NCBI GenBank assembly: GCA_002255985.1
Contig: NKIR01000002.1
Span: 1 to 64,000 of the forward strand
Reading direction: 5' to 3'
Origin: Sphingomonadaceae bacterium PASS1
GTDB lineage: Bacteria; Pseudomonadota; Alphaproteobacteria; Sphingomonadales; Sphingomonadaceae
DNA: 64,000 nt
Made by a program: the position numbers and the translations under genes. A model generated the notes under the pieces. It was not told the origin of the DNA. It made no database searches and was given only the letters and a program-made list of their open reading frames with translations. Below, piece by piece: positions 1 to 64,000 of the stretch. The number at the start of each line of letters is the position of its first letter. The first letter of the stretch is position 1.

Positions 1-144
1 CGCCGCCGATGTCCGGCGGCCGCCGTCATAAATCTCAGCCAATGCCAAAAGCCGCCGCGCTTGGTTCGCGCTCTTCGACGTCCGTGCCAGTCGCCTCAAC
101 GAAGCGCCGTCAAAATCATCCCGCAAGCTAATCGATGCTCCCAT
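1..144 (-). CDS. IS630-family transposase, N-terminal fragment (runs off left edge)
   Basis: Forty-eight codons are open to the window edge, beginning MGASISLRDDF and ending YDGGRRTSAA. The stretch with SANQARRLLALAEIYDGG is the N-terminal helix-turn-helix region I recognise from IS630-type transposases of alphaproteobacteria. The ATG at 144-142 has a strong ribosome binding site (AGGAGGTG) about four bases upstream. The catalytic DDE part lies outside the window, so it cannot be told whether the element is intact. Family call by recall of sequence character. Confidence 0.8.
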   Translation of the reverse strand, partial: MGASISLRDDFDGASLRRLARTSKSANQARRLLALAEIYDGGRRTSAA

Positions 145-491
145 GTCACCTCCTCCAAATGAAGATCAACATAGAATCAGACTTTCAACCGCTTGGGAAT
201 CCCAAATCTGAGTCAGCCTCAGCGCAGGTTGGTATAAACTGACAATGTCCGCAATGTTGTCGTATTCGGACAGTCGGCTTTCTATAAATATTCCGGGAAA
301 GCTGCCCTTCAGTTATAATATCAGCAAACGTCTTGAAGATTTGAAGTCCCACTAGTTCTGTTAGTCAGATTATCACGATAACGGAAAGGAACCGTGCCAA
401 TATGACGATAAAAATGCTTGGCACGATGGCCTGTAACCCTTAGGAAACAGCCAAAGTTGCTGCACAACTCCTGCCATTTTATTGGTACCGC
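145..491. other. Gene-free stretch: presumed IS end and flank
   Basis: No convincing gene is seen here. The part nearest the transposase should hold the terminal inverted repeat of the IS630-type element and its TA target, but without the other end I cannot fix the boundary. Two small inverted repeats are visible: TTGGG/CCCAA around 193-205, and GTGCCAA (394-400) with TTGGCAC (418-424) around an 17-base loop. A short A+T-rich stretch near 282-330 could carry a promoter, but no clean -35/-10 pair stands out. Confidence 0.4.
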
Positions 492-878
492 CTATAATTT
501 GGCCTCTTCGCGGATCTTCATCCGCCAGCCCCAGATACTCAAAATAAACATCGCAGCATTCGATCCAAAATCTAATGCCATCCAGCGGTTTAAAATGGGC
601 AATTCATATACAAAATAATAGTTGAAGCCAAAGAAGGGCAGCAGCGCGACGGCATAAGTCAGAAACGACGCACGCGTAAATCGGCTAAACCAAATGAACA
701 CGCCGCCCAAAACGGCTTGTGCGCCGAAACAACCAATAAAGAGCGCACTGGTCGCGCTCAAATGTTGGTACTCCGGATTGATTGTCATCCGTTCGACCAT
801 ATTGGGTGCAAACAAGCACCAGCCGCCCAAGCCAAAATAGGGCAAAGCGATAAGGCGCTGGATGTGGATAGACTGCAT
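492..878 (-). CDS. Small four-helix membrane protein of unknown function
   Basis: A 128-residue protein with about four hydrophobic segments, beginning MQSIHIQRLIALPYFG and ending WGWRMKIREEAKL. I do not recognise a named family with confidence; it resembles the small uncharacterised integral membrane proteins common in sphingomonads. An upstream in-frame ATG exists at 899, but the strong AGGAGG motif lies directly before the ATG at 878, so that start is chosen. It lies downstream of the DUF808-type gene on no shared transcript that I can show, and next to an IS fragment. Function unknown. Confidence 0.65.
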   Translation of the reverse strand: MQSIHIQRLIALPYFGLGGWCLFAPNMVERMTINPEYQHLSATSALFIGCFGAQAVLGGVFIWFSRFTRASFLTYAVALLPFFGFNYYFVYELPILNRWMALDFGSNAAMFILSIWGWRMKIREEAKL

Positions 879-952
879 ACACCTCCTCCTTTTCATCATC
901 CGTAAAGCGACAGGTTACGGCCACGGCGCGATGAACAGCCCATCCGCTGCCT

Positions 953-1858
953 TCAATGCGCCTTGCGCTTGGGAATCATGTGATGGGCCAATACAATCAC
1001 GGCGCCAATGGCAATCCCCACGATACCGCATAATGCTGCATCAACAACCCACGCCAACGCGCCTTCATGCAGGCCGAAAAACTCCGCGGGGTGAAAGCCA
1101 AAGCCATGGACAATAATTTGTCCGCCGACCCACAGCATTGCCGCGGTGCCGATGGTTGATAAGGCGGCGAGCAACTTTGGCATCCCCTTCACCAGACCAC
1201 GACCAATGGCCTGCGAACCACCGTTTTCCCGCTTCGCCATGTGCAAGCCGATGTCGTCCATTTTAACGATCAACCCAACCACGCCGTAAACCGCAACAGT
1301 GATCGCTATTGCGACAAAGGCCAAAACGCCTGCTTCAAGCCAGATTGACGTTTTGGCGAGGCTTTTCACTTCGTTCAGCGCAATCGCCATGATTTCGGCC
1401 GATAGGATAAAGTCGGTACGTACTGCGCCCTTCACCATATTTTGTTCATGCTCGGCGCTGGTCAATTCCGCCACGTCCTCGGCGAGATTTTCTTCCTCAT
1501 GCGGAACCAGTTTTTCCCAAACCTTTTCGGCACCTTCGAAACACAGATACGCGCCACCTAACATGAGGATTGGTGTAATGGCCCACGGCAGGAAGAGGCT
1601 GAGCAGCAACGCCACGGGCAATATGATTACCAGCTTGTTGAAAAACGAACCTTTCGCAATGCGCCAGATTATTGGCAGTTCGCGGTCAGGCGTAAATCCA
1701 GTAACATATTGCGGCGTCACCGCCGTATCGTCGATTACCACACCTGCAGCCTTGCTACCGGCTTTGCCAGCGGCAGCGGCGACATCGTCCAATGATGCGG
1801 CCGCAACTTTGGCAATCATGGCAATGTCATCAAGTAACGCAGCAAGACCGGATGGCAT
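953..1858 (-). CDS. DUF808 family inner membrane protein (YedI-like)
   Basis: A 301-residue membrane protein starting MPSGLAALLDDIAMIAK, the typical opening of the DUF808/YedI family, followed by a long Ala/Gly-rich soluble stretch (residues 15-50), membrane segments around 85-115 with a GGAYLCFEGAEK motif, and further helices in the C-terminal half (about 180-295). The start at 1858 is preceded by AAGGAA; an upstream in-frame ATG (1918) lacks a ribosome site and adds residues not seen in the family. The biochemical role of DUF808 proteins is unknown to me. It points away from secE, so it is not part of the translation operon. Confidence 0.85.
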   Translation of the reverse strand: MPSGLAALLDDIAMIAKVAAASLDDVAAAAGKAGSKAAGVVIDDTAVTPQYVTGFTPDRELPIIWRIAKGSFFNKLVIILPVALLLSLFLPWAITPILMLGGAYLCFEGAEKVWEKLVPHEEENLAEDVAELTSAEHEQNMVKGAVRTDFILSAEIMAIALNEVKSLAKTSIWLEAGVLAFVAIAITVAVYGVVGLIVKMDDIGLHMAKRENGGSQAIGRGLVKGMPKLLAALSTIGTAAMLWVGGQIIVHGFGFHPAEFFGLHEGALAWVVDAALCGIVGIAIGAVIVLAHHMIPKRKAH

Positions 1859-2086
1859 TTGGATTTTTCCTTGATGAGATGAAGCCTTGAGGGATAGCCA
1901 AAAACCGCAACAGTTCAAGGCTGTTCAAAACGGATAGCGGGCCAAGGATGCATTCCCAAAGCCACTTGCCTCGCACCGAATCCATCGCTAAAGGCCTAGT
2001 CTTTCCGAAATCGGAACCTATATTGCTCTCGACCTGCCGGTCGGAGCGCTGGCGGCTATCCTCGGGATCGAACAGGAAGACAGTAT

Positions 2087-2287
2087 ATGGCAAAGACAAG
2101 CCCCGGTGAATTCATCCGTCAGGTACGGACCGAAATCGGCAAGGTAGTATGGCCGTCGAGGCAGGAAACCGTGCAGACCGCGATCATGGTATTGATCATG
2201 ACGATCATCTTGGCCGTCTTCTTTTTGGGCGTCGACGCGGTATTCGCCGCAATCGTAAAGGGACTGCTTGCGCTAGCCGAAGGCTAA
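2087..2287 (+). CDS. secE: Preprotein translocase subunit SecE
   Basis: A 66-residue single-span protein, the short form of SecE found in alphaproteobacteria. The amphipathic region EFIRQVRTEIGKVVWPSRQET (residues 8-28) is the conserved cytosolic helix with the hallmark VVWPSR motif, followed by one transmembrane helix (about 30-60). SecE clamps SecY in the SecYEG translocon at the inner membrane. The start has an AGGAAG motif upstream. nusG follows 43 bases later, the classical secE-nusG arrangement. No tRNA-Trp is seen upstream, although that is a frequent neighbour elsewhere. Confidence 0.97.
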   Translation: MAKTSPGEFIRQVRTEIGKVVWPSRQETVQTAIMVLIMTIILAVFFLGVDAVFAAIVKGLLALAEG

Positions 2288-2330
2288 GCCGCGGTCACTC
2301 GAAAGAGTTTTGAGGAAAAGAAGAGATATT

Positions 2331-2867
2331 ATGGCACGCTGGTACATCATTCACGCTTATTCGGGTTTTGAAAACAAGGTCCGCGACCAGATTCTTTCTG
2401 AAGCCGAGCGTATTGGCCTCTCGCAGCTTGTGGAAGCGGTCGAGGTTCCGACCGAGCAAGTTACTGAAGTGCGCCGTGGCAAGAAGATCAAGGCCGAACG
2501 CAAGTTCTTCCCGGGTTATGTCCTTGCCAAGCTGAACATGAACGACGACGTTTATCATTTGGTCAAGAACACAGCCAAGGTAACGGGCTTTCTGGGCGCG
2601 GGTAACAAGCCGCAGCCAATCAGCGAAGCCGAAGCAGCGCGCATTTTGAACACGAAGCAGGAACTCGAAGCTGCGCCGAAGAAGCGCGTTTCGGTCGACT
2701 ACGAAATCGGCGATCAGGTCAAGGTACTGGGCGGTCCATTCGCAAGCTTCAACGGCGCAGTCGAAGAGCTCGATTTCGACAAGAACCGCGTGAAGGTATC
2801 GGTCAGCATCTTTGGCCGTGCGACACCGGTCGAACTGGATTTCGAAGAAGTCGAATTGATGAAGTGA
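2331..2867 (+). CDS. nusG: Transcription termination/antitermination factor NusG
   Basis: A 178-residue NusG with the N-terminal NGN domain ([16 protein letters not shown] onward; FFPGYVLAK near residue 61) that contacts RNA polymerase, and a C-terminal KOW domain (about 125-178, with [16 protein letters not shown]) that contacts Rho or S10. The start at 2331 is used because [12 protein letters not shown] is the family's N-terminus and is preceded by a purine-rich site; an earlier in-frame codon at 2310 would add seven basic residues. The stop codon overlaps a hairpin that looks like a terminator, so nusG probably ends the secE-nusG transcript. Confidence 0.97.
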
Positions 2868-2895
2868 TGGCCTTCGCTGGCCATCTTTCTTTCCT
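2866..2895 (+). terminator. Hairpin terminator at the nusG stop codon
   Basis: GATGGCC (2866-2872) and GGCCATC (2879-2885) form a 7-bp stem with a six-base loop, followed by a T/C-rich run TTTCTTTCCT. The 5' arm starts inside the nusG stop codon and the T-run ends at the tesB start. The stem is short and the tail is interrupted by C, so it may only attenuate. Confidence 0.5.
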
Positions 2896-3828
2896 ATGAC
2901 CTCCGTACTTTCGCCTGAACAGATACAGGCGCGCATCGAAAAGGCGAACGCGGCGCACAGCGCGATACCTGCTGACAAGCTGGTTCGTGGCCTTGTGCGT
3001 CTGTTCGATTTTTCCGCTGCAGACGAACCCGACGAATTCACATTCCCGGCATTCTCTCATCCGTCGCGCGACCGCATTTTCGGCGGGCAGATTATCGCGC
3101 AAGCCATGATGGCTGCGGCGCGTACCGTTGACCCGGACAAGCAAGTCCATTCGCTGCATGCCTATTTCTTGCGCGGTGGCAGCGAAGCCCTACCGCTGCA
3201 TTTTCGCGTTCACCGCGATTTTGATGGCCGCGCATTTTCGAACCGTCGGGTCGTCGTCCGGCAAGAAGGCAAGGTTATTTTCAACCTGACCGCCTCCTTC
3301 CAAAAGCCTGAAGCAGGCTTTTCACATCAAGTAACGATGCCCGATTTGCTACCGCCCGAAAAATGCTGGGAATTTCCGGAAGCCATGGCGCGCAATCCCG
3401 ATATACCGGACAATATACTTGAGCGCATGGCACATCCCCGGCCATTTGAACTCCGCAGCTTTCGTCCTGCCCCCGATGCCAAGGCTACGCGCCATTATCA
3501 ATGGTTCCGCTTGCGTGCGCCGATTGAGGGCGACCAGTTGCTGCACCGTGCGCTTCTGTCGTTTGCGTCCGATATGGGGCTGCTGTCATCCGCGATGCTG
3601 CCGCATGGACTGCATTGGGTGACGCCCGGCCTGTTTTCCACCAGCCTGGACCATGCCATGTGGTTCCATAACGATGTTCAGGTGGACCAGTGGTTCGTGT
3701 ATGTCATGGACAGCGACTGGACCGGGGGCAGCCGCGGCATCAACCATGGCTGGATTTATAGCCAAGATGGCACATTGGTCGCATCCGTCGTTCAGGAAGG
3801 TCTGCTGCGGCTCACACCGCCGGCATAA
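2896..3828 (+). CDS. tesB: Acyl-CoA thioesterase II (TesB family)
   Basis: A 310-residue double-hotdog thioesterase that should hydrolyse acyl-CoA to free fatty acid and CoA in the cytoplasm. The N-terminal hotdog carries RIFGGQIIAQAMMAA (about 60-74); the C-terminal one carries the catalytic network at Asp226 (LSFASDMG), Ser250 (STSLDHAMWFH, Thr in the E. coli enzyme as I recall it) and Gln300 (SVVQEGLLR). It is wedged between nusG and rplK, only ten bases after the nusG hairpin, and has no ribosome binding site before its ATG. Translation may depend on read-through of that hairpin, or the true start may lie slightly elsewhere. The family call is secure, the exact start is not. Confidence 0.92.
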   Translation: MTSVLSPEQIQARIEKANAAHSAIPADKLVRGLVRLFDFSAADEPDEFTFPAFSHPSRDRIFGGQIIAQAMMAAARTVDPDKQVHSLHAYFLRGGSEALPLHFRVHRDFDGRAFSNRRVVVRQEGKVIFNLTASFQKPEAGFSHQVTMPDLLPPEKCWEFPEAMARNPDIPDNILERMAHPRPFELRSFRPAPDAKATRHYQWFRLRAPIEGDQLLHRALLSFASDMGLLSSAMLPHGLHWVTPGLFSTSLDHAMWFHNDVQVDQWFVYVMDSDWTGGSRGINHGWIYSQDGTLVASVVQEGLLRLTPPA

Positions 3829-4000
3829 CCGCGCAAAGGCTTGCATTATCCCTGCATTGCGGATAGTGGCACCGTTTCTCGGCGCATTAGCGACGTGATT
3901 CCGTGTGGGAGGACATCATCTGATGTCTGTTGGACCACTTAATTTGACCCGTTTCCGTCCTTTTAGGGCATTGCGGCGATAGAATGAAAGGACGCCATTC
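3829..4000 (+). promoter_or_regulatory. Leader region upstream of rplK-rplA
   Basis: A 172-base gap before rplK, where the L11 promoter and the L1-binding leader would be expected from known ribosomal operon control. A small inverted repeat, GACATCA (3912-3918) and TGATGTC (3921-3927), is visible. I do not see a convincing -35/-10 pair and have not matched an L1 operator, so the assignment rests on position. Confidence 0.35.
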
Positions 4001-4432
4001 ATGGCAAAGAAAATTGACGGCTATATCGGCCTGCAGGTTCCTGCAGGTTCGGCCACCCCATCCCCGCCAATCGGCCCAGCATTGGGTCAGCGCGGCGTAA
4101 ACATCATGGAATTCTGCAAGCAGTTCAACGCTGCGACCGCTGACATGGAAAAGGGCACCCCGATTCCAACGAAGATCACCGTGTTCGCAGACAAGAGCTT
4201 CACCTTTGCGATGAAGTCGCCACCAGCGACCTACCTCATCAAGAAGGTTCTTGGCCTCAAGTCAGGTTCGAAAGAACCAGGCAAGATCACCGCTGGTACA
4301 ATCACACGCGCGCAGCTCGAAGAAGTCGCAACCATCAAGATGGCCGACCTCAATGCGAACGACATGGACGCAGCAGTAAAAATCATCGCAGGCTCGGCTA
4401 CCGCCATGGGCCTCGAAGTAGTGGAGGGCTGA
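4001..4432 (+). CDS. rplK: 50S ribosomal protein L11
   Basis: A full-length 143-residue L11. The N-terminal domain begins [18 protein letters not shown] and holds the proline-rich [21 protein letters not shown] segment that binds thiostrepton and factors at the GTPase-associated centre; the C-terminal domain binds 23S rRNA. The ATG follows an AAAGGAC site. rplA starts four bases after the stop, so the two form the expected rplK-rplA unit. Confidence 0.98.
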
Positions 4433-4436
4433 TCCG

Positions 4437-5132
4437 ATGGCCAAGCTTACCAAAAAAGCAAAATCGCTCGCGCATTTGGATGCCGACAAGCTCTACGGCG
4501 TTGATGAAGCGCTGAAGATGATCAAAGAAATGGCTACCGCCAAGTTTGACGAAACCATCGAAGTTGCAATGAATCTGGGCGTTGACCCACGTCATGCTGA
4601 CCAAATGGTTCGCGGCATGGTTTCGCTTCCAGCCGGTACCGGCAAGGAAATGAAGGTTGCCGTCTTCGCACGTGGCGACAAGGCTACTGCAGCTTCCGCT
4701 GCTGGTGCAGACAAAGTCGGCGCCGAAGACCTGATGGAAGATATGTTGGCCGGCAACCTTGATTATGACCGCGTTATCGCAACGCCGGACATGATGGGCA
4801 TCGTTGGCCGCTTGGGTAAGACCTTAGGTCCAAAGGGCCTGATGCCAAACCCGAAGCTTGGCACAGTCACCATGGACGTTGCTGAAGCTGTAAAGGCTGC
4901 AAAGGCCGGTCAGGTTGAGTTCCGCGTTGAAAAGCAGGGCATCATCCACAGCGGCATCGGCAAGAAGAGCTTCTCCGACGCTGACCTGCGCAAGAACTTT
5001 GACGCGTTGATTGACGCCGTCATCAAGAACAAGCCAAGCGGATCAAAGGGCAAATATGTCCGCCGCGTTGCGGTCAGCTCGTCAATGGGCCCAGGCCTCA
5101 AGATCAATCTGGCGGACGTCGCTGGCGCTTAA
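4437..5132 (+). CDS. rplA: 50S ribosomal protein L1
   Basis: A full-length 231-residue L1 of the ribosomal L1 stalk, which also represses its own operon by binding the mRNA leader. Typical features are [18 protein letters not shown] (about 126-143) and [16 protein letters not shown] near the C-terminus. It is four bases downstream of rplK and closed by a strong terminator. In most bacteria rplJ-rplL follow directly; here they lie 8 kb away behind unrelated genes. Confidence 0.98.
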
Positions 5133-5154
5133 GCCACGACATCAAACGAATATC

Positions 5155-5190
5155 AAAAGGGCTGGAGGGAAACCTCCGGCCCTTTTTCTT
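5155..5190 (+). terminator. Rho-independent terminator after rplA
   Basis: GGGCTGGAGG (5159-5168) pairs with CCTCCGGCCC (5173-5182) over ten base pairs (one G-U) with a GAAA tetraloop, preceded by four A and followed by TTTTTCTT. A textbook intrinsic terminator 26 bases after the rplA stop. Confidence 0.93.
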
Positions 5191-5224
5191 TGCGGCTGAT
5201 GCCGTTATCCAATAGCCTTTCAAG

Positions 5225-6490
5225 ATGCGATTATTTTTGGCCTTTATTATTGCGCTGCTTACACTGGCCGCCGTTGCGACTGCGCCGGTTCAGCCAAAAG
5301 CTGCAACCCCCGTCAAATCGATCGCCGTTCCCATCAGGCATATCACCCCCGGGATCGAAGCCTTGCTTTACGACCGACTGGCGCTGCTCAAGGGAAAGCG
5401 GGTCGCACTGTTGACCAATCAGACCGGCGTTAATCGCAAGGGCGTCAGCGACCTCGATCTGTTGCGCGCGCATCCCGCTATCAATCTCGTCGCGCTTTTT
5501 AGCCCGGAACATGGTGTGCGTGGCGAGGCCCAAGCCGGTGAAAAGGTGGCTTCGGGCATCGATCCAAAATCCGGCTTGCCAGTCCAAAGCCTCTACGGCG
5601 AAACCAAGATGCCGACTGACAAGATGATGCAAGGCATTGATATTGTGCTGGTCGATCTGCAGGGCGTCGGCACGCGCTTTTATACATATTGCTCGACATT
5701 GCTGTTCATGCTGCGCGCCGCAGAGAAATCCGGAGCCCAAGTAATCGTGCTGGATCGTCCCAACCCGCAAGCCGGGGTGATGATAGAGGGGCCAGTCCTC
5801 GAACCTGCATTTACCTCTTTCGTCGGAAGTTTTGCCATGCCGGTACGCCACGGAATGACGTTTGGAGAGCTGGCGCAGATGTTCGTCGGCGAGGAAAAGC
5901 TGCGCACGCGCTTACGCGTTATTCCCATGCGCGGCTGGAATCGCGACTTGGCGCCCTATGTCGGCTGGAATTTGCCTTGGGTGCCGCCCTCACCCAATAT
6001 GCGGTCACCCCGAACAGCCGCAGTATATCCCGGCACGGCCTTGTTCGAGGGCACCAACATCTCCGAAGGACGGGGCAGCGCAAAACCCTTCGAATATATC
6101 GGCGCGCCTTTCATCGATGGCGCGGCACTGGTAGAACGATTAAATGCAATGGGATTGCCGGGTGTCACTTTCGCGCCCATTTCCTTTACACCGGATTTTT
6201 CCAAATATGCCGAGCAGCAGTGCCACGGCGTGTGGGTCATCCCCACCAACAGCTCGACATTCCAGCCATTCCGCACCGGTATAGCGCTGGTGAAGGCTGT
6301 CCACGACTTGTACCCCAACAAGTTTGAATTCCGCTCCGGCTCTCCAAGCTTTTTTGACCAGCTGGCAGGAACCGACACGGTCCGTAAAGGCATTTTGGAC
6401 GGAAAAGCTGTCAGCGAGATCGAAGCTCAGTGGCAACCCGGACTTAACGCCTTTATGCAATTACGGGCGCGGTATCTGATTTATCATTGA
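5225..6490 (+). CDS. namZ: Exo-beta-N-acetylmuramidase NamZ family protein (DUF1343)
   Basis: A 421-residue exported protein with an N-terminal signal peptide (residues 1-20, MRLFLAFIIALLTLAAVATA). The mature part matches the DUF1343 family, with VALLTNQTGVNRKG, LFSPEHGVRGEAQAGE, SLYGETKMP, LVDLQGVGTRFYTY, VLDRPNPQ and a C-terminal EGTNISEGRG motif. Characterised members are NamZ, which removes terminal MurNAc from peptidoglycan fragments; the same reaction is inferred here, in the periplasm. Its 3' end overlaps the convergent symporter gene by 38 bases. An MurC/Mpl-like ligase and an LD-carboxypeptidase further on suggest active cell-wall recycling. Confidence 0.88.
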   Translation: MRLFLAFIIALLTLAAVATAPVQPKAATPVKSIAVPIRHITPGIEALLYDRLALLKGKRVALLTNQTGVNRKGVSDLDLLRAHPAINLVALFSPEHGVRGEAQAGEKVASGIDPKSGLPVQSLYGETKMPTDKMMQGIDIVLVDLQGVGTRFYTYCSTLLFMLRAAEKSGAQVIVLDRPNPQAGVMIEGPVLEPAFTSFVGSFAMPVRHGMTFGELAQMFVGEEKLRTRLRVIPMRGWNRDLAPYVGWNLPWVPPSPNMRSPRTAAVYPGTALFEGTNISEGRGSAKPFEYIGAPFIDGAALVERLNAMGLPGVTFAPISFTPDFSKYAEQQCHGVWVIPTNSSTFQPFRTGIALVKAVHDLYPNKFEFRSGSPSFFDQLAGTDTVRKGILDGKAVSEIEAQWQPGLNAFMQLRARYLIYH

Positions 6491-8015
6491 TATCACGGCC
6501 TGCGCAGCAAACACCAAATGCGACTGCCGTCCCGATACATAGCTGCCATGGGAAGGCCAGAGCCTTCCACGTCGTTGGGAGGCCAAGACTGTCCACGACA
6601 TAATGCTGTTGCAGCAGGATTGTCACAAAGCCAGCCAGCAGAGCGGCGATCACCGACCATGTCGCCCCACGCTTCGTAAACACCACGGTGCCATAGACCC
6701 CCAGCAAGCCCGAATAAGCAAAGACCATGACGCCGAGTACAAATTCAAGCAACGGCGTGTCGCTATAATGCTGCCAATAGAAACACAGTATCGACATCGC
6801 AAACAGCGCACATGCGAGCAATATCATCGCCACGCGGCCAGCGTTGACATAATGCTGCTCGTTGGACGGTGCGCCACGCCGTTCCCGCCAAGGCCGGTAA
6901 AAATCGTTCACGACCACCGCCGACATCGAAATCAGTCCGGAATTGATTGCTGCTGCTGCAATTACGCCCACGGTTACCAGCCCGCGCAAGCCGGGTGGGA
7001 TTTCAGACAGAATGAACGACATGAAAACCGTGATTTTTTCGCCTGCGAACGCATTGGTAGCGCCAACGCTCACGCCCATCAGGTCGGGGCGGTTGTAGAA
7101 GATGTGGAGCAGCGATCCTATTGCCATGAATAACGCCACCACAGGGATTGCCGCCCACATGCTCGCATACAAAGCGCGTTTACCCGATTGTGCATTTTCG
7201 CATGCCAGAAAGCGCTGCGTCGTGTCCTGATCGAGCCCGGCATTGCCGATATTGAGCAGCACCAGCCCGGTCAGGATCGCCCAAACGGTAAACGGCTTGG
7301 TAAAGTCGAACGACCAGTCAAACAAACGCAGCTTGTCCATTCCGTCCGGTGCAAATTGAAGCGCGTCCCAGATTTCCGGAGCAGGTGCAGGGATTTTCAC
7401 CAGCAGGAAAATGAGCACCAGCACCGCACCACCAAGGTAGAGCACGACCTGCACCAGGTCGCTCCAGATAACGGCATTCAGGCCGCCGAACAGTGTGAAC
7501 ACAACACCGAAGATGACTAGAACCGCCGACGCGATAACGATATGCTGCGGCTCGACATCAAGGAAGATGATCATCGAAACCGCAATAGCGGCAAGATACA
7601 ACCGCGCGCCGCTCGCCAAGATCCGGCCGACGAGATACATTCCCGCCGCCGCGCGTCTTGCGGTCGCGTCGAAACGGGCTTCCAACAATTCATATACCGT
7701 GGTCGCACCGATTGCGTAGAAACGCGGGATCAGGAAACGTGCGACGATAAAGGCAGCGATGATCGCGGCGAAGTTGCTTGTGAGATAGCTGTAATCACCG
7801 CGATAGCTGTTATCGGGGGCGCCGAGAAATGTTGCCGCTGACTGCATCGTCGACAGAACGGACACTGCAACCAACCAGACCGGCGCATGATGCCCGGCGA
7901 GGAAATAGTCATCCGCCGTCTTGGTCCGCCGTGTCGCCTGATAACCGGAAAATGCCAGCAATGCGACATAGGCAAGCAATATGCCCCAGTCGTAAACGGT
8001 GAATGCTAATGGCAT
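6453..8015 (-). CDS. Sodium:solute symporter family (SSS) permease
   Basis: A 520-residue integral membrane protein with about 13-14 transmembrane helices. SSS family signs are YQATRRTKTADDYFLAGHHAPVW near the N-terminus, the GGLNAVIWSDLVQVVLYLGGA segment (about 183-205), and GNAGLDQDTTQRFLACENAQSGKRA (about 262-286). It should import an organic solute with sodium; the substrate cannot be read from sequence. Its convergent neighbour is the NamZ muramidase, so an amino sugar such as MurNAc or anhydro-MurNAc is a reasonable guess. A run of A/G (GGGGGAG) before the ATG serves as ribosome site. Confidence 0.88.
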   Translation of the reverse strand: MPLAFTVYDWGILLAYVALLAFSGYQATRRTKTADDYFLAGHHAPVWLVAVSVLSTMQSAATFLGAPDNSYRGDYSYLTSNFAAIIAAFIVARFLIPRFYAIGATTVYELLEARFDATARRAAAGMYLVGRILASGARLYLAAIAVSMIIFLDVEPQHIVIASAVLVIFGVVFTLFGGLNAVIWSDLVQVVLYLGGAVLVLIFLLVKIPAPAPEIWDALQFAPDGMDKLRLFDWSFDFTKPFTVWAILTGLVLLNIGNAGLDQDTTQRFLACENAQSGKRALYASMWAAIPVVALFMAIGSLLHIFYNRPDLMGVSVGATNAFAGEKITVFMSFILSEIPPGLRGLVTVGVIAAAAINSGLISMSAVVVNDFYRPWRERRGAPSNEQHYVNAGRVAMILLACALFAMSILCFYWQHYSDTPLLEFVLGVMVFAYSGLLGVYGTVVFTKRGATWSVIAALLAGFVTILLQQHYVVDSLGLPTTWKALAFPWQLCIGTAVAFGVCCAGRDINDKSDTAPVIA

Positions 8016-8070
8016 GAATGCTCCCCCAAGGCTGAGCCTTTAGCGGAACATGCCTGTTTGTTCAAATGCG

Positions 8071-9432
8071 CTACCGCGCCATATATGCATCCAGCGTTTC
8101 GTGGTAATGGCGTATGCGGCTTTCCTGATAGCGCGCCAATGTCACACCCGCTTTCTTCGACGCGCGCAGACCTTTTTGGATCCGTTTCAGATTGTCGGTG
8201 TCCTGATCAGCAACCATTGCGGCCGAACCAAGCTCCGGTGCGTCAGCCCATTTTTGATCCAGTCCCAGCATCGTCATTTTTGCGGGTTCCGGATGCGATC
8301 CGTCGGGGGCTTTGGAAAACAGGAACATGATTTCCATGATCGAACTTTCGGGATCGTCGCCGTTCGGGCGAAAGCGGTAGGTGATGGGCAAAGCCTGCCC
8401 GCCCCACGGAACCATATTGGGAAAAAGCATATATTCGATCAGGTCGAGCGATTCCGAGTCCGATAGGGCCGACATGTCCCGGCCAATCGAGCGCGAAATC
8501 TTCTCGCGCGCACGTTCGGCCAGCTTGCCCCGCGCCGTTTCACCCTCGCCCACTTCAATGGGCTTGCCCGCAAAAAAGGGCACGTCACGGCGCATTTCCT
8601 CTATGGTTTGTTCAGCCGTGGTTGCGGGCTTTGATGGGCTGGCGACGCCCTGAACGCTGATCATACGGCTGACATGGCGCACACCGGGCCAAACGTCATA
8701 CTGGGTATTACTGTCCCCATAATAGCTCAGCACCTGTCCATGCGCGAAAGGTACATGGTATGCCTCAACAAAAGCCTCCATCGCCAGTTTCCAGTTGCAC
8801 GGCATAATCTTGGCAACATGCGCCGCGACATAGCGGTCTTCCAGATTGAACGACGCAAAATGCTCGGGTAGATTTTCGAGATAGGTTTCAAGTGGTTCGG
8901 CATCGGCATCAAAATTAATGAAAACAAAGCCGCCCCATGTGCCAACGCGCGCTTCGGGAAGGTGCATCTTGTCCTTATCAACATGCGGGAAATCCCATTG
9001 GCCGGGAATGACAGATAATGCGCCATCCAGCTTCCAAGTCCAGCCATGGAAGGGACAACGAAACTGCTTAACGCAACCGCCTTCGGTGCGGAGCATCGTC
9101 CCGCGATGCAGGCACGAATTGATATAGGCTTTGATCTCGTCCGGGCCTGTTCGCACAACAATGAGCGAGTCATGCACGATGTCATACACAATATGGTCGC
9201 CAATATTCGGAATATGCTCCAGCCGGCACGCAAGCTGCCATGTCTTGCGCCAAACCTGCGCGACTTCGCGATCATGCCAGTCTTTGGCGAAGTAACGCGC
9301 AATAGAAACATCATCACTGCTTTGCCCAATGGCGGGTGATTCCACGCGCATGACCGCAGGCGCTGGATTACGGTCGCCGTCGAACACTTCCTGAACCGAT
9401 GGGCCCGGACGGCGCGCAATTATGATGTCCAA
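8071..9432 (-). CDS. Rieske-type aromatic-ring-hydroxylating oxygenase, alpha subunit
   Basis: A 453-residue oxygenase. The Rieske [2Fe-2S] motif is complete: Cys107-x-His109 (SCLHRG) and Cys126-x2-His129 (RCPFHGW). The catalytic domain has the mononuclear iron ligands in EAYHVPFAH (His226, His231) and probably an Asp in the late ADQDTDN segment. I choose the TTG at 9432 because AGGGAGAGAG stands just before it and homology begins near there; the longer open frame upstream overlaps the divergent DUF3237 gene. No ferredoxin, reductase or beta subunit is adjacent. Such single alpha-subunit enzymes act on aromatic, steroid or methyl-ammonium substrates, and the substrate here is unknown. Confidence 0.88.
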   Translation of the reverse strand: MDIIIARRPGPSVQEVFDGDRNPAPAVMRVESPAIGQSSDDVSIARYFAKDWHDREVAQVWRKTWQLACRLEHIPNIGDHIVYDIVHDSLIVVRTGPDEIKAYINSCLHRGTMLRTEGGCVKQFRCPFHGWTWKLDGALSVIPGQWDFPHVDKDKMHLPEARVGTWGGFVFINFDADAEPLETYLENLPEHFASFNLEDRYVAAHVAKIMPCNWKLAMEAFVEAYHVPFAHGQVLSYYGDSNTQYDVWPGVRHVSRMISVQGVASPSKPATTAEQTIEEMRRDVPFFAGKPIEVGEGETARGKLAERAREKISRSIGRDMSALSDSESLDLIEYMLFPNMVPWGGQALPITYRFRPNGDDPESSIMEIMFLFSKAPDGSHPEPAKMTMLGLDQKWADAPELGSAAMVADQDTDNLKRIQKGLRASKKAGVTLARYQESRIRHYHETLDAYMAR

Positions 9433-9487
9433 AACTCTCTCCCTGATATTTCTTGCGCCATCCTGCCGCCATGGTAGCAACTGTGCA

Positions 9488-9952
9488 ATGAACAATTTAC
9501 CGCACCACCACCTCATTACCATGACGCTGACCGTTGATTTCGCAGGGATGATCAGCATTGGCCAAACCCCCGCCGGCCTGCGCCGCATCGCTCCCGTCAC
9601 AGGCGGTCACTTTGCTGGCGAGCGGCTGAACGGCACGGTTCTACCGGGCGGAAATGATTGGGTCGTCAACCGTGAAGATGGTGTGATGGTAATCGACGTC
9701 CGCCTGACGCTGCAAACCGACGACGGGGCGATGGTTTACCTCAATTATCAGGGTCGTTTTCTTGCCGAAGCCGAACCAATGTCTCGGTTCCGCAAAGGCG
9801 CATTGCTGGAGCCCCACGAATATTCACTGGCAGTCGTCGCAAAATTCGAATGTGGGGATAGCAGCTATAGCTGGCTTAACAATATCATCGCCGTCGGCAC
9901 CGGCGAACAAACCGCTACGGGTCCGGTCTATTCGATTTTCGAAATAGGTTGA
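9488..9952 (+). CDS. DUF3237 domain protein
   Basis: A 154-residue protein, of the usual size for DUF3237, a beta-barrel family of unknown function that is common in sphingomonads and actinobacteria near aromatic or steroid catabolic genes. Recognisable stretches are GGHFAGERLNGTVLPGGNDW, DVRLTLQTDDGAMVYLNYQGR and LNNIIAVGTG. It is divergent from the Rieske oxygenase, 55 bases apart. The ATG at 9488 is chosen because homology starts there, though no good ribosome site is seen. Its end overlaps the convergent EamA gene by 25 bases. Confidence 0.8.
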   Translation: MNNLPHHHLITMTLTVDFAGMISIGQTPAGLRRIAPVTGGHFAGERLNGTVLPGGNDWVVNREDGVMVIDVRLTLQTDDGAMVYLNYQGRFLAEAEPMSRFRKGALLEPHEYSLAVVAKFECGDSSYSWLNNIIAVGTGEQTATGPVYSIFEIG

Positions 9953-10827
9953 AAAAATCTCGGCCATAAAAGGCTTAACGCCAATCCGCCCATGACAAGC
10001 GCAGCGGCCAGCAATTTCCAGCTCTGTAATGGCTCGTTCAAGAACAATGCGGACACCCCCATTCCGAATACCGGCACCAACAACGCCATAGGTGCAACGG
10101 TTGCCGCAGTATGTCGCGCGAGAAGCCATCCCCAAATCCCATAGCCGAACATCGTGTTGCCAACCGCTTGCCAGACCACCGCCGCCCAGGTCGTCGCTGT
10201 TGCTGCATGCACGCCCGCAATCAAGGCCGACGGGCCCTCAAATAGCAAGGCGAGGGTCAACAGTGGCGGTACGGCAAAGATGCTGGCCCAGACCACATAA
10301 GCAAGCATGTCGACCTTACCCGCGGCGCGCGAGACCATATTGCCACTCGACCAGCAAAAGGCCGCAGTTACGACAAGCATCAATCCCAATGGTGTCGCGC
10401 TGCCGTCCGAATGGGTTAGAATGACGGCCAGCCCGCTTGTCGCTAACGCAAGTGCAGCCCATTGGAATCCGCGCACCCTCTCCCCCGTCAGCCGCATGGA
10501 TAGGGCAATGGTAAAGAAGACCTGGATCTGGACGACCAGCGAGGCAAGGCCCGGCGTGATATCGCCTTTCATCGCCAGAAACAGCAGGCCGAACTGCCCG
10601 GCCCCGATCAGTACGCCATAAGCCGCCAGATTGGACAAAGGCACCGCAGGCCGTTTTAGGAAAAATGCCGCTGGCAGAAATGCGCACGTAAAGCGCAGCG
10701 TCGCAAGCCATAACGGCGGCAAATGGGCCAGCGCCAATTTGATGACGACAAAATTCGTTCCCCACACCGCCATCACTGCAATCGCGAGCAGAAGGTGCAG
10801 GCGTGGTAGGGCGGCGTTTTGTTGCAT
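9928..10827 (-). CDS. EamA/DMT family transporter
   Basis: A 299-residue membrane protein with ten predicted helices arranged as two EamA repeats (about 8-140 and 152-290), starting with the typical AVMAVWGTNFVVIKLAL segment. DMT exporters of this kind move amino acids or other metabolites across the inner membrane; substrate unknown. It lies 39 bases upstream of nothing obvious but directly downstream of the nitrilase-like gene on the same strand (gap about 39 bases), so it may be the last gene of the NTF2-GNAT-nitrilase transcript and export or import its product. Confidence 0.87.
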   Translation of the reverse strand: MQQNAALPRLHLLLAIAVMAVWGTNFVVIKLALAHLPPLWLATLRFTCAFLPAAFFLKRPAVPLSNLAAYGVLIGAGQFGLLFLAMKGDITPGLASLVVQIQVFFTIALSMRLTGERVRGFQWAALALATSGLAVILTHSDGSATPLGLMLVVTAAFCWSSGNMVSRAAGKVDMLAYVVWASIFAVPPLLTLALLFEGPSALIAGVHAATATTWAAVVWQAVGNTMFGYGIWGWLLARHTAATVAPMALLVPVFGMGVSALFLNEPLQSWKLLAAALVMGGLALSLLWPRFFQPISKIE

Positions 10828-10866
10828 AGAAGTCCCCCTAACCGCTCAGCCCGTTTTTGCGAACAG

Positions 10867-11772
10867 TTAATCCAGCGGCACAACTTCTACCGGCAGATCG
10901 CCGGCCATTGCGCCGCAATATTGTTCGGGCCAATGGGCGAAGGGACGAACGGCCCCTTCGGTTCGCCAGCGGTTCACGCGCGCAAGATCAGCGTCTGCCA
11001 TGACCCACGCCTCCTGCCCTTCGGTTCCGATCGCCACAACGCCGTCGTCCGGACTATCCCCATCAGGCGGAACGAACAGCCCTGCTGCACCATAATTTTC
11101 GTCCAGCGCCGGCGACCATGGGGCCATGCCAACGGTCGGTGCCTGCGCCACAAAAATCTGGTTTTCTAATGCCCGCGCCTGTGCCCCAATCCGAACGCGG
11201 TGATAGCCTTGCAAACTGTCTGTGCACGACGGGCAGAGAATGGCCTGTGCGCCAGCTTGTGCCTGGGCCCGCGCGATCATCGGGAATTCGATATCATAGC
11301 AGGTAGAAATGCCCAGCATTCCCAAAGATGTCCGAAAAACTCGCAGGCTTTTTCCGCCTTTAATGTCCCAGGATTCACGTTCGAACCGGGTCATCATAAT
11401 CTTGTCCTGATACGCCGTTTGCCCGTCCGGCATATAAATGGTCGCCCTGTTTACAACCTGCCCATCTTCTTGGCCAAAGGGTCGGGTTCCGCCGAGCAGG
11501 ATGACCCCAAATTGCCGGGCGAGATCCGCATAATGGGCGTCAATTCTTGCCCCCAAGGCAACCACAGCCCGCAACGAGGCATGCAGATCGCTTGCTGTCG
11601 CCTTGTCGATTGCGGCCAATTCCATCGCCGCATATTCGGGAAACACCAACAGCTGTGCGCCTTGCGTCGCGGCATCGCTCACCCACTGCCCGACTTTCGC
11701 TTGCCAACTGGCAAAGCTATCGGGTTCCCCGATGGGATATTGGGCTGCCGCAATACGGACCGACGCGGTCAC
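10867..11772 (-). CDS. Carbon-nitrogen hydrolase (nitrilase superfamily)
   Basis: A 301-residue amidase/nitrilase-fold enzyme with the full Glu-Lys-Cys catalytic triad: Glu46 (LVFPEYAAME), Lys124 (YQDKIMMTRFE) and Cys158 (GISTCYDIEFP). It should hydrolyse a C-N bond in a small amide or related compound. Its start overlaps the GNAT gene stop by four bases (ATGA), and that gene in turn overlaps the NTF2-like gene, so the three are translationally coupled. I recall fused GNAT/carbon-nitrogen hydrolase proteins in databases, which supports joint action. Substrate unknown. Confidence 0.9.
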   Translation of the reverse strand: MTASVRIAAAQYPIGEPDSFASWQAKVGQWVSDAATQGAQLLVFPEYAAMELAAIDKATASDLHASLRAVVALGARIDAHYADLARQFGVILLGGTRPFGQEDGQVVNRATIYMPDGQTAYQDKIMMTRFERESWDIKGGKSLRVFRTSLGMLGISTCYDIEFPMIARAQAQAGAQAILCPSCTDSLQGYHRVRIGAQARALENQIFVAQAPTVGMAPWSPALDENYGAAGLFVPPDGDSPDDGVVAIGTEGQEAWVMADADLARVNRWRTEGAVRPFAHWPEQYCGAMAGDLPVEVVPLD

Positions 11773-12359
11773 AGGTCACGCATCCAGAATTGCATGGCAT
11801 GCGCGCTTTCGAAATCATCGCCCAGATCCTGCCATTCGAGCGTTCCGGTCAAACCGGGCACCGGGGCATAGCCGCGGGCGCGCCAGAATGGATGCAAATC
11901 GCGTGGCGTTTCGGGCCGCATCGGATGATCGTCAGGGCGGATCACTGCGCAAAAGGCGGTTTTCCTTGCCCCTGCGGCGCGCGCTGCGTCTTCACGCGCG
12001 TTGAAAAACTGGTGGCCAATGCCTTGCCCCTGATATTGCGGCAATAGAACGGATTCCCCGAAATAGAATATCTGCGTAACATCAAGCCCTTGGTCGCAGA
12101 AGGGATGCTGGATGTCGGGCTTCTGCCCTTCCAATGGAGACGCCGTAGCAGCCCCGATGATTGAGTCCCCGTCCCGGGCGACGACAAGCACCGAACCCGG
12201 TTCGCGCACAAATTCGGCCATATAAGCGGCTTCATACTCTGCACTGCCGTCATACAAATAGGGCCAGCTGCGAAAAACCCGGATTCGCAGATCAGACAGT
12301 GCCGGAATGGCTGCCCAGCGCTCCCCCGGATCAGTCAAAGTGCGGACGTCTACAGTCAT
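11769..12359 (-). CDS. GNAT family N-acetyltransferase
   Basis: A 196-residue GNAT-fold protein. The acetyl-CoA binding region is around 100-125 with LPQYQGQGIGHQFFNAREDAAR (the Q/R-x-x-G-x-G/A loop is QGQGIG). The C-terminal part (GARKTAFCAVIRPDDHPMRP ... YAPVPGLTGTLEWQDLG) is unlike small drug-modifying GNATs and matches the type found beside or fused to carbon-nitrogen hydrolases. It is the middle gene of a three-gene overlap cassette. The acceptor is unknown. Confidence 0.87.
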   Translation of the reverse strand: MTVDVRTLTDPGERWAAIPALSDLRIRVFRSWPYLYDGSAEYEAAYMAEFVREPGSVLVVARDGDSIIGAATASPLEGQKPDIQHPFCDQGLDVTQIFYFGESVLLPQYQGQGIGHQFFNAREDAARAAGARKTAFCAVIRPDDHPMRPETPRDLHPFWRARGYAPVPGLTGTLEWQDLGDDFESAHAMQFWMRDL

Positions 12360-12769
12360 GAAACCTGGGCAATCCAGTCGGCAAGATTATAATATACCGA
12401 GACGCGTGTGATTTTTCCGTCTGCGACCTCAAAGAAACCGCCAGCTGGCAAGCTGTAGCTCTGGCCATGCGCTGCAGGAAAGCCTTCATCTGCAACCTTG
12501 TAAATCCCGTCGACGATGAATTCCGCCGCCGCGCGCCTGCCATCTTCGCTGGTCATAATGACAATGTCACGCAGCTGTTCGCTATAGGCATGATCCATTC
12601 GGCCAAGAAATGCGCGAAAGGCCTCTTTGCCGGCTTCACGGTCCCCTTGATTGATATCATGCGCCACATTGTCATCAAGGCACGCCAATATAGATTCAAC
12701 ATCCATGGCGTTGAATGCAGCATAATATGCGCCAATCAGCGCAGCCGTTTTTTCACGCGTGTCGGGCAT
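12356..12769 (-). CDS. NTF2-like / SnoaL-type protein (ketosteroid-isomerase-related)
   Basis: A 137-residue cone-shaped alpha+beta barrel protein of the NTF2-like superfamily: AALIGAYYAAFNAMDVESILACLDDNVAHDINQGDREAG at the N-terminus and a strand-rich C-terminal half ending RVSVYYNLADWIAQVS. Families of this fold are isomerases, cyclases or binding partners. It is the first gene of the cassette with GNAT and nitrilase-like genes, joined by a four-base overlap. No catalytic assignment is possible from sequence alone. Confidence 0.83.
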   Translation of the reverse strand: MPDTREKTAALIGAYYAAFNAMDVESILACLDDNVAHDINQGDREAGKEAFRAFLGRMDHAYSEQLRDIVIMTSEDGRRAAAEFIVDGIYKVADEGFPAAHGQSYSLPAGGFFEVADGKITRVSVYYNLADWIAQVS

Positions 12770-13211
12770 GTATCATTTTGTCCTTTAACCTGATGAATTC
12801 CTTTTCGATTAAGTCAGCGAAGCAAGGCTTGTCCAGTAAGATAAATTGTCCAGACTTTCATAGGATTTTGAAACGCGATCGCTACGGACAGCGATCAAAG
12901 GGGCGGCCACCCTTGACTCTCCGCCCAACCCTGCTAATGCCCGCTTCGTTCGGTGGGGCGACGGCTCCACCGGCAACCGTCCGAGACAGTTGGTGAACGG
13001 AATTTGCCGTTCTTAATTTCCAGCCTAGACGGGGATAGAGATTTCAGGACTGGCTTTTGCCATCCTTCGCCACCGCTCCCGATTTTAGATCGTGTGAGTT
13101 CGGCATGAAACTTCCCCACGGACTGAAGTCAGCGGATCGCCCAGCCGGGTGTTTCGCTTTTCGTGTTGGATTTTGTTGGTTCGCCAGCGAAGTCTGAAAA
13201 AGGAGTAATGC
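12770..13211. other. Long leader and promoter region before rplJ-rplL
   Basis: A 442-base stretch without a credible gene. It holds a GATCGCT/AGCGATC hairpin (12877-12896), a promoter (listed separately), and about 270 bases of leader that includes GAACGG (12995-13000) and CCGTTC (13007-13012) followed by TTAATTT. In other bacteria the L10-L12 complex binds this leader to repress translation; such control is likely here from position, but I have not matched the RNA structure. Confidence 0.5.
12913..12940 (+). promoter_or_regulatory. Probable promoter for rplJ-rplL
   Basis: TTGACT (12913-12918) and TAATGC (12935-12940) with a 16-base spacer, 270 bases before rplJ. Best -35/-10 pair in the gap; not tested otherwise. 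Confidence 0.5.
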
Positions 13212-13727
13212 ATGAACCGTTCTGAAAAGACCGAAACAGTTGCATCGCTGAACGCCACTTTCAATGAAGCGGCGGTTGTCGTCGTCACCCGTAATCTCGG
13301 GCTGACGGTTGCACAATCGACCGACCTTCGTTTGAAGATGCGGGATGCTGGCGCAAGCTATAAGGTTGCCAAGAACCGTCTTGCCAAAATCGCTCTTGAA
13401 GGAACGCAATATGGATCGGTAGCTGAATTGCTTACTGGCCCTACAGCGCTCGCCACATCGTCGGACCCGGTTGCAGCTGCAAAGATTGCTGTCGAGTTCG
13501 CAAAGACCAATGACAAACTTGAAATTGTCGGCGGCGCGATGGGTGACACGTTCCTTGATGTAAACGGTGTAAAGGCGCTGGCTTCGTTGCCATCGCTCGA
13601 CGAACTGCGCGGCACGCTTATCGGGCTTATCCAAGCACCGGCAACGAAGCTTGCTCAGCTGTCGACCGCACCTGCTGCGAAATTGGCACGCGTTTTTGGT
13701 GCCTATGCTGACCAAAAGGCAGCATAA
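13212..13727 (+). CDS. rplJ: 50S ribosomal protein L10
   Basis: A 171-residue L10, the base of the L7/L12 stalk. It starts [17 protein letters not shown] and has the rRNA-binding N-terminal domain ([30 protein letters not shown]) and the C-terminal helix that anchors L7/L12 dimers. AAAGGAG lies nine bases before the ATG. It has its own promoter and is separated from rplK-rplA by about 8 kb. Confidence 0.97.
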
Positions 13728-13815
13728 CTTTTTTGAATTAAACTGGCTGCGTCCCATGGTTTTAACCGGCTGGGCGGGCCCTACAGATATGACAGAAAAT
13801 CGGAGTGTTATTTAA

Positions 13816-14184
13816 ATGGCTGATATTGAAAAGCTCGTAGACCAACTTTCGGCGTTGACCGTTCTCGAAGCGGCTGACCTTGCAAAGGCTTTGGAAGAAA
13901 AGTGGGGCGTTAGCGCCGCTGCTGCTGTTGCTGTTGCTGCGCCTGCCGCTGCTGCTGCAGCTGTAGAAGAGCAGACTGAATTTGACGTTATCTTGACCGG
14001 CGACGGCGGCAACAAGATTGCAGTCATCAAGGAAGTCCGTGCGATCACTGCACTTGGTCTGACCGAAGCAAAGGCTCTTGTTGAGTCCGCGCCAAAGGCG
14101 ATCAAGGAAGGCGTAAACAAGGCAGAAGCCGAAGACATCAAGGCGAAGATCCTTGCAGCCGGCGGAACCGTCGAACTGAAGTAA
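13816..14184 (+). CDS. rplL: 50S ribosomal protein L7/L12
   Basis: A 122-residue L7/L12: N-terminal dimerisation domain (1-33), Ala/Val-rich hinge (about 37-55) and C-terminal factor-binding domain with [27 protein letters not shown]. It recruits translation GTPases. It lies 88 bases after rplJ and is closed by a strong terminator; rpoB, the usual next gene, is absent. Confidence 0.98.
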
Positions 14185-14211
14185 TTCGGTTTCCCTTTCG
14201 GGATATAAAAT

Positions 14212-14243
14212 GGGGCGGCCTAGCAATAGGCTGCCCCTTTTTT
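14212..14243 (+). terminator. Rho-independent terminator after rplL
   Basis: GGGGCGGCCTA (14212-14222) pairs with TAGGCTGCCCC (14227-14237) over eleven base pairs with one G-U and a GCAA loop, followed by TTTTTT. It should stop transcription fully after rplL. Confidence 0.93.
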
Positions 14244-14328
14244 ATTGTCGCTCGTTCGTCATCAATAAACACAAATTTTCCGGCCCTTTTCTTTTGAAAA
14301 TCCTGCGGGTTGCGGGCACTCATGACGC

Positions 14329-14865
14329 ATGAATAGCAACGCCGATCTCGCCGCCCTGATTCGCAACATTCCAGATTATCCCAAACCGGGTATCATGTTC
14401 CGCGACGTGTCTACCCTGCTGCTTGATTCAGGCGGCTATCGCATGACCATTGATCGGCTCGCGGCTCTGGTGGACGCTGATACGCAGCTTGTCGCGGGTA
14501 TTGAGGCACGTGGCTTTATCGTGGCGTCTGCTCTGGCTTATGTGCTTGGCCTTGGCCAATTGATGCTGCGCAAGCCCGGCAAGCTGCCGGGCGAGAAAAT
14601 CGGCACGGATTATACGCTCGAATACGGCACCGACCGCATTGAAATGCATGTCGGCCATGTGCAGCCTGACCAGAAAGTGCTGCTGGTTGATGATTTGATT
14701 GCCACTGGGGGCACGGCCTTGGCTGGCGTCGACTTAATCCAGCAAGGCGACGGCAAAGTTGAACAAGCATTGTTCATCGTTGACCTGCCTGACCTCGGCG
14801 GCGCGGCCAAGTTGCGCGCCCAAGGCGTTCGGGTCACATCGCTGATAGGTTTTGACGGCGATTAA
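14329..14865 (+). CDS. apt: Adenine phosphoribosyltransferase
   Basis: A 178-residue purine-salvage enzyme making AMP from adenine and PRPP. The N-terminus (LAALIRNIPDYPKPGIMFRDVSTLL) and the PRPP-binding loop VLLVDDLIATGGTA (117-130) are typical. It takes the place where rpoB would follow rplL in most genomes, but the rplL terminator separates it from the ribosomal transcript. No clear ribosome site is seen before the ATG. Confidence 0.95.
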   Translation: MNSNADLAALIRNIPDYPKPGIMFRDVSTLLLDSGGYRMTIDRLAALVDADTQLVAGIEARGFIVASALAYVLGLGQLMLRKPGKLPGEKIGTDYTLEYGTDRIEMHVGHVQPDQKVLLVDDLIATGGTALAGVDLIQQGDGKVEQALFIVDLPDLGGAAKLRAQGVRVTSLIGFDGD

Positions 14866-14884
14866 GCACGCTACAGAATTCCGT

Positions 14885-15628
14885 TTAACTTTGCGGATAA
14901 AGTGAAGCGCACGCCTTTATTTTTGATGGCTCAGGCCGCTTTCCGCTGACTTCAAAGCGGGCGATATATCCGCCCAGCTTCAATTGTTCTGTAAATCCGG
15001 TCAAGCGATACCCCACGGCATCAAATTCGCAGAACAGCAGCTTTGGCGGAATACCGTGTTGGGCGGAGGGGCGGTCGCGATCTACCACAATGACTTGTCC
15101 GCCCTTGGCGAGCGCTGGCCGCATGCGCCAAAGGAACGCATATGGCTCGCCTATTTCATGGTACATATGCACCATGAAAACGCGGTCAAAGCTGTTTTCT
15201 GGCAACCGGGGGTCATCCAGAGCGCCTTCCTTGATGGCAACATTATCGAGCTGTTCGCGTGTGACTCGGTCACCAAGTCGGTCAAGCGCATCCCGATTGA
15301 TATCCTGCGCTAGCACGCGCCCTTTGGGTCCAACGCGTTCCGCCAGGCGGATGGTGTAGTAGCCCTCGCCTGCACCGATATCGGCCACAGTGGTCCCAAG
15401 CTGGATCCCTGCCCAATCCATCACGAATTCGGCCTCACCGGCTTCATCGCGCGCTGCCTCAGTCGAAAATTCCGTATCGCCAGCTTTGGACACCAGACGT
15501 TCCGCGCGCGGGAATGCTGCTGCGCTCTCGCTACGTTCGTCTCCATTGGCCGCTGGCGTGCAGCCGCTTACACATAGCAAAGGAAGCGCAATAATGGCCA
15601 GCAAGCTCAACCGGGCGTTCGTGCGCAT
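14885..15628 (-). CDS. Lipoprotein with class I SAM-methyltransferase domain
   Basis: A 247-residue protein with a type II signal peptide: hydrophobic segment 8-20 and lipobox V20-S-G-C23, then a class I methyltransferase fold with VADIGAGEGYYTIRLAERVG (about 81-100) as motif I, VLAQDIN as motif II, and FDRVFMVHMYHEI around the motif IV position. Secreted proteins should not meet S-adenosylmethionine, so either the lipobox is not used, the domain binds something else, or it acts before export. Similar lipoprotein-methyltransferase proteins occur in related genomes by recall. Substrate unknown. The thioesterase and aminotransferase genes lie upstream on the same strand. Confidence 0.8.
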   Translation of the reverse strand: MRTNARLSLLAIIALPLLCVSGCTPAANGDERSESAAAFPRAERLVSKAGDTEFSTEAARDEAGEAEFVMDWAGIQLGTTVADIGAGEGYYTIRLAERVGPKGRVLAQDINRDALDRLGDRVTREQLDNVAIKEGALDDPRLPENSFDRVFMVHMYHEIGEPYAFLWRMRPALAKGGQVIVVDRDRPSAQHGIPPKLLFCEFDAVGYRLTGFTEQLKLGGYIARFEVSGKRPEPSKIKACASLYPQS

Positions 15629-15640
15629 GCCTAGCTCGTC

Positions 15641-16105
15641 TTACGCGTCGGCCATTACAGCTGCCGGATTGGCAGCCTGTTGATCGAAGTTCAAGAAAAC
15701 ATCCTTCACCCAATGTGGCAAGGGAATGGGGCGATGTGTGTCGAGGTCGACATGCACGCTGACGAGGTCAACTGTTGCGCGCAAATCGTCTAAGCCGTCT
15801 TCTGTAATGCCGTGGATTTCGACGATTTGGGTCATGCTGGTCCGACCAGTCGCAACCGTGCGCGCCATAACCTCAATAAACTCATCCGGCTTGATCGGCG
15901 CAAACCATGTGACGGTTGCCTTTTTGACATGAAACTCCAACGGGGCGCCATCGGCATAATCGCGGAATTTCGCCTCGCGCCAATATTCGGTAACCGCGAC
16001 GTCGGCATAATCCAGATAACGTGCGTTAAAGACGACGCCTTGCGCATCGGTCTCTGACCAGCGCACGCGGAAACGGTGATGGAAAGCAAACTCGGTGCGC
16101 GCCAT
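15641..16105 (-). CDS. Acyl-CoA thioesterase, hotdog fold (YbgC/4HBT-like)
   Basis: A 154-residue single hotdog protein. The motif VRWSETDAQGVVFNARYLDYAD (about 14-35) is the 4HBT/YbgC active-site region with the catalytic Asp at 20. It should hydrolyse an acyl-CoA thioester in the cytoplasm. It starts one base after the stop of the aminotransferase and ends 12 bases before the lipoprotein gene, so the three read as one transcript. Confidence 0.87.
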   Translation of the reverse strand: MARTEFAFHHRFRVRWSETDAQGVVFNARYLDYADVAVTEYWREAKFRDYADGAPLEFHVKKATVTWFAPIKPDEFIEVMARTVATGRTSMTQIVEIHGITEDGLDDLRATVDLVSVHVDLDTHRPIPLPHWVKDVFLNFDQQAANPAAVMADA

Positions 16106-16106
16106 G

Positions 16107-17318
16107 TCAGATTGCCTTTGATTGGCCAGGGGTGTTGACCCCCATCGATTGCAGGTAACGCTTCACGTTCCGTGCGGCCTGACGCAGGCGATGCTCGTTT
16201 TCAACCATAGCGATGCGGACATAGCCTTCGCCGTCTTCGCCATATCCAACGCCCGGCGCGACCGCGACCTTCGCCTCCGTCAGCAACTGTTTGGAAAACT
16301 CAAGGCTACCGAGATGCGCAAGCGCAGGCGGCAATGGTGCCCATGCGAACATCGACGCCTTCGGTGCAGGAATATCCCACCCCGCACGGCCAAATGCCTC
16401 GACAAGGATATCGCGGCGCTTGTGATAGAGCTGCCGATTTTGTTCAACAATGTCTTGCGGGCCATTTAATGCTGCGCATGCCGCAGCCTGAATGGGCGTA
16501 AATGCCCCATAATCGAGGTAGCTTTTGACGCGCGTCATCGCTGCGATCAGATCGCGGTTACCCACTGCAAAGCCGATACGCCAACCTGCCATCGAATAGG
16601 TTTTGGACAATGACGTGAATTCAACCGCAACATCCTTGCCGCCCTTCACCTGCAAAATCGACGGGGTCGGGTTGCCGTCAAAATAGAGTTCCGAATAGGC
16701 AAGGTCGGACAATATCCAGACCTTGTTGTCTTTCGCCCATGCAACCAACCGTTCATAAAAAGCAAGATCGACGGTTTCTGCAGTGGGGTTGGACGGATAG
16801 TTGACCACCAAGATCGAGGGCCGCGGGACTGTGAACGCCATTGCGCGCTCCAACGACCGGAAATAATTTTCATCAGGCGTCGTGGGTACGGACCGAATGG
16901 TCGCGCCCGCGATGATGAAACCGAACGTGTGGATCGGGTAGCTCGGGTTGGGCGCCAATACGACGTCACCCGGCGCCGTGATGGCGGTTGCGAGACTCGC
17001 AAGACCCTCTTTCGAACCCATCGTGACCACGACTTCGGTTTCGGGGTCAACATCAACACCAAAGCGGCGCGCGTAATAATTGGCCTGCGCCTTACGTAGG
17101 CCGGGAATACCTCTGGAAGCCGAATAACCATGGGCATCGGGCTTTTGCGCGACTTCGCACAGTTTTTCGATGACATGCGGCGGCGGCGGCAAATCCGGAT
17201 TGCCCATGCCCAGATCGATAATGTCCTCTCCCGCACCACGGGCCGCCGCACGCATCGCATTAACTTCAGCGATAACATAAGGCGGCAGACGCTTGATGCG
17301 GTAAAATTCTTCGGACAT
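16107..17318 (-). CDS. Class I/II PLP aminotransferase (AlaC-like)
   Basis: A 403-residue fold-type I aminotransferase. The PLP lysine is Lys239 in FTSLSKTYSMAGWRIGF; NYPSNPTA (about 173-180) and the GSKEGL loop bind cofactor and substrate. The N-terminus (EEFYRIKRLPPYVIAEVN) and EDIIDLGMGNPDLPPPPHVIEKL match the group annotated as alanine transaminase AlaC or LL-diaminopimelate aminotransferase-like. Glutamate-pyruvate transamination is the most likely reaction, but the amino donor is not settled by sequence. Confidence 0.88.
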   Translation of the reverse strand: MSEEFYRIKRLPPYVIAEVNAMRAAARGAGEDIIDLGMGNPDLPPPPHVIEKLCEVAQKPDAHGYSASRGIPGLRKAQANYYARRFGVDVDPETEVVVTMGSKEGLASLATAITAPGDVVLAPNPSYPIHTFGFIIAGATIRSVPTTPDENYFRSLERAMAFTVPRPSILVVNYPSNPTAETVDLAFYERLVAWAKDNKVWILSDLAYSELYFDGNPTPSILQVKGGKDVAVEFTSLSKTYSMAGWRIGFAVGNRDLIAAMTRVKSYLDYGAFTPIQAAACAALNGPQDIVEQNRQLYHKRRDILVEAFGRAGWDIPAPKASMFAWAPLPPALAHLGSLEFSKQLLTEAKVAVAPGVGYGEDGEGYVRIAMVENEHRLRQAARNVKRYLQSMGVNTPGQSKAI

Positions 17319-17406
17319 TGGCTCCCGTTTCCGGTTAGTTGATTACAGAGCCGCCCTCATGCGCGAAGTTTTCGTGCATTTCCACAAAAAGCTGTCGGTA
17401 CGCAGA

Positions 17407-19239
17407 TCAGCGAGGTCGATTGCCTTTAGCCTTATGCCGCACGCCATGCTTTGACGGCGGTGGCCCATCATTGCGGAATGGACGCGCACCGTCACGGTTC
17501 GATCCACCACGTGGTCCACCGCGCGGCGGTCCATCACCGCGAGGTCCATCGCCACGAGGATTGACGCCCAGTTGGGGACGCGGCGGACGACCGCCATCGC
17601 GGCCTCCGTCACGACCCATGCGCTTGTTCTCACGCGCAGCTTCGCGTGGCGGGCCATTGGCTTGCACGATCTCGACATCATTGTCTTCGTCATGCCCCGG
17701 CTGCGCGATTGCCTTGGCAAATTTTGCAACAGCCGCGGCAGCGATACCCACATGGGTTTCGTTCGCTGCAATCCGGATGGCACCAATGTCGTTCTTGGTA
17801 ACACCGCCACGGCGGCACAACAGCGGCAATATCCATTTTGGATCCGCATTATTGCGGCGGCCAACGTTGAGCTTGAACCAAACAGAATCATCAAATCCGG
17901 CACGATGGTCATCACGCGGACGTTCGCGCGTGCCGTCATCCAGCATGTCTTCTGCCTGCGGCATTTTGGCGCGATGCACACGAACCAGTGCAGCAGCGAT
18001 GTCTTCAGCCGACATCGTTTCAAGCAGCTTTGCACCCAATGCACGATCTTCGTCTTCAACTTCGACGGGTGTCAAAAGTGTTTCGAGAAGACGCTCATGG
18101 TCCTTGGCCCGGATATCCGCAGCAGTCGGGACTTTAATCCAGTCTGCCTCAATCTTCGCGCCGCGCAACATCGATTCCACGCGCTTGCGACGCTGATATG
18201 GAACGATTAGAACTGCCGTACCCTTGCGACCCGCACGCCCGGTACGTCCGGACCTGTGCTGAAGCCCTTCGGCATCGCGTGGCAATTCGACATGGACCAC
18301 CAACGACAGGTTGGGCAAATCGATACCGCGCGCCGCAACGTCGGTTGCAACGCATACACGGGCACGGCGGTCACGCAGCGCCTGAAGCGCTTGATTTCGC
18401 TCGGACTGCGAATGCTCACCAGACAGCGCAACGACATTGAAGCCGCGCTCGGTCAAGCTGGCATGCAGGCGGCGCACATTTTCACGCGTCGCACAGAACA
18501 GGATAGCGGTTTCTGCTTCATGCAGACGCAGCAAGTTAACGACCGCGTTCTCGATATCCGGTGGAGCTACGGTTACGACCTGATAGCTGATATCACCATG
18601 GCCGCGGTCTTCACCGACGGTTGAGATGCGCAGGGCGTCTTGCTGGTAACGCTTGGCCAGCGACACGATTGGTTTCGGCATCGTGGCCGAGAAAAGCAAA
18701 GTGCGGCGGCCTTCGGGCGTCGCGTTCAATATTTCTTCGAGTTCCTCGCGGAAACCCATGTCGAGCATTTCGTCAGCTTCGTCGAGAATTGCGACTTTCA
18801 ACGCCGACAGGTCGAGTGCGCCACGCTCCAAGTGATCGCGCAAACGGCCGGGTGTTCCGACGACGATTTGTGCGCCTTGATTTAGGGTGCGGCGTTCTTT
18901 CGAAGCGTCCATGCCGCCAACGCAGGTAGCGATGCGGACGCCAGCCTTGGCATAAAGCCACATGAGTTCGCGGCTGACCTGCAGGGCCAGTTCGCGCGTT
19001 GGTGCGATGATGAGTGCGGCGGGTTCGCGCGCAAGGCTGACCAGTCCACCATCAAGGATTTGCGGTGCCATGGCCAAGCCAAAAGCAACGGTTTTGCCTG
19101 ATCCAGTCTGGGCCGACACAACAAGGTCGCGGCCTTCGGCTTCAGCTGTGATCACAGCAGATTGAACAGGGGTTAAAGCAGTATAGCCACGAGCGGTGAG
19201 CGCTTCATCAAGAAGCGGCGGAAGATTTTCAAATGTCAT
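17407..19239 (-). CDS. DEAD-box RNA helicase with DbpA-type RNA-binding domain
   Basis: A 610-residue helicase. Core motifs run in order: TPVQ (Q motif, about 22), AQTGSGKT (43-50), PTRELA, GTPGR, DEAD (about 153), SAT, ARGIDLP and HRSGRTGRAG. After a linker there is a DbpA RNA-binding domain (about 455-510, VWFKLNVGRRNNADPKWIL) and a glycine/arginine/proline-rich tail (about 540-600) with repeated RGD/RGG triplets. DbpA proteins act on 23S rRNA during large-subunit assembly; the RGG tail adds non-specific RNA binding. It is divergent from phaC across a 98-base gap. Confidence 0.93.
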   Translation of the reverse strand: MTFENLPPLLDEALTARGYTALTPVQSAVITAEAEGRDLVVSAQTGSGKTVAFGLAMAPQILDGGLVSLAREPAALIIAPTRELALQVSRELMWLYAKAGVRIATCVGGMDASKERRTLNQGAQIVVGTPGRLRDHLERGALDLSALKVAILDEADEMLDMGFREELEEILNATPEGRRTLLFSATMPKPIVSLAKRYQQDALRISTVGEDRGHGDISYQVVTVAPPDIENAVVNLLRLHEAETAILFCATRENVRRLHASLTERGFNVVALSGEHSQSERNQALQALRDRRARVCVATDVAARGIDLPNLSLVVHVELPRDAEGLQHRSGRTGRAGRKGTAVLIVPYQRRKRVESMLRGAKIEADWIKVPTAADIRAKDHERLLETLLTPVEVEDEDRALGAKLLETMSAEDIAAALVRVHRAKMPQAEDMLDDGTRERPRDDHRAGFDDSVWFKLNVGRRNNADPKWILPLLCRRGGVTKNDIGAIRIAANETHVGIAAAAVAKFAKAIAQPGHDEDNDVEIVQANGPPREAARENKRMGRDGGRDGGRPPRPQLGVNPRGDGPRGDGPPRGGPRGGSNRDGARPFRNDGPPPSKHGVRHKAKGNRPR

Positions 19240-19337
19240 TATTGCGCGCCTTTGCGCCCTTTTTTAAGTAATGTCCATGCTGCGCCGCACAACAAAACAA
19301 ACTTCGACAATTTTCTGACATCGGTTATGCATTGAAT

Positions 19338-20978
19338 ATGGCTGATTCACCGAAATTCCCACCCTTCATGGATCCCGACCAGTTCGCAAAAATGCTTGAG
19401 GGTTCGGCAGCCTCTGCGGCTGACCCAATGAAGGCATATCGCGCCGCAATGGACGCATGGGGAACGATACTTGCGCCATTGGCCAAAGCTGGCCGCAGCA
19501 AGATTGATCCATCGGATCGCCGCTTTGCTGCACCTGAATGGGAACATCCCGTTTTCGACTTGATGCGCCAGGGATATCAGGTGATGTCTGACTATATGCT
19601 CGGCGCGGCTGATCAGCTGGATGGCGTCGCCGATAGTGACAAAGCAAAAATGGGCTTTGCGATGCGTAGCATGATAGAGGCGATGAGCCCTGCAAATTCC
19701 GCCTTCACCAACCCCGTCGCACTACAACGGGCGATGGAGACCAACGGTGCAAGCCTGATGGCGGGCATGCAAAACCTGATGAAGGACTTGCAGCGCGGCC
19801 AGCTGACGCACACCGATGCCTCTGCCTTCAGGCTGGGCGAAAACATCGCCGCAACGCCGGGCAAAGTCGTCCATCAAACGCCGTTATACCAGTTGATCCA
19901 ATATGACCCGACGACCCCGGACGTTTTGGCAACGCCACTGATTATTTTTCCGCCATGGATAAACCGGTTCTACATTCTCGATCTGACAGCGGAAAAAAGC
20001 TTCATCAAATATTGCGTTGACCAAGGCATCACCGTTTTTGTCGTGTCCTGGAAATCTGCTGATAGTTCGATGAAGGACATCATCTGGGACGATTATATCG
20101 CGGCGCAAATAGATGCGATCGACACCGTACGCGACGGCCTTGGTGTGCCAGATGTGCATGCGATAGGATATTGCGTTGCCGGCACGACCTTAGCCGCGAC
20201 GCTTGCCGTCCTCGCGGCCACCGGCGGTGCCGACAGGGTGCGCAGCGCGACATTCTTTACCGCGCAAGTCGATTTCAGCACGGGCGGCGAATTGCTGAAT
20301 TTCATCGACGACAATCAGATCGCGATGGTCGAAACGTTGAGCGCACCGCATGGTTATCTGGACGGTCGCTTCCTTGCGCTGACGTTCAACATGCTGCGCG
20401 GCAAGGACCTGATTTGGTCGACGGTCGTCAAAAATTATTTGCTGGGCGAAGATTACCCCGCGTTCGATCTGCTGCACTGGAATGGAGACGTAACCAATCT
20501 TCCGGCCAAATGGCACAAAGCCTATCTGACGGAACTCTATCGCGATAACCGTCTGGTTGCGCCGGATAGTCTATCTGCTCTGGGTACGCCGATTGATTTG
20601 CGTCGCGTGCAAACGCCTTCGTACATTCAGGCTGGGCGTGAAGATCACATTGCCCCGGCCGAAAGCGTGTGGAAGCTTCAGGATCACTTTAGCGGCCCTG
20701 TCAAATTCCTCTTGGCGGGCAGCGGGCATATTGCAGGCGTGGTGAATCCTCCAGCACAGATGAAATATCAATATTGGACCAACGATGGCAACGCAGAATC
20801 GCTGGAAGAATTCATCGACGGCGCCACCGAAACCAAGGGCAGCTGGTGGCCGGATTGGCTTGTTTGGCTGCTGGACAAGGGTGACGATAAAGTCCCTGCC
20901 ACGGGCGCCCGCATACCCGGTGAAGGCACGTTGAAGGCGCTGGAATCTGCTCCGGGAAGCTATGTAAAAGCGCGATGA
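19338..20978 (+). CDS. phaC: Class I poly(3-hydroxyalkanoate) synthase
   Basis: A 546-residue PHA synthase that polymerises (R)-3-hydroxyacyl-CoA on storage granules. The lipase-like box is G-Y-Cys279-V-A-G (AIGYCVAGTTLA), with the catalytic Asp in QAGREDHIAP and His in AGSGHIAGVVNPP. Length and N-terminal extension fit class I. I take the ATG at 19338, two codons after an in-frame TTG; no clear ribosome site is present for either. With the phasin at 23586 and phbB at 30983 it forms a loose PHB region, although phaA and phaR are not in the window. Confidence 0.95.
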   Translation: MADSPKFPPFMDPDQFAKMLEGSAASAADPMKAYRAAMDAWGTILAPLAKAGRSKIDPSDRRFAAPEWEHPVFDLMRQGYQVMSDYMLGAADQLDGVADSDKAKMGFAMRSMIEAMSPANSAFTNPVALQRAMETNGASLMAGMQNLMKDLQRGQLTHTDASAFRLGENIAATPGKVVHQTPLYQLIQYDPTTPDVLATPLIIFPPWINRFYILDLTAEKSFIKYCVDQGITVFVVSWKSADSSMKDIIWDDYIAAQIDAIDTVRDGLGVPDVHAIGYCVAGTTLAATLAVLAATGGADRVRSATFFTAQVDFSTGGELLNFIDDNQIAMVETLSAPHGYLDGRFLALTFNMLRGKDLIWSTVVKNYLLGEDYPAFDLLHWNGDVTNLPAKWHKAYLTELYRDNRLVAPDSLSALGTPIDLRRVQTPSYIQAGREDHIAPAESVWKLQDHFSGPVKFLLAGSGHIAGVVNPPAQMKYQYWTNDGNAESLEEFIDGATETKGSWWPDWLVWLLDKGDDKVPATGARIPGEGTLKALESAPGSYVKAR

Positions 20979-20985
20979 GATTCAG

Positions 20986-21014
20986 TTGACGTTTACGTAA
21001 ACGTCGACTAATTC
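20986..21014 (+). promoter_or_regulatory. Promoter with overlapping 18-bp palindromic operator
   Basis: TTGACG (20986-20991) and TAATTC (21009-21014) lie 17 bases apart, 28 bases before the first acyl-CoA dehydrogenase. The perfect palindrome GACGTTTACGTAAACGTC occupies 20988-21005, covering the -35 box and most of the spacer. This looks like an operator for a dimeric regulator of acyl-CoA catabolism (MerR/LiuR- or TetR-type), by position. Confidence 0.7.
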
Positions 21015-21042
21015 TTCGTCAGCTATGTTTAGGAGAATCGTG

Positions 21043-22236
21043 ATGCAATTGGAATTCAGTCCCGAAGAAATCGCCTTCCAGCAGGAAGTGCGCACATTCA
21101 TCGCCGAAAATTATCCCGAGAATCTCCGTTCGGTGCAAGACGAAGGGCATGATCTTTCGAAAGAAGATTTTCTGTCATGGCATCGCATTCTCGCGAAAAA
21201 AGGCTGGATCGCCCCGGCATGGCCTGTCGAATATGGCGGCACTGGCTGGACCGCAACACAACGTTTTATCTGGTCTGAAGAACTTGCTGCTGCGGATTGC
21301 GTTGGCACCATGCCATTTGGCCTATCGATGGTCGGCCCCGTGATCTACACCTTCGGCACGCCTGAGCAAAAAGCGCGCTTCCTGCCCGGTATATTGTCGG
21401 GCGATGATTGGTGGTGCCAAGGGTATTCGGAACCCGGCGCAGGTTCTGACCTTGCTTCGCTGCGCACAAAAGCAGTCCGCGATGGCGACGATTATGTTGT
21501 GAACGGTCAAAAGACATGGACCACAATGGCGCAATATGCAGACTGGGGCTTCTTCCTCGTCCGCACCGATTCCGATGCCAAGGCGCAGGAAGGCATCAGC
21601 TTCCTTCTCATCGACATGAAGACGCCCGGCGTAACCGTTCGCCCAATCATCACCTTGGGCGGCGAGCATGAAGTCAACGAAGTATGGTTGGAAGACGTCC
21701 GCGTGCCCGTTGCCAATCGCATTTATGAAGAAAACAAGGGCTGGACCTGCGCCAAGTTCTTGCTGGCGCATGAGCGTACCGGCATCGCCGCCGTTGCCCG
21801 TTCGAAGCGTGGCGTTGAGAAGATCAAATCCATTGCCCGCACAGAGCAGGACGGTGACCGTCCATTGATCGCCAACCCATTCTTCAAACGTAAGATTTCG
21901 GAACTTGAAATCGATCTGACCGCATTGGAATTCACCGAATTGCGTAGCCTTGCCGGCGAAGCGGCAGGCAAGGGCCCTGGCCCTGAATCCAGCTTGCTGA
22001 AAATCAAGGGCTCGGAAATTCAGCAGCGGATTACCGAACTCGCATTGGAAGCAGTCGGCCATTATGGCGCGCCCTATTTCCGCGGATTTGGCGAAGGCGA
22101 CAATGAACATCCAATTGGTCCGGATTACGCGCATCGCGCTGCTCCAACCTATTTTAACACCCGCAAGACGACGATTTACGGTGGCTCCAACGAGATCCAG
22201 CGCAACATCATCGCCAAGATGGTGCTGGGTATTTAA
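21043..22236 (+). CDS. Acyl-CoA dehydrogenase family protein (first of a pair)
   Basis: A 397-residue flavoprotein of the acyl-CoA dehydrogenase family. N-terminal helical domain to about 120, then WWCQGYSEPGAGSDLASLRTKAV (about 128-150) for FAD/substrate contact, and IYGGSNEIQRNIIAKMVLG at the C-terminus. It should oxidise a CoA-linked acid to the 2,3-enoyl product. The ATG at 21043 follows AGGAG; an in-frame start 18 bases earlier precedes that site. A second acyl-CoA dehydrogenase follows on the same strand, so a hetero-oligomer is possible, as in steroid side-chain enzymes. Substrate unknown. Confidence 0.93.
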   Translation: MQLEFSPEEIAFQQEVRTFIAENYPENLRSVQDEGHDLSKEDFLSWHRILAKKGWIAPAWPVEYGGTGWTATQRFIWSEELAAADCVGTMPFGLSMVGPVIYTFGTPEQKARFLPGILSGDDWWCQGYSEPGAGSDLASLRTKAVRDGDDYVVNGQKTWTTMAQYADWGFFLVRTDSDAKAQEGISFLLIDMKTPGVTVRPIITLGGEHEVNEVWLEDVRVPVANRIYEENKGWTCAKFLLAHERTGIAAVARSKRGVEKIKSIARTEQDGDRPLIANPFFKRKISELEIDLTALEFTELRSLAGEAAGKGPGPESSLLKIKGSEIQQRITELALEAVGHYGAPYFRGFGEGDNEHPIGPDYAHRAAPTYFNTRKTTIYGGSNEIQRNIIAKMVLGI

Positions 22237-22250
22237 TCTAACATTTTGCC

Positions 22251-22324
22251 GTCACCCTGAACGCGTTTCAGGGCCTTAATGCGCAACGTTGACATTAAGA
22301 TGCTGAAACACGTTCAGCATGACG
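22251..22324. repeat. Dispersed inverted-repeat element, copy 1
   Basis: Two arms of about 31 bases face each other: GTCACCCTGAACGCGTTTCA with CCTTAATG following on the left, and CATTAAGATGCTGAAACACG then TTCAGCATGACG on the right. The reverse complement of the right arm matches the left with few differences, so transcript RNA would fold into a long hairpin. The left arm is nearly the same as one at 52024. It sits between the two acyl-CoA dehydrogenases. Confidence 0.8.
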
Positions 22325-22347
22325 GACCACTGGACAGGATAATTATA

Positions 22348-23487
22348 ATGGATTTCAGCTACACCGAAACGCAGGACATGATCCGCGAAACCCTCAGCCG
22401 CTTTCTGGCGGACACATATGATTTCGACAGCCGCAACAAGATGATCGCCAGCGGCAGCGGGCGTGACCCCGGCATCTGGAAGGCACTGGCGCAAGATCTC
22501 GGTATGCTTGGTGCATCATTTAGCGAAGAACATGGCGGACTCGGTGGCGGCCACCTCGAAAATGCCTTGATCATGGAAGAATTGGGCAAGGTCATCGCGA
22601 TCGAACCTTATCTGCAGACCGTCGTTCTTGGCGGCGGTACGTTGAAGGCTGTTGGCGGCGCGATTGCCGATGCCGTCATTCCAGAAATCATTGGCGGCAA
22701 CGTCATCATCGCATTTGCCTACGCGGAACCACAGGGTCGCTATAATCTTGCGAACATTCGTACGACAGCGAAGAAAGACGGCGCAGGCTATGTGCTGAAC
22801 GGCCATAAGGGCGTGGTTTACGCCGCCCCTTGGGCAACGCATTTGCTTGTCTCCGCCCGTACCGGCGGTTCAGGCAGCGAAGCCAATGGCGTATCGCTGT
22901 TCCTGATTGACGCAAATACCGCTGGTATCGTGCGCCGCGACTATCCAACCGTTGACGGCTTCCAGGCTTCTGAAGTCTATTTTGAAAATGTTGCTATCCC
23001 CGGTGACGCGTTGTTGGGTGATGAGGGCGCTGGCCTTCCGCTGATCGAGCGCATTGTCGACGAAGCAACGGTTGCCGTCTGTGCAGAAGCCTGCGGTGTT
23101 ACCGCCAAGCTGCATTCGGGTACGCTGGAATATGCGCGTCAGCGCAACCAGTTCGGTCAGCCCATTTCGCGCTTCCAAGTATTGCAACATCGCATGGTCG
23201 ATATGTTCATGGAAGTTGAACAGTCAAAATCCATGACCACAATGGCGACCTTGAAGCTCGATTTGCCAGCGGCAGAACGTATGGCTGCGGTATCGGCATG
23301 CAAGGCGAAGGTATCGCGCGCAGCGAAGTTCGTGGGCCAAAGCGCCATTCAAACACATGGCGGTATTGGCATCACGCAGGAACTGGCCATCGGTCATTTC
23401 TTCAAACGCGCGACGATGATCGAAAGCCAATTTGGATCTGCTGACCATCATTATGAGCGTTTCGAACGGCTGACATTGGCGGATTAA
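22348..23487 (+). CDS. Acyl-CoA dehydrogenase family protein (second of a pair)
   Basis: A 379-residue member of the same superfamily but divergent from its neighbour: ETLSRFLADTYDFDSRNKM at the N-terminus, EEHGGLGGGHLENALIMEELGK, and QTHGGIGITQELAIGHFFKRATMIESQFGSADHHYERF at the C-terminus. The ATG at 22348 follows a GGACAGGAT site; the frame stays open upstream only because it crosses the inverted-repeat element. Paired acyl-CoA dehydrogenases of about 400 and 380 residues are a known signature of heterotetrameric enzymes for bulky acyl-CoAs. The repeat between the genes may lower or tune expression of this second gene. Confidence 0.92.
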   Translation: MDFSYTETQDMIRETLSRFLADTYDFDSRNKMIASGSGRDPGIWKALAQDLGMLGASFSEEHGGLGGGHLENALIMEELGKVIAIEPYLQTVVLGGGTLKAVGGAIADAVIPEIIGGNVIIAFAYAEPQGRYNLANIRTTAKKDGAGYVLNGHKGVVYAAPWATHLLVSARTGGSGSEANGVSLFLIDANTAGIVRRDYPTVDGFQASEVYFENVAIPGDALLGDEGAGLPLIERIVDEATVAVCAEACGVTAKLHSGTLEYARQRNQFGQPISRFQVLQHRMVDMFMEVEQSKSMTTMATLKLDLPAAERMAAVSACKAKVSRAAKFVGQSAIQTHGGIGITQELAIGHFFKRATMIESQFGSADHHYERFERLTLAD

Positions 23488-23501
23488 CCCGCCAATTCAA
23501 C

Positions 23502-23565
23502 TTATTGTGCAGTGCAACATTTTTGTTGACAGTGCGTGCACGAATCTTTATTGTGCACTGCAACA
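23502..23565 (+). promoter_or_regulatory. Phasin promoter with two TGC-rich boxes
   Basis: A near-consensus promoter, TTGACA (23526-23531), 17-base spacer, TATTGT (23549-23554). Two almost identical 18-mers, TTATTGTGCAGTGCAACA (23502-23519) and TTATTGTGCACTGCAACA (23548-23565), flank it; the second covers the -10 box. A further GTGCGTGCAC lies in the spacer. TGC-rich sites like these are what PhaR-type repressors of phasin genes are known to bind, so repression by PhaR is inferred. Confidence 0.75.
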
Positions 23566-23585
23566 CAACAGAAATGGTGCACGCC

Positions 23586-24206
23586 ATGGTACGCAAATTA
23601 GCAGCTACGCCTTCGACTAAAACCGTTGAACCAACGGCGTCGAAGGCTGCGCCTGCGAAAGCTACACCAAGCACCGTTGCAAAGAAGAAGGTTGCGAAAC
23701 CTGCTGCTTTACCGGCCAAGAAAGCCGTGTCTGTTGGATCTGAACCGATTGCTCAAGGAGTAACGAATATGACTGACACTGTAAAAGCCACCGCTGAAAA
23801 AGCGACCGAGTTTTTTGCTGACGTGCGCGAAAAGGCAAGCGAAGCGACTGAAAAAGGCAAGAAGTTTGCGGCTGAAGCCGTTGAATTCAACAAAGCTAAC
23901 GTTGAAGCCATTGTCGAAGCTAGCAAGATCGTTGCCAAGGGCGCTCAGGAAATGGGCAAGACCAACATCGAATTCGCCAAGAAGAACTTTGAAGATGCTC
24001 AGGTTGCGGTGAAAGAAATGACTGCCGTCAAATCACCAACCGATTTCGTTAAGCTTCAGGGTGAACTGGCACGCAAGGGCTTTGACACTGCAGTAGCGCA
24101 GGGTTCGAAGAACACAGAAGCGATGGTCAAACTGGCGAACGAAATGTTCCAACCCATATCGAACCGCATCGCGGCAACGAAGGAGCTTTTCAAGAAAGCT
24201 GCATAA
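23586..24206 (+). CDS. Phasin family granule protein
   Basis: The frame encodes 206 residues from ATG 23586. Residues 1-60 are Ala/Lys/Pro-rich (SKAAPAKATPSTVAKKKVAK), then comes a phasin domain: MTDTVKATAEKATEFFADVREKA onward, amphipathic helices with SPTDFVKLQGELARKGFDTAV and a C-terminal basic helix. Phasins coat PHB granules and affect granule number. The ATG at 23769 has a strong AAGGAGT site and would give a 145-residue phasin without the tail; the upstream ATG lacks such a site. Both may be used. The promoter begins about 25 bases before 23586. Confidence 0.85.
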   Translation: MVRKLAATPSTKTVEPTASKAAPAKATPSTVAKKKVAKPAALPAKKAVSVGSEPIAQGVTNMTDTVKATAEKATEFFADVREKASEATEKGKKFAAEAVEFNKANVEAIVEASKIVAKGAQEMGKTNIEFAKKNFEDAQVAVKEMTAVKSPTDFVKLQGELARKGFDTAVAQGSKNTEAMVKLANEMFQPISNRIAATKELFKKAA

Positions 24207-24305
24207 GATCCCGAGGTCATTGCACTGGTGCATTTCGCGCCCGCTGCTCTCTCTCCTCCTTATGGTGGTGGGCAACCGAGAAACGCTAGTGCAATCATAA
24301 AAGAG

Positions 24306-24341
24306 CCGTCCTTTCCCCTGCGGAAAGGGCGGTTTCTTTTT
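24306..24341 (+). terminator. Rho-independent terminator after the phasin gene
   Basis: CCGTCCTTTCC (24306-24316) pairs with GGAAAGGGCGG (24322-24332) over eleven positions with one G-U, five-base loop, then TTTCTTTTT. About 100 bases downstream of the phasin stop. Confidence 0.9.
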
Positions 24342-24418
24342 AGCCAATGGAAATTGATGGTGAACAGGGGTTGCAGAGTCACCCTACCCTGACCTATTTT
24401 AGAGTGATGCAGATCCAC

Positions 24419-24748
24419 ATGGCACAAGATGACGACGATAAATCAGGGAGCACACCCGGCGTCGGCCTTGCCACGCGCACACGGCCAAAGACTCAAAAGC
24501 CCAGCTTGTATAAAGTCCTGCTGCTCAACGACGATTATACGCCGATGGAATTTGTCGTTCATGTGCTGAAGGCATTTTTCCAGATGGACACAGATCAGGC
24601 CACCCGTGTGATGCTCCATGTCCATCAAAAGGGCGTCGGCGTGTGCGGCATCTTCACCTATGAAGTTGCTGAAACCAAGGTGACGCAGGTCATGGACTTC
24701 GCCCAAAAAAATCAACACCCGCTGCAATGTACGTTGGAAAAAGACTAG
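24419..24748 (+). CDS. clpS: ATP-dependent Clp protease adaptor ClpS
   Basis: A 109-residue ClpS, which delivers N-degron substrates to ClpAP. The core contains [23 protein letters not shown] (the N-end residue pocket, Asp-Asp and Met) and [27 protein letters not shown]. The residues before [11 protein letters not shown] are variable, so the start is uncertain: ATGs at 24407 and 24347 are also in frame, and none has a strong ribosome site. clpA is not in the window. It is convergent with the amidohydrolase gene, only nine bases apart. Confidence 0.94.
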
Positions 24749-24757
24749 GGTCAGGAC

Positions 24758-26458
24758 CTATGGTTCGCGCGGCGAACCCAACGACCCATATATTTTTTTG
24801 CCATCTTTAATCGTCGCAACCACTTTGATGCTGTATATTTTGGCCGCGTCCACGGTCAGCGGGTTTCCGTCCAGAACAACAAGATCCGCGCGTTTTCCTG
24901 CCGCCAGACTTCCTTTGACTCCGTCCTCTCCGATTTGCCACGCGGCATTTATCGTCACCTGTTGCAACGCGCGATAGGGCGATATCCGCTCCATTGGCCC
25001 CAATATGTCGCCACTCTGCGTCAGCCTGTTCACCGATGACCAGACCAGCCGCATCATGTCGGGCGGCACAACCGGAGAATCATTATGCGCCGTCGGGCGA
25101 AGCCCCAGCGCCCAGGCCGTTGCCTGCGGCGAGATAAAATCGGCGCGCTTGGGACCAAGCGCTACGTCGCGGTGCCAGTCGCCCCAATAATATGTATGGT
25201 TGGCAAAAAAGCTGGGTTGGATATCCAGCGCCTTCATGTCCTTTAGCTGATCCAGTTGAACCACTTGATTGTGGATGGCGATGGTGCGTTTGCCTGCCAG
25301 ACCATTATCCCGAACTCCGTCGATCAAGGCCTGCGCCGCGGCGTCGCCGTTGACATGGACAAAAACTTGCCAGCCATTTTGTGCGGCATCCGCCAGTTTG
25401 CCGTTGAACAATTTCAGATCAATCGCCGGATAACCGGCATAGCCCTGCTTCTGGCCATGTGGCGGGATGGGTACCGGGTCTTTCAACCATGCCGTGCGTC
25501 CCTGCGGCGAACCATCGAGCGTCAGTTTAATGCCGCCAATGCGCAAATGCCCGCCCGCTGGATAAGTCTTTCCAATCCGCGCACGTACCGCCGCGGGCCA
25601 GTCGCGCTCAAAAGAGGTTAGCGCCACGACATCAATCGGGAATAGTCTGCGCCGGTCTGCTTCCTCCATCGCTGCCCAGCTTTCCGGCATGATCCGTCCG
25701 TCCTGCCCGGTGGTGATACCATTTGCGGCATAGATTTTGGCACCCGTCACCAGCGGCGCAATGCTGGCATCCAGGCTGGGCGGTGTCAGCACTTTCATCA
25801 CAGGATAGAGAGCCGTTTCCTCCAGCACGCCATTGGGGGTTTTACCATCGGCCTCACGCCGGATCACCCCGCCCTGCGGATCGGGCGTTTCTGGGGTATA
25901 GCCAACCAGTTTCAGCATAGGCGAATTCATCGCGGCAAAATGCCCGCTGACATGCAGAACCAAGATCGGAACATTTCTGGAAATCGCATCCAGATCTGTC
26001 CGTGTCGGATGGCGCCGCTCGGCCAGTTGCGAGTCGTCATAGCCATTGCCAATAATCAGCGGCATGCCGTCGGGGCGTGGATATTGGCGCAGCGCGTCCT
26101 GCAACTCTGCGATCGATTTAACGGTCCCAACGGGCGGTGGTTGCAATTGCGCCATTGCTGCATTCTGTCCGACATAGCCCATATGCCCGTGCGCATCGAT
26201 AAAGCCGGGCAGAACTGTGCGCCCTTTTAGGTCCAGCAATTCGACCTTTTTGGCGGCAGCTTTTTTGACCGAGGCGAGCGTGCCAAGAGCGGCGATCTTG
26301 CCGTTGCGCAGCAATATGGCTTCAACAAACTCCGGCTGATCGCCAGCCATGGTGAGTATCGATCCGCCCGTTAAAATGATGTCCGTCGTTTGGGCGGGCG
26401 CCGCAGCCAATAGCAACGGTGCAAATGCGCAAAGCAGGCCATATTTCAAACGCATCAT
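24758..26458 (-). CDS. Exported amidohydrolase family protein (YtcJ-like)
   Basis: A 566-residue metal-dependent hydrolase with a signal peptide (about 1-22, ending AAAPAQT). The amidohydrolase-3 family is shown by GRTVLPGFIDAHGHMGYVG (metal ligand H-x-H, about 85-100), the long mixed beta/alpha barrel, and ALQQVTINAAWQIGEDGVKGSLAAGKRADLVVLDGNPL at the C-terminus. YtcJ-like proteins hydrolyse amides or formamides; substrate unknown. The ATG at 26458 follows GGGAGAGAG. It is divergent from the SDR gene, 83 bases apart. Confidence 0.9.
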   Translation of the reverse strand: MMRLKYGLLCAFAPLLLAAAPAQTTDIILTGGSILTMAGDQPEFVEAILLRNGKIAALGTLASVKKAAAKKVELLDLKGRTVLPGFIDAHGHMGYVGQNAAMAQLQPPPVGTVKSIAELQDALRQYPRPDGMPLIIGNGYDDSQLAERRHPTRTDLDAISRNVPILVLHVSGHFAAMNSPMLKLVGYTPETPDPQGGVIRREADGKTPNGVLEETALYPVMKVLTPPSLDASIAPLVTGAKIYAANGITTGQDGRIMPESWAAMEEADRRRLFPIDVVALTSFERDWPAAVRARIGKTYPAGGHLRIGGIKLTLDGSPQGRTAWLKDPVPIPPHGQKQGYAGYPAIDLKLFNGKLADAAQNGWQVFVHVNGDAAAQALIDGVRDNGLAGKRTIAIHNQVVQLDQLKDMKALDIQPSFFANHTYYWGDWHRDVALGPKRADFISPQATAWALGLRPTAHNDSPVVPPDMMRLVWSSVNRLTQSGDILGPMERISPYRALQQVTINAAWQIGEDGVKGSLAAGKRADLVVLDGNPLTVDAAKIYSIKVVATIKDGKKIYGSLGSPREP

Positions 26459-26541
26459 TCTCTCTCCCAAGACTTTATCGGCCGACTATCGGTTGCAAAT
26501 TCCGGGCTGGCAAGCCATCCAGTCTCACAGGGAGAAATATT

Positions 26542-27267
26542 ATGGCAGCAGCATTGATCGTTGGCGCAGGGGACGCAACGGGCGGGGCGATTGCAAAGGC
26601 TTTTGCCCGCGAAGGTTACACCGCCTGTGTCAACCGACGCGCCCGCAATGCGGACCAGCTTGACGCGTTGGTACAGTCCATTCATGCCGAGGGCTATGCT
26701 GCCCGCGCCTATCCCGCAGACGCGCGCATTGAGGAAGAAGTCTTGGCAATGGTCGACGCGATTGAACGCGATGTGGGCCCGATTGAGGTCGCCGTGTTCA
26801 ACATCGGTGCCAATGTGAACTTCTCGATTTTGGATATGACTTCCCAAGTCTATCGCAAGGTTTGGGAAATGGCGGCCTTTGCAGGTTTTCTGATGGGACG
26901 CGAGGCGGCGCGCCGAATGGTTGAGCGCCAGTCCGGAACAATCATTTTCACCGGCGCGACCGCAAGCATACGCGGCGGGAGCGGTTTTTCAGCCTTTTCG
27001 GGTGCAAAAGGCGCGCTGCGTATGCTGGCGCAGTCGATGGCGCGCGAACTTGGGCCGAAGAATATTCACGTGGCGCATGTCATTATTGACGGCGGAATCG
27101 ACACGGCCTTTATCAGGGGCATTCACCCCAATTTCGAAGCGGCCAAGGCGGCGGACGGCGTCTTGTCACCTGATGCGATTGCGCTGCAATATGTGGCATT
27201 GCACAAACAACACCGCAGTGCGTGGACGCACGAGATGGATTTACGGCCATGGACGGAAAATTTTTGA
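26542..27267 (+). CDS. Short-chain dehydrogenase/reductase with Phe in place of catalytic Tyr
   Basis: A 241-residue SDR-fold protein. The cofactor loop is VGAGDATGGAIAKAFA (about 7-22). In the catalytic position one expects Tyr-x3-Lys, but the sequence reads SAFSGAKGA, that is Phe-x3-Lys, so the usual proton donor is missing; the preceding catalytic Ser/Thr region is FTGATASIRGG. It may have lost redox activity or use another residue. AGGGAGA precedes the ATG at 26542. Its stop and the next start share one base (TGATG), tying it to the isomerase-like gene. Confidence 0.87.
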   Translation: MAAALIVGAGDATGGAIAKAFAREGYTACVNRRARNADQLDALVQSIHAEGYAARAYPADARIEEEVLAMVDAIERDVGPIEVAVFNIGANVNFSILDMTSQVYRKVWEMAAFAGFLMGREAARRMVERQSGTIIFTGATASIRGGSGFSAFSGAKGALRMLAQSMARELGPKNIHVAHVIIDGGIDTAFIRGIHPNFEAAKAADGVLSPDAIALQYVALHKQHRSAWTHEMDLRPWTENF

Positions 27268-27869
27268 TGACCAAAAGCTTCCAATTTCTTTTCGATTTCG
27301 GCGGGCCCAACAGTTATCTCGCCCACAAGATGCTGCCCGATATCTGCGCGCGTACGGGCGCCGAAGCGGTCTATATCCCCATCTCGCTGGGGGGACTGTT
27401 CAAGCTTACGAACAACCAGGCGCCATTTATGCGCTATGCGGAGACACCGGCAAAACGCAATTATGAGATGCTGGAATTCGACCGCTTCGTCAAAGCACAT
27501 GCACTGCCGTTCAAAATGAACCCGCGCTTTCCCATCAATTCACTGCAACTGATGCGCGGCGCGGTGGCCGCCCAACATCTCGGCTGCTTTGCGCCTTATG
27601 TGGACGCAGTGATGGCGGCAATGTGGGAAGACGGCGCGGACATGGGCGATACACAGGTTGTTGCGTCGGTTCTAGACGCAGCTGGCCTCGACAGTGCAGC
27701 ATTGCTCGCCAAGGCCGAGGATCCGGCGGTGAAAGCGGAATTGATCGCGAACACCGAAGATGCCGCCAAACGCGGGGCATTTGGCGTCCCGACATTTTTT
27801 GTGGGTGACGACATATATTGGGGCAAAGAACGGCTTGGTCAGCTTGAGATTGCGCTCACCACGGCCTGA
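27267..27869 (+). CDS. 2-hydroxychromene-2-carboxylate isomerase family protein (DsbA-like fold)
   Basis: A 200-residue thioredoxin-fold protein of the DsbA/GST-kappa superfamily. The active-site region reads FDFGGPNSYLAHK (about 9-21); in characterised isomerases the residue before the first Pro is a Ser that holds glutathione, here it is Gly13. Later motifs are RFPINSLQLMRGA and FGVPTFFVGDDIYWGKERL, typical of the family. Homologues take part in aromatic ring degradation. It starts on the stop codon of the SDR gene, so both are made together. Activity is uncertain because of the Ser to Gly change. Confidence 0.87.
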   Translation: MTKSFQFLFDFGGPNSYLAHKMLPDICARTGAEAVYIPISLGGLFKLTNNQAPFMRYAETPAKRNYEMLEFDRFVKAHALPFKMNPRFPINSLQLMRGAVAAQHLGCFAPYVDAVMAAMWEDGADMGDTQVVASVLDAAGLDSAALLAKAEDPAVKAELIANTEDAAKRGAFGVPTFFVGDDIYWGKERLGQLEIALTTA

Positions 27870-27919
27870 CTTCCAATTCCTAAGTTGCGCCGCAATCGAT
27901 TCCCGCTAAATACCCTGCG

Positions 27920-29200
27920 ATGGATAAGATAATCGTACGCGGCGGCAATACGCTCAAGGGCAAGATCCCCATTTCAGGCGCGAAGAACAGCGCATTGACG
28001 CTGATACCCTGCGCATTGCTGACCGACGAGCCGCTGACCTTGCGTAATTTGCCGCGCTTGGCCGACATTGACGGTTTCCAACATTTGATGAACCAGTTCG
28101 GTATTTCCACGACGGTTGCCGGATCGCGTCCTGAAGATTTCGGCCGCGTGATGACGCTCGAAGCGACGCGTATCACCACAAACATCGCACCCTATGATCT
28201 TGTCCGCAAAATGCGCGCATCGATTCTGGTTTTGGGCCCAATGCTTGCCCGTGCGGGCGAAGCGACGGTGTCGCTGCCCGGCGGATGCGCCATTGGCAAC
28301 CGGCCAATTGATCTTCACCTGAAAGCGCTGGAAGCCTTTGGCGTCGAAATTGAAGTCGCCGCAGGATATGTGAAGGCGGTTGCCAAAAAGGGTATTCCCG
28401 GCGGGACCTATACCTTCCCTGTCGTGTCCGTGGGTGCGACCGAAAACGCTTTGATGGCCGCCAGCCTCGCGAAGGGCACATGTGTTCTGCACAATGCCGC
28501 GCGCGAGCCCGAAATCGTCGATTTGTGCAACTTGCTAGTCGCGATGGGCGCGCAGATTGAAGGCATCGGCACATCCGACCTTATCATTCACGGCAAAGAC
28601 CGTCTGCATGGCGCCACATACCGCGTGATGAGCGACCGGATCGAAGCGGGCAGCTATGCCTGCGCTGCAGCCATTACCGGCGGCGATATTGAACTTGTCG
28701 GCGCAAAGGCGAGCGAAATGGATGCAACGCTGGATGCGCTGCGCCAATCAGGCGTCACGGTTGAAGAAACCGCAGACGGGATCCGCGTCGCGTCCGATGG
28801 CAAATTAAAGCCGCTTACGATTTCAACCGCGCCATATCCGGGCTTTGCGACCGATATGCAGGCGCAGTTCATGGCCATGCTGTGTATTGCAGACGGCGCA
28901 AGTGTTCTGACCGAAACGATTTTCGAGAACCGGTACATGCACGTGCCTGAACTCAACCGTATGGGCGCGCATATCGAAACCAAGGGCCGTACGGCCATTG
29001 TGCACGGCGTGAAGAAAATGACGGGCGCACCTGTGATGGCAACCGATTTGAGAGCCTCTATGAGCCTCGTGATCGCTGGCCTGGTCGCAGAGGGCGAAAC
29101 GCATGTGAGCCGTCTGTACCACCTCGACAGGGGCTATGAACGGCTAGAAGAAAAGCTTCAGCTTATCGGTGCAGATGTTGAGCGGGTGGGCTCAGAATAA
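27920..29200 (+). CDS. murA: UDP-N-acetylglucosamine 1-carboxyvinyltransferase
   Basis: A 426-residue MurA, catalysing the first committed step of peptidoglycan synthesis with phosphoenolpyruvate. The N-terminus has [21 protein letters not shown] (Lys22/Asn23 region), and Cys123 in [10 protein letters not shown] is the fosfomycin-target cysteine, so fosfomycin sensitivity is expected. GRTAIVHGV and [15 protein letters not shown] are also typical. It is 50 bases downstream of the isomerase-like gene and not in a dcw cluster. Confidence 0.96.
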
Positions 29201-29271
29201 AAAGCACAATTCGAATCGCAACATCACTTTGAAGGAACAGTTGCCACATTGATATTTTTGCGGCATCTTCC

Positions 29272-29910
29272 ATGGAAGTGAAAACGAATTTGAATCCGAA
29301 GCCAAGCCAAGCCACATGTCATCCAGTTTTGGATTCCATCCGCTTTAGCCCCATCGCAACCGTCGTCAGCGACCCCACAAAGCCAGACAATCCCTTGATT
29401 GCAGTGAATGAGGCTTTTTGTGCACTGACAGGCTATGCAAAAGACGAAGTTATTGGACGCAACTGCCGCTTCCTGCGCGGTCCGGACACCGAAAATGGCC
29501 AGACGGAAAAATTGCGTTCGGCAGTGTACGCGCAGCACCCTGCTCTGGCAGAGCTCATCAATTACCGAAAAGACGGCTCACCCTTTCGCAACGCGGTCAT
29601 GATCGCGCCATTGTTCGACGATGATGGGAATCTTGAGCTGTTCGTCGGGTCCCAGATCGAAGTGCTACCCGAAGAGGAGAGCATTGGGCTGGTGCGGCAA
29701 CAACAGGCTGCACAGATCGTCGACCGACTTTCGCCCCGCCAGCGCGAGATTTTGCAGCAGATGGCCCGCGGTTTCCGGACAAAGCAGATTGCCTATCGAT
29801 TGTCCTTAAGCGAAAAAACGGTTCAAATGCACCGCATGCTGATGTTCAAGAAACTGTCGACGTCAAATGCGGCAGATGCCGTCCGCATAGCCGTCGAAGC
29901 AGGGCTTTAA
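29272..29910 (+). CDS. LOV-HTH blue-light-responsive transcription factor (EL222-like)
   Basis: A 212-residue protein with a LOV photosensor domain (about 22-130) and a LuxR-type helix-turn-helix (about 150-205). The flavin-adduct motif is GRNCRFLRG with Cys65, and NYRKDGSPFRN plus GSQIEV complete the LOV core; the DNA-binding part is LSPRQREILQQMARG then LSEKTVQMHRMLMFKKL. The whole architecture, including IASPIAT-like SPIATVVSDP and AVRIAVEAGL end, follows EL222 of Erythrobacter litoralis as I recall it. Light should release the HTH for dimerisation and activation. Targets unknown. No strong ribosome site is seen. Confidence 0.93.
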   Translation: MEVKTNLNPKPSQATCHPVLDSIRFSPIATVVSDPTKPDNPLIAVNEAFCALTGYAKDEVIGRNCRFLRGPDTENGQTEKLRSAVYAQHPALAELINYRKDGSPFRNAVMIAPLFDDDGNLELFVGSQIEVLPEEESIGLVRQQQAAQIVDRLSPRQREILQQMARGFRTKQIAYRLSLSEKTVQMHRMLMFKKLSTSNAADAVRIAVEAGL

Positions 29911-30019
29911 CCGACGGGACAGGTCGCGACTGGCGGCGGGGTTTTGCCAGCCGGTAGCTTACGCCTAAAATGCCTTACGCCCATCGCTTCGTGTCGCCAC
30001 ATGTCGATTTGGCGGTTTT

Positions 30020-30247
30020 TTATGCGTTCGCCATTACCCACAACCGAATCGCACTCGCCAACCCGCAGGGTGTTCCGGATTCCAGACGCTCAACATCGAT
30101 TTGCGCGACCAACGCATTGACGGGCAAATCCCTCTGCTCGGCAGCCAGCTTCAACGCGTCCCAGAAAAGCGGTTCAAGGCTGATGGAGGTTTGATGCCCC
30201 GCCACCGTCATGCTGCGCTTTACGGGCGGATGATAAATATTCGTCAC
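30020..30247 (-). CDS. Small ribbon-helix-helix domain protein
   Basis: A 75-residue protein with the RHH_4-type pattern PPVKRSMTVAGHQTSISLEPLFWDALKLAAEQRDLPVNALVAQID (about 6-50). Such proteins are annotated as ribbon-helix-helix domain proteins, possible DNA-binding regulators. I choose the GTG at 30247 because the family starts a few residues before PVKRS; the ATG at residue 12 would cut the conserved strand. It lies 13 bases after the phbB stop on the same strand, so it is likely co-transcribed. Its ribosome site is weak. Confidence 0.7.
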   Translation of the reverse strand: MTNIYHPPVKRSMTVAGHQTSISLEPLFWDALKLAAEQRDLPVNALVAQIDVERLESGTPCGLASAIRLWVMANA

Positions 30248-30260
30248 CCGCGAACGGCCA

Positions 30261-30983
30261 TCAATACATGTGCTGACCACCGTTGATCGACAAAGTCGAA
30301 CCGGTGATGAAGCCTGCATTGTCGCTCGTCAAAAATTCAACGCCGCGCGCGATTTCGTCGGGTTGACCCAATCGGCCAACAGGGATTTGTGCGACAATCT
30401 TTTCCATCACATTTTCCGGGATCGTCGAAAGCATTTCGGTACCGATATAGCCCGGCGCGATTGCATTGGCGGTCACGCCATAACGCGCACCCTCGGCGGC
30501 AAGCGATTTGGTAAAGCCATGGATGCCTGATTTCGCGGCCGCGTAATTCACCTGACCGATTTGACCGCCCTGACCGTTGACCGAGCCAATGTTTACGATG
30601 CGGCCCCATTTGCGTTCGCGCATGCCGGCAAATACCGCCTTTGCCATGTTGAAACAGCCGGTCAGGTCGACACGGATCACTTCGTCCCATTGTTCAAATG
30701 TCATCTTCATCATCGTAGCATCGCGGGTGATGCCAGCATTGTTGACCATGATGTCGATCGGCCCGAACTCGGTTTCAATCGCAGCGCAGGCGTCCAGACA
30801 GCTTTGATGATCGCCAACGTCCCACTTCCGCACCGCAATGCCGGTTCGCTCCGAAAAAGCCTTCGCGGCTGCGTCATTGCCACCGTAGTTGGCGATGACC
30901 ATCCGGCCTTTTTCCTGAAGCTTCAAACAGATCGCTTCGCCAATACCTCTGGTCCCGCCTGTAACCACCGCAATTCGTGACAT
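30261..30983 (-). CDS. phbB: Acetoacetyl-CoA reductase
   Basis: A 240-residue NADPH-dependent SDR that makes (R)-3-hydroxybutyryl-CoA for PHB synthesis. TGGTRGIGEAI (8-18) binds cofactor, NNAG is at about 84-87, and the catalytic Ser and Tyr-x3-Lys are in NIGSVNGQGGQIGQVNYAAAKSG. The PhaB hallmarks GITRDATMMKMTFEQWDEVIRVDLTG are intact. AGGAGAG precedes the ATG. It is unlinked from phaC by about 9 kb; upstream (31034-31050) lies CGTAAACGT, a nine-base match to half of the palindrome at 20988. Confidence 0.94.
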   Translation of the reverse strand: MSRIAVVTGGTRGIGEAICLKLQEKGRMVIANYGGNDAAAKAFSERTGIAVRKWDVGDHQSCLDACAAIETEFGPIDIMVNNAGITRDATMMKMTFEQWDEVIRVDLTGCFNMAKAVFAGMRERKWGRIVNIGSVNGQGGQIGQVNYAAAKSGIHGFTKSLAAEGARYGVTANAIAPGYIGTEMLSTIPENVMEKIVAQIPVGRLGQPDEIARGVEFLTSDNAGFITGSTLSINGGQHMY

Positions 30984-31091
30984 GCATTGCTCTCCTGATT
31001 GCCAATTTCGCGATGATTAATGCACAAGGACACAAGTGCAAGTTGCCGTAAACGTTAGCACAAAAAAGCCGCAGCCACTCTGTGCCAACGA

Positions 31092-32093
31092 TTAGATCCA
31101 GCCAGCGAGTTCCTGCGCGATAATCTGTTCAAGCATATCCATGCCGATATCGCTGTCGTTCAAGCACGGCAGATAGGCATAATGCATGCCGCCCGCTTCT
31201 TCGAATTGCTCATGCCCCTGCATCGCGAGCTCTTCGAGCGTTTCGAGGCAATCGACCGAAAAGCCCGGCGCAAAGATCGCGACTTTCTTCGTCCCTTCGC
31301 GCGCAAGCTTCATCAGCGTGTCGTCCGTGGCGGGTTCAAGCCATTTTGCCCGCCCGAAACGGGATTGAAAACTCACAACAAGCGCACGGCCCATGGCTTC
31401 TGAAAGAAGCCGTGCAGTTTTTTGGCAGTGGCAATGATAAGGGTCACCCAAATGGAGCGTCCGTTCCGGCATCCCGTGGAAACTGATCACAAGCGCGTCG
31501 GGTACGAAATCCAACTTTGCCAGCGAAGCCTCAATCGACGCCTTCAATGCGCCGATATAGCGCGCGTCGTCATGATAGGCAGGCAGCGTTCGGATCGCCG
31601 GATGCCAACGCATGGCGGTAAGCGTGGCATATGCCTCATCAAGCACAGTACCCGTCGTCGCCCCTGAATATTGCGGATATAATGGCGCAATCAAAATCCG
31701 GTTGCACCCCGCCGCTTTCATGGCGGCCAGTTGGTCAGCGACGGACGGATTGCCATAGCGCATGGCGTACCGCACATCGGCGATCCCTTCCATACGCGCC
31801 TGCAAAGCTTCCGCCTGTCCGGCTGTAAAAAACGCCAGCGGCGATCCTTTTTCCGTCCATACCTTGGCATATGCCTTCGCGGATTTTTGCGGACGGGTGT
31901 TCAAAATGATGCCGCGCAAAATCGGTTGCCACAGCAAAGGCGGAATTTCGACAACGCGTTGATCCGACAGAAACTGTTTCAAATAGCGTTTCACCGCTGA
32001 CGTGGTCGGTGCATCTGGCGTACCCAGATTCACCAGCAGGACGCCGACTTTGGGCGTCGCCACGGGTGGGTGGTCAATTGGTAATGTCATCAT
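31092..32093 (-). CDS. hemH: Ferrochelatase
   Basis: A 333-residue ferrochelatase that inserts iron into protoporphyrin IX in the final haem step. VGVLLVNLGTPDAPTTSAVKRYL opens it; the metal-site His lies in VISFHGMPERTLHLGDPYHCHCQKT and the conserved Glu in SVDCLETLEELAMQG. Its start overlaps the stop of the molybdo-oxidoreductase by four bases (ATGA), placing it last in the mrp-oxidoreductase-hemH chain. The pairing suggests co-regulation of iron-sulfur, molybdenum and haem steps, an inference from coupling. Confidence 0.96.
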   Translation of the reverse strand: MMTLPIDHPPVATPKVGVLLVNLGTPDAPTTSAVKRYLKQFLSDQRVVEIPPLLWQPILRGIILNTRPQKSAKAYAKVWTEKGSPLAFFTAGQAEALQARMEGIADVRYAMRYGNPSVADQLAAMKAAGCNRILIAPLYPQYSGATTGTVLDEAYATLTAMRWHPAIRTLPAYHDDARYIGALKASIEASLAKLDFVPDALVISFHGMPERTLHLGDPYHCHCQKTARLLSEAMGRALVVSFQSRFGRAKWLEPATDDTLMKLAREGTKKVAIFAPGFSVDCLETLEELAMQGHEQFEEAGGMHYAYLPCLNDSDIGMDMLEQIIAQELAGWI

Positions 32094-34366
32094 AGTCCCC
32101 GAGACAGCAATGGAAGTTCACGCAGACGTATTCCGGCTGCGGAGAATAATGCGTTTGCAATAGCGGGGGCAACTGGCGGCACCCCGAGTTCAGTCACACC
32201 GCCCGGCGCGGCATCGCTGCGTGCAAATTCAACGGTGATTTCCGGCACATCGGCCAATTTCGGCAAGTCCACATCGCGCAGGCAGCGGGCGGTTGGCATG
32301 CCGTTCTGATATTCGGTTGTTGAACCCAGTGCCTGAGCCAATCCAAACACAATGCCGCCCTCAATCTGCTGGCGCGCCAGATCGGGATTAATAAGCCGTC
32401 CGCAATCCGCCATCGCATGAATCCGATCGACACGCACGCCGGTTTCGCTGGTACGCGCCGTCACGATAATGGCAATATGGCTGCCGCGCATGCTGTGACA
32501 AGCAATGCCGCGTCCGCTGCCAGATGCGCCCCCGTCCCAACCCGCCATATTGGCAACGCCCGTAAGGCATCGGGCAAGGCGCGTTTGGCCGACAAGCATT
32601 TGCATGCGAAACGACAAAGGCTCGACGCCCGCTTTCTGGGCAAGCTCGTCGATGAAGCCTTCGACGAAGAAGCAGTTGTAGCTGTGCGCAAGGCTACGCC
32701 ACGGACCGGTCGGGACCGGCATGCGCACGGGGAAATGGTCAATCGTCAGATTGGGAATGGCATATGGTATCTCCGCACCGCGCACCGCGAGTGCGTCAAA
32801 TTCGCCTGCCGACGACTTGCGCGCTTCGTCAACGCTTTGGCTATCGATCCGGTTTGCAAGCTCACGCATGCTTGATGCCGCGGCTACCCGCACGCTCATG
32901 GCGGTCACTGCGCCTTCGGCATTTATCGCGGCGGATAGACGGCCCAGCGCCGGTGTCCGGACATGATCCCGCAGGAAGTCTTCGGGGCGCGACCAGACCA
33001 GTTGCACCGGCCGGCCCACTTCCTTGGCAATGACCGCGACTTGCGCGGCAATCACATTGTCGAAATTGCGGTCAAAGCTTCCGCCTGCCATGACGGGGTA
33101 GAGAACGACATCATTTACATCGATGCCAATGGCGTTTGCTGCGGCAACGCGCGCGGCCTGAGGTGCTTGCGATGCGATCCACAATTGCAGACGACCATTG
33201 CGATAATCCGCCGTCGCTGAACGTGTTTCAATAGGGGCGTGCACCGCCGCACCCACCGAGTAGTCGGCTTTCAAAATGCGCGTTGCCGTCTCTGGCGCCA
33301 TTGCCGCGTCAACGTCGCCTGATTTTAAGGCACGGAAGCCGGGGCCTTTGGCGATAGCGTCGTTGAGCGACTGACCAATTTTCTGGCTGTCCGCCAGGCC
33401 ACCTTTTGTCGCGAACACGGGCTTCATTGCATCGAGCGCGGTGTTGGCTGCCCACCAGTTGCTTGCCACCGCAGCAACCCAGCTTTTGGTCCGCACCACT
33501 TGCACCACGCCGCGCATTTTCAGCGCCGCTTTTGTATTGACCGATTTCAACCTTGTGTCGCCCGCTGGCCCGCCCCTGACAGACACGTAGAGCATATCGG
33601 GCAAACGAATGTCGCCCGCAAAGCTTGCGCTGCCATCGACCTTGGCAGACAAATCGAGCCGCGGTGCGTCACGGCCCGAAAGGCGGTTGCGCGGCGAAGA
33701 ATTCAGCGGAATCGGCGATGGCGGCGCGAGCTCTGACGCTTCAATGACAAGATCAGCAAATGCGAGGCGTTTCTTTCCAAAGACCACAAAACCGCGGTCC
33801 GTTCGGCACTGTTCCCACGAAATGTCCCAGCGCGCTGCCGCGGCCTGACACAAGACCGCCCGGGCCGCTGCGCCAGCTTCACGGCATGGCTGTTCAAATT
33901 GACGAATGGAGGATGATCCGCCCGTCACAACAAACATATCGCGTCTCGCAAGTTCGTTAATGCTGCTGGCAACGGGACCGCCATCTGCGTTGAGCGCGAG
34001 GTTTTCGGGCATGAATGCAGGGGACCACTCACGCGCCAATAACGTATTTGCGAATATCGGACTGGGCGGGACTGGCTGGACTGCCACCGATCGCCAGTCA
34101 GCGCCAAGCTCTCCGGCGACGATCTGCGCCAATGCCGTATACACGCCTTGGCCAGACTCGCTTTGTGGAACGCCCACGACGATTTTGCCGTCCTCGGCTA
34201 TTTTAAGCCACGGTCCGAAAAGATGCTCTCCGTCTACCGTCCGTAAATTGGGCGTATAGCGGCGTGGCCACAGGCCCCAAGCCACAAGCAAACCGACGCC
34301 AGCGCCGCCACCAATGAGCAGCTTTCGGCGGCTAATGCCTTCGCTTGCCCCTGCGTCTTCCGTCAT
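32090..34366 (-). CDS. Tat-exported molybdopterin-dependent oxidoreductase (IorB-like large subunit)
   Basis: A 758-residue xanthine-dehydrogenase-family protein. It starts with a twin-arginine signal (SRRKLLIGGGAGVGLLVAW, about 12-31), then the molybdopterin-binding halves: PQSESGQGVYTALAQIVAGELG, MAGGSFDRNFDN, and GGVTELGVPPVAPAIANALF near the end with the conserved Glu. This is the fused beta-subunit layout of isoquinoline 1-oxidoreductase-type enzymes. No [2Fe-2S] alpha subunit is adjacent. The start at 34366 overlaps the mrp stop by four bases. Substrate unknown; aldehydes or N-heterocycles are usual. Confidence 0.9.
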   Translation of the reverse strand: MTEDAGASEGISRRKLLIGGGAGVGLLVAWGLWPRRYTPNLRTVDGEHLFGPWLKIAEDGKIVVGVPQSESGQGVYTALAQIVAGELGADWRSVAVQPVPPSPIFANTLLAREWSPAFMPENLALNADGGPVASSINELARRDMFVVTGGSSSIRQFEQPCREAGAAARAVLCQAAAARWDISWEQCRTDRGFVVFGKKRLAFADLVIEASELAPPSPIPLNSSPRNRLSGRDAPRLDLSAKVDGSASFAGDIRLPDMLYVSVRGGPAGDTRLKSVNTKAALKMRGVVQVVRTKSWVAAVASNWWAANTALDAMKPVFATKGGLADSQKIGQSLNDAIAKGPGFRALKSGDVDAAMAPETATRILKADYSVGAAVHAPIETRSATADYRNGRLQLWIASQAPQAARVAAANAIGIDVNDVVLYPVMAGGSFDRNFDNVIAAQVAVIAKEVGRPVQLVWSRPEDFLRDHVRTPALGRLSAAINAEGAVTAMSVRVAAASSMRELANRIDSQSVDEARKSSAGEFDALAVRGAEIPYAIPNLTIDHFPVRMPVPTGPWRSLAHSYNCFFVEGFIDELAQKAGVEPLSFRMQMLVGQTRLARCLTGVANMAGWDGGASGSGRGIACHSMRGSHIAIIVTARTSETGVRVDRIHAMADCGRLINPDLARQQIEGGIVFGLAQALGSTTEYQNGMPTARCLRDVDLPKLADVPEITVEFARSDAAPGGVTELGVPPVAPAIANALFSAAGIRLRELPLLSRGL

Positions 34367-35337
34367 GCAGGCGCGGCCTTCGGCGCATCCATCCATGCGG
34401 ACACCTGCCGGGCAATCGCCGCATACGCGTCGCTAATGGGGCCTTCATCCAGTGCCGGTGGGTTGCCCGCATCGCTTGCCATGCGGATTTTGATATCCAA
34501 CGGAATGCGACCCAAGAACGGAATACCCAATTCCTTTGCCGCGGCTTCTGCTCCGCCCGAACCAAAAGGATCGCTCATTTCACCGCAATGCGGACAGAGA
34601 TAACCTGCCATATTTTCAACGAGCCCAATGATCGGAACTTTCGCCGTGTCAAAAAAGCTGATGGCGCGGGTAGCATCAATCAACGCCAAATCCTGCGGGG
34701 TGGAAATGATAACGGCACCGACGGGCTTGTGTTTTTGGATCATCGACAACTGGATGTCACCGGTGCCCGGCGGCATATCGACCACTATGTCGCGCACATC
34801 GCCCCATTTAGCGTCGACAAGCTGCGACAGGGCATTGCCCGCCATGGGGCCACGCCACGCAATGGCCTGACCCGGATTGACCAACTGGCCCATCGACAGG
34901 AAAGGCACGCCGCCAGCGCCCATTACGGGTATCATATTCTTGCCTTCGGCTTCAGGCTTCACGCCCTCAACACCCATCAACCGTGGTTGCGATGGACCGT
35001 AGATATCGGCATCAACCAGCCCAACCGATCGGCCTGCCCGCGCCATGGCGATGGCAAGGTTCGTCGACAGCGTTGATTTACCTACGCCACCTTTGCCGCT
35101 GGCCACAGCGATCAAGCGCGGCGTAATCCGCTCAGCGGTCAACATGATCCGAACCGACGTCGCCCCTGCGCGTTCAACGGCGCTGCGAACATCGGCCTCC
35201 ATTTGCGCGCGCGCATCCTCGTTCAATCCCGACACATCGAGCACAAGCGAAACCGCTCCATCGGTGATTTTCAAACCGCTTGCGCGTGCGCCGGCAACGG
35301 CGGAAATGGCATGAGAAAAATCTTCAATATTTGGCAT
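34363..35337 (-). CDS. mrp: Mrp/ApbC family iron-sulfur carrier ATPase
   Basis: A 324-residue P-loop protein: N-terminal MIP18-like domain (1-70), deviant Walker A GKGGVGKST (81-89), and a CPHC motif at Cys248/Cys251 that bridges a [4Fe-4S] cluster between monomers. It hands clusters to target proteins in the cytoplasm. The stop overlaps the next gene's start (ATGA), so cluster delivery to the molybdo-oxidoreductase system is suggested. It is divergent from hflK, 71 bases away. Confidence 0.95.
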   Translation of the reverse strand: MPNIEDFSHAISAVAGARASGLKITDGAVSLVLDVSGLNEDARAQMEADVRSAVERAGATSVRIMLTAERITPRLIAVASGKGGVGKSTLSTNLAIAMARAGRSVGLVDADIYGPSQPRLMGVEGVKPEAEGKNMIPVMGAGGVPFLSMGQLVNPGQAIAWRGPMAGNALSQLVDAKWGDVRDIVVDMPPGTGDIQLSMIQKHKPVGAVIISTPQDLALIDATRAISFFDTAKVPIIGLVENMAGYLCPHCGEMSDPFGSGGAEAAAKELGIPFLGRIPLDIKIRMASDAGNPPALDEGPISDAYAAIARQVSAWMDAPKAAPA

Positions 35338-35408
35338 ATCATGCCGAATAGATTCAGAATTGCGGGATTGACACTGTTTTTCTGAAAAACCGCTACTACA
35401 TAGACTTT

Positions 35409-36530
35409 ATGAGCAAGAAAATTGACGAGCAGGGGTCACAAATTTTGGCGGTAGAAGGCAAAGGACCGTGGGATTCAGAAGATTCCCACGACACCGGTAC
35501 ATCCGGTAACGCAAATGAAAAAGGCGGCCGATCAAAGCCTGATCCGGTTAATCCGTGGGACCCAACACCGGAAGGTGCGGCGAAACAATCGCGCACCCGC
35601 GGCCCATCACTGGAAGAATTGCTGCGCCGCAAAGGCGGTGGCTTTGGTGGCATTCCGCAACGGCCGGATGGCAAAAGCTGGTGGCCGCTTATCGTCGGTG
35701 GCTTTCTTGTGCTCTGGCTGGTCTGGTCGACAATCCACCGGATTGGCCCTGAACAAGAAGGCGTTGTAACCCAGCTTGGCAAATATGCCCGTACGGTGCA
35801 GCCCGGCATTCGTTTCACGCTGCCCTCGCCCATCGAGAATATCACCAAGATTGATACCAAGCAGATCCAGACGACCTCAATCGGTTCGCCCAAGGCAAGC
35901 AGTGAAAATCTGGTCCTGACCAAAGACCAGAGCATCATTGATATGGCCTATGACGTCCGCTGGTCGATCAAGAGCCCCTCATTGTTCCTGTTCCAACTCG
36001 ACAGCCCTGAAGGCACCGTCAAGGAAGTCGCGGAAAGCGCCATGCGCGCCGCCGTTGCCAATTATGATTTGACCCAAGCCATTGGCCCGGGCCGTGGTGC
36101 AATCGAATTGGAAGTGCGCCGCCGCATGCAGCAGATATTGGACGAATATCGCGCCGGTGTGTTGGTGCAGAGCATTTCAATCCGTCAATCAGACCCACCG
36201 GCTGAAGTGAATGACGCATTCCGCGAAGTAAACGCGGCGCAACAACGCCGCGAGAGCTATCTGAACGATGCCCGTGCTTATGCCAGCCGCGTTACCGAGT
36301 TGGCTCTGGGTGAAACTGCCGAGTTCGACAAGATTTACGTGCAGTATAAGGAAGCGCCCGAAGTCACCAAAAGGCGGCTGTATTACGAAACGATGGAGCA
36401 GGTGCTTGGCAAGGTCGACAAGACGATTGTCGAAACCGGCGGCGTGACGCCGTACCTCCCGCTCCCTGAATTTCAGAAAAAGGCCGCACAAAAGGCTGAA
36501 CCCGTTGTTGTGACAGGAAAAAAGCAATGA
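35409..36530 (+). CDS. hflK: FtsH protease modulator HflK
   Basis: A 373-residue band-7/SPFH membrane protein. An N-terminal cytoplasmic stretch rich in Gly, Pro and Asp (1-90, GRSKPDPVNPWDPTPEG) precedes one transmembrane helix (about 92-109) and the SPFH domain with GPEQEGVVTQLGKYARTVQPGIRF. With HflC it forms the large periplasmic cage that modulates FtsH. No ribosome site is seen before the ATG; TTGACA at 35368 may be part of the promoter, leaving a very short leader. The stop overlaps hflC by four bases. Confidence 0.95.
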   Translation: MSKKIDEQGSQILAVEGKGPWDSEDSHDTGTSGNANEKGGRSKPDPVNPWDPTPEGAAKQSRTRGPSLEELLRRKGGGFGGIPQRPDGKSWWPLIVGGFLVLWLVWSTIHRIGPEQEGVVTQLGKYARTVQPGIRFTLPSPIENITKIDTKQIQTTSIGSPKASSENLVLTKDQSIIDMAYDVRWSIKSPSLFLFQLDSPEGTVKEVAESAMRAAVANYDLTQAIGPGRGAIELEVRRRMQQILDEYRAGVLVQSISIRQSDPPAEVNDAFREVNAAQQRRESYLNDARAYASRVTELALGETAEFDKIYVQYKEAPEVTKRRLYYETMEQVLGKVDKTIVETGGVTPYLPLPEFQKKAAQKAEPVVVTGKKQ

Positions 36531-37372
36531 TGACGAATATCATCAGAAACCCGATTTATCTGGCATTGATTGGGATCGGTACCCTCATTTTGTTGAGCAT
36601 GTCGGTCACCATCGTCCCTGAAACGCAACAAGCGATTATCAGCAGCTACGGCAAGGTTGATCGCGTCGTGAACAAATATCGTCCGAACGAACGCTTTGGC
36701 GAAACGCGTGCGGGCCTCACCTTCCGTGTGCCGCTTGTTGAACAAATCCAGATTATCGACAAGCGCGTGTTGAGCGTCGAAATGGATCAACAGGAAGTGC
36801 TTTCGACGGACCAACTGCGCTTACAAGTTGACGCTTTTGCCCGGTTCCGTGTCACGCAACCTGATGTGATGTATCGGACCATCCGTACCGAAGATCGCCT
36901 ACGCGACCAGTTGAAGACAATCTTGGGCTCATCGCTTCGCAACGAACTGGGTAAGCGCACCTTTGTTGCCTTGCTGAGTGCCGAGCGCGGCGAAGTTATG
37001 GAAAATATCCAGACTGCTCTGAACCGTGAAGCCAAGAAATATGGCGCCGAAGTCATTGATGTCCGCATTAAGCGCGCCGATTTGCCCGCAGCAACGCTGC
37101 AGTCGGCCTATAACCGGATGCGCAGCGCGCGTAATCAGGAAGCGATCGCCATTGATGCCGAGGGGCAGAAAGAAGCACAGATTATCCGCGCAGACGCCGA
37201 AGCAGAAGCTGCACGCATCTACGCCATAAGCTATGGCAAGGATCCAGGTTTCTATGACTTCTACCGCGCCATGCAGAGCTATCGCCAGACATTCCAGAAT
37301 GGCGAGGGATCAAGCAACATCATATTGTCGCCTCAAAACGCGTATCTTGAGAAATTCCGTACCGGGCGTTAA
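36527..37372 (+). CDS. hflC: FtsH protease modulator HflC
   Basis: A 281-residue SPFH protein with one N-terminal membrane helix (about 9-29) and the core VDRVVNKYRPNERFGETRAGLTFRVPLVEQIQIIDKRVL. The long helix with DAEGQKEAQIIRADAEAEAARIYA (about 205-228) is a band-7 hallmark. It pairs with HflK. A Do-like protease follows 127 bases later, giving the known hflK-hflC-degP order of alphaproteobacteria. Confidence 0.95.
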   Translation: MMTNIIRNPIYLALIGIGTLILLSMSVTIVPETQQAIISSYGKVDRVVNKYRPNERFGETRAGLTFRVPLVEQIQIIDKRVLSVEMDQQEVLSTDQLRLQVDAFARFRVTQPDVMYRTIRTEDRLRDQLKTILGSSLRNELGKRTFVALLSAERGEVMENIQTALNREAKKYGAEVIDVRIKRADLPAATLQSAYNRMRSARNQEAIAIDAEGQKEAQIIRADAEAEAARIYAISYGKDPGFYDFYRAMQSYRQTFQNGEGSSNIILSPQNAYLEKFRTGR

Positions 37373-37498
37373 TCGAACGACAGATGACTTTGGCCGATTG
37401 GATGGCATCCATTCAATTGGCGTTAAGCTTTACCACGCCATCGAATGGGCGACTTTCGGGCGTGCTGCCCAAATGAATATACGAGAGGAATGATATCC

Positions 37499-38986
37499 GT
37501 GCGTTACGCTTATGCAGTTACCACCGCGCTTTTGATGACAGGCGGCGCCGTAGCTTTGGTCAACGACAATCCCGTGACCGCGCAAACCGGCCTTGCTGTT
37601 TCGGAACAAGCTAATCTCGCGCCCGGCGGCGCACCGTCGAGCTTTGCAGACTTGGCCGCACAGTTGCAGCCAGCGGTGGTCAACATCGCCACGCGTCAAA
37701 AGGTGCAAGTCGCCACCAGCTTTAACCCGCTAACCGGCGAACGTCGTCCTGTAACACAGGAACAAGCAAGCGGCGGTTCGGGCTTTTTGATCTCGAGCGA
37801 TGGCTACATTGTGACCAACAACCATGTCGTCGCGGGTGGTCCATCGGGCGACGCTGTTGACCGCGTGACCGTCACCTTGTTTGATGGCAAAGAATATGAG
37901 GCCGAAATTGTGGGCCGCGACCCATCTTCCGATATCGCACTGCTTAAAATCCGTGCGACCGATTTGCCATTCGTCAAAATGGCAGATTCCAAGAAAAGCC
38001 GTGTGGGCGACTGGGTCATTGCAATCGGTAACCCGCTTGGCCTTGGCAACACGGTGACCGCGGGCATTATCTCCGCGCTTCAGCGCAACATTGGAGCCGG
38101 CGGCGCCTATGACCGCTTCATTCAAACCGATACCGCTATCAACCCCGGCAACTCGGGTGGTCCGTTGTTCAACCTCAAGGGCGAAGTCGTTGGCATCAAC
38201 AACCGCCTGATCTCGCCAGTGGGCGCTAACATCGGCGTCGGATTTGCCATTCCCGCTGAAGAAGCCATTCCTGTTGTCGAATCTCTGAAAAAAGGCGTCC
38301 GTCCGGAACGCGGCTATTTGGGGATCAGCATCAAACCCGTGGATGAGGATACTGCCGACGCGCTTGGTATGGAAAAGAACCGCGGCGAATTTGTCGCGCG
38401 CGTTGTCGCTGGCGAAGCCGCTGATAAGGCTGGCCTGAAAGAAGGCGACATCGTTCTGCGTGTCAATGACCGCGAGGTTTCGCCGGAAGCCACGCTGTCG
38501 TTCATCGTCGCCAATATCAAACCTGGCACACGCATTCCGCTCGATATCTTGCGTGAAGGCAAGCCGCTGAAACTTACCGCAACTGTTGGCGCACGCCCTC
38601 CAGAAGAGAAGTTGGCGCAAAGCAATTTCAATCCTGAAGAAAACAAGGATTTCGATCAGCAAACCGACACGCCTGATTCAAAGATCGTGCGTGATACGCT
38701 GGGTATCAGCGTTATTCCGCTTGATGCCGAAATCGCGCGCGCACTTGGCATGACGACTGACATAAAGGGTGTCGTTGTTGACGTTCCGGGCACGGGCACG
38801 GGTGCGCAGGTTGGTCTGCGTCGTGGTGACGTCATCGTATCGGCAAACTACAAGCCATTGAGTACGGCTGCAGCACTCGGCGCCGCCGTCAAGGAAGCAC
38901 AGGCAGCTGGTCGTGGTGCTATCTTGCTTGGGGTCAAACGCCGCGGTGCCGCCACGCAATATGTGACGGTACGTTTGGAAAAATAA
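37499..38986 (+). CDS. Do-like periplasmic serine protease (DegP/MucD family)
   Basis: A 495-residue HtrA protease with signal peptide, trypsin-like domain and two PDZ domains (about 265-360 and 400-490). The catalytic triad is His109 (TNNHVVAGG), Asp145 (SSDIALLKI) and Ser219 (NPGNSGGPL). It degrades misfolded envelope proteins. I choose the GTG at 37499: GAGAGGA lies nine bases upstream and the signal peptide then begins with RYAYAVTTALLM; an ATG at 37490 touches that ribosome site. An inverted repeat CATTC..GGCGT / ACGCC..GAATG (37410-37447) lies in the leader. Confidence 0.94.
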   Translation: MRYAYAVTTALLMTGGAVALVNDNPVTAQTGLAVSEQANLAPGGAPSSFADLAAQLQPAVVNIATRQKVQVATSFNPLTGERRPVTQEQASGGSGFLISSDGYIVTNNHVVAGGPSGDAVDRVTVTLFDGKEYEAEIVGRDPSSDIALLKIRATDLPFVKMADSKKSRVGDWVIAIGNPLGLGNTVTAGIISALQRNIGAGGAYDRFIQTDTAINPGNSGGPLFNLKGEVVGINNRLISPVGANIGVGFAIPAEEAIPVVESLKKGVRPERGYLGISIKPVDEDTADALGMEKNRGEFVARVVAGEAADKAGLKEGDIVLRVNDREVSPEATLSFIVANIKPGTRIPLDILREGKPLKLTATVGARPPEEKLAQSNFNPEENKDFDQQTDTPDSKIVRDTLGISVIPLDAEIARALGMTTDIKGVVVDVPGTGTGAQVGLRRGDVIVSANYKPLSTAAALGAAVKEAQAAGRGAILLGVKRRGAATQYVTVRLEK

Positions 38987-39025
38987 GGCAGTTGTCGGCC
39001 GTGCCAGGGTGGTGCTAGTTAAGCT

Positions 39026-40228
39026 ATGGACTTAATAAGCACTGGCTGGCGCGACGACGCCGAAGACATCCTTCCCGACCTGATCGCTCTGCGCCGCGCA
39101 ATTCATGCCGAGCCTGAGCTTGGCCTGCAAAACCCCAAGACATTGACTAAAATCAAGGCCGCGCTTGCTGGGCTGCCGTTGGAGCTGCGTGAAGGGCCAT
39201 CAACCACAGGGCTCATCGCGACCCTGAAAGGCCCGGCCAATGGCCGTACGGTGCTTCTACGTGGCGATATGGACGCGTTACCGCTCCAGGAGGACACTGG
39301 CCTTGATTACAGATCACTGACCGATGGCGCAATGCATGCGTGCGGGCATGATACCCATGTCGCGATGCTCGTTGGTGCGGCCAAGATGCTCTGTGCGAAA
39401 AGAGACCAGCTCGCCGGCACCGTCCAATTCATGTTCCAGCCCGGCGAAGAAGGCCACCATGGCGCGCGCTTCATGCTCGACGACGGCTTAATTGATCCGC
39501 TGCCCGACGCCGCCTTTGCCTTGCACATCATGCCCAACGCCCCGCGCGGAGTGTTTAGCGGCCGAAACGGAACATTGCTGGCGTCAGCTGATGTCTTAAC
39601 CATTACCGTCAAGGGCGCGGGCGGCCACGCGTCGATGCCGCATGACGCCGTTGATCCCATACCCGTTGCCTGCGAAATCGTATCGGCCATCCAGACGATG
39701 GTCACGCGCAAGATTTCCGTGTTTGACCCGGCCGTCATCACCATTGCCAAAATCACAGCAGGCACGACCAACAACATCATTCCGGAAACCGCGCATCTTT
39801 TGGGCACTATCCGTACATTGTCGCCGCAGTCACGCGCGCGCGTGGCCGAGGAACTGCATCGTCTCGCCCCGGGAATTGCGGCGGCCCATGGTTGCAGCGC
39901 CGAAGTCCACATCGAAAAAGGCTTCCCTGTCACGGTCTGCGACGACCGTGCGGTTCAATTCGGTAAAGCCGTGGTTGAAGACATATTTGGCGCAGAAAGC
40001 TGGATCACGCTCGATACGCCGATCATGGGCGCCGAAGATTTCGCCTATGTCCTTGAAAAAGTACCCGGCGCAATGTTCTTCTTGGGCGCGTCACATGAGG
40101 GCGACGACTGGCGATCCTGCTGCGGCCTGCACTCGAACCGCATGGTCCTAGACGACAGCGTCATGGCCCGCGGAGCCGCCCTCCACGCCGCAATAGCCGA
40201 GCGGTATTTGTCCGAGGGCTTTGCGTAA
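39026..40228 (+). CDS. M20 family amidohydrolase (hippurate-hydrolase-like)
   Basis: A 400-residue zinc-dependent amidase. RGDMDALPLQEDTGL (about 85-99), HACGHDTHVAMLVGAAKML (metal ligands, about 106-124), and QPGEEGHHGARFMLDDGL (about 138-155) mark the M20 IAP/HipO group, which hydrolyses N-acyl amino acids; exact substrate unknown. It lies 39 bases after the Do protease on the same strand but no ribosome site is obvious. Convergent with the dipeptidase gene. Confidence 0.9.
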   Translation: MDLISTGWRDDAEDILPDLIALRRAIHAEPELGLQNPKTLTKIKAALAGLPLELREGPSTTGLIATLKGPANGRTVLLRGDMDALPLQEDTGLDYRSLTDGAMHACGHDTHVAMLVGAAKMLCAKRDQLAGTVQFMFQPGEEGHHGARFMLDDGLIDPLPDAAFALHIMPNAPRGVFSGRNGTLLASADVLTITVKGAGGHASMPHDAVDPIPVACEIVSAIQTMVTRKISVFDPAVITIAKITAGTTNNIIPETAHLLGTIRTLSPQSRARVAEELHRLAPGIAAAHGCSAEVHIEKGFPVTVCDDRAVQFGKAVVEDIFGAESWITLDTPIMGAEDFAYVLEKVPGAMFFLGASHEGDDWRSCCGLHSNRMVLDDSVMARGAALHAAIAERYLSEGFA

Positions 40229-40254
40229 CTTTTTATAACGCAAAGCCGCGACAG

Positions 40255-41451
40255 CTATTTCCCCGCAGCCTTTTCGACCCCGCGCATGACGCGTAGGGCG
40301 TTGCCTTGGGCTATTTTGGCAAGATCGCTCTTCGAATAGCCACGACGTACCAGTTCCGCGAACAGAGCCGGATAGGTCGATACGTTTTCCAATCCCACTG
40401 GCAGTTCATCCACACCGCCAAAGTCGCCGCCAATGCCGATATGGTCAATGCCGGCAACTTTGCGGATGTGGTCAATATGGTCAGCGACTTGCGCCAATGT
40501 TGCTTTTGGCTGAGGGTTTGCGGCAATCCATGCGTCTACGGCGGCTTTCTCGCCGACAGGGTTGCCGGAAAATTCCGTTTTCGCACGACCTGCCACCGCC
40601 GACCGTTCAAACTCCCATTGGCGGCGTTCGGGCGACGTGAAACCGGGGACAAATGTGACCATGACCACGCCGCCATTTTGCGGCAAACGCTTCAACACGG
40701 AGTCCGGCACGTTACGTGGATGTGGTGTGATGGCGCGGGCATTGCTGTGCGTGAACAGCACGGGCGCCGTGGTTTTATCCAACACGTCATGCATCGTTGC
40801 CTCTGACACATGGCTGATGTCCGCAATCATCCCCAGCCGGTTCATTTCCGCCAGCACTTCAAAACCAAATGGCGAAAGCCCATCATGCTTTGGCGCATCG
40901 GTCGCGCTGTCGGCCCAATCGGTCGTCAGGCTGTGCGTAATGGTCATGTACCGTGCGCCCAGCGCATAGGTTTGCCGCAGGATCTCAAGCGAGTCGCCGA
41001 TGGAATGTCCGCCTTCCATGCCAATCATCGACGCGATCTTGCCTGCCTTCATCGCGCGCTCCACCTCAGCGGCGGTCGATGCATAAGCAAAAGTCTCTGG
41101 ATAACGCGCAATCATCTGCCGCACGACGTCAATCTGCGCGATGGTGCGCGTTAATGCCTCATGCTTTGACAGTGCGGCATCGACATATACCGACCAAAAT
41201 TGTCCGCCGAGGAAGCCGGCCCGCGCGGTGCGGATATCGGTATGCGTTTTGGCAAGAACATCGGCCGGCAGTGCCGAGAGGTTGAATTTCGAGAAATCCC
41301 GATCGAACAGTTCCGCAATCTGGTGCGGCGTATCATTATGTCCGTCAATGATCGGGGACTTTGCCAGCACCTCCCGCGCGGTTTCTTCGGGGGTTGCGGC
41401 ATATGCCGGCGAGAGCGCAACCAAGGCAAAAAGCGGGAGCAGTTTTTTCAT
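40255..41451 (-). CDS. Exported membrane-type dipeptidase (M19 family)
   Basis: A 398-residue renal-dipeptidase-like hydrolase with a signal peptide (1-18, ending SPAYA). Metal ligands are visible in IDGHNDTPHQ (H-x-D), GMEGGHSIGD, DISHVSE and FTHSNARAI. It cleaves dipeptides or D-amino-acid dipeptides in the periplasm. Its start overlaps the nadB stop by four bases, so it is the third gene of the ABC ATPase-nadB-dipeptidase unit. The functional link to NAD synthesis is unclear. Confidence 0.92.
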   Translation of the reverse strand: MKKLLPLFALVALSPAYAATPEETAREVLAKSPIIDGHNDTPHQIAELFDRDFSKFNLSALPADVLAKTHTDIRTARAGFLGGQFWSVYVDAALSKHEALTRTIAQIDVVRQMIARYPETFAYASTAAEVERAMKAGKIASMIGMEGGHSIGDSLEILRQTYALGARYMTITHSLTTDWADSATDAPKHDGLSPFGFEVLAEMNRLGMIADISHVSEATMHDVLDKTTAPVLFTHSNARAITPHPRNVPDSVLKRLPQNGGVVMVTFVPGFTSPERRQWEFERSAVAGRAKTEFSGNPVGEKAAVDAWIAANPQPKATLAQVADHIDHIRKVAGIDHIGIGGDFGGVDELPVGLENVSTYPALFAELVRRGYSKSDLAKIAQGNALRVMRGVEKAAGK

Positions 41452-43022
41452 GGGACCAACACGGTATCAACCGCCTCCTTTAGCGTTTCGGGATAATCGA
41501 GCGTGAAATGCAAACCCCGGCTTTCATGCCGCGACAAAGCGGACTGAATGATAAGCGCCGCGACCTCGACCAGGTTGCGCAGTTCAATCAGGTCAGGCGT
41601 CACACGGAAATGGCTGTAATAATCCGCAACTTCGCTGCGCAACAAATCGATACGGTGCTGTGCGCGTTCCAGCCGCTTGGTCGTGCGGACGATTCCGACA
41701 AAGTTCCACATAAACTGCCGGATTTCGCGCCAGCATTGCGCAATGACAACTTCTTCGTCGCTGTCCGTCACGCGGCTTTCATCCCACGCGCGGATGGGCG
41801 GCGGTGGCGGCAGGCTATCCCAATGGGAATCAATATGGCGCGCGCAGGCGTCACCAAAGACGAAGCATTCCAGCAGCGAATTGGACGCAAGGCGGTTGGC
41901 GCCATGAAGTCCGCTTTGCGTCACTTCGCCAGCCGCATACAGCCCCGGCGCATCGGTTCGGCCATCAAGGTCAACCAGAACACCGCCGCAGGTATAATGC
42001 TGCGCTGGCACCACAGGAATGGGCTCGCGCGTGATGTCGATGCCAAGCCCCATCAGCTTTTCATAAATGTTCGGGAAATGCCCCTTCACAAAATCCGCGG
42101 GCTTGTGGCTGATGTCCAAATGGACATAGTCAAGCCCGTCGCGCTTAATCTCCGCATCATTGGCGCGCGCCACGATATCGCGCGGCGCAAGCTCTGCGCG
42201 TTCGTCATAATCGGGCATATAGCGATGCCCGGTTTTGGGATTTTTCAATATCCCGCCTTCGCCGCGCACTGCCTCGGTAATGAGGAAGTTTTTCACCTCA
42301 AGATTGTACAGGCAGGTCGGGTGAAATTGCATGAATTCCATATTCGATACGCGGCAGCCCGCGCGCCACGCCATCGCAATGCCATCACCCGTCGCCCCGC
42401 GTGGTGCGGTGGAATAGAGATAGGTCCGTCCGGCACCCCCGCTGGCCAATATCGTGGCCCGCGCGGTGAACGCTTCCACCTGCCCCGTCTTGCGGTTGAG
42501 CGCATAGACGCCATGGACGCGTCCTGAGGTCGAAAACCGTTCTTGATGGCGGCCCGATATCAAATCAACGGCGACCATATCGGGCACCAGCACGATATTG
42601 GGATGCGCTCTCGCTGCGGCTTCCAATGCCTGCTGCACCGCCCATCCCGTGGCATCATCGACATGGACAATACGCCGGTGGCTGTGGCCACCCTCGCGTG
42701 TCAGATGCCAGTCATTGCCCTCAAGATTAAACGGCACGCCCAGCTTTGCCAGCCGCTCGATGGCCACAGGCGCATTTTCGACAACAAATTCGACGGTCGC
42801 ACGGTTGTTCAGCCCGGCCCCCGCGACCATTGTATCTTCGATATGGTTTTCGAAATTGTCGCCGGGCTCCAGCACCGCGGCGATGCCCCCTTGGGCCCAG
42901 GCTGTCGCGCCGTCGGATATCGCGCCCTTGGCCAATATGGCGACTTTTCGGCTTGTTGCGAGCTGCAGCGCAGCGGTTAATCCCGCTGCACCTGATCCGA
43001 TTATGAGGACATCGACGTCCAT
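41448..43022 (-). CDS. nadB: L-aspartate oxidase
   Basis: A 524-residue flavoprotein, first enzyme of de novo NAD synthesis, oxidising L-aspartate to iminoaspartate. The N-terminal FAD motif is VLIIGSGAAGLTAALQLA (about 5-22); EGGHSHRRIVHVDDATG and MPVPAQHYTCGG-like PVVPAQHYTCGGVLVDLDGRTDAPGLYAAGEV are typical. nadA and nadC are not next to it. It begins one base after the ABC ATPase stop, so expression is coupled. Confidence 0.94.
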   Translation of the reverse strand: MDVDVLIIGSGAAGLTAALQLATSRKVAILAKGAISDGATAWAQGGIAAVLEPGDNFENHIEDTMVAGAGLNNRATVEFVVENAPVAIERLAKLGVPFNLEGNDWHLTREGGHSHRRIVHVDDATGWAVQQALEAAARAHPNIVLVPDMVAVDLISGRHQERFSTSGRVHGVYALNRKTGQVEAFTARATILASGGAGRTYLYSTAPRGATGDGIAMAWRAGCRVSNMEFMQFHPTCLYNLEVKNFLITEAVRGEGGILKNPKTGHRYMPDYDERAELAPRDIVARANDAEIKRDGLDYVHLDISHKPADFVKGHFPNIYEKLMGLGIDITREPIPVVPAQHYTCGGVLVDLDGRTDAPGLYAAGEVTQSGLHGANRLASNSLLECFVFGDACARHIDSHWDSLPPPPPIRAWDESRVTDSDEEVVIAQCWREIRQFMWNFVGIVRTTKRLERAQHRIDLLRSEVADYYSHFRVTPDLIELRNLVEVAALIIQSALSRHESRGLHFTLDYPETLKEAVDTVLVP

Positions 43023-43940
43023 TTATGCACTGCTTGTGAGACGCAGGAAAACGTCTTCAAGGTCCGCTTCCTTGGTTGTCACGTCCAATATCCCAAGGCC
43101 GAGTCCCTGAATGGTCGCCAACACCTCGCCCGCATTCATGCGATCCTTGTTATAGGTAATCTCGATTGTACGCTCATTCACCAATTCGGATTTTTCAAAG
43201 GCGTCATGGGTAGGCGCGGCGGTGACATCGCGATCCAACGTCAGAACAACGGCCTTTTCCCGGGCCATGCCGACCAACTCGCGGGTTGGCTTGTTGGCGA
43301 TCAGCTGCCCATGGTTGATGATAGCGATGCGATCACACAATTGTTCGGCTTCTTCGAGATAGTGGGTGGTCAACACCACGGTCACGCCTTGCTTGTTCAG
43401 TTCAAGCACATAATCCCACAATTGTTGGCGCAGCTCGATATCGACACCAGCCGTGGGCTCATCGAGAACAATAACCGGCGGTGCGTGAACCATGGCTTTG
43501 GCCACCAGCAACCGTCTTTTCATGCCGCCCGACAAAGTCCGGGCATAGGCATCCGCCTTGTCCTCCAACCGGACAGCTTTCAGCAGCTCCATCGTCCGCC
43601 GCTTGGACTTGGGCACGCCATATAGACCCGCCTGCAATTCAAGCGCTTCCTTGGGCGTGAAGAAGGGATCAAACATGATTTCTTGCGGAACAATACCGAT
43701 CGATGCCTTGGCATTGCGTGGGTTTGCATCGATATCAAAACCCCAGATCGATGCGGAGCCGGAGCTTTTCATGACCATCCCGGCCAAGATGTTGATCAGG
43801 GTAGACTTGCCAGCGCCATTGGGGCCCAGAAGCCCGAAAATAGATCCCTGAGCGACGTCGAAACTGACATCGCTCAGCGCCTGTTTGCCGCCGGCATATT
43901 TTTTGGAGAGATTCTTTATCGAGATAGCTTGTTCAGACAT
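43023..43940 (-). CDS. ABC transporter ATP-binding protein (ABC-2 type)
   Basis: A 305-residue ATPase. Walker A is GPNGAGKST (about 39-47), the signature is LSGGMKRRL, Walker B is VIVLDEPTAGVD, and the C-terminal extension ends VTTKEADLEDVFLRLTSS, as in ABC-2 exporters of drugs, lipids or polysaccharides. The ATG at 43940 gives the usual MSEQAISIKNLSKKYAGG; another ATG is six bases upstream. No permease gene is adjacent, so its partner lies elsewhere. It heads the unit with nadB and the dipeptidase. Confidence 0.9.
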   Translation of the reverse strand: MSEQAISIKNLSKKYAGGKQALSDVSFDVAQGSIFGLLGPNGAGKSTLINILAGMVMKSSGSASIWGFDIDANPRNAKASIGIVPQEIMFDPFFTPKEALELQAGLYGVPKSKRRTMELLKAVRLEDKADAYARTLSGGMKRRLLVAKAMVHAPPVIVLDEPTAGVDIELRQQLWDYVLELNKQGVTVVLTTHYLEEAEQLCDRIAIINHGQLIANKPTRELVGMAREKAVVLTLDRDVTAAPTHDAFEKSELVNERTIEITYNKDRMNAGEVLATIQGLGLGILDVTTKEADLEDVFLRLTSSA

Positions 43941-44095
43941 ATGCATCCGATAGCGAAGGCCGCCCTTCTAAGCAATCACAGGAAATGGCCGGTTTCTGGC
44001 GTAACATGAAATGCGCCCGATGATTTGATGCGGGTGCTTGTGTTGTGGCGCGCTTGGAGAGAATATCTTTACCTTTTCGGCTTAAATGCTTGAGT

Positions 44096-44647
44096 ATGAT
44101 CAGGACCAACCGATTTCTTCAACGCGCCGCAACAGCATCACTGCTCGCTGCTTTTGCAATTATGGCGGCGCAACCCGCATATGCAGGAACGACACCCGGT
44201 GGCAGTGAGGTAACCATTGTCCGCCCCTTATCCTTCGTCATCGATAACAATCTCGATTTTGGAACAGTCGTTCGGGGAACAACAGCCGGAACGGTCACCA
44301 TCACACCAACGGGAACGCGCACACAAACAGGCGGTGTAACCTTAGCCAATGGCGGCGGACATAAGCCCGCGTCCTTTGCCGGCCAAGGCACATTCACCCA
44401 GCGCGTCGACATCTCACTTGGCGCAAACAGTATTCCTTTGAATGGTCCGGGCACCCCTATGCGGGTCCGCGATTTCATCATCGGTAGTACGCCGACGGCT
44501 GCTCTTACAACTGCGCCACTAAGTTTTCGGATTGCAGCGTTGAACGGTGTTTTTTCATTTCCGATCGGCGCCACGCTTGACGTTGCCGCAAACCAGGCAC
44601 CGGGCGTGTATTCAGGAAACTGGTCGATCACGCTCAATTACTTCTGA
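44096..44647 (+). CDS. DUF4402 domain exported protein
   Basis: A 183-residue secreted protein: signal peptide 1-30 ending in AQPAYA, then a DUF4402 beta-sandwich domain with SFVIDNNLDFGTVVRGTTAGTVTI, the Gly-rich FAGQGTFTQRVDISL, and the terminal VYSGNWSITLNYF. DUF4402 proteins look like pilin-type or surface subunits and usually lie near chaperone/usher genes, but none is present here. Start at 44096 fits the signal peptide; the longer frame upstream is not supported. Function unknown. Confidence 0.83.
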   Translation: MIRTNRFLQRAATASLLAAFAIMAAQPAYAGTTPGGSEVTIVRPLSFVIDNNLDFGTVVRGTTAGTVTITPTGTRTQTGGVTLANGGGHKPASFAGQGTFTQRVDISLGANSIPLNGPGTPMRVRDFIIGSTPTAALTTAPLSFRIAALNGVFSFPIGATLDVAANQAPGVYSGNWSITLNYF

Positions 44648-44686
44648 CCCGTTGCAGGCCGGCAGCGGCTTTGCTAGACGCCGCCC

Positions 44687-44878
44687 ATGAATAACGAACC
44701 TGAAACGATCCGAGTCCGTGAACCGCGCGTTGCTTGCGACGGCAGCGGTGACATCCCTGCCGCATTGGGTCACCCCCGCGTCTGGCTTCAGATTGACGAA
44801 AAAGGCTATGTCGATTGCGGCTATTGCGACCGGCATTTTGTGCTTGTCGGCGGCCCTGCGGATAACGGCAAAGACTAA
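44687..44878 (+). CDS. CHCC-type zinc-finger protein (NDUFS6-like)
   Basis: A 63-residue protein with the CHCC zinc-binding pattern: Cys17, His29, Cys44 and Cys47 (VDCGYCDRHF). The fold is related to the mitochondrial complex I accessory subunit NDUFS6, present in many alphaproteobacteria as a stand-alone gene. It lies 39 bases after the DUF4402 gene and is convergent with the PLP decarboxylase. Confidence 0.88.
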   Translation: MNNEPETIRVREPRVACDGSGDIPAALGHPRVWLQIDEKGYVDCGYCDRHFVLVGGPADNGKD

Positions 44879-44887
44879 AGCCTCCGG

Positions 44888-46114
44888 TTAAACCAATATT
44901 TCCTGCGCCGGCCCTTGGCCAAGGAAATTGGCGGGACTGGCGCTGGCACCATATGCGCCGGCGCAGAAGATCGCGACCAAATCACCGACATTTGCGCGCG
45001 GTAAATGGGCTTGGTCCGATAGCTTATCCAGCGGCGTGCAGAGGCAACCGACGATAGACGCAACCTCTTCAGGCTCCGCGCCAAATTTATGTGCAATGGC
45101 CACCGGATAGTTGCGTCGGATGACAGTTCCGAAGTTACCGCTTGCAGCCAGTTGATGGTGCAAACCGCCATCGGTGATGAGAAAAACCTCTCCGTGGCTA
45201 ACTTTGCGGTCCACAATGCGCGTCAGATAGACGCCTGCTTCGCCGACAAGATAGCGGCCAAGCTCAATACAAAAATGGGTATCAGACAGGCTCGACGGCA
45301 GCGCATCAAATGCTTCGCCAAGCGCACCGCCCACGGCAACGATATCAACCGGTCGATCGCCCGGGAAATAAGGAATGCCAAAGCCGCCGCCTAAATTGAC
45401 GTGCGGCGGTGACACGCCAATGGTGTCTGTCAGTTCCGCCACCAATGCGATCGTCTGTGCCTGCATCTGTATGATCGCGTCCACTTTGAGCGACTGCGAG
45501 CCTGCATAGATATGAAAGCCGCAATATTCGGCACCGGAGGCGATAATACGCTTTACCAGCGTTGGCACGCGCTCGGCGTCCACGCCGAATTGCTTCGCCC
45601 CCCCGCCCATTTTCATGCCTGAACCTTTCAGATCAAAGCTGGGATTTATGCGAACGGCAAGGCGCGGTGTCACGCCAAGTTTTGCGCCAATGATGATAGC
45701 GCGTTCGACTTCGCCTTCGGATTCGCAATTCAGCGTTACACCAAGCGCAATAGCGCGTTCCAATTCGCGGTCGCGTTTGCCGGGACCAGCAAAGCTGATC
45801 TTGGTTGCTTGCACCCCAGCGGCCAGTGCCAATTCAAGTTCACCGCCCGATGCAATGTCGAATCCGTCGACAAGGCCGTTCATCAATTCCAGCACGGGCG
45901 GAAAAGGATTGCCCTTCATCGCATAATGTATCGCCAGACGCTGTGGCATTGCAGCCCGCAAATCCGCAACGCGTCTGCGCGCATGATCGGCAGAATATAC
46001 AAACAAAGGGGTATCCCCGGCGCGATCCACCAGTGCAGAGGCGGTCATACCGCCAATGGCAAGTTCGCCGTCGATGGCGACGTAACCATCTGGGATGGGA
46101 CCAGTTTTTTTCAC
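44888..46114 (-). CDS. PLP-dependent decarboxylase, exosortase A system-associated
   Basis: A 408-residue fold-type III enzyme resembling diaminopimelate and ornithine decarboxylases. The PLP lysine is Lys67 in HYAMKGNPFPPVLELM; GGGFGIPYFPGDR and FCIELGRYLVGEAGVYLTRIVD bind phosphate, and AGAYGASASPANFLG is the Tyr region. It matches the family I recall as TIGR03099, found only with exosortase A systems. The gene overlaps the ligase gene by four bases, so the two act together. It probably decarboxylates an amino acid to an amine; the substrate is unknown. Confidence 0.88.
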   Translation of the reverse strand: MKKTGPIPDGYVAIDGELAIGGMTASALVDRAGDTPLFVYSADHARRRVADLRAAMPQRLAIHYAMKGNPFPPVLELMNGLVDGFDIASGGELELALAAGVQATKISFAGPGKRDRELERAIALGVTLNCESEGEVERAIIIGAKLGVTPRLAVRINPSFDLKGSGMKMGGGAKQFGVDAERVPTLVKRIIASGAEYCGFHIYAGSQSLKVDAIIQMQAQTIALVAELTDTIGVSPPHVNLGGGFGIPYFPGDRPVDIVAVGGALGEAFDALPSSLSDTHFCIELGRYLVGEAGVYLTRIVDRKVSHGEVFLITDGGLHHQLAASGNFGTVIRRNYPVAIAHKFGAEPEEVASIVGCLCTPLDKLSDQAHLPRANVGDLVAIFCAGAYGASASPANFLGQGPAQEILV

Positions 46115-47631
46115 GCGGCCAGCCTTAGCGCCAATATATTTCGATCAAGTTTACCGTTTGCATTTTTCGGGAAGGCATCAAGCCAATGGATTTCCGCTGG
46201 CTGCATGAAATTGGGCAACGTCGTTTTCAAATATGACTTCAGCCCGTCATCATCGCCGCTGCCCCGCACAAAAAGCACGATTGCAGCACCCAACCGATCG
46301 TCCTTGCGGCCCAAGGCGCAAGCTTCAGCGACCAGTCCGCTTTCGACAGCCGCTTCCTCAATTTCAGTTGGTGATATGCGGTTTCCGCTCGTTTTAATCA
46401 TCGCATCATCGCGCCCGACAAAATAGAGCAGACCGTCACCGTCGCGGCGGACGGTGTCGCCCGACCAAACCGCTATACCACCATATTTCGAAAACTCTGG
46501 AGCGGGTTTGAAACGTTCGGCGGTACGTGCTGCGTCCTGCCAATAACCCTGCGCAACAAGTCGCCCGGCATGGACAAGTTCGCCCGGTTCGTCAGGCCCG
46601 GTTTCGCTACCGTTCGGGGCAACGACCATGACCTCGGCAAAGGGAATATTGCGCCCCATGCTCGTCGGGTTGCCGTCAATCAAAGCGGGATCGAGATAGG
46701 TTGAACGAAAGGCCTCCGTCAGACCGTACATCGCATAGATATCGGTGTTCTTACCAAAAATGCTGCGCAGCATTTTCACAAGGCTTGGGGTAAATGCACC
46801 GCCCGAATTTGTCAGTCGCCGCATGTTCTGTGTAGCTTCAGGCGGCCATAAGTGTTCAGTCAGTTGCACCCACAATGGCGGAACTGCGGCAAGCGTGGTG
46901 ATTTTATGCTGCACGCAGGATTTAATGACATCGCGCGGCGTGAGATAATCCAGCGGTACGACACAGCCCCCTGCCCGCCATGTCGATAGCAATTGGTTCT
47001 GGCCATAATCAAAGCTGAGCGGCAGCACCGCGAGCACTTTATCATCCGGAGAGAGTTTGAGATATTCCGCGACACTGACAGCGCCCAAAACGAGGTTCGC
47101 GTGGGAGAGCATGACACCCTTTGGCCGCCCCGTAGAGCCGCTGGTATACAGGATTGCGGCGAGCGTGTCGGCGTCGGTTGTTACAGGGAGTGGAGGAAGT
47201 GACGGGGCGGAAGAATCGTCCAAAAACTCCAACACGGTCTTTTCATCGATAATGCTAAAACCCAATTCGTTCCGGGGAGGATTTAGGGTTCCCGCCCGGC
47301 CAGCATTGGTAATCAAAAACCGCGCCCCGCTGTCTGCCATGATGTAGGCCAGCTGAGGGGCTTTCAGCAACTGATTGACGGGCACATGCACGAGGCCCGC
47401 ACGCACGGCGGCCAAAGGCATCAGGCACGCGATTTCGCCTTTGCCCAACCATGTCGCCACCCGATCACCCGAATGCAGGTCGGTTGCCGCAAGCCATGCA
47501 GCCAGACGACCGATACGGAGATTTAACTCCTGATAATTATATGTTCGATCACGAATCGCCAACGCGCTCGCCATTGGTTGCCCAAACAGGGGCAAATGAT
47601 CGAGCGGGAACAGCGGCAAATCGTGCGTCAT
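46111..47631 (-). CDS. AMP-forming acyl-CoA/ACP ligase, exosortase A system-associated
   Basis: A 506-residue ANL-superfamily ligase. The AMP loop is AAILYTSGSTGRPKGVMLS (about 164-182), then YAMYGLTEAFRSTY, LYFVGRDDAMIKTSGNRISPTEIEE, and NGKLDRN with the C-terminal catalytic Lys. It matches the exosortase A-associated ligase family (TIGR03098 by recall). A carrier protein gene lies in the divergent operon, so the acid it activates is probably loaded onto that ACP. It starts 29 bases from the FemAB-like gene, so both promoters must overlap coding sequence. Confidence 0.88.
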   Translation of the reverse strand: MTHDLPLFPLDHLPLFGQPMASALAIRDRTYNYQELNLRIGRLAAWLAATDLHSGDRVATWLGKGEIACLMPLAAVRAGLVHVPVNQLLKAPQLAYIMADSGARFLITNAGRAGTLNPPRNELGFSIIDEKTVLEFLDDSSAPSLPPLPVTTDADTLAAILYTSGSTGRPKGVMLSHANLVLGAVSVAEYLKLSPDDKVLAVLPLSFDYGQNQLLSTWRAGGCVVPLDYLTPRDVIKSCVQHKITTLAAVPPLWVQLTEHLWPPEATQNMRRLTNSGGAFTPSLVKMLRSIFGKNTDIYAMYGLTEAFRSTYLDPALIDGNPTSMGRNIPFAEVMVVAPNGSETGPDEPGELVHAGRLVAQGYWQDAARTAERFKPAPEFSKYGGIAVWSGDTVRRDGDGLLYFVGRDDAMIKTSGNRISPTEIEEAAVESGLVAEACALGRKDDRLGAAIVLFVRGSGDDDGLKSYLKTTLPNFMQPAEIHWLDAFPKNANGKLDRNILALRLAA

Positions 47632-47660
47632 ATGTGCAATATCGCTTGGAGTGAAAGTTC

Positions 47661-48707
47661 ATGTCAGAGGTCAGCTATTTGCCCGCAAAAGGTGAATATC
47701 ACGATAATTTTCTGACGGCCCAGCTGGCAGCCGGAGGACGGCTTGACCGCAAATTTCAAAAGAGCCTGTTCGACCGGTTTGATTGGCTTAATCAGCTCCA
47801 TCGTCTCGCGCTGCCCGACAAACCTCCATTATTGTTGCGCGCCCAACAGGGCGAGGCGGACGCGTGGATGCCGCTGATGCGTCAAGGTAAGGGACATTTT
47901 GTAGCGCTTGCCAACTGGTACAATTTCAGATGGCAACCGATTTTTGGTGGCGCCTATGACGCAGTGACCCGCATGGCACTGCTCCGTCAGTTTGCGCATA
48001 GCACGAAGGATCGCGCGCGCAGACTGACATTGGCACCCGTTCCCGACGAAGATGGATCAGCAAGCCAGATTGCCGCAGCCTTTGAATCGAGTGGCTGGGT
48101 CGTAGAAATGTCCCCCTGCGATGAAAATCACTATCTGCGCGTGAATGGCCGGACGTTTGAAGAATATTGGACAGGACGCCCCGGTCAGCTGAAAAACATC
48201 GTCAAGCGCAAGGGCACAAAAGGCGTTGTTTCAATCCGCATTGAACAGGTCTTTGATGAAACCGCTTGGCGCGATTATGAACGCGTCTATGCCCGCAGCT
48301 GGAAGCCATCTGAAGACAGTCCAGCGTTTCTGATGCAGATCGCCCGGCAAGAGGGTGCGGCAGGCAATTTGCGGCTTGGATTGGCATATATCGATGGCCA
48401 GCCTGTCGCTGCGCAGTTCTGGACGGTTGAAAACCAAATAGCGCTTATTCACAAATTGGCGCATGACGACCAGCACTTGGCGTCATCGCCTGGTACGTTA
48501 TTATCGGCGGCGTTGTTTCAGCATGTCATTGATGACGATAAAGTTACTGAAATTGATTTTGGTACTGGCAGCGACGGCTACAAACGCGAATGGATGGAAG
48601 ATATGCGTCCCCGGTTTCGAATTGATCTGCTGTGGCCAAACCATATCGCAAATTGGCCCGTGATTGCGCGCCACCACTTACGGAAAATGCGCGGCCAAGC
48701 CGCTTAA
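47661..48707 (+). CDS. FemAB-like GNAT-fold protein, PEP-CTERM/exosortase-associated
   Basis: A 348-residue protein with a double GNAT fold as in FemX/FemAB: LQRKFQKSLF-like RLDRKFQKSLFDRFDW at the N-terminus, PGQLKNIVKRKGTKGVVSIRI around 175-195, RVYARSWKPSEDSPAF, and the C-terminal YKREWMEDMRPRFRIDLL. FemAB proteins transfer amino acids from tRNA to lipid-linked peptides; the exosortase-type relatives (TIGR03019 by recall) have unproven substrates. It begins the plus-strand arm of the cassette, with GGAG nine bases before its ATG. The ACP follows after 14 bases. Confidence 0.85.
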   Translation: MSEVSYLPAKGEYHDNFLTAQLAAGGRLDRKFQKSLFDRFDWLNQLHRLALPDKPPLLLRAQQGEADAWMPLMRQGKGHFVALANWYNFRWQPIFGGAYDAVTRMALLRQFAHSTKDRARRLTLAPVPDEDGSASQIAAAFESSGWVVEMSPCDENHYLRVNGRTFEEYWTGRPGQLKNIVKRKGTKGVVSIRIEQVFDETAWRDYERVYARSWKPSEDSPAFLMQIARQEGAAGNLRLGLAYIDGQPVAAQFWTVENQIALIHKLAHDDQHLASSPGTLLSAALFQHVIDDDKVTEIDFGTGSDGYKREWMEDMRPRFRIDLLWPNHIANWPVIARHHLRKMRGQAA

Positions 48708-48721
48708 CCCGAAAGAGAACA

Positions 48722-48982
48722 ATGTCACAGGACATAGAAACCATAATCCGCACGCTTCTATCAGATGTGCTTGGACTGTCATCGGAACAGGTCTCGGCTT
48801 TGCACAATGACAGCGCATTATTCGGCGCGATCCCCGAACTCGACTCCATGGCAGTCGCTGGTCTGCTGACCGAACTTGAGGATAGGCTGGATATCACCAT
48901 CGACGACGATGAAGTCGATGGAGAACTGTTCACGACATTTGGCAGTTTGGTGGGCTTTGCCGAAACGAAAGGCGCTGCGTGA
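48722..48982 (+). CDS. Acyl carrier protein, exosortase A system-associated
   Basis: An 86-residue carrier protein. The four-helix ACP pattern is clear, with the phosphopantetheine serine at Ser42 in IPELDSMAVAGLLTELEDRL, acidic helix II. Longer and different from the fatty-acid AcpP in this same window (58743). It is encoded next to a FemAB-like protein and two hydrolases; its stop overlaps the hydrolase GTG start by four bases. It is the most likely partner of the divergent ligase. Confidence 0.88.
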   Translation: MSQDIETIIRTLLSDVLGLSSEQVSALHNDSALFGAIPELDSMAVAGLLTELEDRLDITIDDDEVDGELFTTFGSLVGFAETKGAA

Positions 48983-49671
48983 GGCCTCAGCCGGTCCATC
49001 TGCATTACAGCACGGCCACGCAAAGCGAATATGGCCTTCGCTTTGGGCCAGCTGATGCCGACCGTATAATTTTAATCGTTCCGCCCCTGTTTGACGAAAT
49101 GAACCGTACACGGCGCATGGTGGCTGAGGCGATGCGCGGATTGGCAAAACGCGATGTGGCATCACTGCTGCCTGACTTACCCGGATGCAATGAGAGCACC
49201 GCAGCGCTTTCAAGCCAGTCGATAGAAAGCTGGCGGCGTGCCGTGTCTGATGTCGCCACGCAATTGGGGGCAACGCATGTGGTTTCAATCCGCGGCGGGG
49301 GCTTGCTTGACGATGCTGCGGGCCTTCCCATGTGGCGATTGGCACCGGTGAAGGGTGCATCGCTTTTAAAAACGCTTCTGCGCGCGCGGATTGCGGCGGA
49401 TAAAGAAGCCGGTATCGTGACAACTGCAGAGCAGCTCATCATCGAGGGGCAGCATGATGGGCTAGATCTTGCTGGACATGCGATTGGTCCAGCGATGCTT
49501 ATGGATCTCGAAAAGGCACATCCTGTCGCATCCGACGAAATAACAGAAGCAACCCTCACCGACGTGGCCGGGACAGCGCTGTGGCTGCGGTCAGAGCCTG
49601 GTGAAAGTCCGGAAATGTCCGCTGCGCTGGCTGGGTACATTGACCGATGGAGCGCATCATGCGGACGATAG
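48979..49671 (+). CDS. Alpha/beta hydrolase 2, exosortase A system-associated
   Basis: A 230-residue alpha/beta-hydrolase-fold protein of the exosortase-associated hydrolase 2 type (TIGR03101 by recall). PPLFDEMNRTRRM (35-47) and LLPDLPGCNES (63-73) are typical. At the nucleophile elbow one reads S-I-Arg105-G-G-G rather than G-x-Ser-x-G, so the usual catalytic serine is absent. It begins at GTG and overlaps the ACP gene (GTGA). It may be a scaffold or use another mechanism. Its end overlaps hydrolase 1 by 13 bases. Confidence 0.83.
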   Translation: MRPQPVHLHYSTATQSEYGLRFGPADADRIILIVPPLFDEMNRTRRMVAEAMRGLAKRDVASLLPDLPGCNESTAALSSQSIESWRRAVSDVATQLGATHVVSIRGGGLLDDAAGLPMWRLAPVKGASLLKTLLRARIAADKEAGIVTTAEQLIIEGQHDGLDLAGHAIGPAMLMDLEKAHPVASDEITEATLTDVAGTALWLRSEPGESPEMSAALAGYIDRWSASCGR

Positions 49672-50483
49672 TCAACTTTCCGTGCGGCACCGATAGCCTT
49701 AGCGGCGCGTTTGACGCAGCCGACGGCTCGACTGGTCTGCTCATCCTAAGCGGCGGGAATGAAATCCGCAGCGGGGCGTATGCAGGGCAAGCCGCCATGG
49801 CGCAGCATTTTCAGACGCTTGGTTACCCCGTTTTCCGCTTTGACCGGCGCGGTATCGGTGACAGCGAAGGGCAAAACAGAGGCTTCGAGCATAGCGCGGA
49901 CGACATTGCTGCGGCTTTAAAAGCCTTTCGTGCGATGGCGCCTCAATTGCGTAACATTATCGGATTTGGCAACTGCGACGCCGCGACCGCTCTAACGATC
50001 TTCCCAGATCACGATGCGTTCAGTACGCTGATTTTGGTCAATCCATGGACTATCGATGCAGCACCGGAAGCGGACGAAACAGCATCCCCCAATGCAGCCG
50101 CCATTCGCGGGCGTTATTGGGCAAGGTTGAAAAATCCGCGCAGCATCATGGATCTTTTGACCGGCAAAATTGACATCAAAAAACTTGCTGCGGGTCTGGC
50201 CAAAGCATCGGTGCGCGAACCGGTTTCCGATTTAGCGACACGCATCGCTGAAGGCTTTCTGGACCGCGACGAACCCGTTGCACTGCTGCTTGCGGAACGC
50301 GATACGACTGCGCTCGCTTTTCTCGCGGCGTGGCGATCCCGGACGTTTCAGGCCGCGCGGGCCAAAGACAACATATCGTTGTCGACCTGTGACAGCGCGT
50401 CACACAGTTTCGCCGATCCTGCCGCGCGCGCATGGCTATACGGACAAGTCGAGGAAATCCTCAGACGGCAGAGCGGATTATAA
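49659..50483 (+). CDS. Alpha/beta hydrolase 1, exosortase A system-associated
   Basis: A 274-residue alpha/beta-hydrolase of the exosortase-associated hydrolase 1 type (TIGR03100 by recall). ILSGGNEIRSGAYAGQAAMA and FRFDRRGIGDSEG are typical, and the nucleophile elbow reads G-F-G-N-Cys106-D-A-A, a cysteine in the nucleophile position. The ATG at 49659 follows GGAG six to seven bases upstream; another ATG is at 49647. Last gene of the plus arm. With hydrolase 2, ACP, ligase and decarboxylase it could release or edit a carrier-bound intermediate. Confidence 0.85.
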   Translation: MRTIVNFPCGTDSLSGAFDAADGSTGLLILSGGNEIRSGAYAGQAAMAQHFQTLGYPVFRFDRRGIGDSEGQNRGFEHSADDIAAALKAFRAMAPQLRNIIGFGNCDAATALTIFPDHDAFSTLILVNPWTIDAAPEADETASPNAAAIRGRYWARLKNPRSIMDLLTGKIDIKKLAAGLAKASVREPVSDLATRIAEGFLDRDEPVALLLAERDTTALAFLAAWRSRTFQAARAKDNISLSTCDSASHSFADPAARAWLYGQVEEILRRQSGL

Positions 50484-50492
50484 AAAACCGCC

Positions 50493-51194
50493 TCATGCGG
50501 CGGCGGAAAGATCCTGAAGCCGCGCTCGGTCTTGAATGGCCACCGTCCGGCGGTCTGGCAAGTTAATGACGCCGTCGGCTTTCAACAGCGATAATTGCCG
50601 GCTGACCGTTTCAATGGTTAAGCCAAGAATATCGCCCATCTGTTGGCGATTGAGGGGCAATTCAAACCTGTCCAAGGCGCTTTTGCCCGCCGAACAACCA
50701 GTCTCACCAAGTCGCGCAGACATTTCCAACAGCAAGGTCGCAATGCGTTCCGTTGCGGTCTTCTTCCCCAACAGCAGCATCCATTCATGGGCGCGATCAA
50801 GTTCAGTCAACGTCCGCCGCAGCAGCTTATGCTCCAGTTCCGGATGCTGCCGCGCGAAGCTGTCAAAGGTTGAGCGGGAAAATATGCATAATTCTGCATC
50901 TGTGAGCGCAGTGACGCTGTATGGGCTTTGCTGACCAAAGGGACGGCCGATAAAATCAGAGGCGAAGACAAGGCCGACAATCTGTTCGCGTCCATCCGAA
51001 ATGCTCATGGACACTTTCAGGACGCCTTCGATGACGTTGGCGACGACAACCGAATCATCGCCTTCCCAAACAACCGTCTGTCCCTTTGTCACGCGCTGCT
51101 TGCGGCCAAGCTGCCCCAACGCATCGAGTTCATCGGGTTCGAGGCCGGCGCAAATTGCACGGTTACGCACAACGCATTGGGAGCAGTCCTTCAT
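50493..51194 (-). CDS. FNR-type oxygen-responsive transcription factor
   Basis: A 233-residue Crp/Fnr-family regulator with the FNR cysteine set: Cys4, Cys7 and Cys15 at the N-terminus (CSQC, AIC) plus Cys103 in AELCIF, which fits a [4Fe-4S] oxygen sensor. Cyclic-nucleotide-binding-like barrel (about 20-140) and a winged-helix domain with LNRQQMGDILGLTIETVSRQLSLLK (about 178-202) that should read FNR boxes. Alphaproteobacterial FnrL is the closest match. It is convergent with the exosortase-type hydrolase 1 gene, ten bases apart. Confidence 0.88.
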   Translation of the reverse strand: MKDCSQCVVRNRAICAGLEPDELDALGQLGRKQRVTKGQTVVWEGDDSVVVANVIEGVLKVSMSISDGREQIVGLVFASDFIGRPFGQQSPYSVTALTDAELCIFSRSTFDSFARQHPELEHKLLRRTLTELDRAHEWMLLLGKKTATERIATLLLEMSARLGETGCSAGKSALDRFELPLNRQQMGDILGLTIETVSRQLSLLKADGVINLPDRRTVAIQDRARLQDLSAAA

Positions 51195-51270
51195 AACCCA
51201 AGCTTAGCTGTCGCGTGGGCGACGGGCAACAGCTCATGATGCCGTCTGGCCTATTGTGTATGTGGGAGGA

Positions 51271-51347
51271 TGGTAGCGAAGGAGGGACTTGAACCCCCGA
51301 CCTATGGATTATGATTCCACCGCTCTAACCAGCTGAGCTACTTCGCC
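51271..51347 (-). tRNA. tRNA-Met (CAT anticodon)
   Basis: A 77-base cloverleaf on the minus strand with encoded CCA. The acceptor stem is GGCGAAG with CTTCGCT (G1-T72 wobble), the D arm is AGCTCAGCTGGTTAGAGC, the anticodon loop reads TCATAAT, and the T arm is GTCGGGGGTTCAAGTCCC. The sequence is like the elongator tRNA-Met of alphaproteobacteria rather than the initiator. Confidence 0.96.
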
Positions 51348-51434
51348 ATCCAAGCGTGAATCCCGGCGTTTGCGGGGAAGCACGCGGCGCTATAAGCGTG
51401 GGGGTTGCATGGGTCAAGGGCTGCGAAACGTTAT

Positions 51435-51941
51435 TCAGCCGCGAAATGCCCATCTGCCAATCTGTTCCCACGGACCGCCGCGATAATAATAAGCAGCGAG
51501 GCCATAAATCGACAAGGGTCGAGGCTGAAAATTGCTGGAAAGCGTTTCATACAGCGCTTTCGCAATGGCGGGTTCGACCTTGTTCTGAACGGTGATGTGC
51601 AGCCGCGGACGCGCTTGGTCCTGCGGGATGAGCAACCCGCGAAACGCTTCCGCCAGCGCGTCGCGAATCGAGAGAAGTTCGGGGCTTTCAACGTGATAAG
51701 CAACGCCGCCGCCCAGATTCATAAGGTCGCTTAAACGGGCCTTCGGAGAAGGGCATTCAGCCGCAAGAGCCGCCAAGCGGGCTTTGACCTCGGCAATATG
51801 GCCCGGGGGCAAATGGTGGAACAGCGTGATATGCGCATCGACCATGTTGCGGTCGGCAGGATAATGCGCGCGACGCAAGCCATTGGCCCACGCCTGATCC
51901 GCTTTGCCCATTTCGGCGGTGATGATGATGGGTGCGGTCAT
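51435..51941 (-). CDS. 2'-5' RNA ligase family protein (2H phosphoesterase)
   Basis: A 168-residue 2H-superfamily protein with the two His-x-Thr motifs, AHITLF (His37) and LHITVQ (His115), that form the catalytic centre. Family members act on 2'-5' RNA bonds or cyclic phosphates, often in tRNA processing, but cellular roles vary. It is downstream of tRNA-Met but on the opposite face of the tRNA gene, with no evidence of shared control. Confidence 0.85.
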   Translation of the reverse strand: MTAPIIITAEMGKADQAWANGLRRAHYPADRNMVDAHITLFHHLPPGHIAEVKARLAALAAECPSPKARLSDLMNLGGGVAYHVESPELLSIRDALAEAFRGLLIPQDQARPRLHITVQNKVEPAIAKALYETLSSNFQPRPLSIYGLAAYYYRGGPWEQIGRWAFRG

Positions 51942-52020
51942 CGGTTGGCTTTAACGGTGCGGGCGCTCCACCGCTACCACGCAGTTTGTAATTGGCCTGC
52001 CAGCGCTTTGTGATTGCTAC

Positions 52021-52109
52021 ATTCGTCACCCTGAACTTGTTTCAGGGTCTTAATTTATTCGAAGGCGCAGTAAAAAGTAAGATCCTGAACCAAGTTCAGG
52101 ATGACGAAT
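52021..52109. repeat. Dispersed inverted-repeat element, copy 2
   Basis: The left arm ATTCGTCACCCTGAACTTGT TTCAGGGTCTT and the reverse complement of the right arm (52079-52109) match over about 31 bases with three or four differences, around a 27-base spacer. The left arm core GTCACCCTGAAC is shared with the element at 22251. It would fold into a long hairpin on either strand. It lies between the 2H phosphoesterase and rplI. Confidence 0.82.
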
Positions 52110-52134
52110 TGTGTCGCACGGGCAAAATATGGCA

Positions 52135-52177
52135 CAAAAAAGCCGCCCGGTCTTGCGACGGGGCGGCTTTTTGTTTT
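52135..52177. terminator. Bidirectional terminator at the rplI 3' side
   Basis: AGCCGCCC (52141-52148) pairs with GGGCGGCT (52161-52168); an A6 run precedes and T5GT6 follows, so both strands get a T-tail. It should end the rpsF-rpsR-rplI transcript on the minus strand. Confidence 0.9.
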
Positions 52178-52191
52178 TTAGGTGCGAAAGC

Positions 52192-52869
52192 TTACCCTTC
52201 GTCAGCCTCGGCCGACAAACCACCGGCAGCTTCAGCAGCAGCCTTGGCAGCAGCTTGCTCTTCGCGGCGCTTTGCGTTTGCAGCGGCTTCAGCTGCATCC
52301 GCAGCGTCGGCAGCAACTTCAGCTTCAACCTGCGCTTCAATGACTTCAGCAGCGATCTCGGCCTGTTCAGCTTCGAACATTTGGTCGAGAACGTTGACGC
52401 CATCCTTCTGCAACTCGGCTTCGTCGTCCGAACGGGCCACATTGACCTGAACAGTTACCGAAACTTCGGGGTGCAGAACAACCTTAACGTCAAATACGCC
52501 AAGCGTTTTGATTGGGCGTTCGAGAACGATCATCGACTTGGAAACCTTGGCATCCTGGGCGACCAGACCGTCAACGATGTCCTTAACCGAAACCGAACCA
52601 TAAAGCTGGCCAGTTTGCGAAGCCGCACGGATCAGAACGATCTGCTTGCCTTCGACGCCGCCAGAAGCCTTTTGCGCTTCGTCACGACGGGTTGCGTTAT
52701 CGCTTTCAATTTTCGCGCGGTTGGCTTCGAAAACCTTGCGGTTTGCGTCGTTCGCACGGAGCGCTTTTTTGTTTGGCAACAGGAAGTTACGGGCATAGCC
52801 GTCCTTCACAGTGACAACGTCACCGATTGCACCAAGCTTTTCAACGCGTTCGAGAAGTATGATATCCAT
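52192..52869 (-). CDS. rplI: 50S ribosomal protein L9 with long C-terminal tail
   Basis: A 225-residue L9. The conserved part (1-150) has MDIILLERVEKLGAIGDVVTVKDGYARNFLLPNKKAL and VKVVLHPEVSV; the tail (about 160-225) is Ala/Glu-rich with repeated AA blocks and no known domain, and a standard L9 is about 148 residues. It sits at the L1 stalk base of the ribosome. It begins 12 bases after rpsR, completing rpsF-rpsR-rplI. Confidence 0.97.
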   Translation of the reverse strand: MDIILLERVEKLGAIGDVVTVKDGYARNFLLPNKKALRANDANRKVFEANRAKIESDNATRRDEAQKASGGVEGKQIVLIRAASQTGQLYGSVSVKDIVDGLVAQDAKVSKSMIVLERPIKTLGVFDVKVVLHPEVSVTVQVNVARSDDEAELQKDGVNVLDQMFEAEQAEIAAEVIEAQVEAEVAADAADAAEAAANAKRREEQAAAKAAAEAAGGLSAEADEG

Positions 52870-52880
52870 GTTTCGGCTCC

Positions 52881-53105
52881 TTACTTCACGATGTACGGCA
52901 GAAGGCCGATGTGACGGGCGCGCTTGATAGCTTGGCCCAGCTCACGCTGCTTCTTTGCCGAAACGGCAGTGATGCGTGATGGGACAATCTTGCCACGCTC
53001 TGAAATGTAACCCTGAAGCAGGCGTACATCTTTATAATCAATTTTCGGCGCATCTTTACCCTGGAATGGGCAGGACTTGCGGCGACGGAAAAACGGACGT
53101 GCCAT
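52881..53105 (-). CDS. rpsR: 30S ribosomal protein S18
   Basis: A full-length 74-residue S18 of the platform, starting [16 protein letters not shown] with the cysteine and ending [40 protein letters not shown] is conserved. It begins three bases after rpsF and precedes rplI. Confidence 0.98.
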
Positions 53106-53108
53106 AAT

Positions 53109-53549
53109 TTAAGCCTCCTGCTCTGCACGGGGTGCGCGATCGGGACGGTCGCCACGATCTGGACGTGGGGCACCGCGGTCACGGTCGCCGCCACCAAATC
53201 CACCGCGCTCACTGCGCTCTGGACGGTCGCTCTTGCGCATCATGACCGATGGGCCTTTTTCATGCTCGTCAACGCGGACAGTCATGTAACGAATGATGTC
53301 TTCGTTCATACGTGTCTGACGCTCGAGCTCGGCGATGGTGTCGCCATTAGCTTCGATGTCGAGCATTACGAAATGCGCTTTGCGGTTTTTCTGAATTTTG
53401 TAAGTCAGTGTGCGAAGACCCCAAGTTTCGGTCTTTACGACCTTACCTTTATTGTCTTCCACAATCTTGGTGGCAACTTCTGCCAGCGCATCAACCTGGG
53501 CCTGTGAAAGGTCCTGACGCGCCAAAAATACATGCTCGTACATTGGCAT
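53109..53549 (-). CDS. rpsF: 30S ribosomal protein S6 with Arg/Gly/Asp-rich tail
   Basis: A 146-residue S6. The ferredoxin-like core (1-100) has [19 protein letters not shown] and [22 protein letters not shown]; the tail (about 103-146) is rich in Arg, Asp and Gly, with [20 protein letters not shown], longer than the short acidic tail of E. coli S6. The ATG at 53549 follows AAGGAAA; an earlier in-frame start at 53594 has no family support. It pairs with S18. Confidence 0.96.
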
Positions 53550-53711
53550 GGGCGTTTCCTTGTTCCTACCGATCGCTGACGCAGCACCATGCATACGCCC
53601 CTCCGGCTTTCTTCGTTTTCACAAGGGTTACCCCAAGAGAAGTGGCGCGCTTAGGTGGGATTTGCGGGAAAAGCAAGCGATTCGCCGGAATGGCGCGACG
53701 TCGAGCTATTG

Positions 53712-55106
53712 CTAGGCGCCAAGCCGCGCCAAAATATCTGCCGCAAACGCGCTCAACGTATCATCGCGCGCGCCCATGATGACGATACGGTCGCCGGGTT
53801 GCGCGAGATCGACCATGCGGTTGCCGCAATCTTCGCGCGACGGGACATATTCGGCGTTTTGGCCTGCTGCAGCGACAGCGTCAGTGATGCTTTGGCTGCC
53901 AATGCTTTTGTCGACAGTGCCGCCAAAGTAGACGGGATCGCAGAGGATGAGGTGATCGTCCTTACCAAGCATGCCTGCAAAAACGCCGGCCAATTCAGCA
54001 CCCATCACGCGAATTGGGCCGTAGCCATGCGGTTGAAAGAAGGCGATGATCCGGCCCGGGAAGGCTTTGAGTGTCGCAAGCGTTGCGGCGATCTTGTCCG
54101 GGTTATGGCCGAAATCGTCGATGACGGTGATGTCGTTTGCGGTGCCGACAATGTCGAAGCGGCGGGCGAGGCCATTGAAACGCTCTATCGCGCGAACGGC
54201 CTGCGCAACGGTTACGCCGAGCGCGGTCGCGGCGGCGATGGCGGCAAGTGCGTTGGCGATATTGTGGCGACCGGGGACGATGAGCGCGACGTCATGGGTA
54301 TCGCCCATGGCGTGCAGCGTGAAACGGCTGCCCAGCGGCAGGTCCACGATATCGGTCGCGCGGAAATCAGCCTGCGCTGAAAAGCCAAAGCTGATGGCCC
54401 CTGCCAGCGCCAAGGGTTCCACAAGCGCCACAGTCTCCGCGTCATCGGCGTTCCACACGCTTGTATTTGCTTTTTTGGCAAAGTCACCGAACAGCTGCCG
54501 CAATTCTTCAAGGCTTTTATGGTCGAGGCTGACATTGTTGAGCACCGCGACTTCGGGGGTGAACAAGGCGATAGAGCCATCGCTTTCGTCGACCTCCGAA
54601 ACGAAAACGTCCCCCTGCCCCACGCGTGCGCTGGCAAAAGGCGCGTCATCGGCGACGAAATTTTTCATTACCGCGCCGTTCATGATGGTCGGGTCCAGCC
54701 CTGCATCGGTCAATATCCAGCCGATCATGCCCGTGACGGTGGATTTCCCGCTGGTCCCGCCAACGGCAACGCTGCGCGGCGCATTATTGAACAAATCCGC
54801 GAGCAGCTCAGCGCGCGTCATGCGGTCGCAGCCCAAGGCGTTCGCCTTGGCAACATCAGGCACGCTGTCTTCGATAGCAGCAGACGCAATCAGGATTTGG
54901 TCGCCGCTGATGAGGCCACTGCCGTCTTGGGCAAACAGGTCGATGCCAAGGCTTTGTAACCATTCAAACTTGGCGCCCAAGCGGCCCTGATCCAGCGCGC
55001 GGTCCGACCCAGCGACGGTTGCGCCTGCATCGCGAACGATATTCGCCAAGGGCAACATGCCCGAACCGCCAATGCCACAGAAGAAATAGGATTTGTTTTT
55101 GTGCAT
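53712..55106 (-). CDS. UDP-N-acetylmuramate ligase (MurC/Mpl-like)
   Basis: A 464-residue Mur ligase. Rossmann-like N-domain with FFCGIGGSGMLPLANIV (8-24), central ATP loop GGTSGKST (116-123), SEVDESDGS in the magnesium region, NNVSLDHKSLEEL and the C-terminal domain with IDDFGHNPDKIAATL. The fold fits MurC, which adds L-Ala to UDP-MurNAc, or Mpl, which adds recycled tripeptide. The divergent neighbour is an LD-carboxypeptidase, which makes that tripeptide, so the recycling role (Mpl) is favoured; the dcw-cluster murC is not in this window. Confidence 0.82.
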   Translation of the reverse strand: MHKNKSYFFCGIGGSGMLPLANIVRDAGATVAGSDRALDQGRLGAKFEWLQSLGIDLFAQDGSGLISGDQILIASAAIEDSVPDVAKANALGCDRMTRAELLADLFNNAPRSVAVGGTSGKSTVTGMIGWILTDAGLDPTIMNGAVMKNFVADDAPFASARVGQGDVFVSEVDESDGSIALFTPEVAVLNNVSLDHKSLEELRQLFGDFAKKANTSVWNADDAETVALVEPLALAGAISFGFSAQADFRATDIVDLPLGSRFTLHAMGDTHDVALIVPGRHNIANALAAIAAATALGVTVAQAVRAIERFNGLARRFDIVGTANDITVIDDFGHNPDKIAATLATLKAFPGRIIAFFQPHGYGPIRVMGAELAGVFAGMLGKDDHLILCDPVYFGGTVDKSIGSQSITDAVAAAGQNAEYVPSREDCGNRMVDLAQPGDRIVIMGARDDTLSAFAADILARLGA

Positions 55107-55294
55107 AAGCGTCGGTTATTGGGTAGCAGGGGTTTTGGCAATGGCAAGCGAAGGTAACCGCAGTCCTGAGAAGCAGTCGCATCGCGGCTGCGCCCGTCAA
55201 AGGGCGGTTATCAGCGGAAAAACACCCTTCGACTTTTCGCCAGCGCTTGCGCGCTGACGGCTCAGGGCTACGGTGTGGGGATGGAAGGTTTTTC

Positions 55295-56131
55295 ATGAAA
55301 ATCGGGATATGCGCACCATCGACACCTTTTACGCGTGAAGACGCCGCACGCGTTTCGGCGCTCGCCGCAACATCACATCCGAGCGCGGAGCTGTATTTCC
55401 ATGACCAATGCTTTGCCGAGGCCGGGCATTTCGCGGGTTCGGATGACGAACGGCGCGACGCTTTTGTGGCGCGTGCCAATGATCCTGACTTTGATGCGGT
55501 CTGGTTTGTCCGTGGCGGATATGGGGCATGTCGGATCGCCGAAGACGCTGTCGCGGCTCTAAAATCCGCTGCGGCCGACAAGATATATATGGGCTATAGC
55601 GATGCCGGCAATTTGCTCGGCGCTTTATATCGCGCGCGCATTGGCCGTGTGTGCCATGGCCCTATGCCCGCAGACATACGGCGCGCAGGCGGCGATGCAG
55701 CCGTGACCCGTGCACTCGACTGGATCGTGCACCAATCGCCGCACGCGCTTGAACCGCATGTGCAGGGCGGGGAAAAACATGCTGCGTTCAACCTGATGAC
55801 GCTGGCCATGATGGCCGGAACGCCGTTGATGCCCGACCTGAATGGTCATGTGTTGATGGTCGAGGAAATCAGCGAATATCTGTATGGATTTGACCGGGCC
55901 TTTTTCAATGTCGGCACCCATTTGCAATCGGCTGGACTCGCCGGATTGCGGCTTGGCCGTGTCAGCGATGTGCCCGAAAATGACCGGCCATTTGGCGAAG
56001 GCGCAGAAGACATCGCCCGGCGCTGGTGTGCCAAGACGGGCATAGCCTATCTGGGCCGCGCGGACATCGGCCATGACGCCGATAACCGCATCGTGCCGTT
56101 CGGGCTTGCATCATCCAGCGCCGCACCATAG
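55295..56131 (+). CDS. ldcA: LD-carboxypeptidase (S66 family)
   Basis: A 278-residue S66 peptidase that trims the terminal D-Ala from L,D-tetrapeptides to tripeptides in the cytoplasm. Catalytic residues are visible: Ser102 in MGYSDAGN, Glu190 in MVEEISE and His260 in ADIGHDADN. GGYGACR (about 74-80) is also typical. The ATG at 55295 is used because the homology begins with KIGICAPSTPF and GGAAGG lies upstream. It is divergent from the Mur ligase (188 bases). Confidence 0.92.
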   Translation: MKIGICAPSTPFTREDAARVSALAATSHPSAELYFHDQCFAEAGHFAGSDDERRDAFVARANDPDFDAVWFVRGGYGACRIAEDAVAALKSAAADKIYMGYSDAGNLLGALYRARIGRVCHGPMPADIRRAGGDAAVTRALDWIVHQSPHALEPHVQGGEKHAAFNLMTLAMMAGTPLMPDLNGHVLMVEEISEYLYGFDRAFFNVGTHLQSAGLAGLRLGRVSDVPENDRPFGEGAEDIARRWCAKTGIAYLGRADIGHDADNRIVPFGLASSSAAP

Positions 56132-56167
56132 GCGATTTGGCACAAACAAGGACTGACGGGAGCAAAT

Positions 56168-57106
56168 ATGCGCGCATTTATATTTCCAGGACAAGGCAGC
56201 CAGGCGGTTGGCATGGGCAAAGCGCTCGCCGACGCCAGCCCCACCGCCCGCGCGGTGTTTCAGGAAGTCGACGAAGCGCTTGGCCAACATCTGTTCCGGT
56301 TGATGTGTGATGGCCCCGAAAGCGAGCTTACGCTGACCGAGAACGCCCAGCCGGCGATTATGGCAAATGCCATTGCGACGTTGCGCGTGCTCGAAACCGA
56401 AGGCGGCGTCCGCCTGTCGGAGAAATGCAATTTCGTCGCGGGCCATTCCTTGGGCGAATATAGCGCGCTGTGTGCCGCTGGCGCGTTGCCATTGTCCGTG
56501 ACGGCAGCATTGTTGAAGCTTCGCGGTCGCGCAATGCAGGCGGCTGTTCCCGTTGGCATTGGCGCCATGGCTGCGTTGCTTGGGGCAGACATTGAGAAAG
56601 CCGAAGCATTGGCCGCGGCTGCGGCGCAGAGCGAAACCTGCACCGTTGCAAATGACAATGATCCGTCGCAGGTGGTCATTTCAGGACATAAAGGCGCAAT
56701 TGACCGCGCCATTGAGCTGGCCAAGGACCATGGGATCAAGCGCGGCATATTGTTGCCGGTATCCGCACCCTTTCATTGCCCATTGATGCAACCTGCAGCC
56801 GATGAGATGCAAAGCGCGCTTGGCACGACGACCATTCATGCGCCGCTGGTCCCGCTTTTTGCGAACGTGACGGCGGCGGCGGTGTCCGAACCCGATGTCA
56901 TCGCCGCGCAATTGGTGCAGCAGGTGACTGGACGCGTGCGCTGGCGTGAGTCGGCAATGGCGATGGCAGAGACTGGCGTTACCCATTTTGTTGAGTTCGG
57001 CGGCAAAGTGCTATCACCCATGGTGAAGCGCAGCACGCATGAAGACATCACCACCACGAGCGTCATCAGCATGGATGACATCGAAGCTTTGTTGAAAGCG
57101 ATATAA
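56168..57106 (+). CDS. fabD: Malonyl-CoA:ACP transacylase
   Basis: A 312-residue FabD. The catalytic Ser94 is in VAGHSLGEYSALCAAGAL, with GQGSQAVGMGK at the start. It loads malonyl groups onto ACP for fatty acid synthesis. It begins 36 bases after the carboxypeptidase gene. The stop codon shares one base with the crotonase gene start (TAATG), so that gene is translationally coupled to fabD. Confidence 0.96.
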   Translation: MRAFIFPGQGSQAVGMGKALADASPTARAVFQEVDEALGQHLFRLMCDGPESELTLTENAQPAIMANAIATLRVLETEGGVRLSEKCNFVAGHSLGEYSALCAAGALPLSVTAALLKLRGRAMQAAVPVGIGAMAALLGADIEKAEALAAAAAQSETCTVANDNDPSQVVISGHKGAIDRAIELAKDHGIKRGILLPVSAPFHCPLMQPAADEMQSALGTTTIHAPLVPLFANVTAAAVSEPDVIAAQLVQQVTGRVRWRESAMAMAETGVTHFVEFGGKVLSPMVKRSTHEDITTTSVISMDDIEALLKAI

Positions 57107-57909
57107 TGACGGACCAAATTCTCCAGTCGCGCGATGGCGGCATCTTGACCATCACGATGAACATGCCCGAAAAGCGCAACCCGATATCGGACGTCGGCGT
57201 CGTCGAACACATATGCGATGCCTTCATAGCCGCCGATCAGGATATGTCGGTGCGCTGCGTCATCCTAACGGGGGCCGGAACGGTATTCTCGTCCGGCGGC
57301 GACCTGAAACAGATGCGCCCCGACAGCGGCGGCCTGCGCGCCGGATTACCAGCCGAAACGCGGCGGAACTACAAATATGGCATTCAGAGGTTGCCGCTGA
57401 TGTTTCAGGCGCTTGAGGTTCCCGTTGTTGCGGCCGTCAACGGCCCCGCCATTGGCGCAGGGCTTGACCTGACCACCATGTGCGACATCCGCATTGCGGC
57501 TGCGTCAGCCAAGTTCGCGGAAAGCTTTGTACGCCTTGGGATTACGCCGGGTGATGGCGGTGCATGGCTTTTGCCGCGCATCGTCGGCTTTTCCAAAGCG
57601 ACCGAGCTTGCGTTGACGGGCGAAACCATCGACGCGGCAGAGGCGCTGCGCATCGGCCTCGTGTCCGAAGTTGTGGACGACGCCGATCTGATGGCTGCTG
57701 CACGCAAGGTGGCGGACAAGATCGCGGCCAACCCGCCACATGCCGTCCGCATGACCAAGCGGCTGTTGCGCGAAGGCCAGACGGCGGACCTGAAAAATAT
57801 CCTCGAAATGTCCGCCGCGATGCAAAGCCTTGCGCATGCCACCGCGGATAATGACGAAGCCATCACCGCGTTTCTCGAAAAACGCGCACCCGAGTTTAAG
57901 GGAGAATAA
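57106..57909 (+). CDS. Enoyl-CoA hydratase/isomerase family protein (crotonase)
   Basis: A 267-residue crotonase-fold protein. The oxyanion-hole motif GAGTVFSSGGDLKQMR (about 52-67) and VNGPAIGAGLDLTTMCDIRIA (about 110-130) are clear; the catalytic carboxylate position around KFAESFVRLGITPGDGGAW is plausible. It may hydrate enoyl-CoA, hence belong to beta-oxidation, yet it is placed between fabD and fabG with a one-base overlap on the left and a one-base gap on the right. Substrate unknown. Confidence 0.88.
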   Translation: MTDQILQSRDGGILTITMNMPEKRNPISDVGVVEHICDAFIAADQDMSVRCVILTGAGTVFSSGGDLKQMRPDSGGLRAGLPAETRRNYKYGIQRLPLMFQALEVPVVAAVNGPAIGAGLDLTTMCDIRIAAASAKFAESFVRLGITPGDGGAWLLPRIVGFSKATELALTGETIDAAEALRIGLVSEVVDDADLMAAARKVADKIAANPPHAVRMTKRLLREGQTADLKNILEMSAAMQSLAHATADNDEAITAFLEKRAPEFKGE

Positions 57910-57910
57910 T

Positions 57911-58648
57911 ATGTTTGATCTTACTGGCATGACGGCACTCGTGACCGGAGCATCGGGCGGCATTGGCAGCGCAATCTGCCACGCGCTTGCGGCTCAAGGC
58001 GCGCAGTTGGCTGTTTCTGGCTCTAACGTCGAAAAACTTGAAGCCTTTCGCGCATCACTGGGCGGCGATCATGTCGCGGTGCCATGCAACCTTGGCGACA
58101 AGGATAGCGTTGAAGCGCTTGTCCCGGCTGCGCTCGAAAAATTGGGCAAGATCGACATTTTGGTCAACAATGCAGGCGTGACACGCGACAATTTGACCAT
58201 GCGTATGAAGGATGAGGAATGGGATGACGTCATCCGCATCAACCTTGAAGCGACATTCCGCCTCATGCGCGCCGCCACAAAACCGATGATGAAAGCGCGC
58301 TTCGGCCGTATCATCACGATAACCAGCGTTGTGGGCACGACGGGCAACCCCGGTCAAGCCAACTATGCCGCATCGAAAGGCGGCCTCACCGCCATGACTA
58401 AGGCGATTGCGCAGGAACTGGCGAGCCGCAATGTCACCGCAAATTGCGTCGCGCCGGGCTTTATTGCGACCGCGATGACCGAAACTTTGTCAGATGCGCA
58501 AAAGGAAGCGCTGAACGCCCGCATTCCTATGGGACGCATGGGCGAAGGCGCGGATATTGGCGCTGCGGTGGCTTATCTCGCGTCGCGAGAGGCTAGCTAT
58601 GTCACTGGCCAGACAATCCATGTAAACGGTGGTATGGCGATGCTTTGA
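57911..58648 (+). CDS. fabG: 3-oxoacyl-ACP reductase FabG
   Basis: A 245-residue SDR, NADPH-dependent reductase of the elongation cycle. VTGASGGIGSAICHALA is the cofactor loop, NNAGVTRDNLTMRMKDEEWDDVI the typical FabG stretch, and the catalytic Tyr and Lys lie in GQANYAASKGGL. The start at 57911 follows a GGGAGAA site. A 94-base gap with no strong terminator separates it from acpP. Confidence 0.96.
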   Translation: MFDLTGMTALVTGASGGIGSAICHALAAQGAQLAVSGSNVEKLEAFRASLGGDHVAVPCNLGDKDSVEALVPAALEKLGKIDILVNNAGVTRDNLTMRMKDEEWDDVIRINLEATFRLMRAATKPMMKARFGRIITITSVVGTTGNPGQANYAASKGGLTAMTKAIAQELASRNVTANCVAPGFIATAMTETLSDAQKEALNARIPMGRMGEGADIGAAVAYLASREASYVTGQTIHVNGGMAML

Positions 58649-58742
58649 CGCATAACCCTCGCTTGCCACTTGCCAGCGGGCAATCTGGACATTAGGGCGA
58701 TTACTGAAATTCATCCTCCCAACATTATAAGGGGCACAAAAA

Positions 58743-58976
58743 ATGAGCGATACCGCAGAACGGGTCAAAAAAATTGTAGTCGAGCATCTCGGCGTTGAAG
58801 CTGACAAGGTCACGGAAGCTGCAAGCTTCATCGACGATCTTGGCGCAGATAGCCTCGACATCGTCGAACTCGTTATGGCGTTCGAAGAAGAATTCAACGT
58901 TGAAATCCCTGACGATGCGGCTGAAAAGATCGCTACCGTCAAGGACGCAATCGACTTCATCAACAGCAACGGCTGA
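58743..58976 (+). CDS. acpP: Acyl carrier protein AcpP
   Basis: A 77-residue AcpP with the phosphopantetheine attachment Ser37 in [32 protein letters not shown]. It is the central carrier of fatty acid synthesis. It lies between fabG and fabF as in many proteobacteria, and differs from the exosortase-associated ACP at 48722. Confidence 0.98.
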
Positions 58977-59019
58977 ACCGTCTCGCGCGCTGTGTCGCGC
59001 GGGCAGTTATAAATTCCAG

Positions 59020-59062
59020 CGGCTTTCCGACCGGCGTCAACAGCGCTACCGTCGGAAAGCCG
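59020..59062. repeat. Long perfect hairpin between acpP and fabF
   Basis: CGGCTTTCCGAC (59020-59031) and GTCGGAAAGCCG (59051-59062) form a perfect 12-bp stem with a 19-base loop, then TTTGCATTTTGG. It could act as an attenuating terminator that lets acpP be made in excess of fabF, or protect the acpP mRNA 3' end. The T-run is short. Confidence 0.6.
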
Positions 59063-59125
59063 TTTGCATTTTGGCATTTGTTCGCGGTATTGGGCTGCGA
59101 AGAATAGCATTTTGGAGATAACGCA

Positions 59126-60382
59126 ATGCGTCGTGTCGTGGTCACTGGACTGGGTCTCGTTACACCTTTGGGAGCGGATGTCGAAACGACATGGTCCAAC
59201 CTGATTGCTGGAAAATCCGGCGCAGGCATGATTACGCGTTTTGACGCCAGCGACCAGAAATGCCTGATTGCTTGCGAGGTGAAGTCAAAGGACCACCCAT
59301 GGGGCTTTGACCCCGACAAGCGCGTTGACCACAAGGTTCAGCGGCAAGTTGATCCCTTTATCATTTACGGCATCGATGCCGCAGGTCAGGCATTGGAAGA
59401 TGCCGGCCTCACCGAACTGACCGAAGAACAAAAGGTGCGCGCAGGCTGCTCCATCGGATCCGGCATTGGCGGTCTGCCCGGCATTGAAAGCGAAGCATTG
59501 CTGCTCGCTGAAAAAGGCCCCGGCCGCGTCAGCCCGCATTTTGTGCATGGCCGCCTGATTAACCTGATCTCTGGTCAGGTCAGCATCAAATATGGCCTGA
59601 AAGGCCCCAATCACGCCGTGGTGACCGCCTGTTCCACGGGCGCGCATTCCATTGGTGATGCCGCGCGTATGATCCGCGACGATGATGCGGACATTATGTT
59701 AGCTGGCGGTGCAGAGGGCACGATCAACCCACTTGGCATTGCCGGCTTTGCGCAAGCACGTGCACTGAACATGAGCTTTAACGACCGCCCCGAAGCGGCA
59801 AGCCGTCCCTATGACAAGGACCGCGACGGTTTTGTTATGGGTGAAGGCGCAGGCGTTATCGTTCTTGAAGAATATGAGCACGCAAAGGCGCGCGGCGCAA
59901 AAATCTATGCCGAAGTTGTTGGCTATGGTCTTTCGGGTGATGCCTATCACGTCACCGCACCGCATCCCGATGGCGACGGCGCCTATCGCTCGATGCAGAT
60001 GGCTTTGAAAAAGGCCGGCATGACGCCAAGCGATATTGATTATATCAACGCCCATGGCACATCGACGATGGCAGACACCATCGAACTTGGCGCTGTGAAG
60101 CGTCTATTTGGTGATGCGATTGCGAACGTCTCAATGAGCTCGACCAAGTCCGCCATCGGCCATCTTTTGGGCGGCGCTGGCGCGGTCGAAAGCATTTTCT
60201 GCATCCTTGCGCTCCGCGATCAAATCGTTCCGCCGACGCTCAATCTGGACAATCCGGATGAAGGCACTGAAGGCGTCGACTTGGTGCCGCATGTGGCCAA
60301 AAAGCGTGAAGTGAAAGCTGTCCTGAACAACAGCTTCGGCTTTGGCGGGACCAATGCCAGCCTGATCATGAAGGCCATCTGA
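59126..60382 (+). CDS. fabF: 3-oxoacyl-ACP synthase II FabF
   Basis: A 418-residue ketosynthase. The catalytic Cys169 is in VTACSTGAHS, and the His residues lie in DYINAHGTSTM and SAIGHLLGGAG. It elongates long acyl-ACP chains, including the palmitoleoyl step. GGAGATAA precedes the ATG. mltG follows four bases after its stop, the usual fabF-mltG order. Confidence 0.96.
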   Translation: MRRVVVTGLGLVTPLGADVETTWSNLIAGKSGAGMITRFDASDQKCLIACEVKSKDHPWGFDPDKRVDHKVQRQVDPFIIYGIDAAGQALEDAGLTELTEEQKVRAGCSIGSGIGGLPGIESEALLLAEKGPGRVSPHFVHGRLINLISGQVSIKYGLKGPNHAVVTACSTGAHSIGDAARMIRDDDADIMLAGGAEGTINPLGIAGFAQARALNMSFNDRPEAASRPYDKDRDGFVMGEGAGVIVLEEYEHAKARGAKIYAEVVGYGLSGDAYHVTAPHPDGDGAYRSMQMALKKAGMTPSDIDYINAHGTSTMADTIELGAVKRLFGDAIANVSMSSTKSAIGHLLGGAGAVESIFCILALRDQIVPPTLNLDNPDEGTEGVDLVPHVAKKREVKAVLNNSFGFGGTNASLIMKAI

Positions 60383-60386
60383 CGAT

Positions 60387-61358
60387 ATGCGCCGCCTCGC
60401 CAGATGGGCGATATTAGCGGCGGCGCTGCTGCTTGCTATCATTGCCGGCAACTTCATCTACGGCTGGACCGCACCCGGTCCGCTGGCGCGCGAAGTTACT
60501 GTCGTTATCAAGCCCGGCTCAAGCATTACCCTGGCCGCACAGCAGCTTGAAAAAGGCGGAGTCATCAAGTCTGCCGATGCCTTCGTAAACCGCGCGCGAA
60601 TCTTTGGCAGTACCAGCACGATTAAGGCTGGCGAATTCATCATCCAGCCGCAGGCTTCGAATTCCGAGATATTGTCCATCCTGACCGGCGGCAAAACCGT
60701 CCAGCGGATGGTCACAATCCCAGAGGGGATGCCATCGATCATGGTCTACGAACGGTTGATGGCGAATGACCGCCTCAGCGGCACTATCGCAATGCCGGCC
60801 GAAGGCGCCGTGCTTCCCGACAGCTATGCCTTTGGCATAGGTGAACCACGCGCTGCCGTGCTCAAACGCATGCAAGACGCGATGACAAAAACAATGGACG
60901 AGCTTTGGCCTGAGCGAAGCCCGAACACGGTCGTCAAAACGCGGCTTGAGGCGTTGACGCTGGCGTCGATTGTCGAAAAGGAAACGGCGCTGAAATCCGA
61001 ACTGCGGATTGTGGCCGGGGTATATTCCAACCGCCTGCGCAAGGGCATGATGCTTCAGGCTGACCCGACCATCATTTACCCGATTACCAAAGGCAAACCG
61101 CTTGGCCGCCGCATCCGCAAATCCGAAATAGGCGACGTCAACGACTATAACACTTATGCGATGACGGGTCTGCCAAAGGGCCCGATCGCGAATCCGTCAC
61201 GCGCGGCGATTGCTGCCGTGCTGAACCCGCAAGCGACCAGCGCCTTGTTCTTCGTCGCCGATGGCAAGGGCGGCCATGTGTTTGCCGACACGCTGCAACA
61301 GCACAACGCCAACGTCGAGAAATGGTACGCAATTCGCCGCGAACGCGGGGAAATGTAA
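60387..61358 (+). CDS. mltG: Endolytic murein transglycosylase MltG
   Basis: A 323-residue YceG-family lytic enzyme anchored by an N-terminal helix (about 7-24). The YceG domain has SITLAAQQLEKGGVI, the catalytic Glu in LASIVEKETALKSE, and YNTYAMTGLPKGPIANPSRAAIAAVLNP. It cuts nascent glycan strands to end their growth. It is coupled to fabF by a four-base gap; the pairing of lipid and murein synthesis is common. Confidence 0.95.
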   Translation: MRRLARWAILAAALLLAIIAGNFIYGWTAPGPLAREVTVVIKPGSSITLAAQQLEKGGVIKSADAFVNRARIFGSTSTIKAGEFIIQPQASNSEILSILTGGKTVQRMVTIPEGMPSIMVYERLMANDRLSGTIAMPAEGAVLPDSYAFGIGEPRAAVLKRMQDAMTKTMDELWPERSPNTVVKTRLEALTLASIVEKETALKSELRIVAGVYSNRLRKGMMLQADPTIIYPITKGKPLGRRIRKSEIGDVNDYNTYAMTGLPKGPIANPSRAAIAAVLNPQATSALFFVADGKGGHVFADTLQQHNANVEKWYAIRRERGEM

Positions 61359-61362
61359 TCCC

Positions 61363-63309
61363 TTAGGGTTCGACGATGTGGAATGCGCCCGGCATCGGGT
61401 CAAGCGCTGCCTGAAGCTTATCAACGACGGACCGGTCGCCTTCGATCTTCAGCCCAGCCATTTGCAATTGCGCTGCCGGCATTTTCAGGAACAACAAAGC
61501 AAGGAACAGCTGACGCGGTCCGGAAATGGTTACTGCTGGCGTGGCATGGCCTGTTCCCATTTCGCTGATCATCACCGCGTTGCCGACTGTGATTTTTGCC
61601 GTCTCTTTCCTGTCCGAAATCACAAAATTCAGGGTCAGCGACGTACTGCCGATAATCGCCGGATCCAATCGGGTTGCGACAGAATCAAGCAACAGGCCAG
61701 TTGGAATGGCTGAAATCATATCGATGCTTTGCGAACTTACGCCCGCCTTCATGCCTTGCCTTAGCTCGGCTGCACCAGTCAGAAACATGTTACGCCAAAT
61801 CGCAGATTCAGCCTGAAACCCTTGCTGTTCATAGCTGTCGGCTAGCAAAGCGCGGCCTTCAACATTTTTGGAATCGGCAAAAACCAGTTGGTTCAACAGG
61901 TCCGAGGACCAGCGATAGTCCCCCACCTTCATCGCTTTCTTGGCCGTCGCGAGCAGCTTCTTTGCGCCACCCATTGCCGCGACCATTTTCGCCGCGCGAA
62001 TTTCGGGTGGATGGGGGTTCAGATTGGCAGGGACTGCGTCGTACCAGCCAAGATAATATTGATAAACTGCCTTCGAATTGTGGCTGTAGGTGCCGTAATA
62101 GCCCTTGTTGAACCACTGGTCACCAATTGCTGGCGGCGCTTTCAAAACCTCTGCAATTTCCGCCTGTGTCATACCCTTGTTCATCATGCGGACTGTCTGG
62201 TCGTGCAGATAGCGGTAATTGTCGCGCTGCCCCGACAGCGATCCTTTGACTTCGGATTGCCCAAAGCGCGGCCAGCAATGGCTTGAAATCATTATATCGC
62301 TGCGGTCGCCGTAAAGGTTGACGGCTTCGTTGAGGAACCCGGACCAACCCAACGCATCACGAACCTTTGCGCCGCGCGGGGTCAGAATATTGTGCAGGCT
62401 GCACGTCGCTATTTCCGCCGCCAAAAATGTGCGCGCTGCCGGGTTATAAACGTTCATTTCCGCTGGCGCTTCTGTCGCAGGCACCATTTGAAATTCGAGT
62501 TTCACCCCATCAATTTCGCGTACTTCGCCGGTTTTGCGAATGTCGATGGTTGGCGGAATGAGCGTAATGTCGCCGCCGCCAATGCCTTTGCCGATGCCAC
62601 TGCCCATTTGACCCTGCGGCCCCGGTGCCAAGTTCGTGCCAAATTGGAATGTCGCGCGTCTGGTCATGGCGGGTCCCGCCATCACATTTTCGGATGCTGT
62701 TTCAGCCAGAAAATGTTCGGGCGCGATAATGGCTACCTTACCCGACTTAACGTCGGCTTCATTGACGATGCCGCGCACGCCACCAAAATGGTCGCCATGG
62801 CTATGGCTATAAATGACTGCGGATACAGGGCGCGTACCCAGCTTTTCATTGACCAATCGAAGCGCCGCAGCGGCGGTATCACGGCTGGTCAACGGATCGA
62901 TGATAATCCAACCCGTTTGCCCTTTGATGATGGTCATGTTGGACACATCAAACCCGCGCACTTGCCACATATTGTCGGTCACCGCATATAGGCCATGCTT
63001 ACGCAAAATCCCCATGTGCCGCCACAGGCTGGGGTTTACAGAGTCCGGCGATGCGCCATTGCCCATCCAGTCATATGCGCCCAGATTCCAGACAGGCTTG
63101 CCGTCTTTGTTGGTGATAATGGAGTCTGCCAGAGTTCCGATAAAACCGCGATCTGCAAATTCGAGGTCACGACCATCTTCGGCCGGAAGCTGGGCCGCAA
63201 TGCTACGCTGTGCGGCAACCGTGGCATCCGATGCTGGCTTGGCGTCTTGTGCGAAAGCACCGTTGGCCGACGCCGTGCTCAATAACACGGCACACAAGAA
63301 TTTCTGCAT
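61363..63309 (-). CDS. Exported alkyl sulfatase, SdsA1-like metallo-beta-lactamase fold
   Basis: A 648-residue enzyme with signal peptide (1-20, ending GAFA). The zinc-binding core is VIYSHSHGDHFGGVRG (His-x-His-x-Asp-His, about 165-177), and the C-terminal part has the SCP-2-like domain of SdsA-type sulfatases. It should release sulfate from primary alkyl sulfates such as SDS in the periplasm. Its 3' end is four bases from the mltG stop, convergent. GGGGGAGAG lies before the ATG. Confidence 0.92.
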   Translation of the reverse strand: MQKFLCAVLLSTASANGAFAQDAKPASDATVAAQRSIAAQLPAEDGRDLEFADRGFIGTLADSIITNKDGKPVWNLGAYDWMGNGASPDSVNPSLWRHMGILRKHGLYAVTDNMWQVRGFDVSNMTIIKGQTGWIIIDPLTSRDTAAAALRLVNEKLGTRPVSAVIYSHSHGDHFGGVRGIVNEADVKSGKVAIIAPEHFLAETASENVMAGPAMTRRATFQFGTNLAPGPQGQMGSGIGKGIGGGDITLIPPTIDIRKTGEVREIDGVKLEFQMVPATEAPAEMNVYNPAARTFLAAEIATCSLHNILTPRGAKVRDALGWSGFLNEAVNLYGDRSDIMISSHCWPRFGQSEVKGSLSGQRDNYRYLHDQTVRMMNKGMTQAEIAEVLKAPPAIGDQWFNKGYYGTYSHNSKAVYQYYLGWYDAVPANLNPHPPEIRAAKMVAAMGGAKKLLATAKKAMKVGDYRWSSDLLNQLVFADSKNVEGRALLADSYEQQGFQAESAIWRNMFLTGAAELRQGMKAGVSSQSIDMISAIPTGLLLDSVATRLDPAIIGSTSLTLNFVISDRKETAKITVGNAVMISEMGTGHATPAVTISGPRQLFLALLFLKMPAAQLQMAGLKIEGDRSVVDKLQAALDPMPGAFHIVEP

Positions 63310-63404
63310 GTTGGTCTCTCCCCCAAAATTTTTTTGGACGATGCATCATAAGGCCGCGCAGGTAAATCGGGTTTTTCGACCCGGGATTATCCAGCCATCA
63401 GAAT
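63310..63404. other. Short intergenic segment with a small hairpin
   Basis: CGGGTTTTTCGACCCG around 63368-63383 is a five-base-pair hairpin with a six-base loop, in the gap between the sulfatase start and the priA stop. It lacks a T-tract, so I do not call it a terminator. No gene seen. Confidence 0.4.
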
Positions 63405-64000
63405 TTATAAGAAACTGTACGGATCGACGTCGACCCCGACCCGAACGCTCCGGGGAAAATGCAAGCTGCCCAGCCATTCGCGAATGATGGTCTGCACTTC
63501 GACCGAACGTTGTGCATGGACCAACAGCCGCTGGCGGTACCGGCCACGCAGCATAGCCAGCGGCGCTGGCGCAGGGCCATAGACATACATGCCGTCGACC
63601 TGCGGCGCGGCGCCACCGACCGCGCGCGCCGCCTCAATGGCCTCGCGTTCGTCTTCTGATGAAATGATGATCGCGGCGAAACGCCCGAACGGCGGCGCGC
63701 CTGCGGATTTGCGTTGCTCGGTTTCCGCATCATAAAATGCATCGCGGTCCCCTGCGACCAACGCGGCGATGACGGGGTGATTGGGATTACGCGTCTGTAT
63801 GAAAACCTCACCCGGCTTTTCACCACGCCCTGCCCGGCCGGCCGCCTGCGCGATTTGCTGGAATGTCCGTTCAGCAGCGCGCAGGTCGCCGCCTTCAAGA
63901 CCAAGGTCAGCATCAATAACGCCCACCAAGGTCAGCTCAGGGAAGTGATATCCCTTAGTCACCAACTGCGTGCCAATGATGATGTCGACCGCCTTATTTT
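63405..64000 (-). CDS. priA: Primosomal protein N' (PriA helicase), C-terminal part
   Basis: The reading frame is open to the right edge, giving about 198 C-terminal residues. Helicase motifs V and VI are seen: DIIIGTQLVTKGYHFPELTLVGVIDADLGL and QQIAQAAGRAGRGEKPGEVFIQT, followed by the PriA C-terminal domain with GAPPFGRFAAIIISSEDE and YVYGPAPAPLAMLRGRYRQRLL. PriA restarts stalled replication forks. The N-terminal DNA-binding and zinc regions are outside the window. Confidence 0.94.
   Translation of the reverse strand, partial: NKAVDIIIGTQLVTKGYHFPELTLVGVIDADLGLEGGDLRAAERTFQQIAQAAGRAGRGEKPGEVFIQTRNPNHPVIAALVAGDRDAFYDAETEQRKSAGAPPFGRFAAIIISSEDEREAIEAARAVGGAAPQVDGMYVYGPAPAPLAMLRGRYRQRLLVHAQRSVEVQTIIREWLGSLHFPRSVRVGVDVDPYSFL

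Follow-up and report, generated by a model that had tools for sequence, protein, structure and literature searches.

A ligase, a decarboxylase and an acyl carrier protein probably form a carrier-bound decarboxylation module, separable from exosortase A, in sphingomonads

What do six genes of exosortase-associated families do in a stretch of DNA with no exosortase in view? The question is raised by the window analysed here, the 64,000 nucleotides at positions 1 to 64,000 of contig NKIR01000002.1 from Sphingomonadaceae bacterium PASS1. The cassette consists of six open reading frames within 44888-50483, arranged as two divergent arms 29 bp apart (Table 1). The overlaps, of 4 bases between the decarboxylase and ligase genes (46111-46114), 4 bases between the acyl carrier protein (ACP) and hydrolase 2 genes (48979-48982) and 25 bases between the two hydrolase genes, together with the coordinates, bear out the tightly overlapping layout described in the initial annotation. 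The ACP most plausibly starts at the ATG at 48722, which is preceded by AAAGAGAA; the ORF-lister start at 48632 is probably too early. In a scan of genome contigs, all six genes were found together again in 13 of 15 loci (L006-L017 and L019; the other two were a short contig, L018, and a weak match, L020), a recurrence that is more than chance.

Table 1 Genes of the cassette, with their positions in the window, strand and family model
Gene product	Position	Strand	Family model
PLP decarboxylase	44888-46114	-	TIGR03099
ANL adenylating ligase	46111-47631	-	TIGR03098
GNAT/FemAB-like protein	47661-48707	+	PF13480
ACP, 86 aa	48722-48982	+	PF00550
Hydrolase 2	48979-49671	+	TIGR03101 below cut-off
Hydrolase 1	49647-50483	+	TIGR03100

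The assignment of all six proteins to families of the exosortase A (XrtA) system holds for the three that exceed their NCBIfam cut-offs, namely the decarboxylase (573 bits, cut-off 478), the ligase (623 bits, cut-off 592) and hydrolase 1 (195 bits, cut-off 168), and is looser for the others. Hydrolase 2 reaches 48.9 bits against a cut-off of 202.75, making it a divergent relative only; the ACP passes a curated cut-off for PF00550 alone, with the phosphopantetheine Ser42 lying within ELDSM; and the FemAB-like protein matches PF13480 only, with no match in NCBIfam, the XrtA FemAB family (TIGR03019) being a different gene sited in the XrtA locus. Likewise, the reported absence of an exosortase is true of the window but not of the genome. 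Exosortase A is encoded at G000:C4:90629-91402 (330 bits, cut-off 208), and the matches lie solely on contig C4, a different contig from that of the cassette, within an XrtA/exopolysaccharide (EPS) locus in which seven of nine proteins exceed their XrtA-family cut-offs (TyrKin falls short, 212<231, and one has no match). In other sphingomonads, including one of the same genus, the cassette adjoins the XrtA/EPS locus. The absence of an exosortase near the cassette is a local rearrangement, and the cassette has moved. A role as stand-in for a lost exosortase is ruled out by the presence of XrtA in the genome.

The best PDB match of the decarboxylase is BtrK (7ru7/2j66; 236 bits), with the best diaminopimelate decarboxylase (DapDC) at 148, 88 lower, which places the enzyme by closeness with BtrK and not with free-substrate decarboxylases. 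Its motif M(G/A/S)GxxxxFG resembles KMGGxxxxFG of BtrK, whereas seven DapDCs carry STGxxxxKFG instead, and in an 89-sequence tree these seven separated from all others, including BtrK, with moderate support (0.79; rows were cut to the last 430 residues, by which L082 was badly trimmed, and DapDC ORFs were chosen by BLAST). According to PMC7857480, BtrK converts Glu-S-BtrI to GABA-S-BtrI. The cassette enzyme, of fold III and BtrK-like, is predicted to remove the alpha-carboxyl from an ACP-bound acidic amino acid. Because its closest solved relative acts on an ACP-bound amino acid, the separate amine that had been envisaged from decarboxylation is not needed; acid and amine are most likely one molecule.

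Residues 190-340 of the ligase find only VinN and poly-lysine synthase among PDB matches at E<1e-5. Asp208 and Arg309, which we take to correspond to Asp230 and Arg331 in VinN numbering (Arg331 presumably binding the second carboxylate), are invariant in all 44 aligned sequences, the window's included, but the position of Lys330 is occupied by Phe, so that the substrate may be Asp, Glu or another. Both positions are also kept in all 28 ligases compared from loci without XrtA. Catalytic residues are intact there in 28 of 28 ligases and 27 of 27 decarboxylases, and the phosphopantetheine serine is kept in each of the 23 ACPs found, with none detected by BLAST in the other five of these loci. Further afield, a PP-binding protein adjoins the ligase/decarboxylase genes in 3/3 distant loci with a tested candidate, and a ligase match is absent from 4 of 15 distant decarboxylase loci (L071, L074, L075 and L085). 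A review (PMC11284099) states that VinN loads 3-methylaspartate onto the ACP VinL, with an Asp that is conserved among VinN-like enzymes as the residue binding the amino group of the substrate, and that decarboxylation by VinO requires prior thioester formation. Since the cassette ligase retains this Asp, its acid substrate is probably an amino acid. We predict from these residues that the VinN-like ligase loads an acidic amino acid onto the ACP via the side-chain carboxyl, and infer a preference for ACP over CoA.

The ligase, PLP decarboxylase and ACP are the core of the cassette, and we consider it likely that this trio is a carrier-bound decarboxylation module akin to VinN/VinL/VinO and BtrI/BtrK. 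With a BtrK-like decarboxylase next to a VinN-like ligase, decarboxylation would most likely occur on the ACP and yield beta-alanyl- or GABA-ACP. In this scheme an acidic amino acid, most probably L-aspartate, would be adenylated by the ligase at its side-chain carboxyl and loaded onto the ACP. The PLP enzyme would then strip the alpha-carboxyl from the bound residue; what remains would be an omega-aminoacyl-ACP, most probably beta-alanyl-ACP. Where XrtA is present, the FemX-fold transferase would next hand the aminoacyl group to a glycan or lipid acceptor belonging to the exopolysaccharide or exosortase machinery, and the Cys-type hydrolase 1 would release or re-route it; in sphingomonads, the product plausibly includes free beta-alanine. 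This explanation is built on gene content, homology, conserved residues, folds and co-occurrence, from which substrate, product and acceptor are deduced, and it leaves standing the earlier description of a small ACP-based set for thioester assembly that is connected with the XrtA/EPS system and includes a FemAB-type transferase.

As to that transferase, the top Foldseek matches of its predicted model (pLDDT 83.8; built on an alignment of 10 of the 21 collected sequences) were A-PGS (4v34), FemX (4ii9/7z6a) and MprF, with an E of 1e-12 and a TM of ~0.60 to FemX, consistent with a tandem-GNAT FemX fold; PDB sequence searches with this protein and with hydrolase 1 returned no match. The modelled fold marks it as a FemX/aminoacyl-lipid-synthase-like GNAT transferase, a candidate for moving the aminoacyl group from the ACP to a glycan or lipid. 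The usual donor of FemX/FemAB aminoacyl transferases is aminoacyl-tRNA; gene linkage leads us to infer the ACP as donor here. Hydrolase 1, with the triad C110, D219 and H253 invariant in 31/31 aligned sequences, is an alpha/beta hydrolase with a Cys nucleophile and a candidate thioesterase or acyltransferase. Hydrolase 2 also matches alpha/beta-hydrolase folds (model pLDDT 94.4; alignment of 25 sequences, being 24 of the 28 collected plus L115), with Arg105 at the strand-helix turn of the nucleophile elbow and Arg there in all 25. It is probably a pseudo-hydrolase partner, and because it has no catalytic nucleophile, release by two hydrolases, as initially suggested, is doubtful.

In a sample of 119 sphingomonad genomes, XrtA was absent from 26 of the 102 with a ligase (18 of 92 when only ligases over the curated cut-off were counted). 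Nine of these 26 lacked any exosortase match, and 18 had no other cassette or EPS-locus gene nearby. One genome, G309, was rejected as truly XrtA-less, its contig ending beside the cassette (L092), probably at an assembly gap. Loci L091, L093, L097, L107 and L114 share the gene order trxB-ACP-ligase-decarboxylase-truA-def; at bare-trio loci neither the cassette transferase nor the thioesterase lies beside the trio, so the scheme above does not account for release there. Under the explanation that we consider likely, the module can exist apart from the exosortase and is retained for a product of its own.

One such product may be suggested by PanD, which was present in five of the 119 genomes, all without ligase, and in none of the 102 ligase genomes, an exclusion that is improbable by chance, per genus too, with kinship not accounted for. 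Zymomonas, a pantothenate auxotroph, has neither PanD nor ligase. Table A2 of PMC7142369 has 19/19 Sphingomonadales rows without PanD, pantothenate synthetase in 18 of the 19 and PYD3, presumably the beta-alanine synthase of the uracil route, in two. We tentatively propose, at less than even odds, that sphingomonads make the beta-alanine of CoA on the ACP, L-Asp being loaded via its beta-carboxyl, decarboxylated and released by a route that derives from an EPS-decoration module and replaces PanD. Such a route would explain both the persistence of the core beyond the exosortase locus and the auxotrophy of Zymomonas. The trio is a candidate for the gap in how sphingomonads obtain beta-alanine; if the proposal is true, an exopolysaccharide-decoration module has turned into the vitamin-B5 precursor route of a family, and the gene annotation should change.

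The strongest competitor, which we rate as a serious possibility somewhat short of an even chance, is that the trio places an omega-aminoacyl group on an exopolysaccharide amino sugar wherever it occurs, that bare trios work for glycan loci located elsewhere, and that the PanD pattern is a phylogenetic accident. EPS clusters of S. meliloti pSymB, Aureimonas and G107 do contain the ligase, decarboxylase and ACP genes together, a linkage that also speaks for the module itself. Glycosyltransferases and a polysaccharide deacetylase are present in every one of these clusters, and a conserved protein of 289-295 aa, at most weakly GNAT-like, is encoded directly upstream; no exosortase is annotated near the S. 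meliloti and Aureimonas clusters, and in many sphingomonads the trio stands beside EPS genes. However, XrtA-set EPS genes were absent from the fetched stretch in 20 of the 25 XrtA-less sphingomonad loci L090-L114 (L092 being cut by the contig end), the EPS deacetylase had no match in 23 of the 26 XrtA-less ligase genomes, and the exclusion of PanD, with the same reservation about kinship, is improbable as an accident.

Dedication to the exosortase is unlikely. On this view the set would build an acceptor or anchor that carries an amine and receives PEP-CTERM proteins from exosortase A, much as the amine acceptor of Gram-positive sortases is made by FemAB enzymes. The FemX fold fits, as do the strong co-occurrence of decarboxylase and XrtA (20 and 21 of 249 genomes in a phylum sample, 18 shared; 24 and 34 of 120 in an order sample, 21 shared) and the distribution of hydrolase 1, matched in 76 of 78 sphingomonad genomes with XrtA and 1 of 41 without. 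Yet a decarboxylase over the cut-off is missing from 3/21 and 13/34 of the XrtA genomes in the phylum and order samples, respectively, and the 26 ligase genomes without XrtA, G309 probably being an assembly gap, weigh further against it. The exosortase link first noted thus holds for the genome, which has XrtA, and for hydrolase 1, which tracks it, but not for the core, which is not restricted to XrtA genomes.

It is more improbable still that the PLP enzyme yields a free amine to be acylated later, with acid activation a separate matter, as lysine or ornithine decarboxylases make free amines. The enzyme belongs to the same fold-III superfamily and matches TIGR01048 lysA at 237 bits (cut-off 298), but BtrK is nearer than any free-substrate PDB enzyme, the DapDC motif is replaced, and the ligase Asp for the substrate amino group points to an amino acid as the loaded acid. 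An ordinary fatty-acid or siderophore pathway, suggested by the generic AMP ligase and ACP families and a weak ACP match to petrobactin AsbD (29.6 bits, cut-off 100), is very improbable given recurrent neighbours that are EPS/XrtA or unrelated genes (most without family-search annotation) and Asp208, an amino-acid signature.

In the open-access literature searched, subscription papers being outside our scope, we found neither a prior proposal tying exosortase A to a decarboxylase, ACP and FemAB nor the phrase 'exosortase A system-associated'; beta-alanine with exosortase led to a Geobacter transcriptome, judged by its title, and to no prior proposal. The main text of Haft 2006 (PMC1569441) lacks the words decarboxylase, ligase, hydrolase and FemAB, and so offers no mechanism. 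The available text of an N. aromaticivorans spaceflight fitness paper (PMC10725011) reports a fitness effect for saro_1339, an acyl carrier protein gene that may or may not be the cassette ACP, and leaves exosortase, PEP-CTERM, pantothenate, decarboxylase and beta-alanine unmentioned; that of a leaf-strain auxotrophy paper (PMC9666465) does not name Sphingomonas. Families labelled only by their exosortase A association would gain testable chemistry, with a self-standing core told apart from an XrtA-bound arm.

Compared with known systems, three cassette genes pass NCBIfam cut-offs of the TIGR03098/TIGR03099/TIGR03100/TIGR03101 set, whose label implies exosortase dedication, but the ligase, unlike hydrolase 1, outlives XrtA. 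The aspartate 1-decarboxylase PanD would give the same product, beta-alanine from L-aspartate, but is a pyruvoyl enzyme acting on free aspartate. In the butirosin side-chain pathway (BtrI/BtrJ/BtrK), BtrK is the closest solved homologue of the decarboxylase and has Glu-S-ACP as substrate, but the ligase, the ATP-grasp enzyme BtrJ, is of a different type from the ANL ligase of the cassette, and the acceptor is an aminoglycoside. The vicenistatin starter-unit set VinN/VinL/VinO likewise pairs a stand-alone ANL ligase and a stand-alone ACP with a PLP decarboxylase; VinN shares the substrate region and the Asp230/Arg331 positions with the cassette ligase, and decarboxylation follows thioester formation only, VinO being compared with the cassette decarboxylase through its published description. 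That set serves to prime a polyketide synthase and works with another ligase, VinM, and a transferase, VinK, whereas the cassette has a FemX-fold transferase and EPS/XrtA genes; in fluvirucin, FlvN is the counterpart of VinN for Asp.

The layout described in the initial annotation held, and the decarboxylase (TIGR03099), ligase (TIGR03098) and hydrolase 1 (TIGR03100) passed their curated NCBIfam cut-offs, whereas hydrolase 2 reached only 49 bits against a family cut-off of 203. The acyl carrier protein (ACP) and the FemAB-like protein were recognised by Pfam as PF00550 and PF13480, respectively. Hydrolase 1 retained an invariant Cys-Asp-His set (31/31 aligned sequences). Hydrolase 2, by comparison, was modelled with an alpha/beta-hydrolase fold (pLDDT 94.4) but carried Arg105 in place of the nucleophile at the elbow in all 25 aligned sequences; it is therefore probably not a hydrolase, its family name probably being misleading, and its proposed role as a second releasing or editing enzyme is doubtful.

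Coordinates of features in the window, on contig C4 of the same genome and in three distant exopolysaccharide (EPS) clusters (fetched loci L138, L139 and L067)
Feature	Location	Remarks
DUF4402 gene	window, 44045-44647	PF14352, near the relocated cassette
Six-gene cassette	window, 44888-50483	two divergent arms, genes overlapping
Hydrolase 2	window, 48979-49671	
FnrL/FixK-like regulator gene	window, 50493-51194	after hydrolase 1, convergent with it; 246 bits, cut-off 300
Exosortase A (XrtA)	C4:90629-91402	330 bits
XrtA locus, nine-gene run	C4	chain-length determinant, tyrosine kinase, 598-aa protein, ATPase, deacetylase, FemAB (TIGR03019), glycosyltransferase, XrtA, amidotransferase
PEP-CTERM match	C4:519673-519738	18.5 bits, cut-off 16
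PEP-CTERM candidate protein	G000:C4:519638-520669	locus L005, window genome
289-295 aa conserved protein	L138:9463-10350	directly upstream of ligase
289-295 aa conserved protein	L139:7515-8384	directly upstream of ligase
289-295 aa conserved protein	L067:6470-7357	directly upstream of ligase

The exosortase missing from the window was located elsewhere in the genome (3.07 Mb, 30 contigs), where a search for XrtA, PEP-CTERM proteins and the EPS locus recovered XrtA within an EPS run on C4, as well as a single PEP-CTERM candidate over the cut-off. In this run, the tyrosine kinase scored 212 bits, under its cut-off of 231, and the 598-aa protein had no NCBIfam match. The candidate protein is Ser/Thr/Gly-rich, carries VPAPPMVILFGAAAAGLMARRR close to its end, with VPAPP and not VPEP, and is perhaps an exosortase substrate of this genome; the short PEP-CTERM model also exceeded its cut-off in 2/14 control genomes. 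Elsewhere among sphingomonads, the cassette adjoins EPS genes (L011, L012, L014-L017), with XrtA itself in the same fetched stretch in L051 and L053-L060 and in the same-genus genome G307 (L115), while in L006-L008 and L019 it lies next to DUF4402, ABC transporter and nadB genes, as in the window. The window cassette is therefore a relocated one. Two DUF4402 genes occur at this site in L006, L007 and L019.

Co-occurrence profiling in sphingomonads tied hydrolase 1 closely to the exosortase system, and the ligase less exclusively. Across the family sample (119 genomes; decarboxylase and ACP sought beside the ligase only), XrtA was over cut-off in 78; the ligase was counted in 102, hydrolase 1 in 77, FemAB in 79 and the deacetylase in 80. 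Hydrolase 1 was found in 76/78 XrtA genomes versus 1/41 others, and the ligase in 76/78 and 26/41, respectively. The ligase count includes matches of at least 454 bits, below which came two halves of one frameshifted gene (G291) and then matches <290 bits; the curated cut-off gives 92 genomes, 18 of them without XrtA. Among the 26 XrtA-less ligase genomes, 17 had another exosortase match under its cut-off and nine had none; the deacetylase was present in three, FemAB in two and hydrolase 1 in one (G309, where the contig ends). Decarboxylase over its cut-off, XrtA and both together were counted in 20, 21 and 18 of 249 genomes in the phylum sample, and in 24, 34 and 21 of 120 in the order sample around G240. 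We disfavour a cassette dedicated to the exosortase.

We examined 26 XrtA-less ligase loci (L090-L114 and L068) as a naturally occurring deletion series. Of these, 25 contained the decarboxylase (L092 being truncated at the end of its contig), and an ACP was found in 22. No further cassette or EPS gene was present in the stretch in 18 of them, 14 being the bare trio of ligase, decarboxylase and ACP and four ligase and decarboxylase only; the EPS locus was partly kept in L099 and L100, and less so in L104 and L068. Five (L091, L093, L097, L107, L114) share the order trxB-ACP-ligase-decarboxylase-truA-def, with trxB, truA and def identified by eye. In full loci trxB borders hydrolase 1 (e.g. L012, L014-L017, L056-L059), and in the XrtA locus of the window genome itself truA comes after the amidotransferase; no single fetched stretch had both flanks around one full locus. 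Catalytic residues were intact throughout the XrtA-less loci, L116-L118 included (decarboxylases 27/27, ligases 28/28, ACP serine 23/23). These last three belong to one genus of the order sample with 1.8-2.0 Mb genomes (G358, G400, G441; XrtA match in none), and keep ligase and decarboxylase, with the ACP found in two.

The trio also occurs within EPS clusters of S. meliloti pSymB, Aureimonas and genome G107, and a ligase match was present at 11/15 more distant decarboxylase loci. G107 had no exosortase match; for S. meliloti and Aureimonas the view is that of the fetched stretches. The conserved protein directly preceding the ligase in these three clusters (57-60% identical) has at most a weak GNAT match and is a candidate aminoacyl transferase. 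Because most XrtA-less loci keep the trio with intact residues, and because it recurs in distant EPS clusters, this core apparently serves some purpose of its own, apart from the exosortase.

The best-supported chemistry for the cassette, which we consider probable, is decarboxylation of a carrier-bound amino acid. The best solved relatives of the decarboxylase were the butirosin enzyme BtrK (7ru7 and 2j66, 236 bits), the top diaminopimelate decarboxylase (DapDC) reaching 148. Cassette enzymes and distant relatives share M(G/A/S)GxxxxFG, against KMGGxxxxFG in BtrK and STGxxxxKFG in seven DapDCs from the fetched genomes; a FastTree phylogeny of 89 sequences separated DapDCs from all others, BtrK included (support 0.79). 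BtrK decarboxylates Glu-S-BtrI to GABA-S-BtrI, BtrI being the butirosin ACP (PMC7857480). For ligase residues 190-340, the only PDB matches at E < 1e-5 were the vicenistatin ligase VinN (3wv4, 3wvn) and epsilon-poly-lysine synthase. Asp208 and Arg309 align with VinN positions that we take to be Asp230 and Arg331, and are invariant in 44/44 aligned ligases (33 near, window included, and 11 distant). According to a review (PMC11284099), VinN puts 3-methylaspartate on the ACP VinL, decarboxylation by VinO needs prior thioester formation, and an Asp conserved across VinN-like enzymes binds the substrate amino group. Together with the BtrK kinship and the VinN-type positions, this suggests that the ligase would load an acidic amino acid onto the ACP via its side-chain carboxyl, and that the alpha-carboxyl would be lost on the carrier.

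With aspartate as substrate, the product would be beta-alanyl-ACP, and a bolder reading, possible if rather doubtful, makes the trio a beta-alanine route in sphingomonads. Aspartate 1-decarboxylase (PanD, TIGR00223) was found in 5/119 genomes (G251, G270, G271, G286, G332), thus in 0/102 with the ligase versus 5/17 without (Fisher p = 3.4e-5, species treated as independent), and in 4/13 genera with a ligase-less genome (one mixed) versus 0/78 others (p = 2.7e-4, kinship ignored). This was one test, picked after the bare trios had been seen, and its scope is this family's 119 genomes. Against this reading, no transferase or thioesterase of the cassette lies beside the bare trios to account for freeing beta-alanine from the ACP, and 12/17 ligase-less genomes are without PanD as well; auxotrophy among them is, we presume, known only for the genus Zymomonas (G267, G343). 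A 100% identical plasmid stretch identifies G267, which lacks both genes, as Zymomonas mobilis ATCC 10988. Pantothenate auxotrophy of Z. mobilis and Methylobacterium is ascribed to a missing PanD or beta-alanine enzyme in a passage of PMC10370309, citing Gliessman 2017 on ZM4. The Sphingomonadales rows of Table A2 in PMC7142369, not matched to the trio, list PanD in 0/19, pantothenate synthetase in 18 and PYD3, taken as the uracil-route beta-alanine synthase, in two; the table also lists S. meliloti 1021 with PYD3, so the trio need not be the beta-alanine source there.

When the FemAB-like protein was modelled with AlphaFold (pLDDT 83.8), the top Foldseek matches were to alanyl-phosphatidylglycerol synthase, FemX and MprF (E about 1e-12, TM 0.53-0.61); in predicted fold it resembles these enzymes, which aminoacylate lipids or precursors of peptidoglycan.
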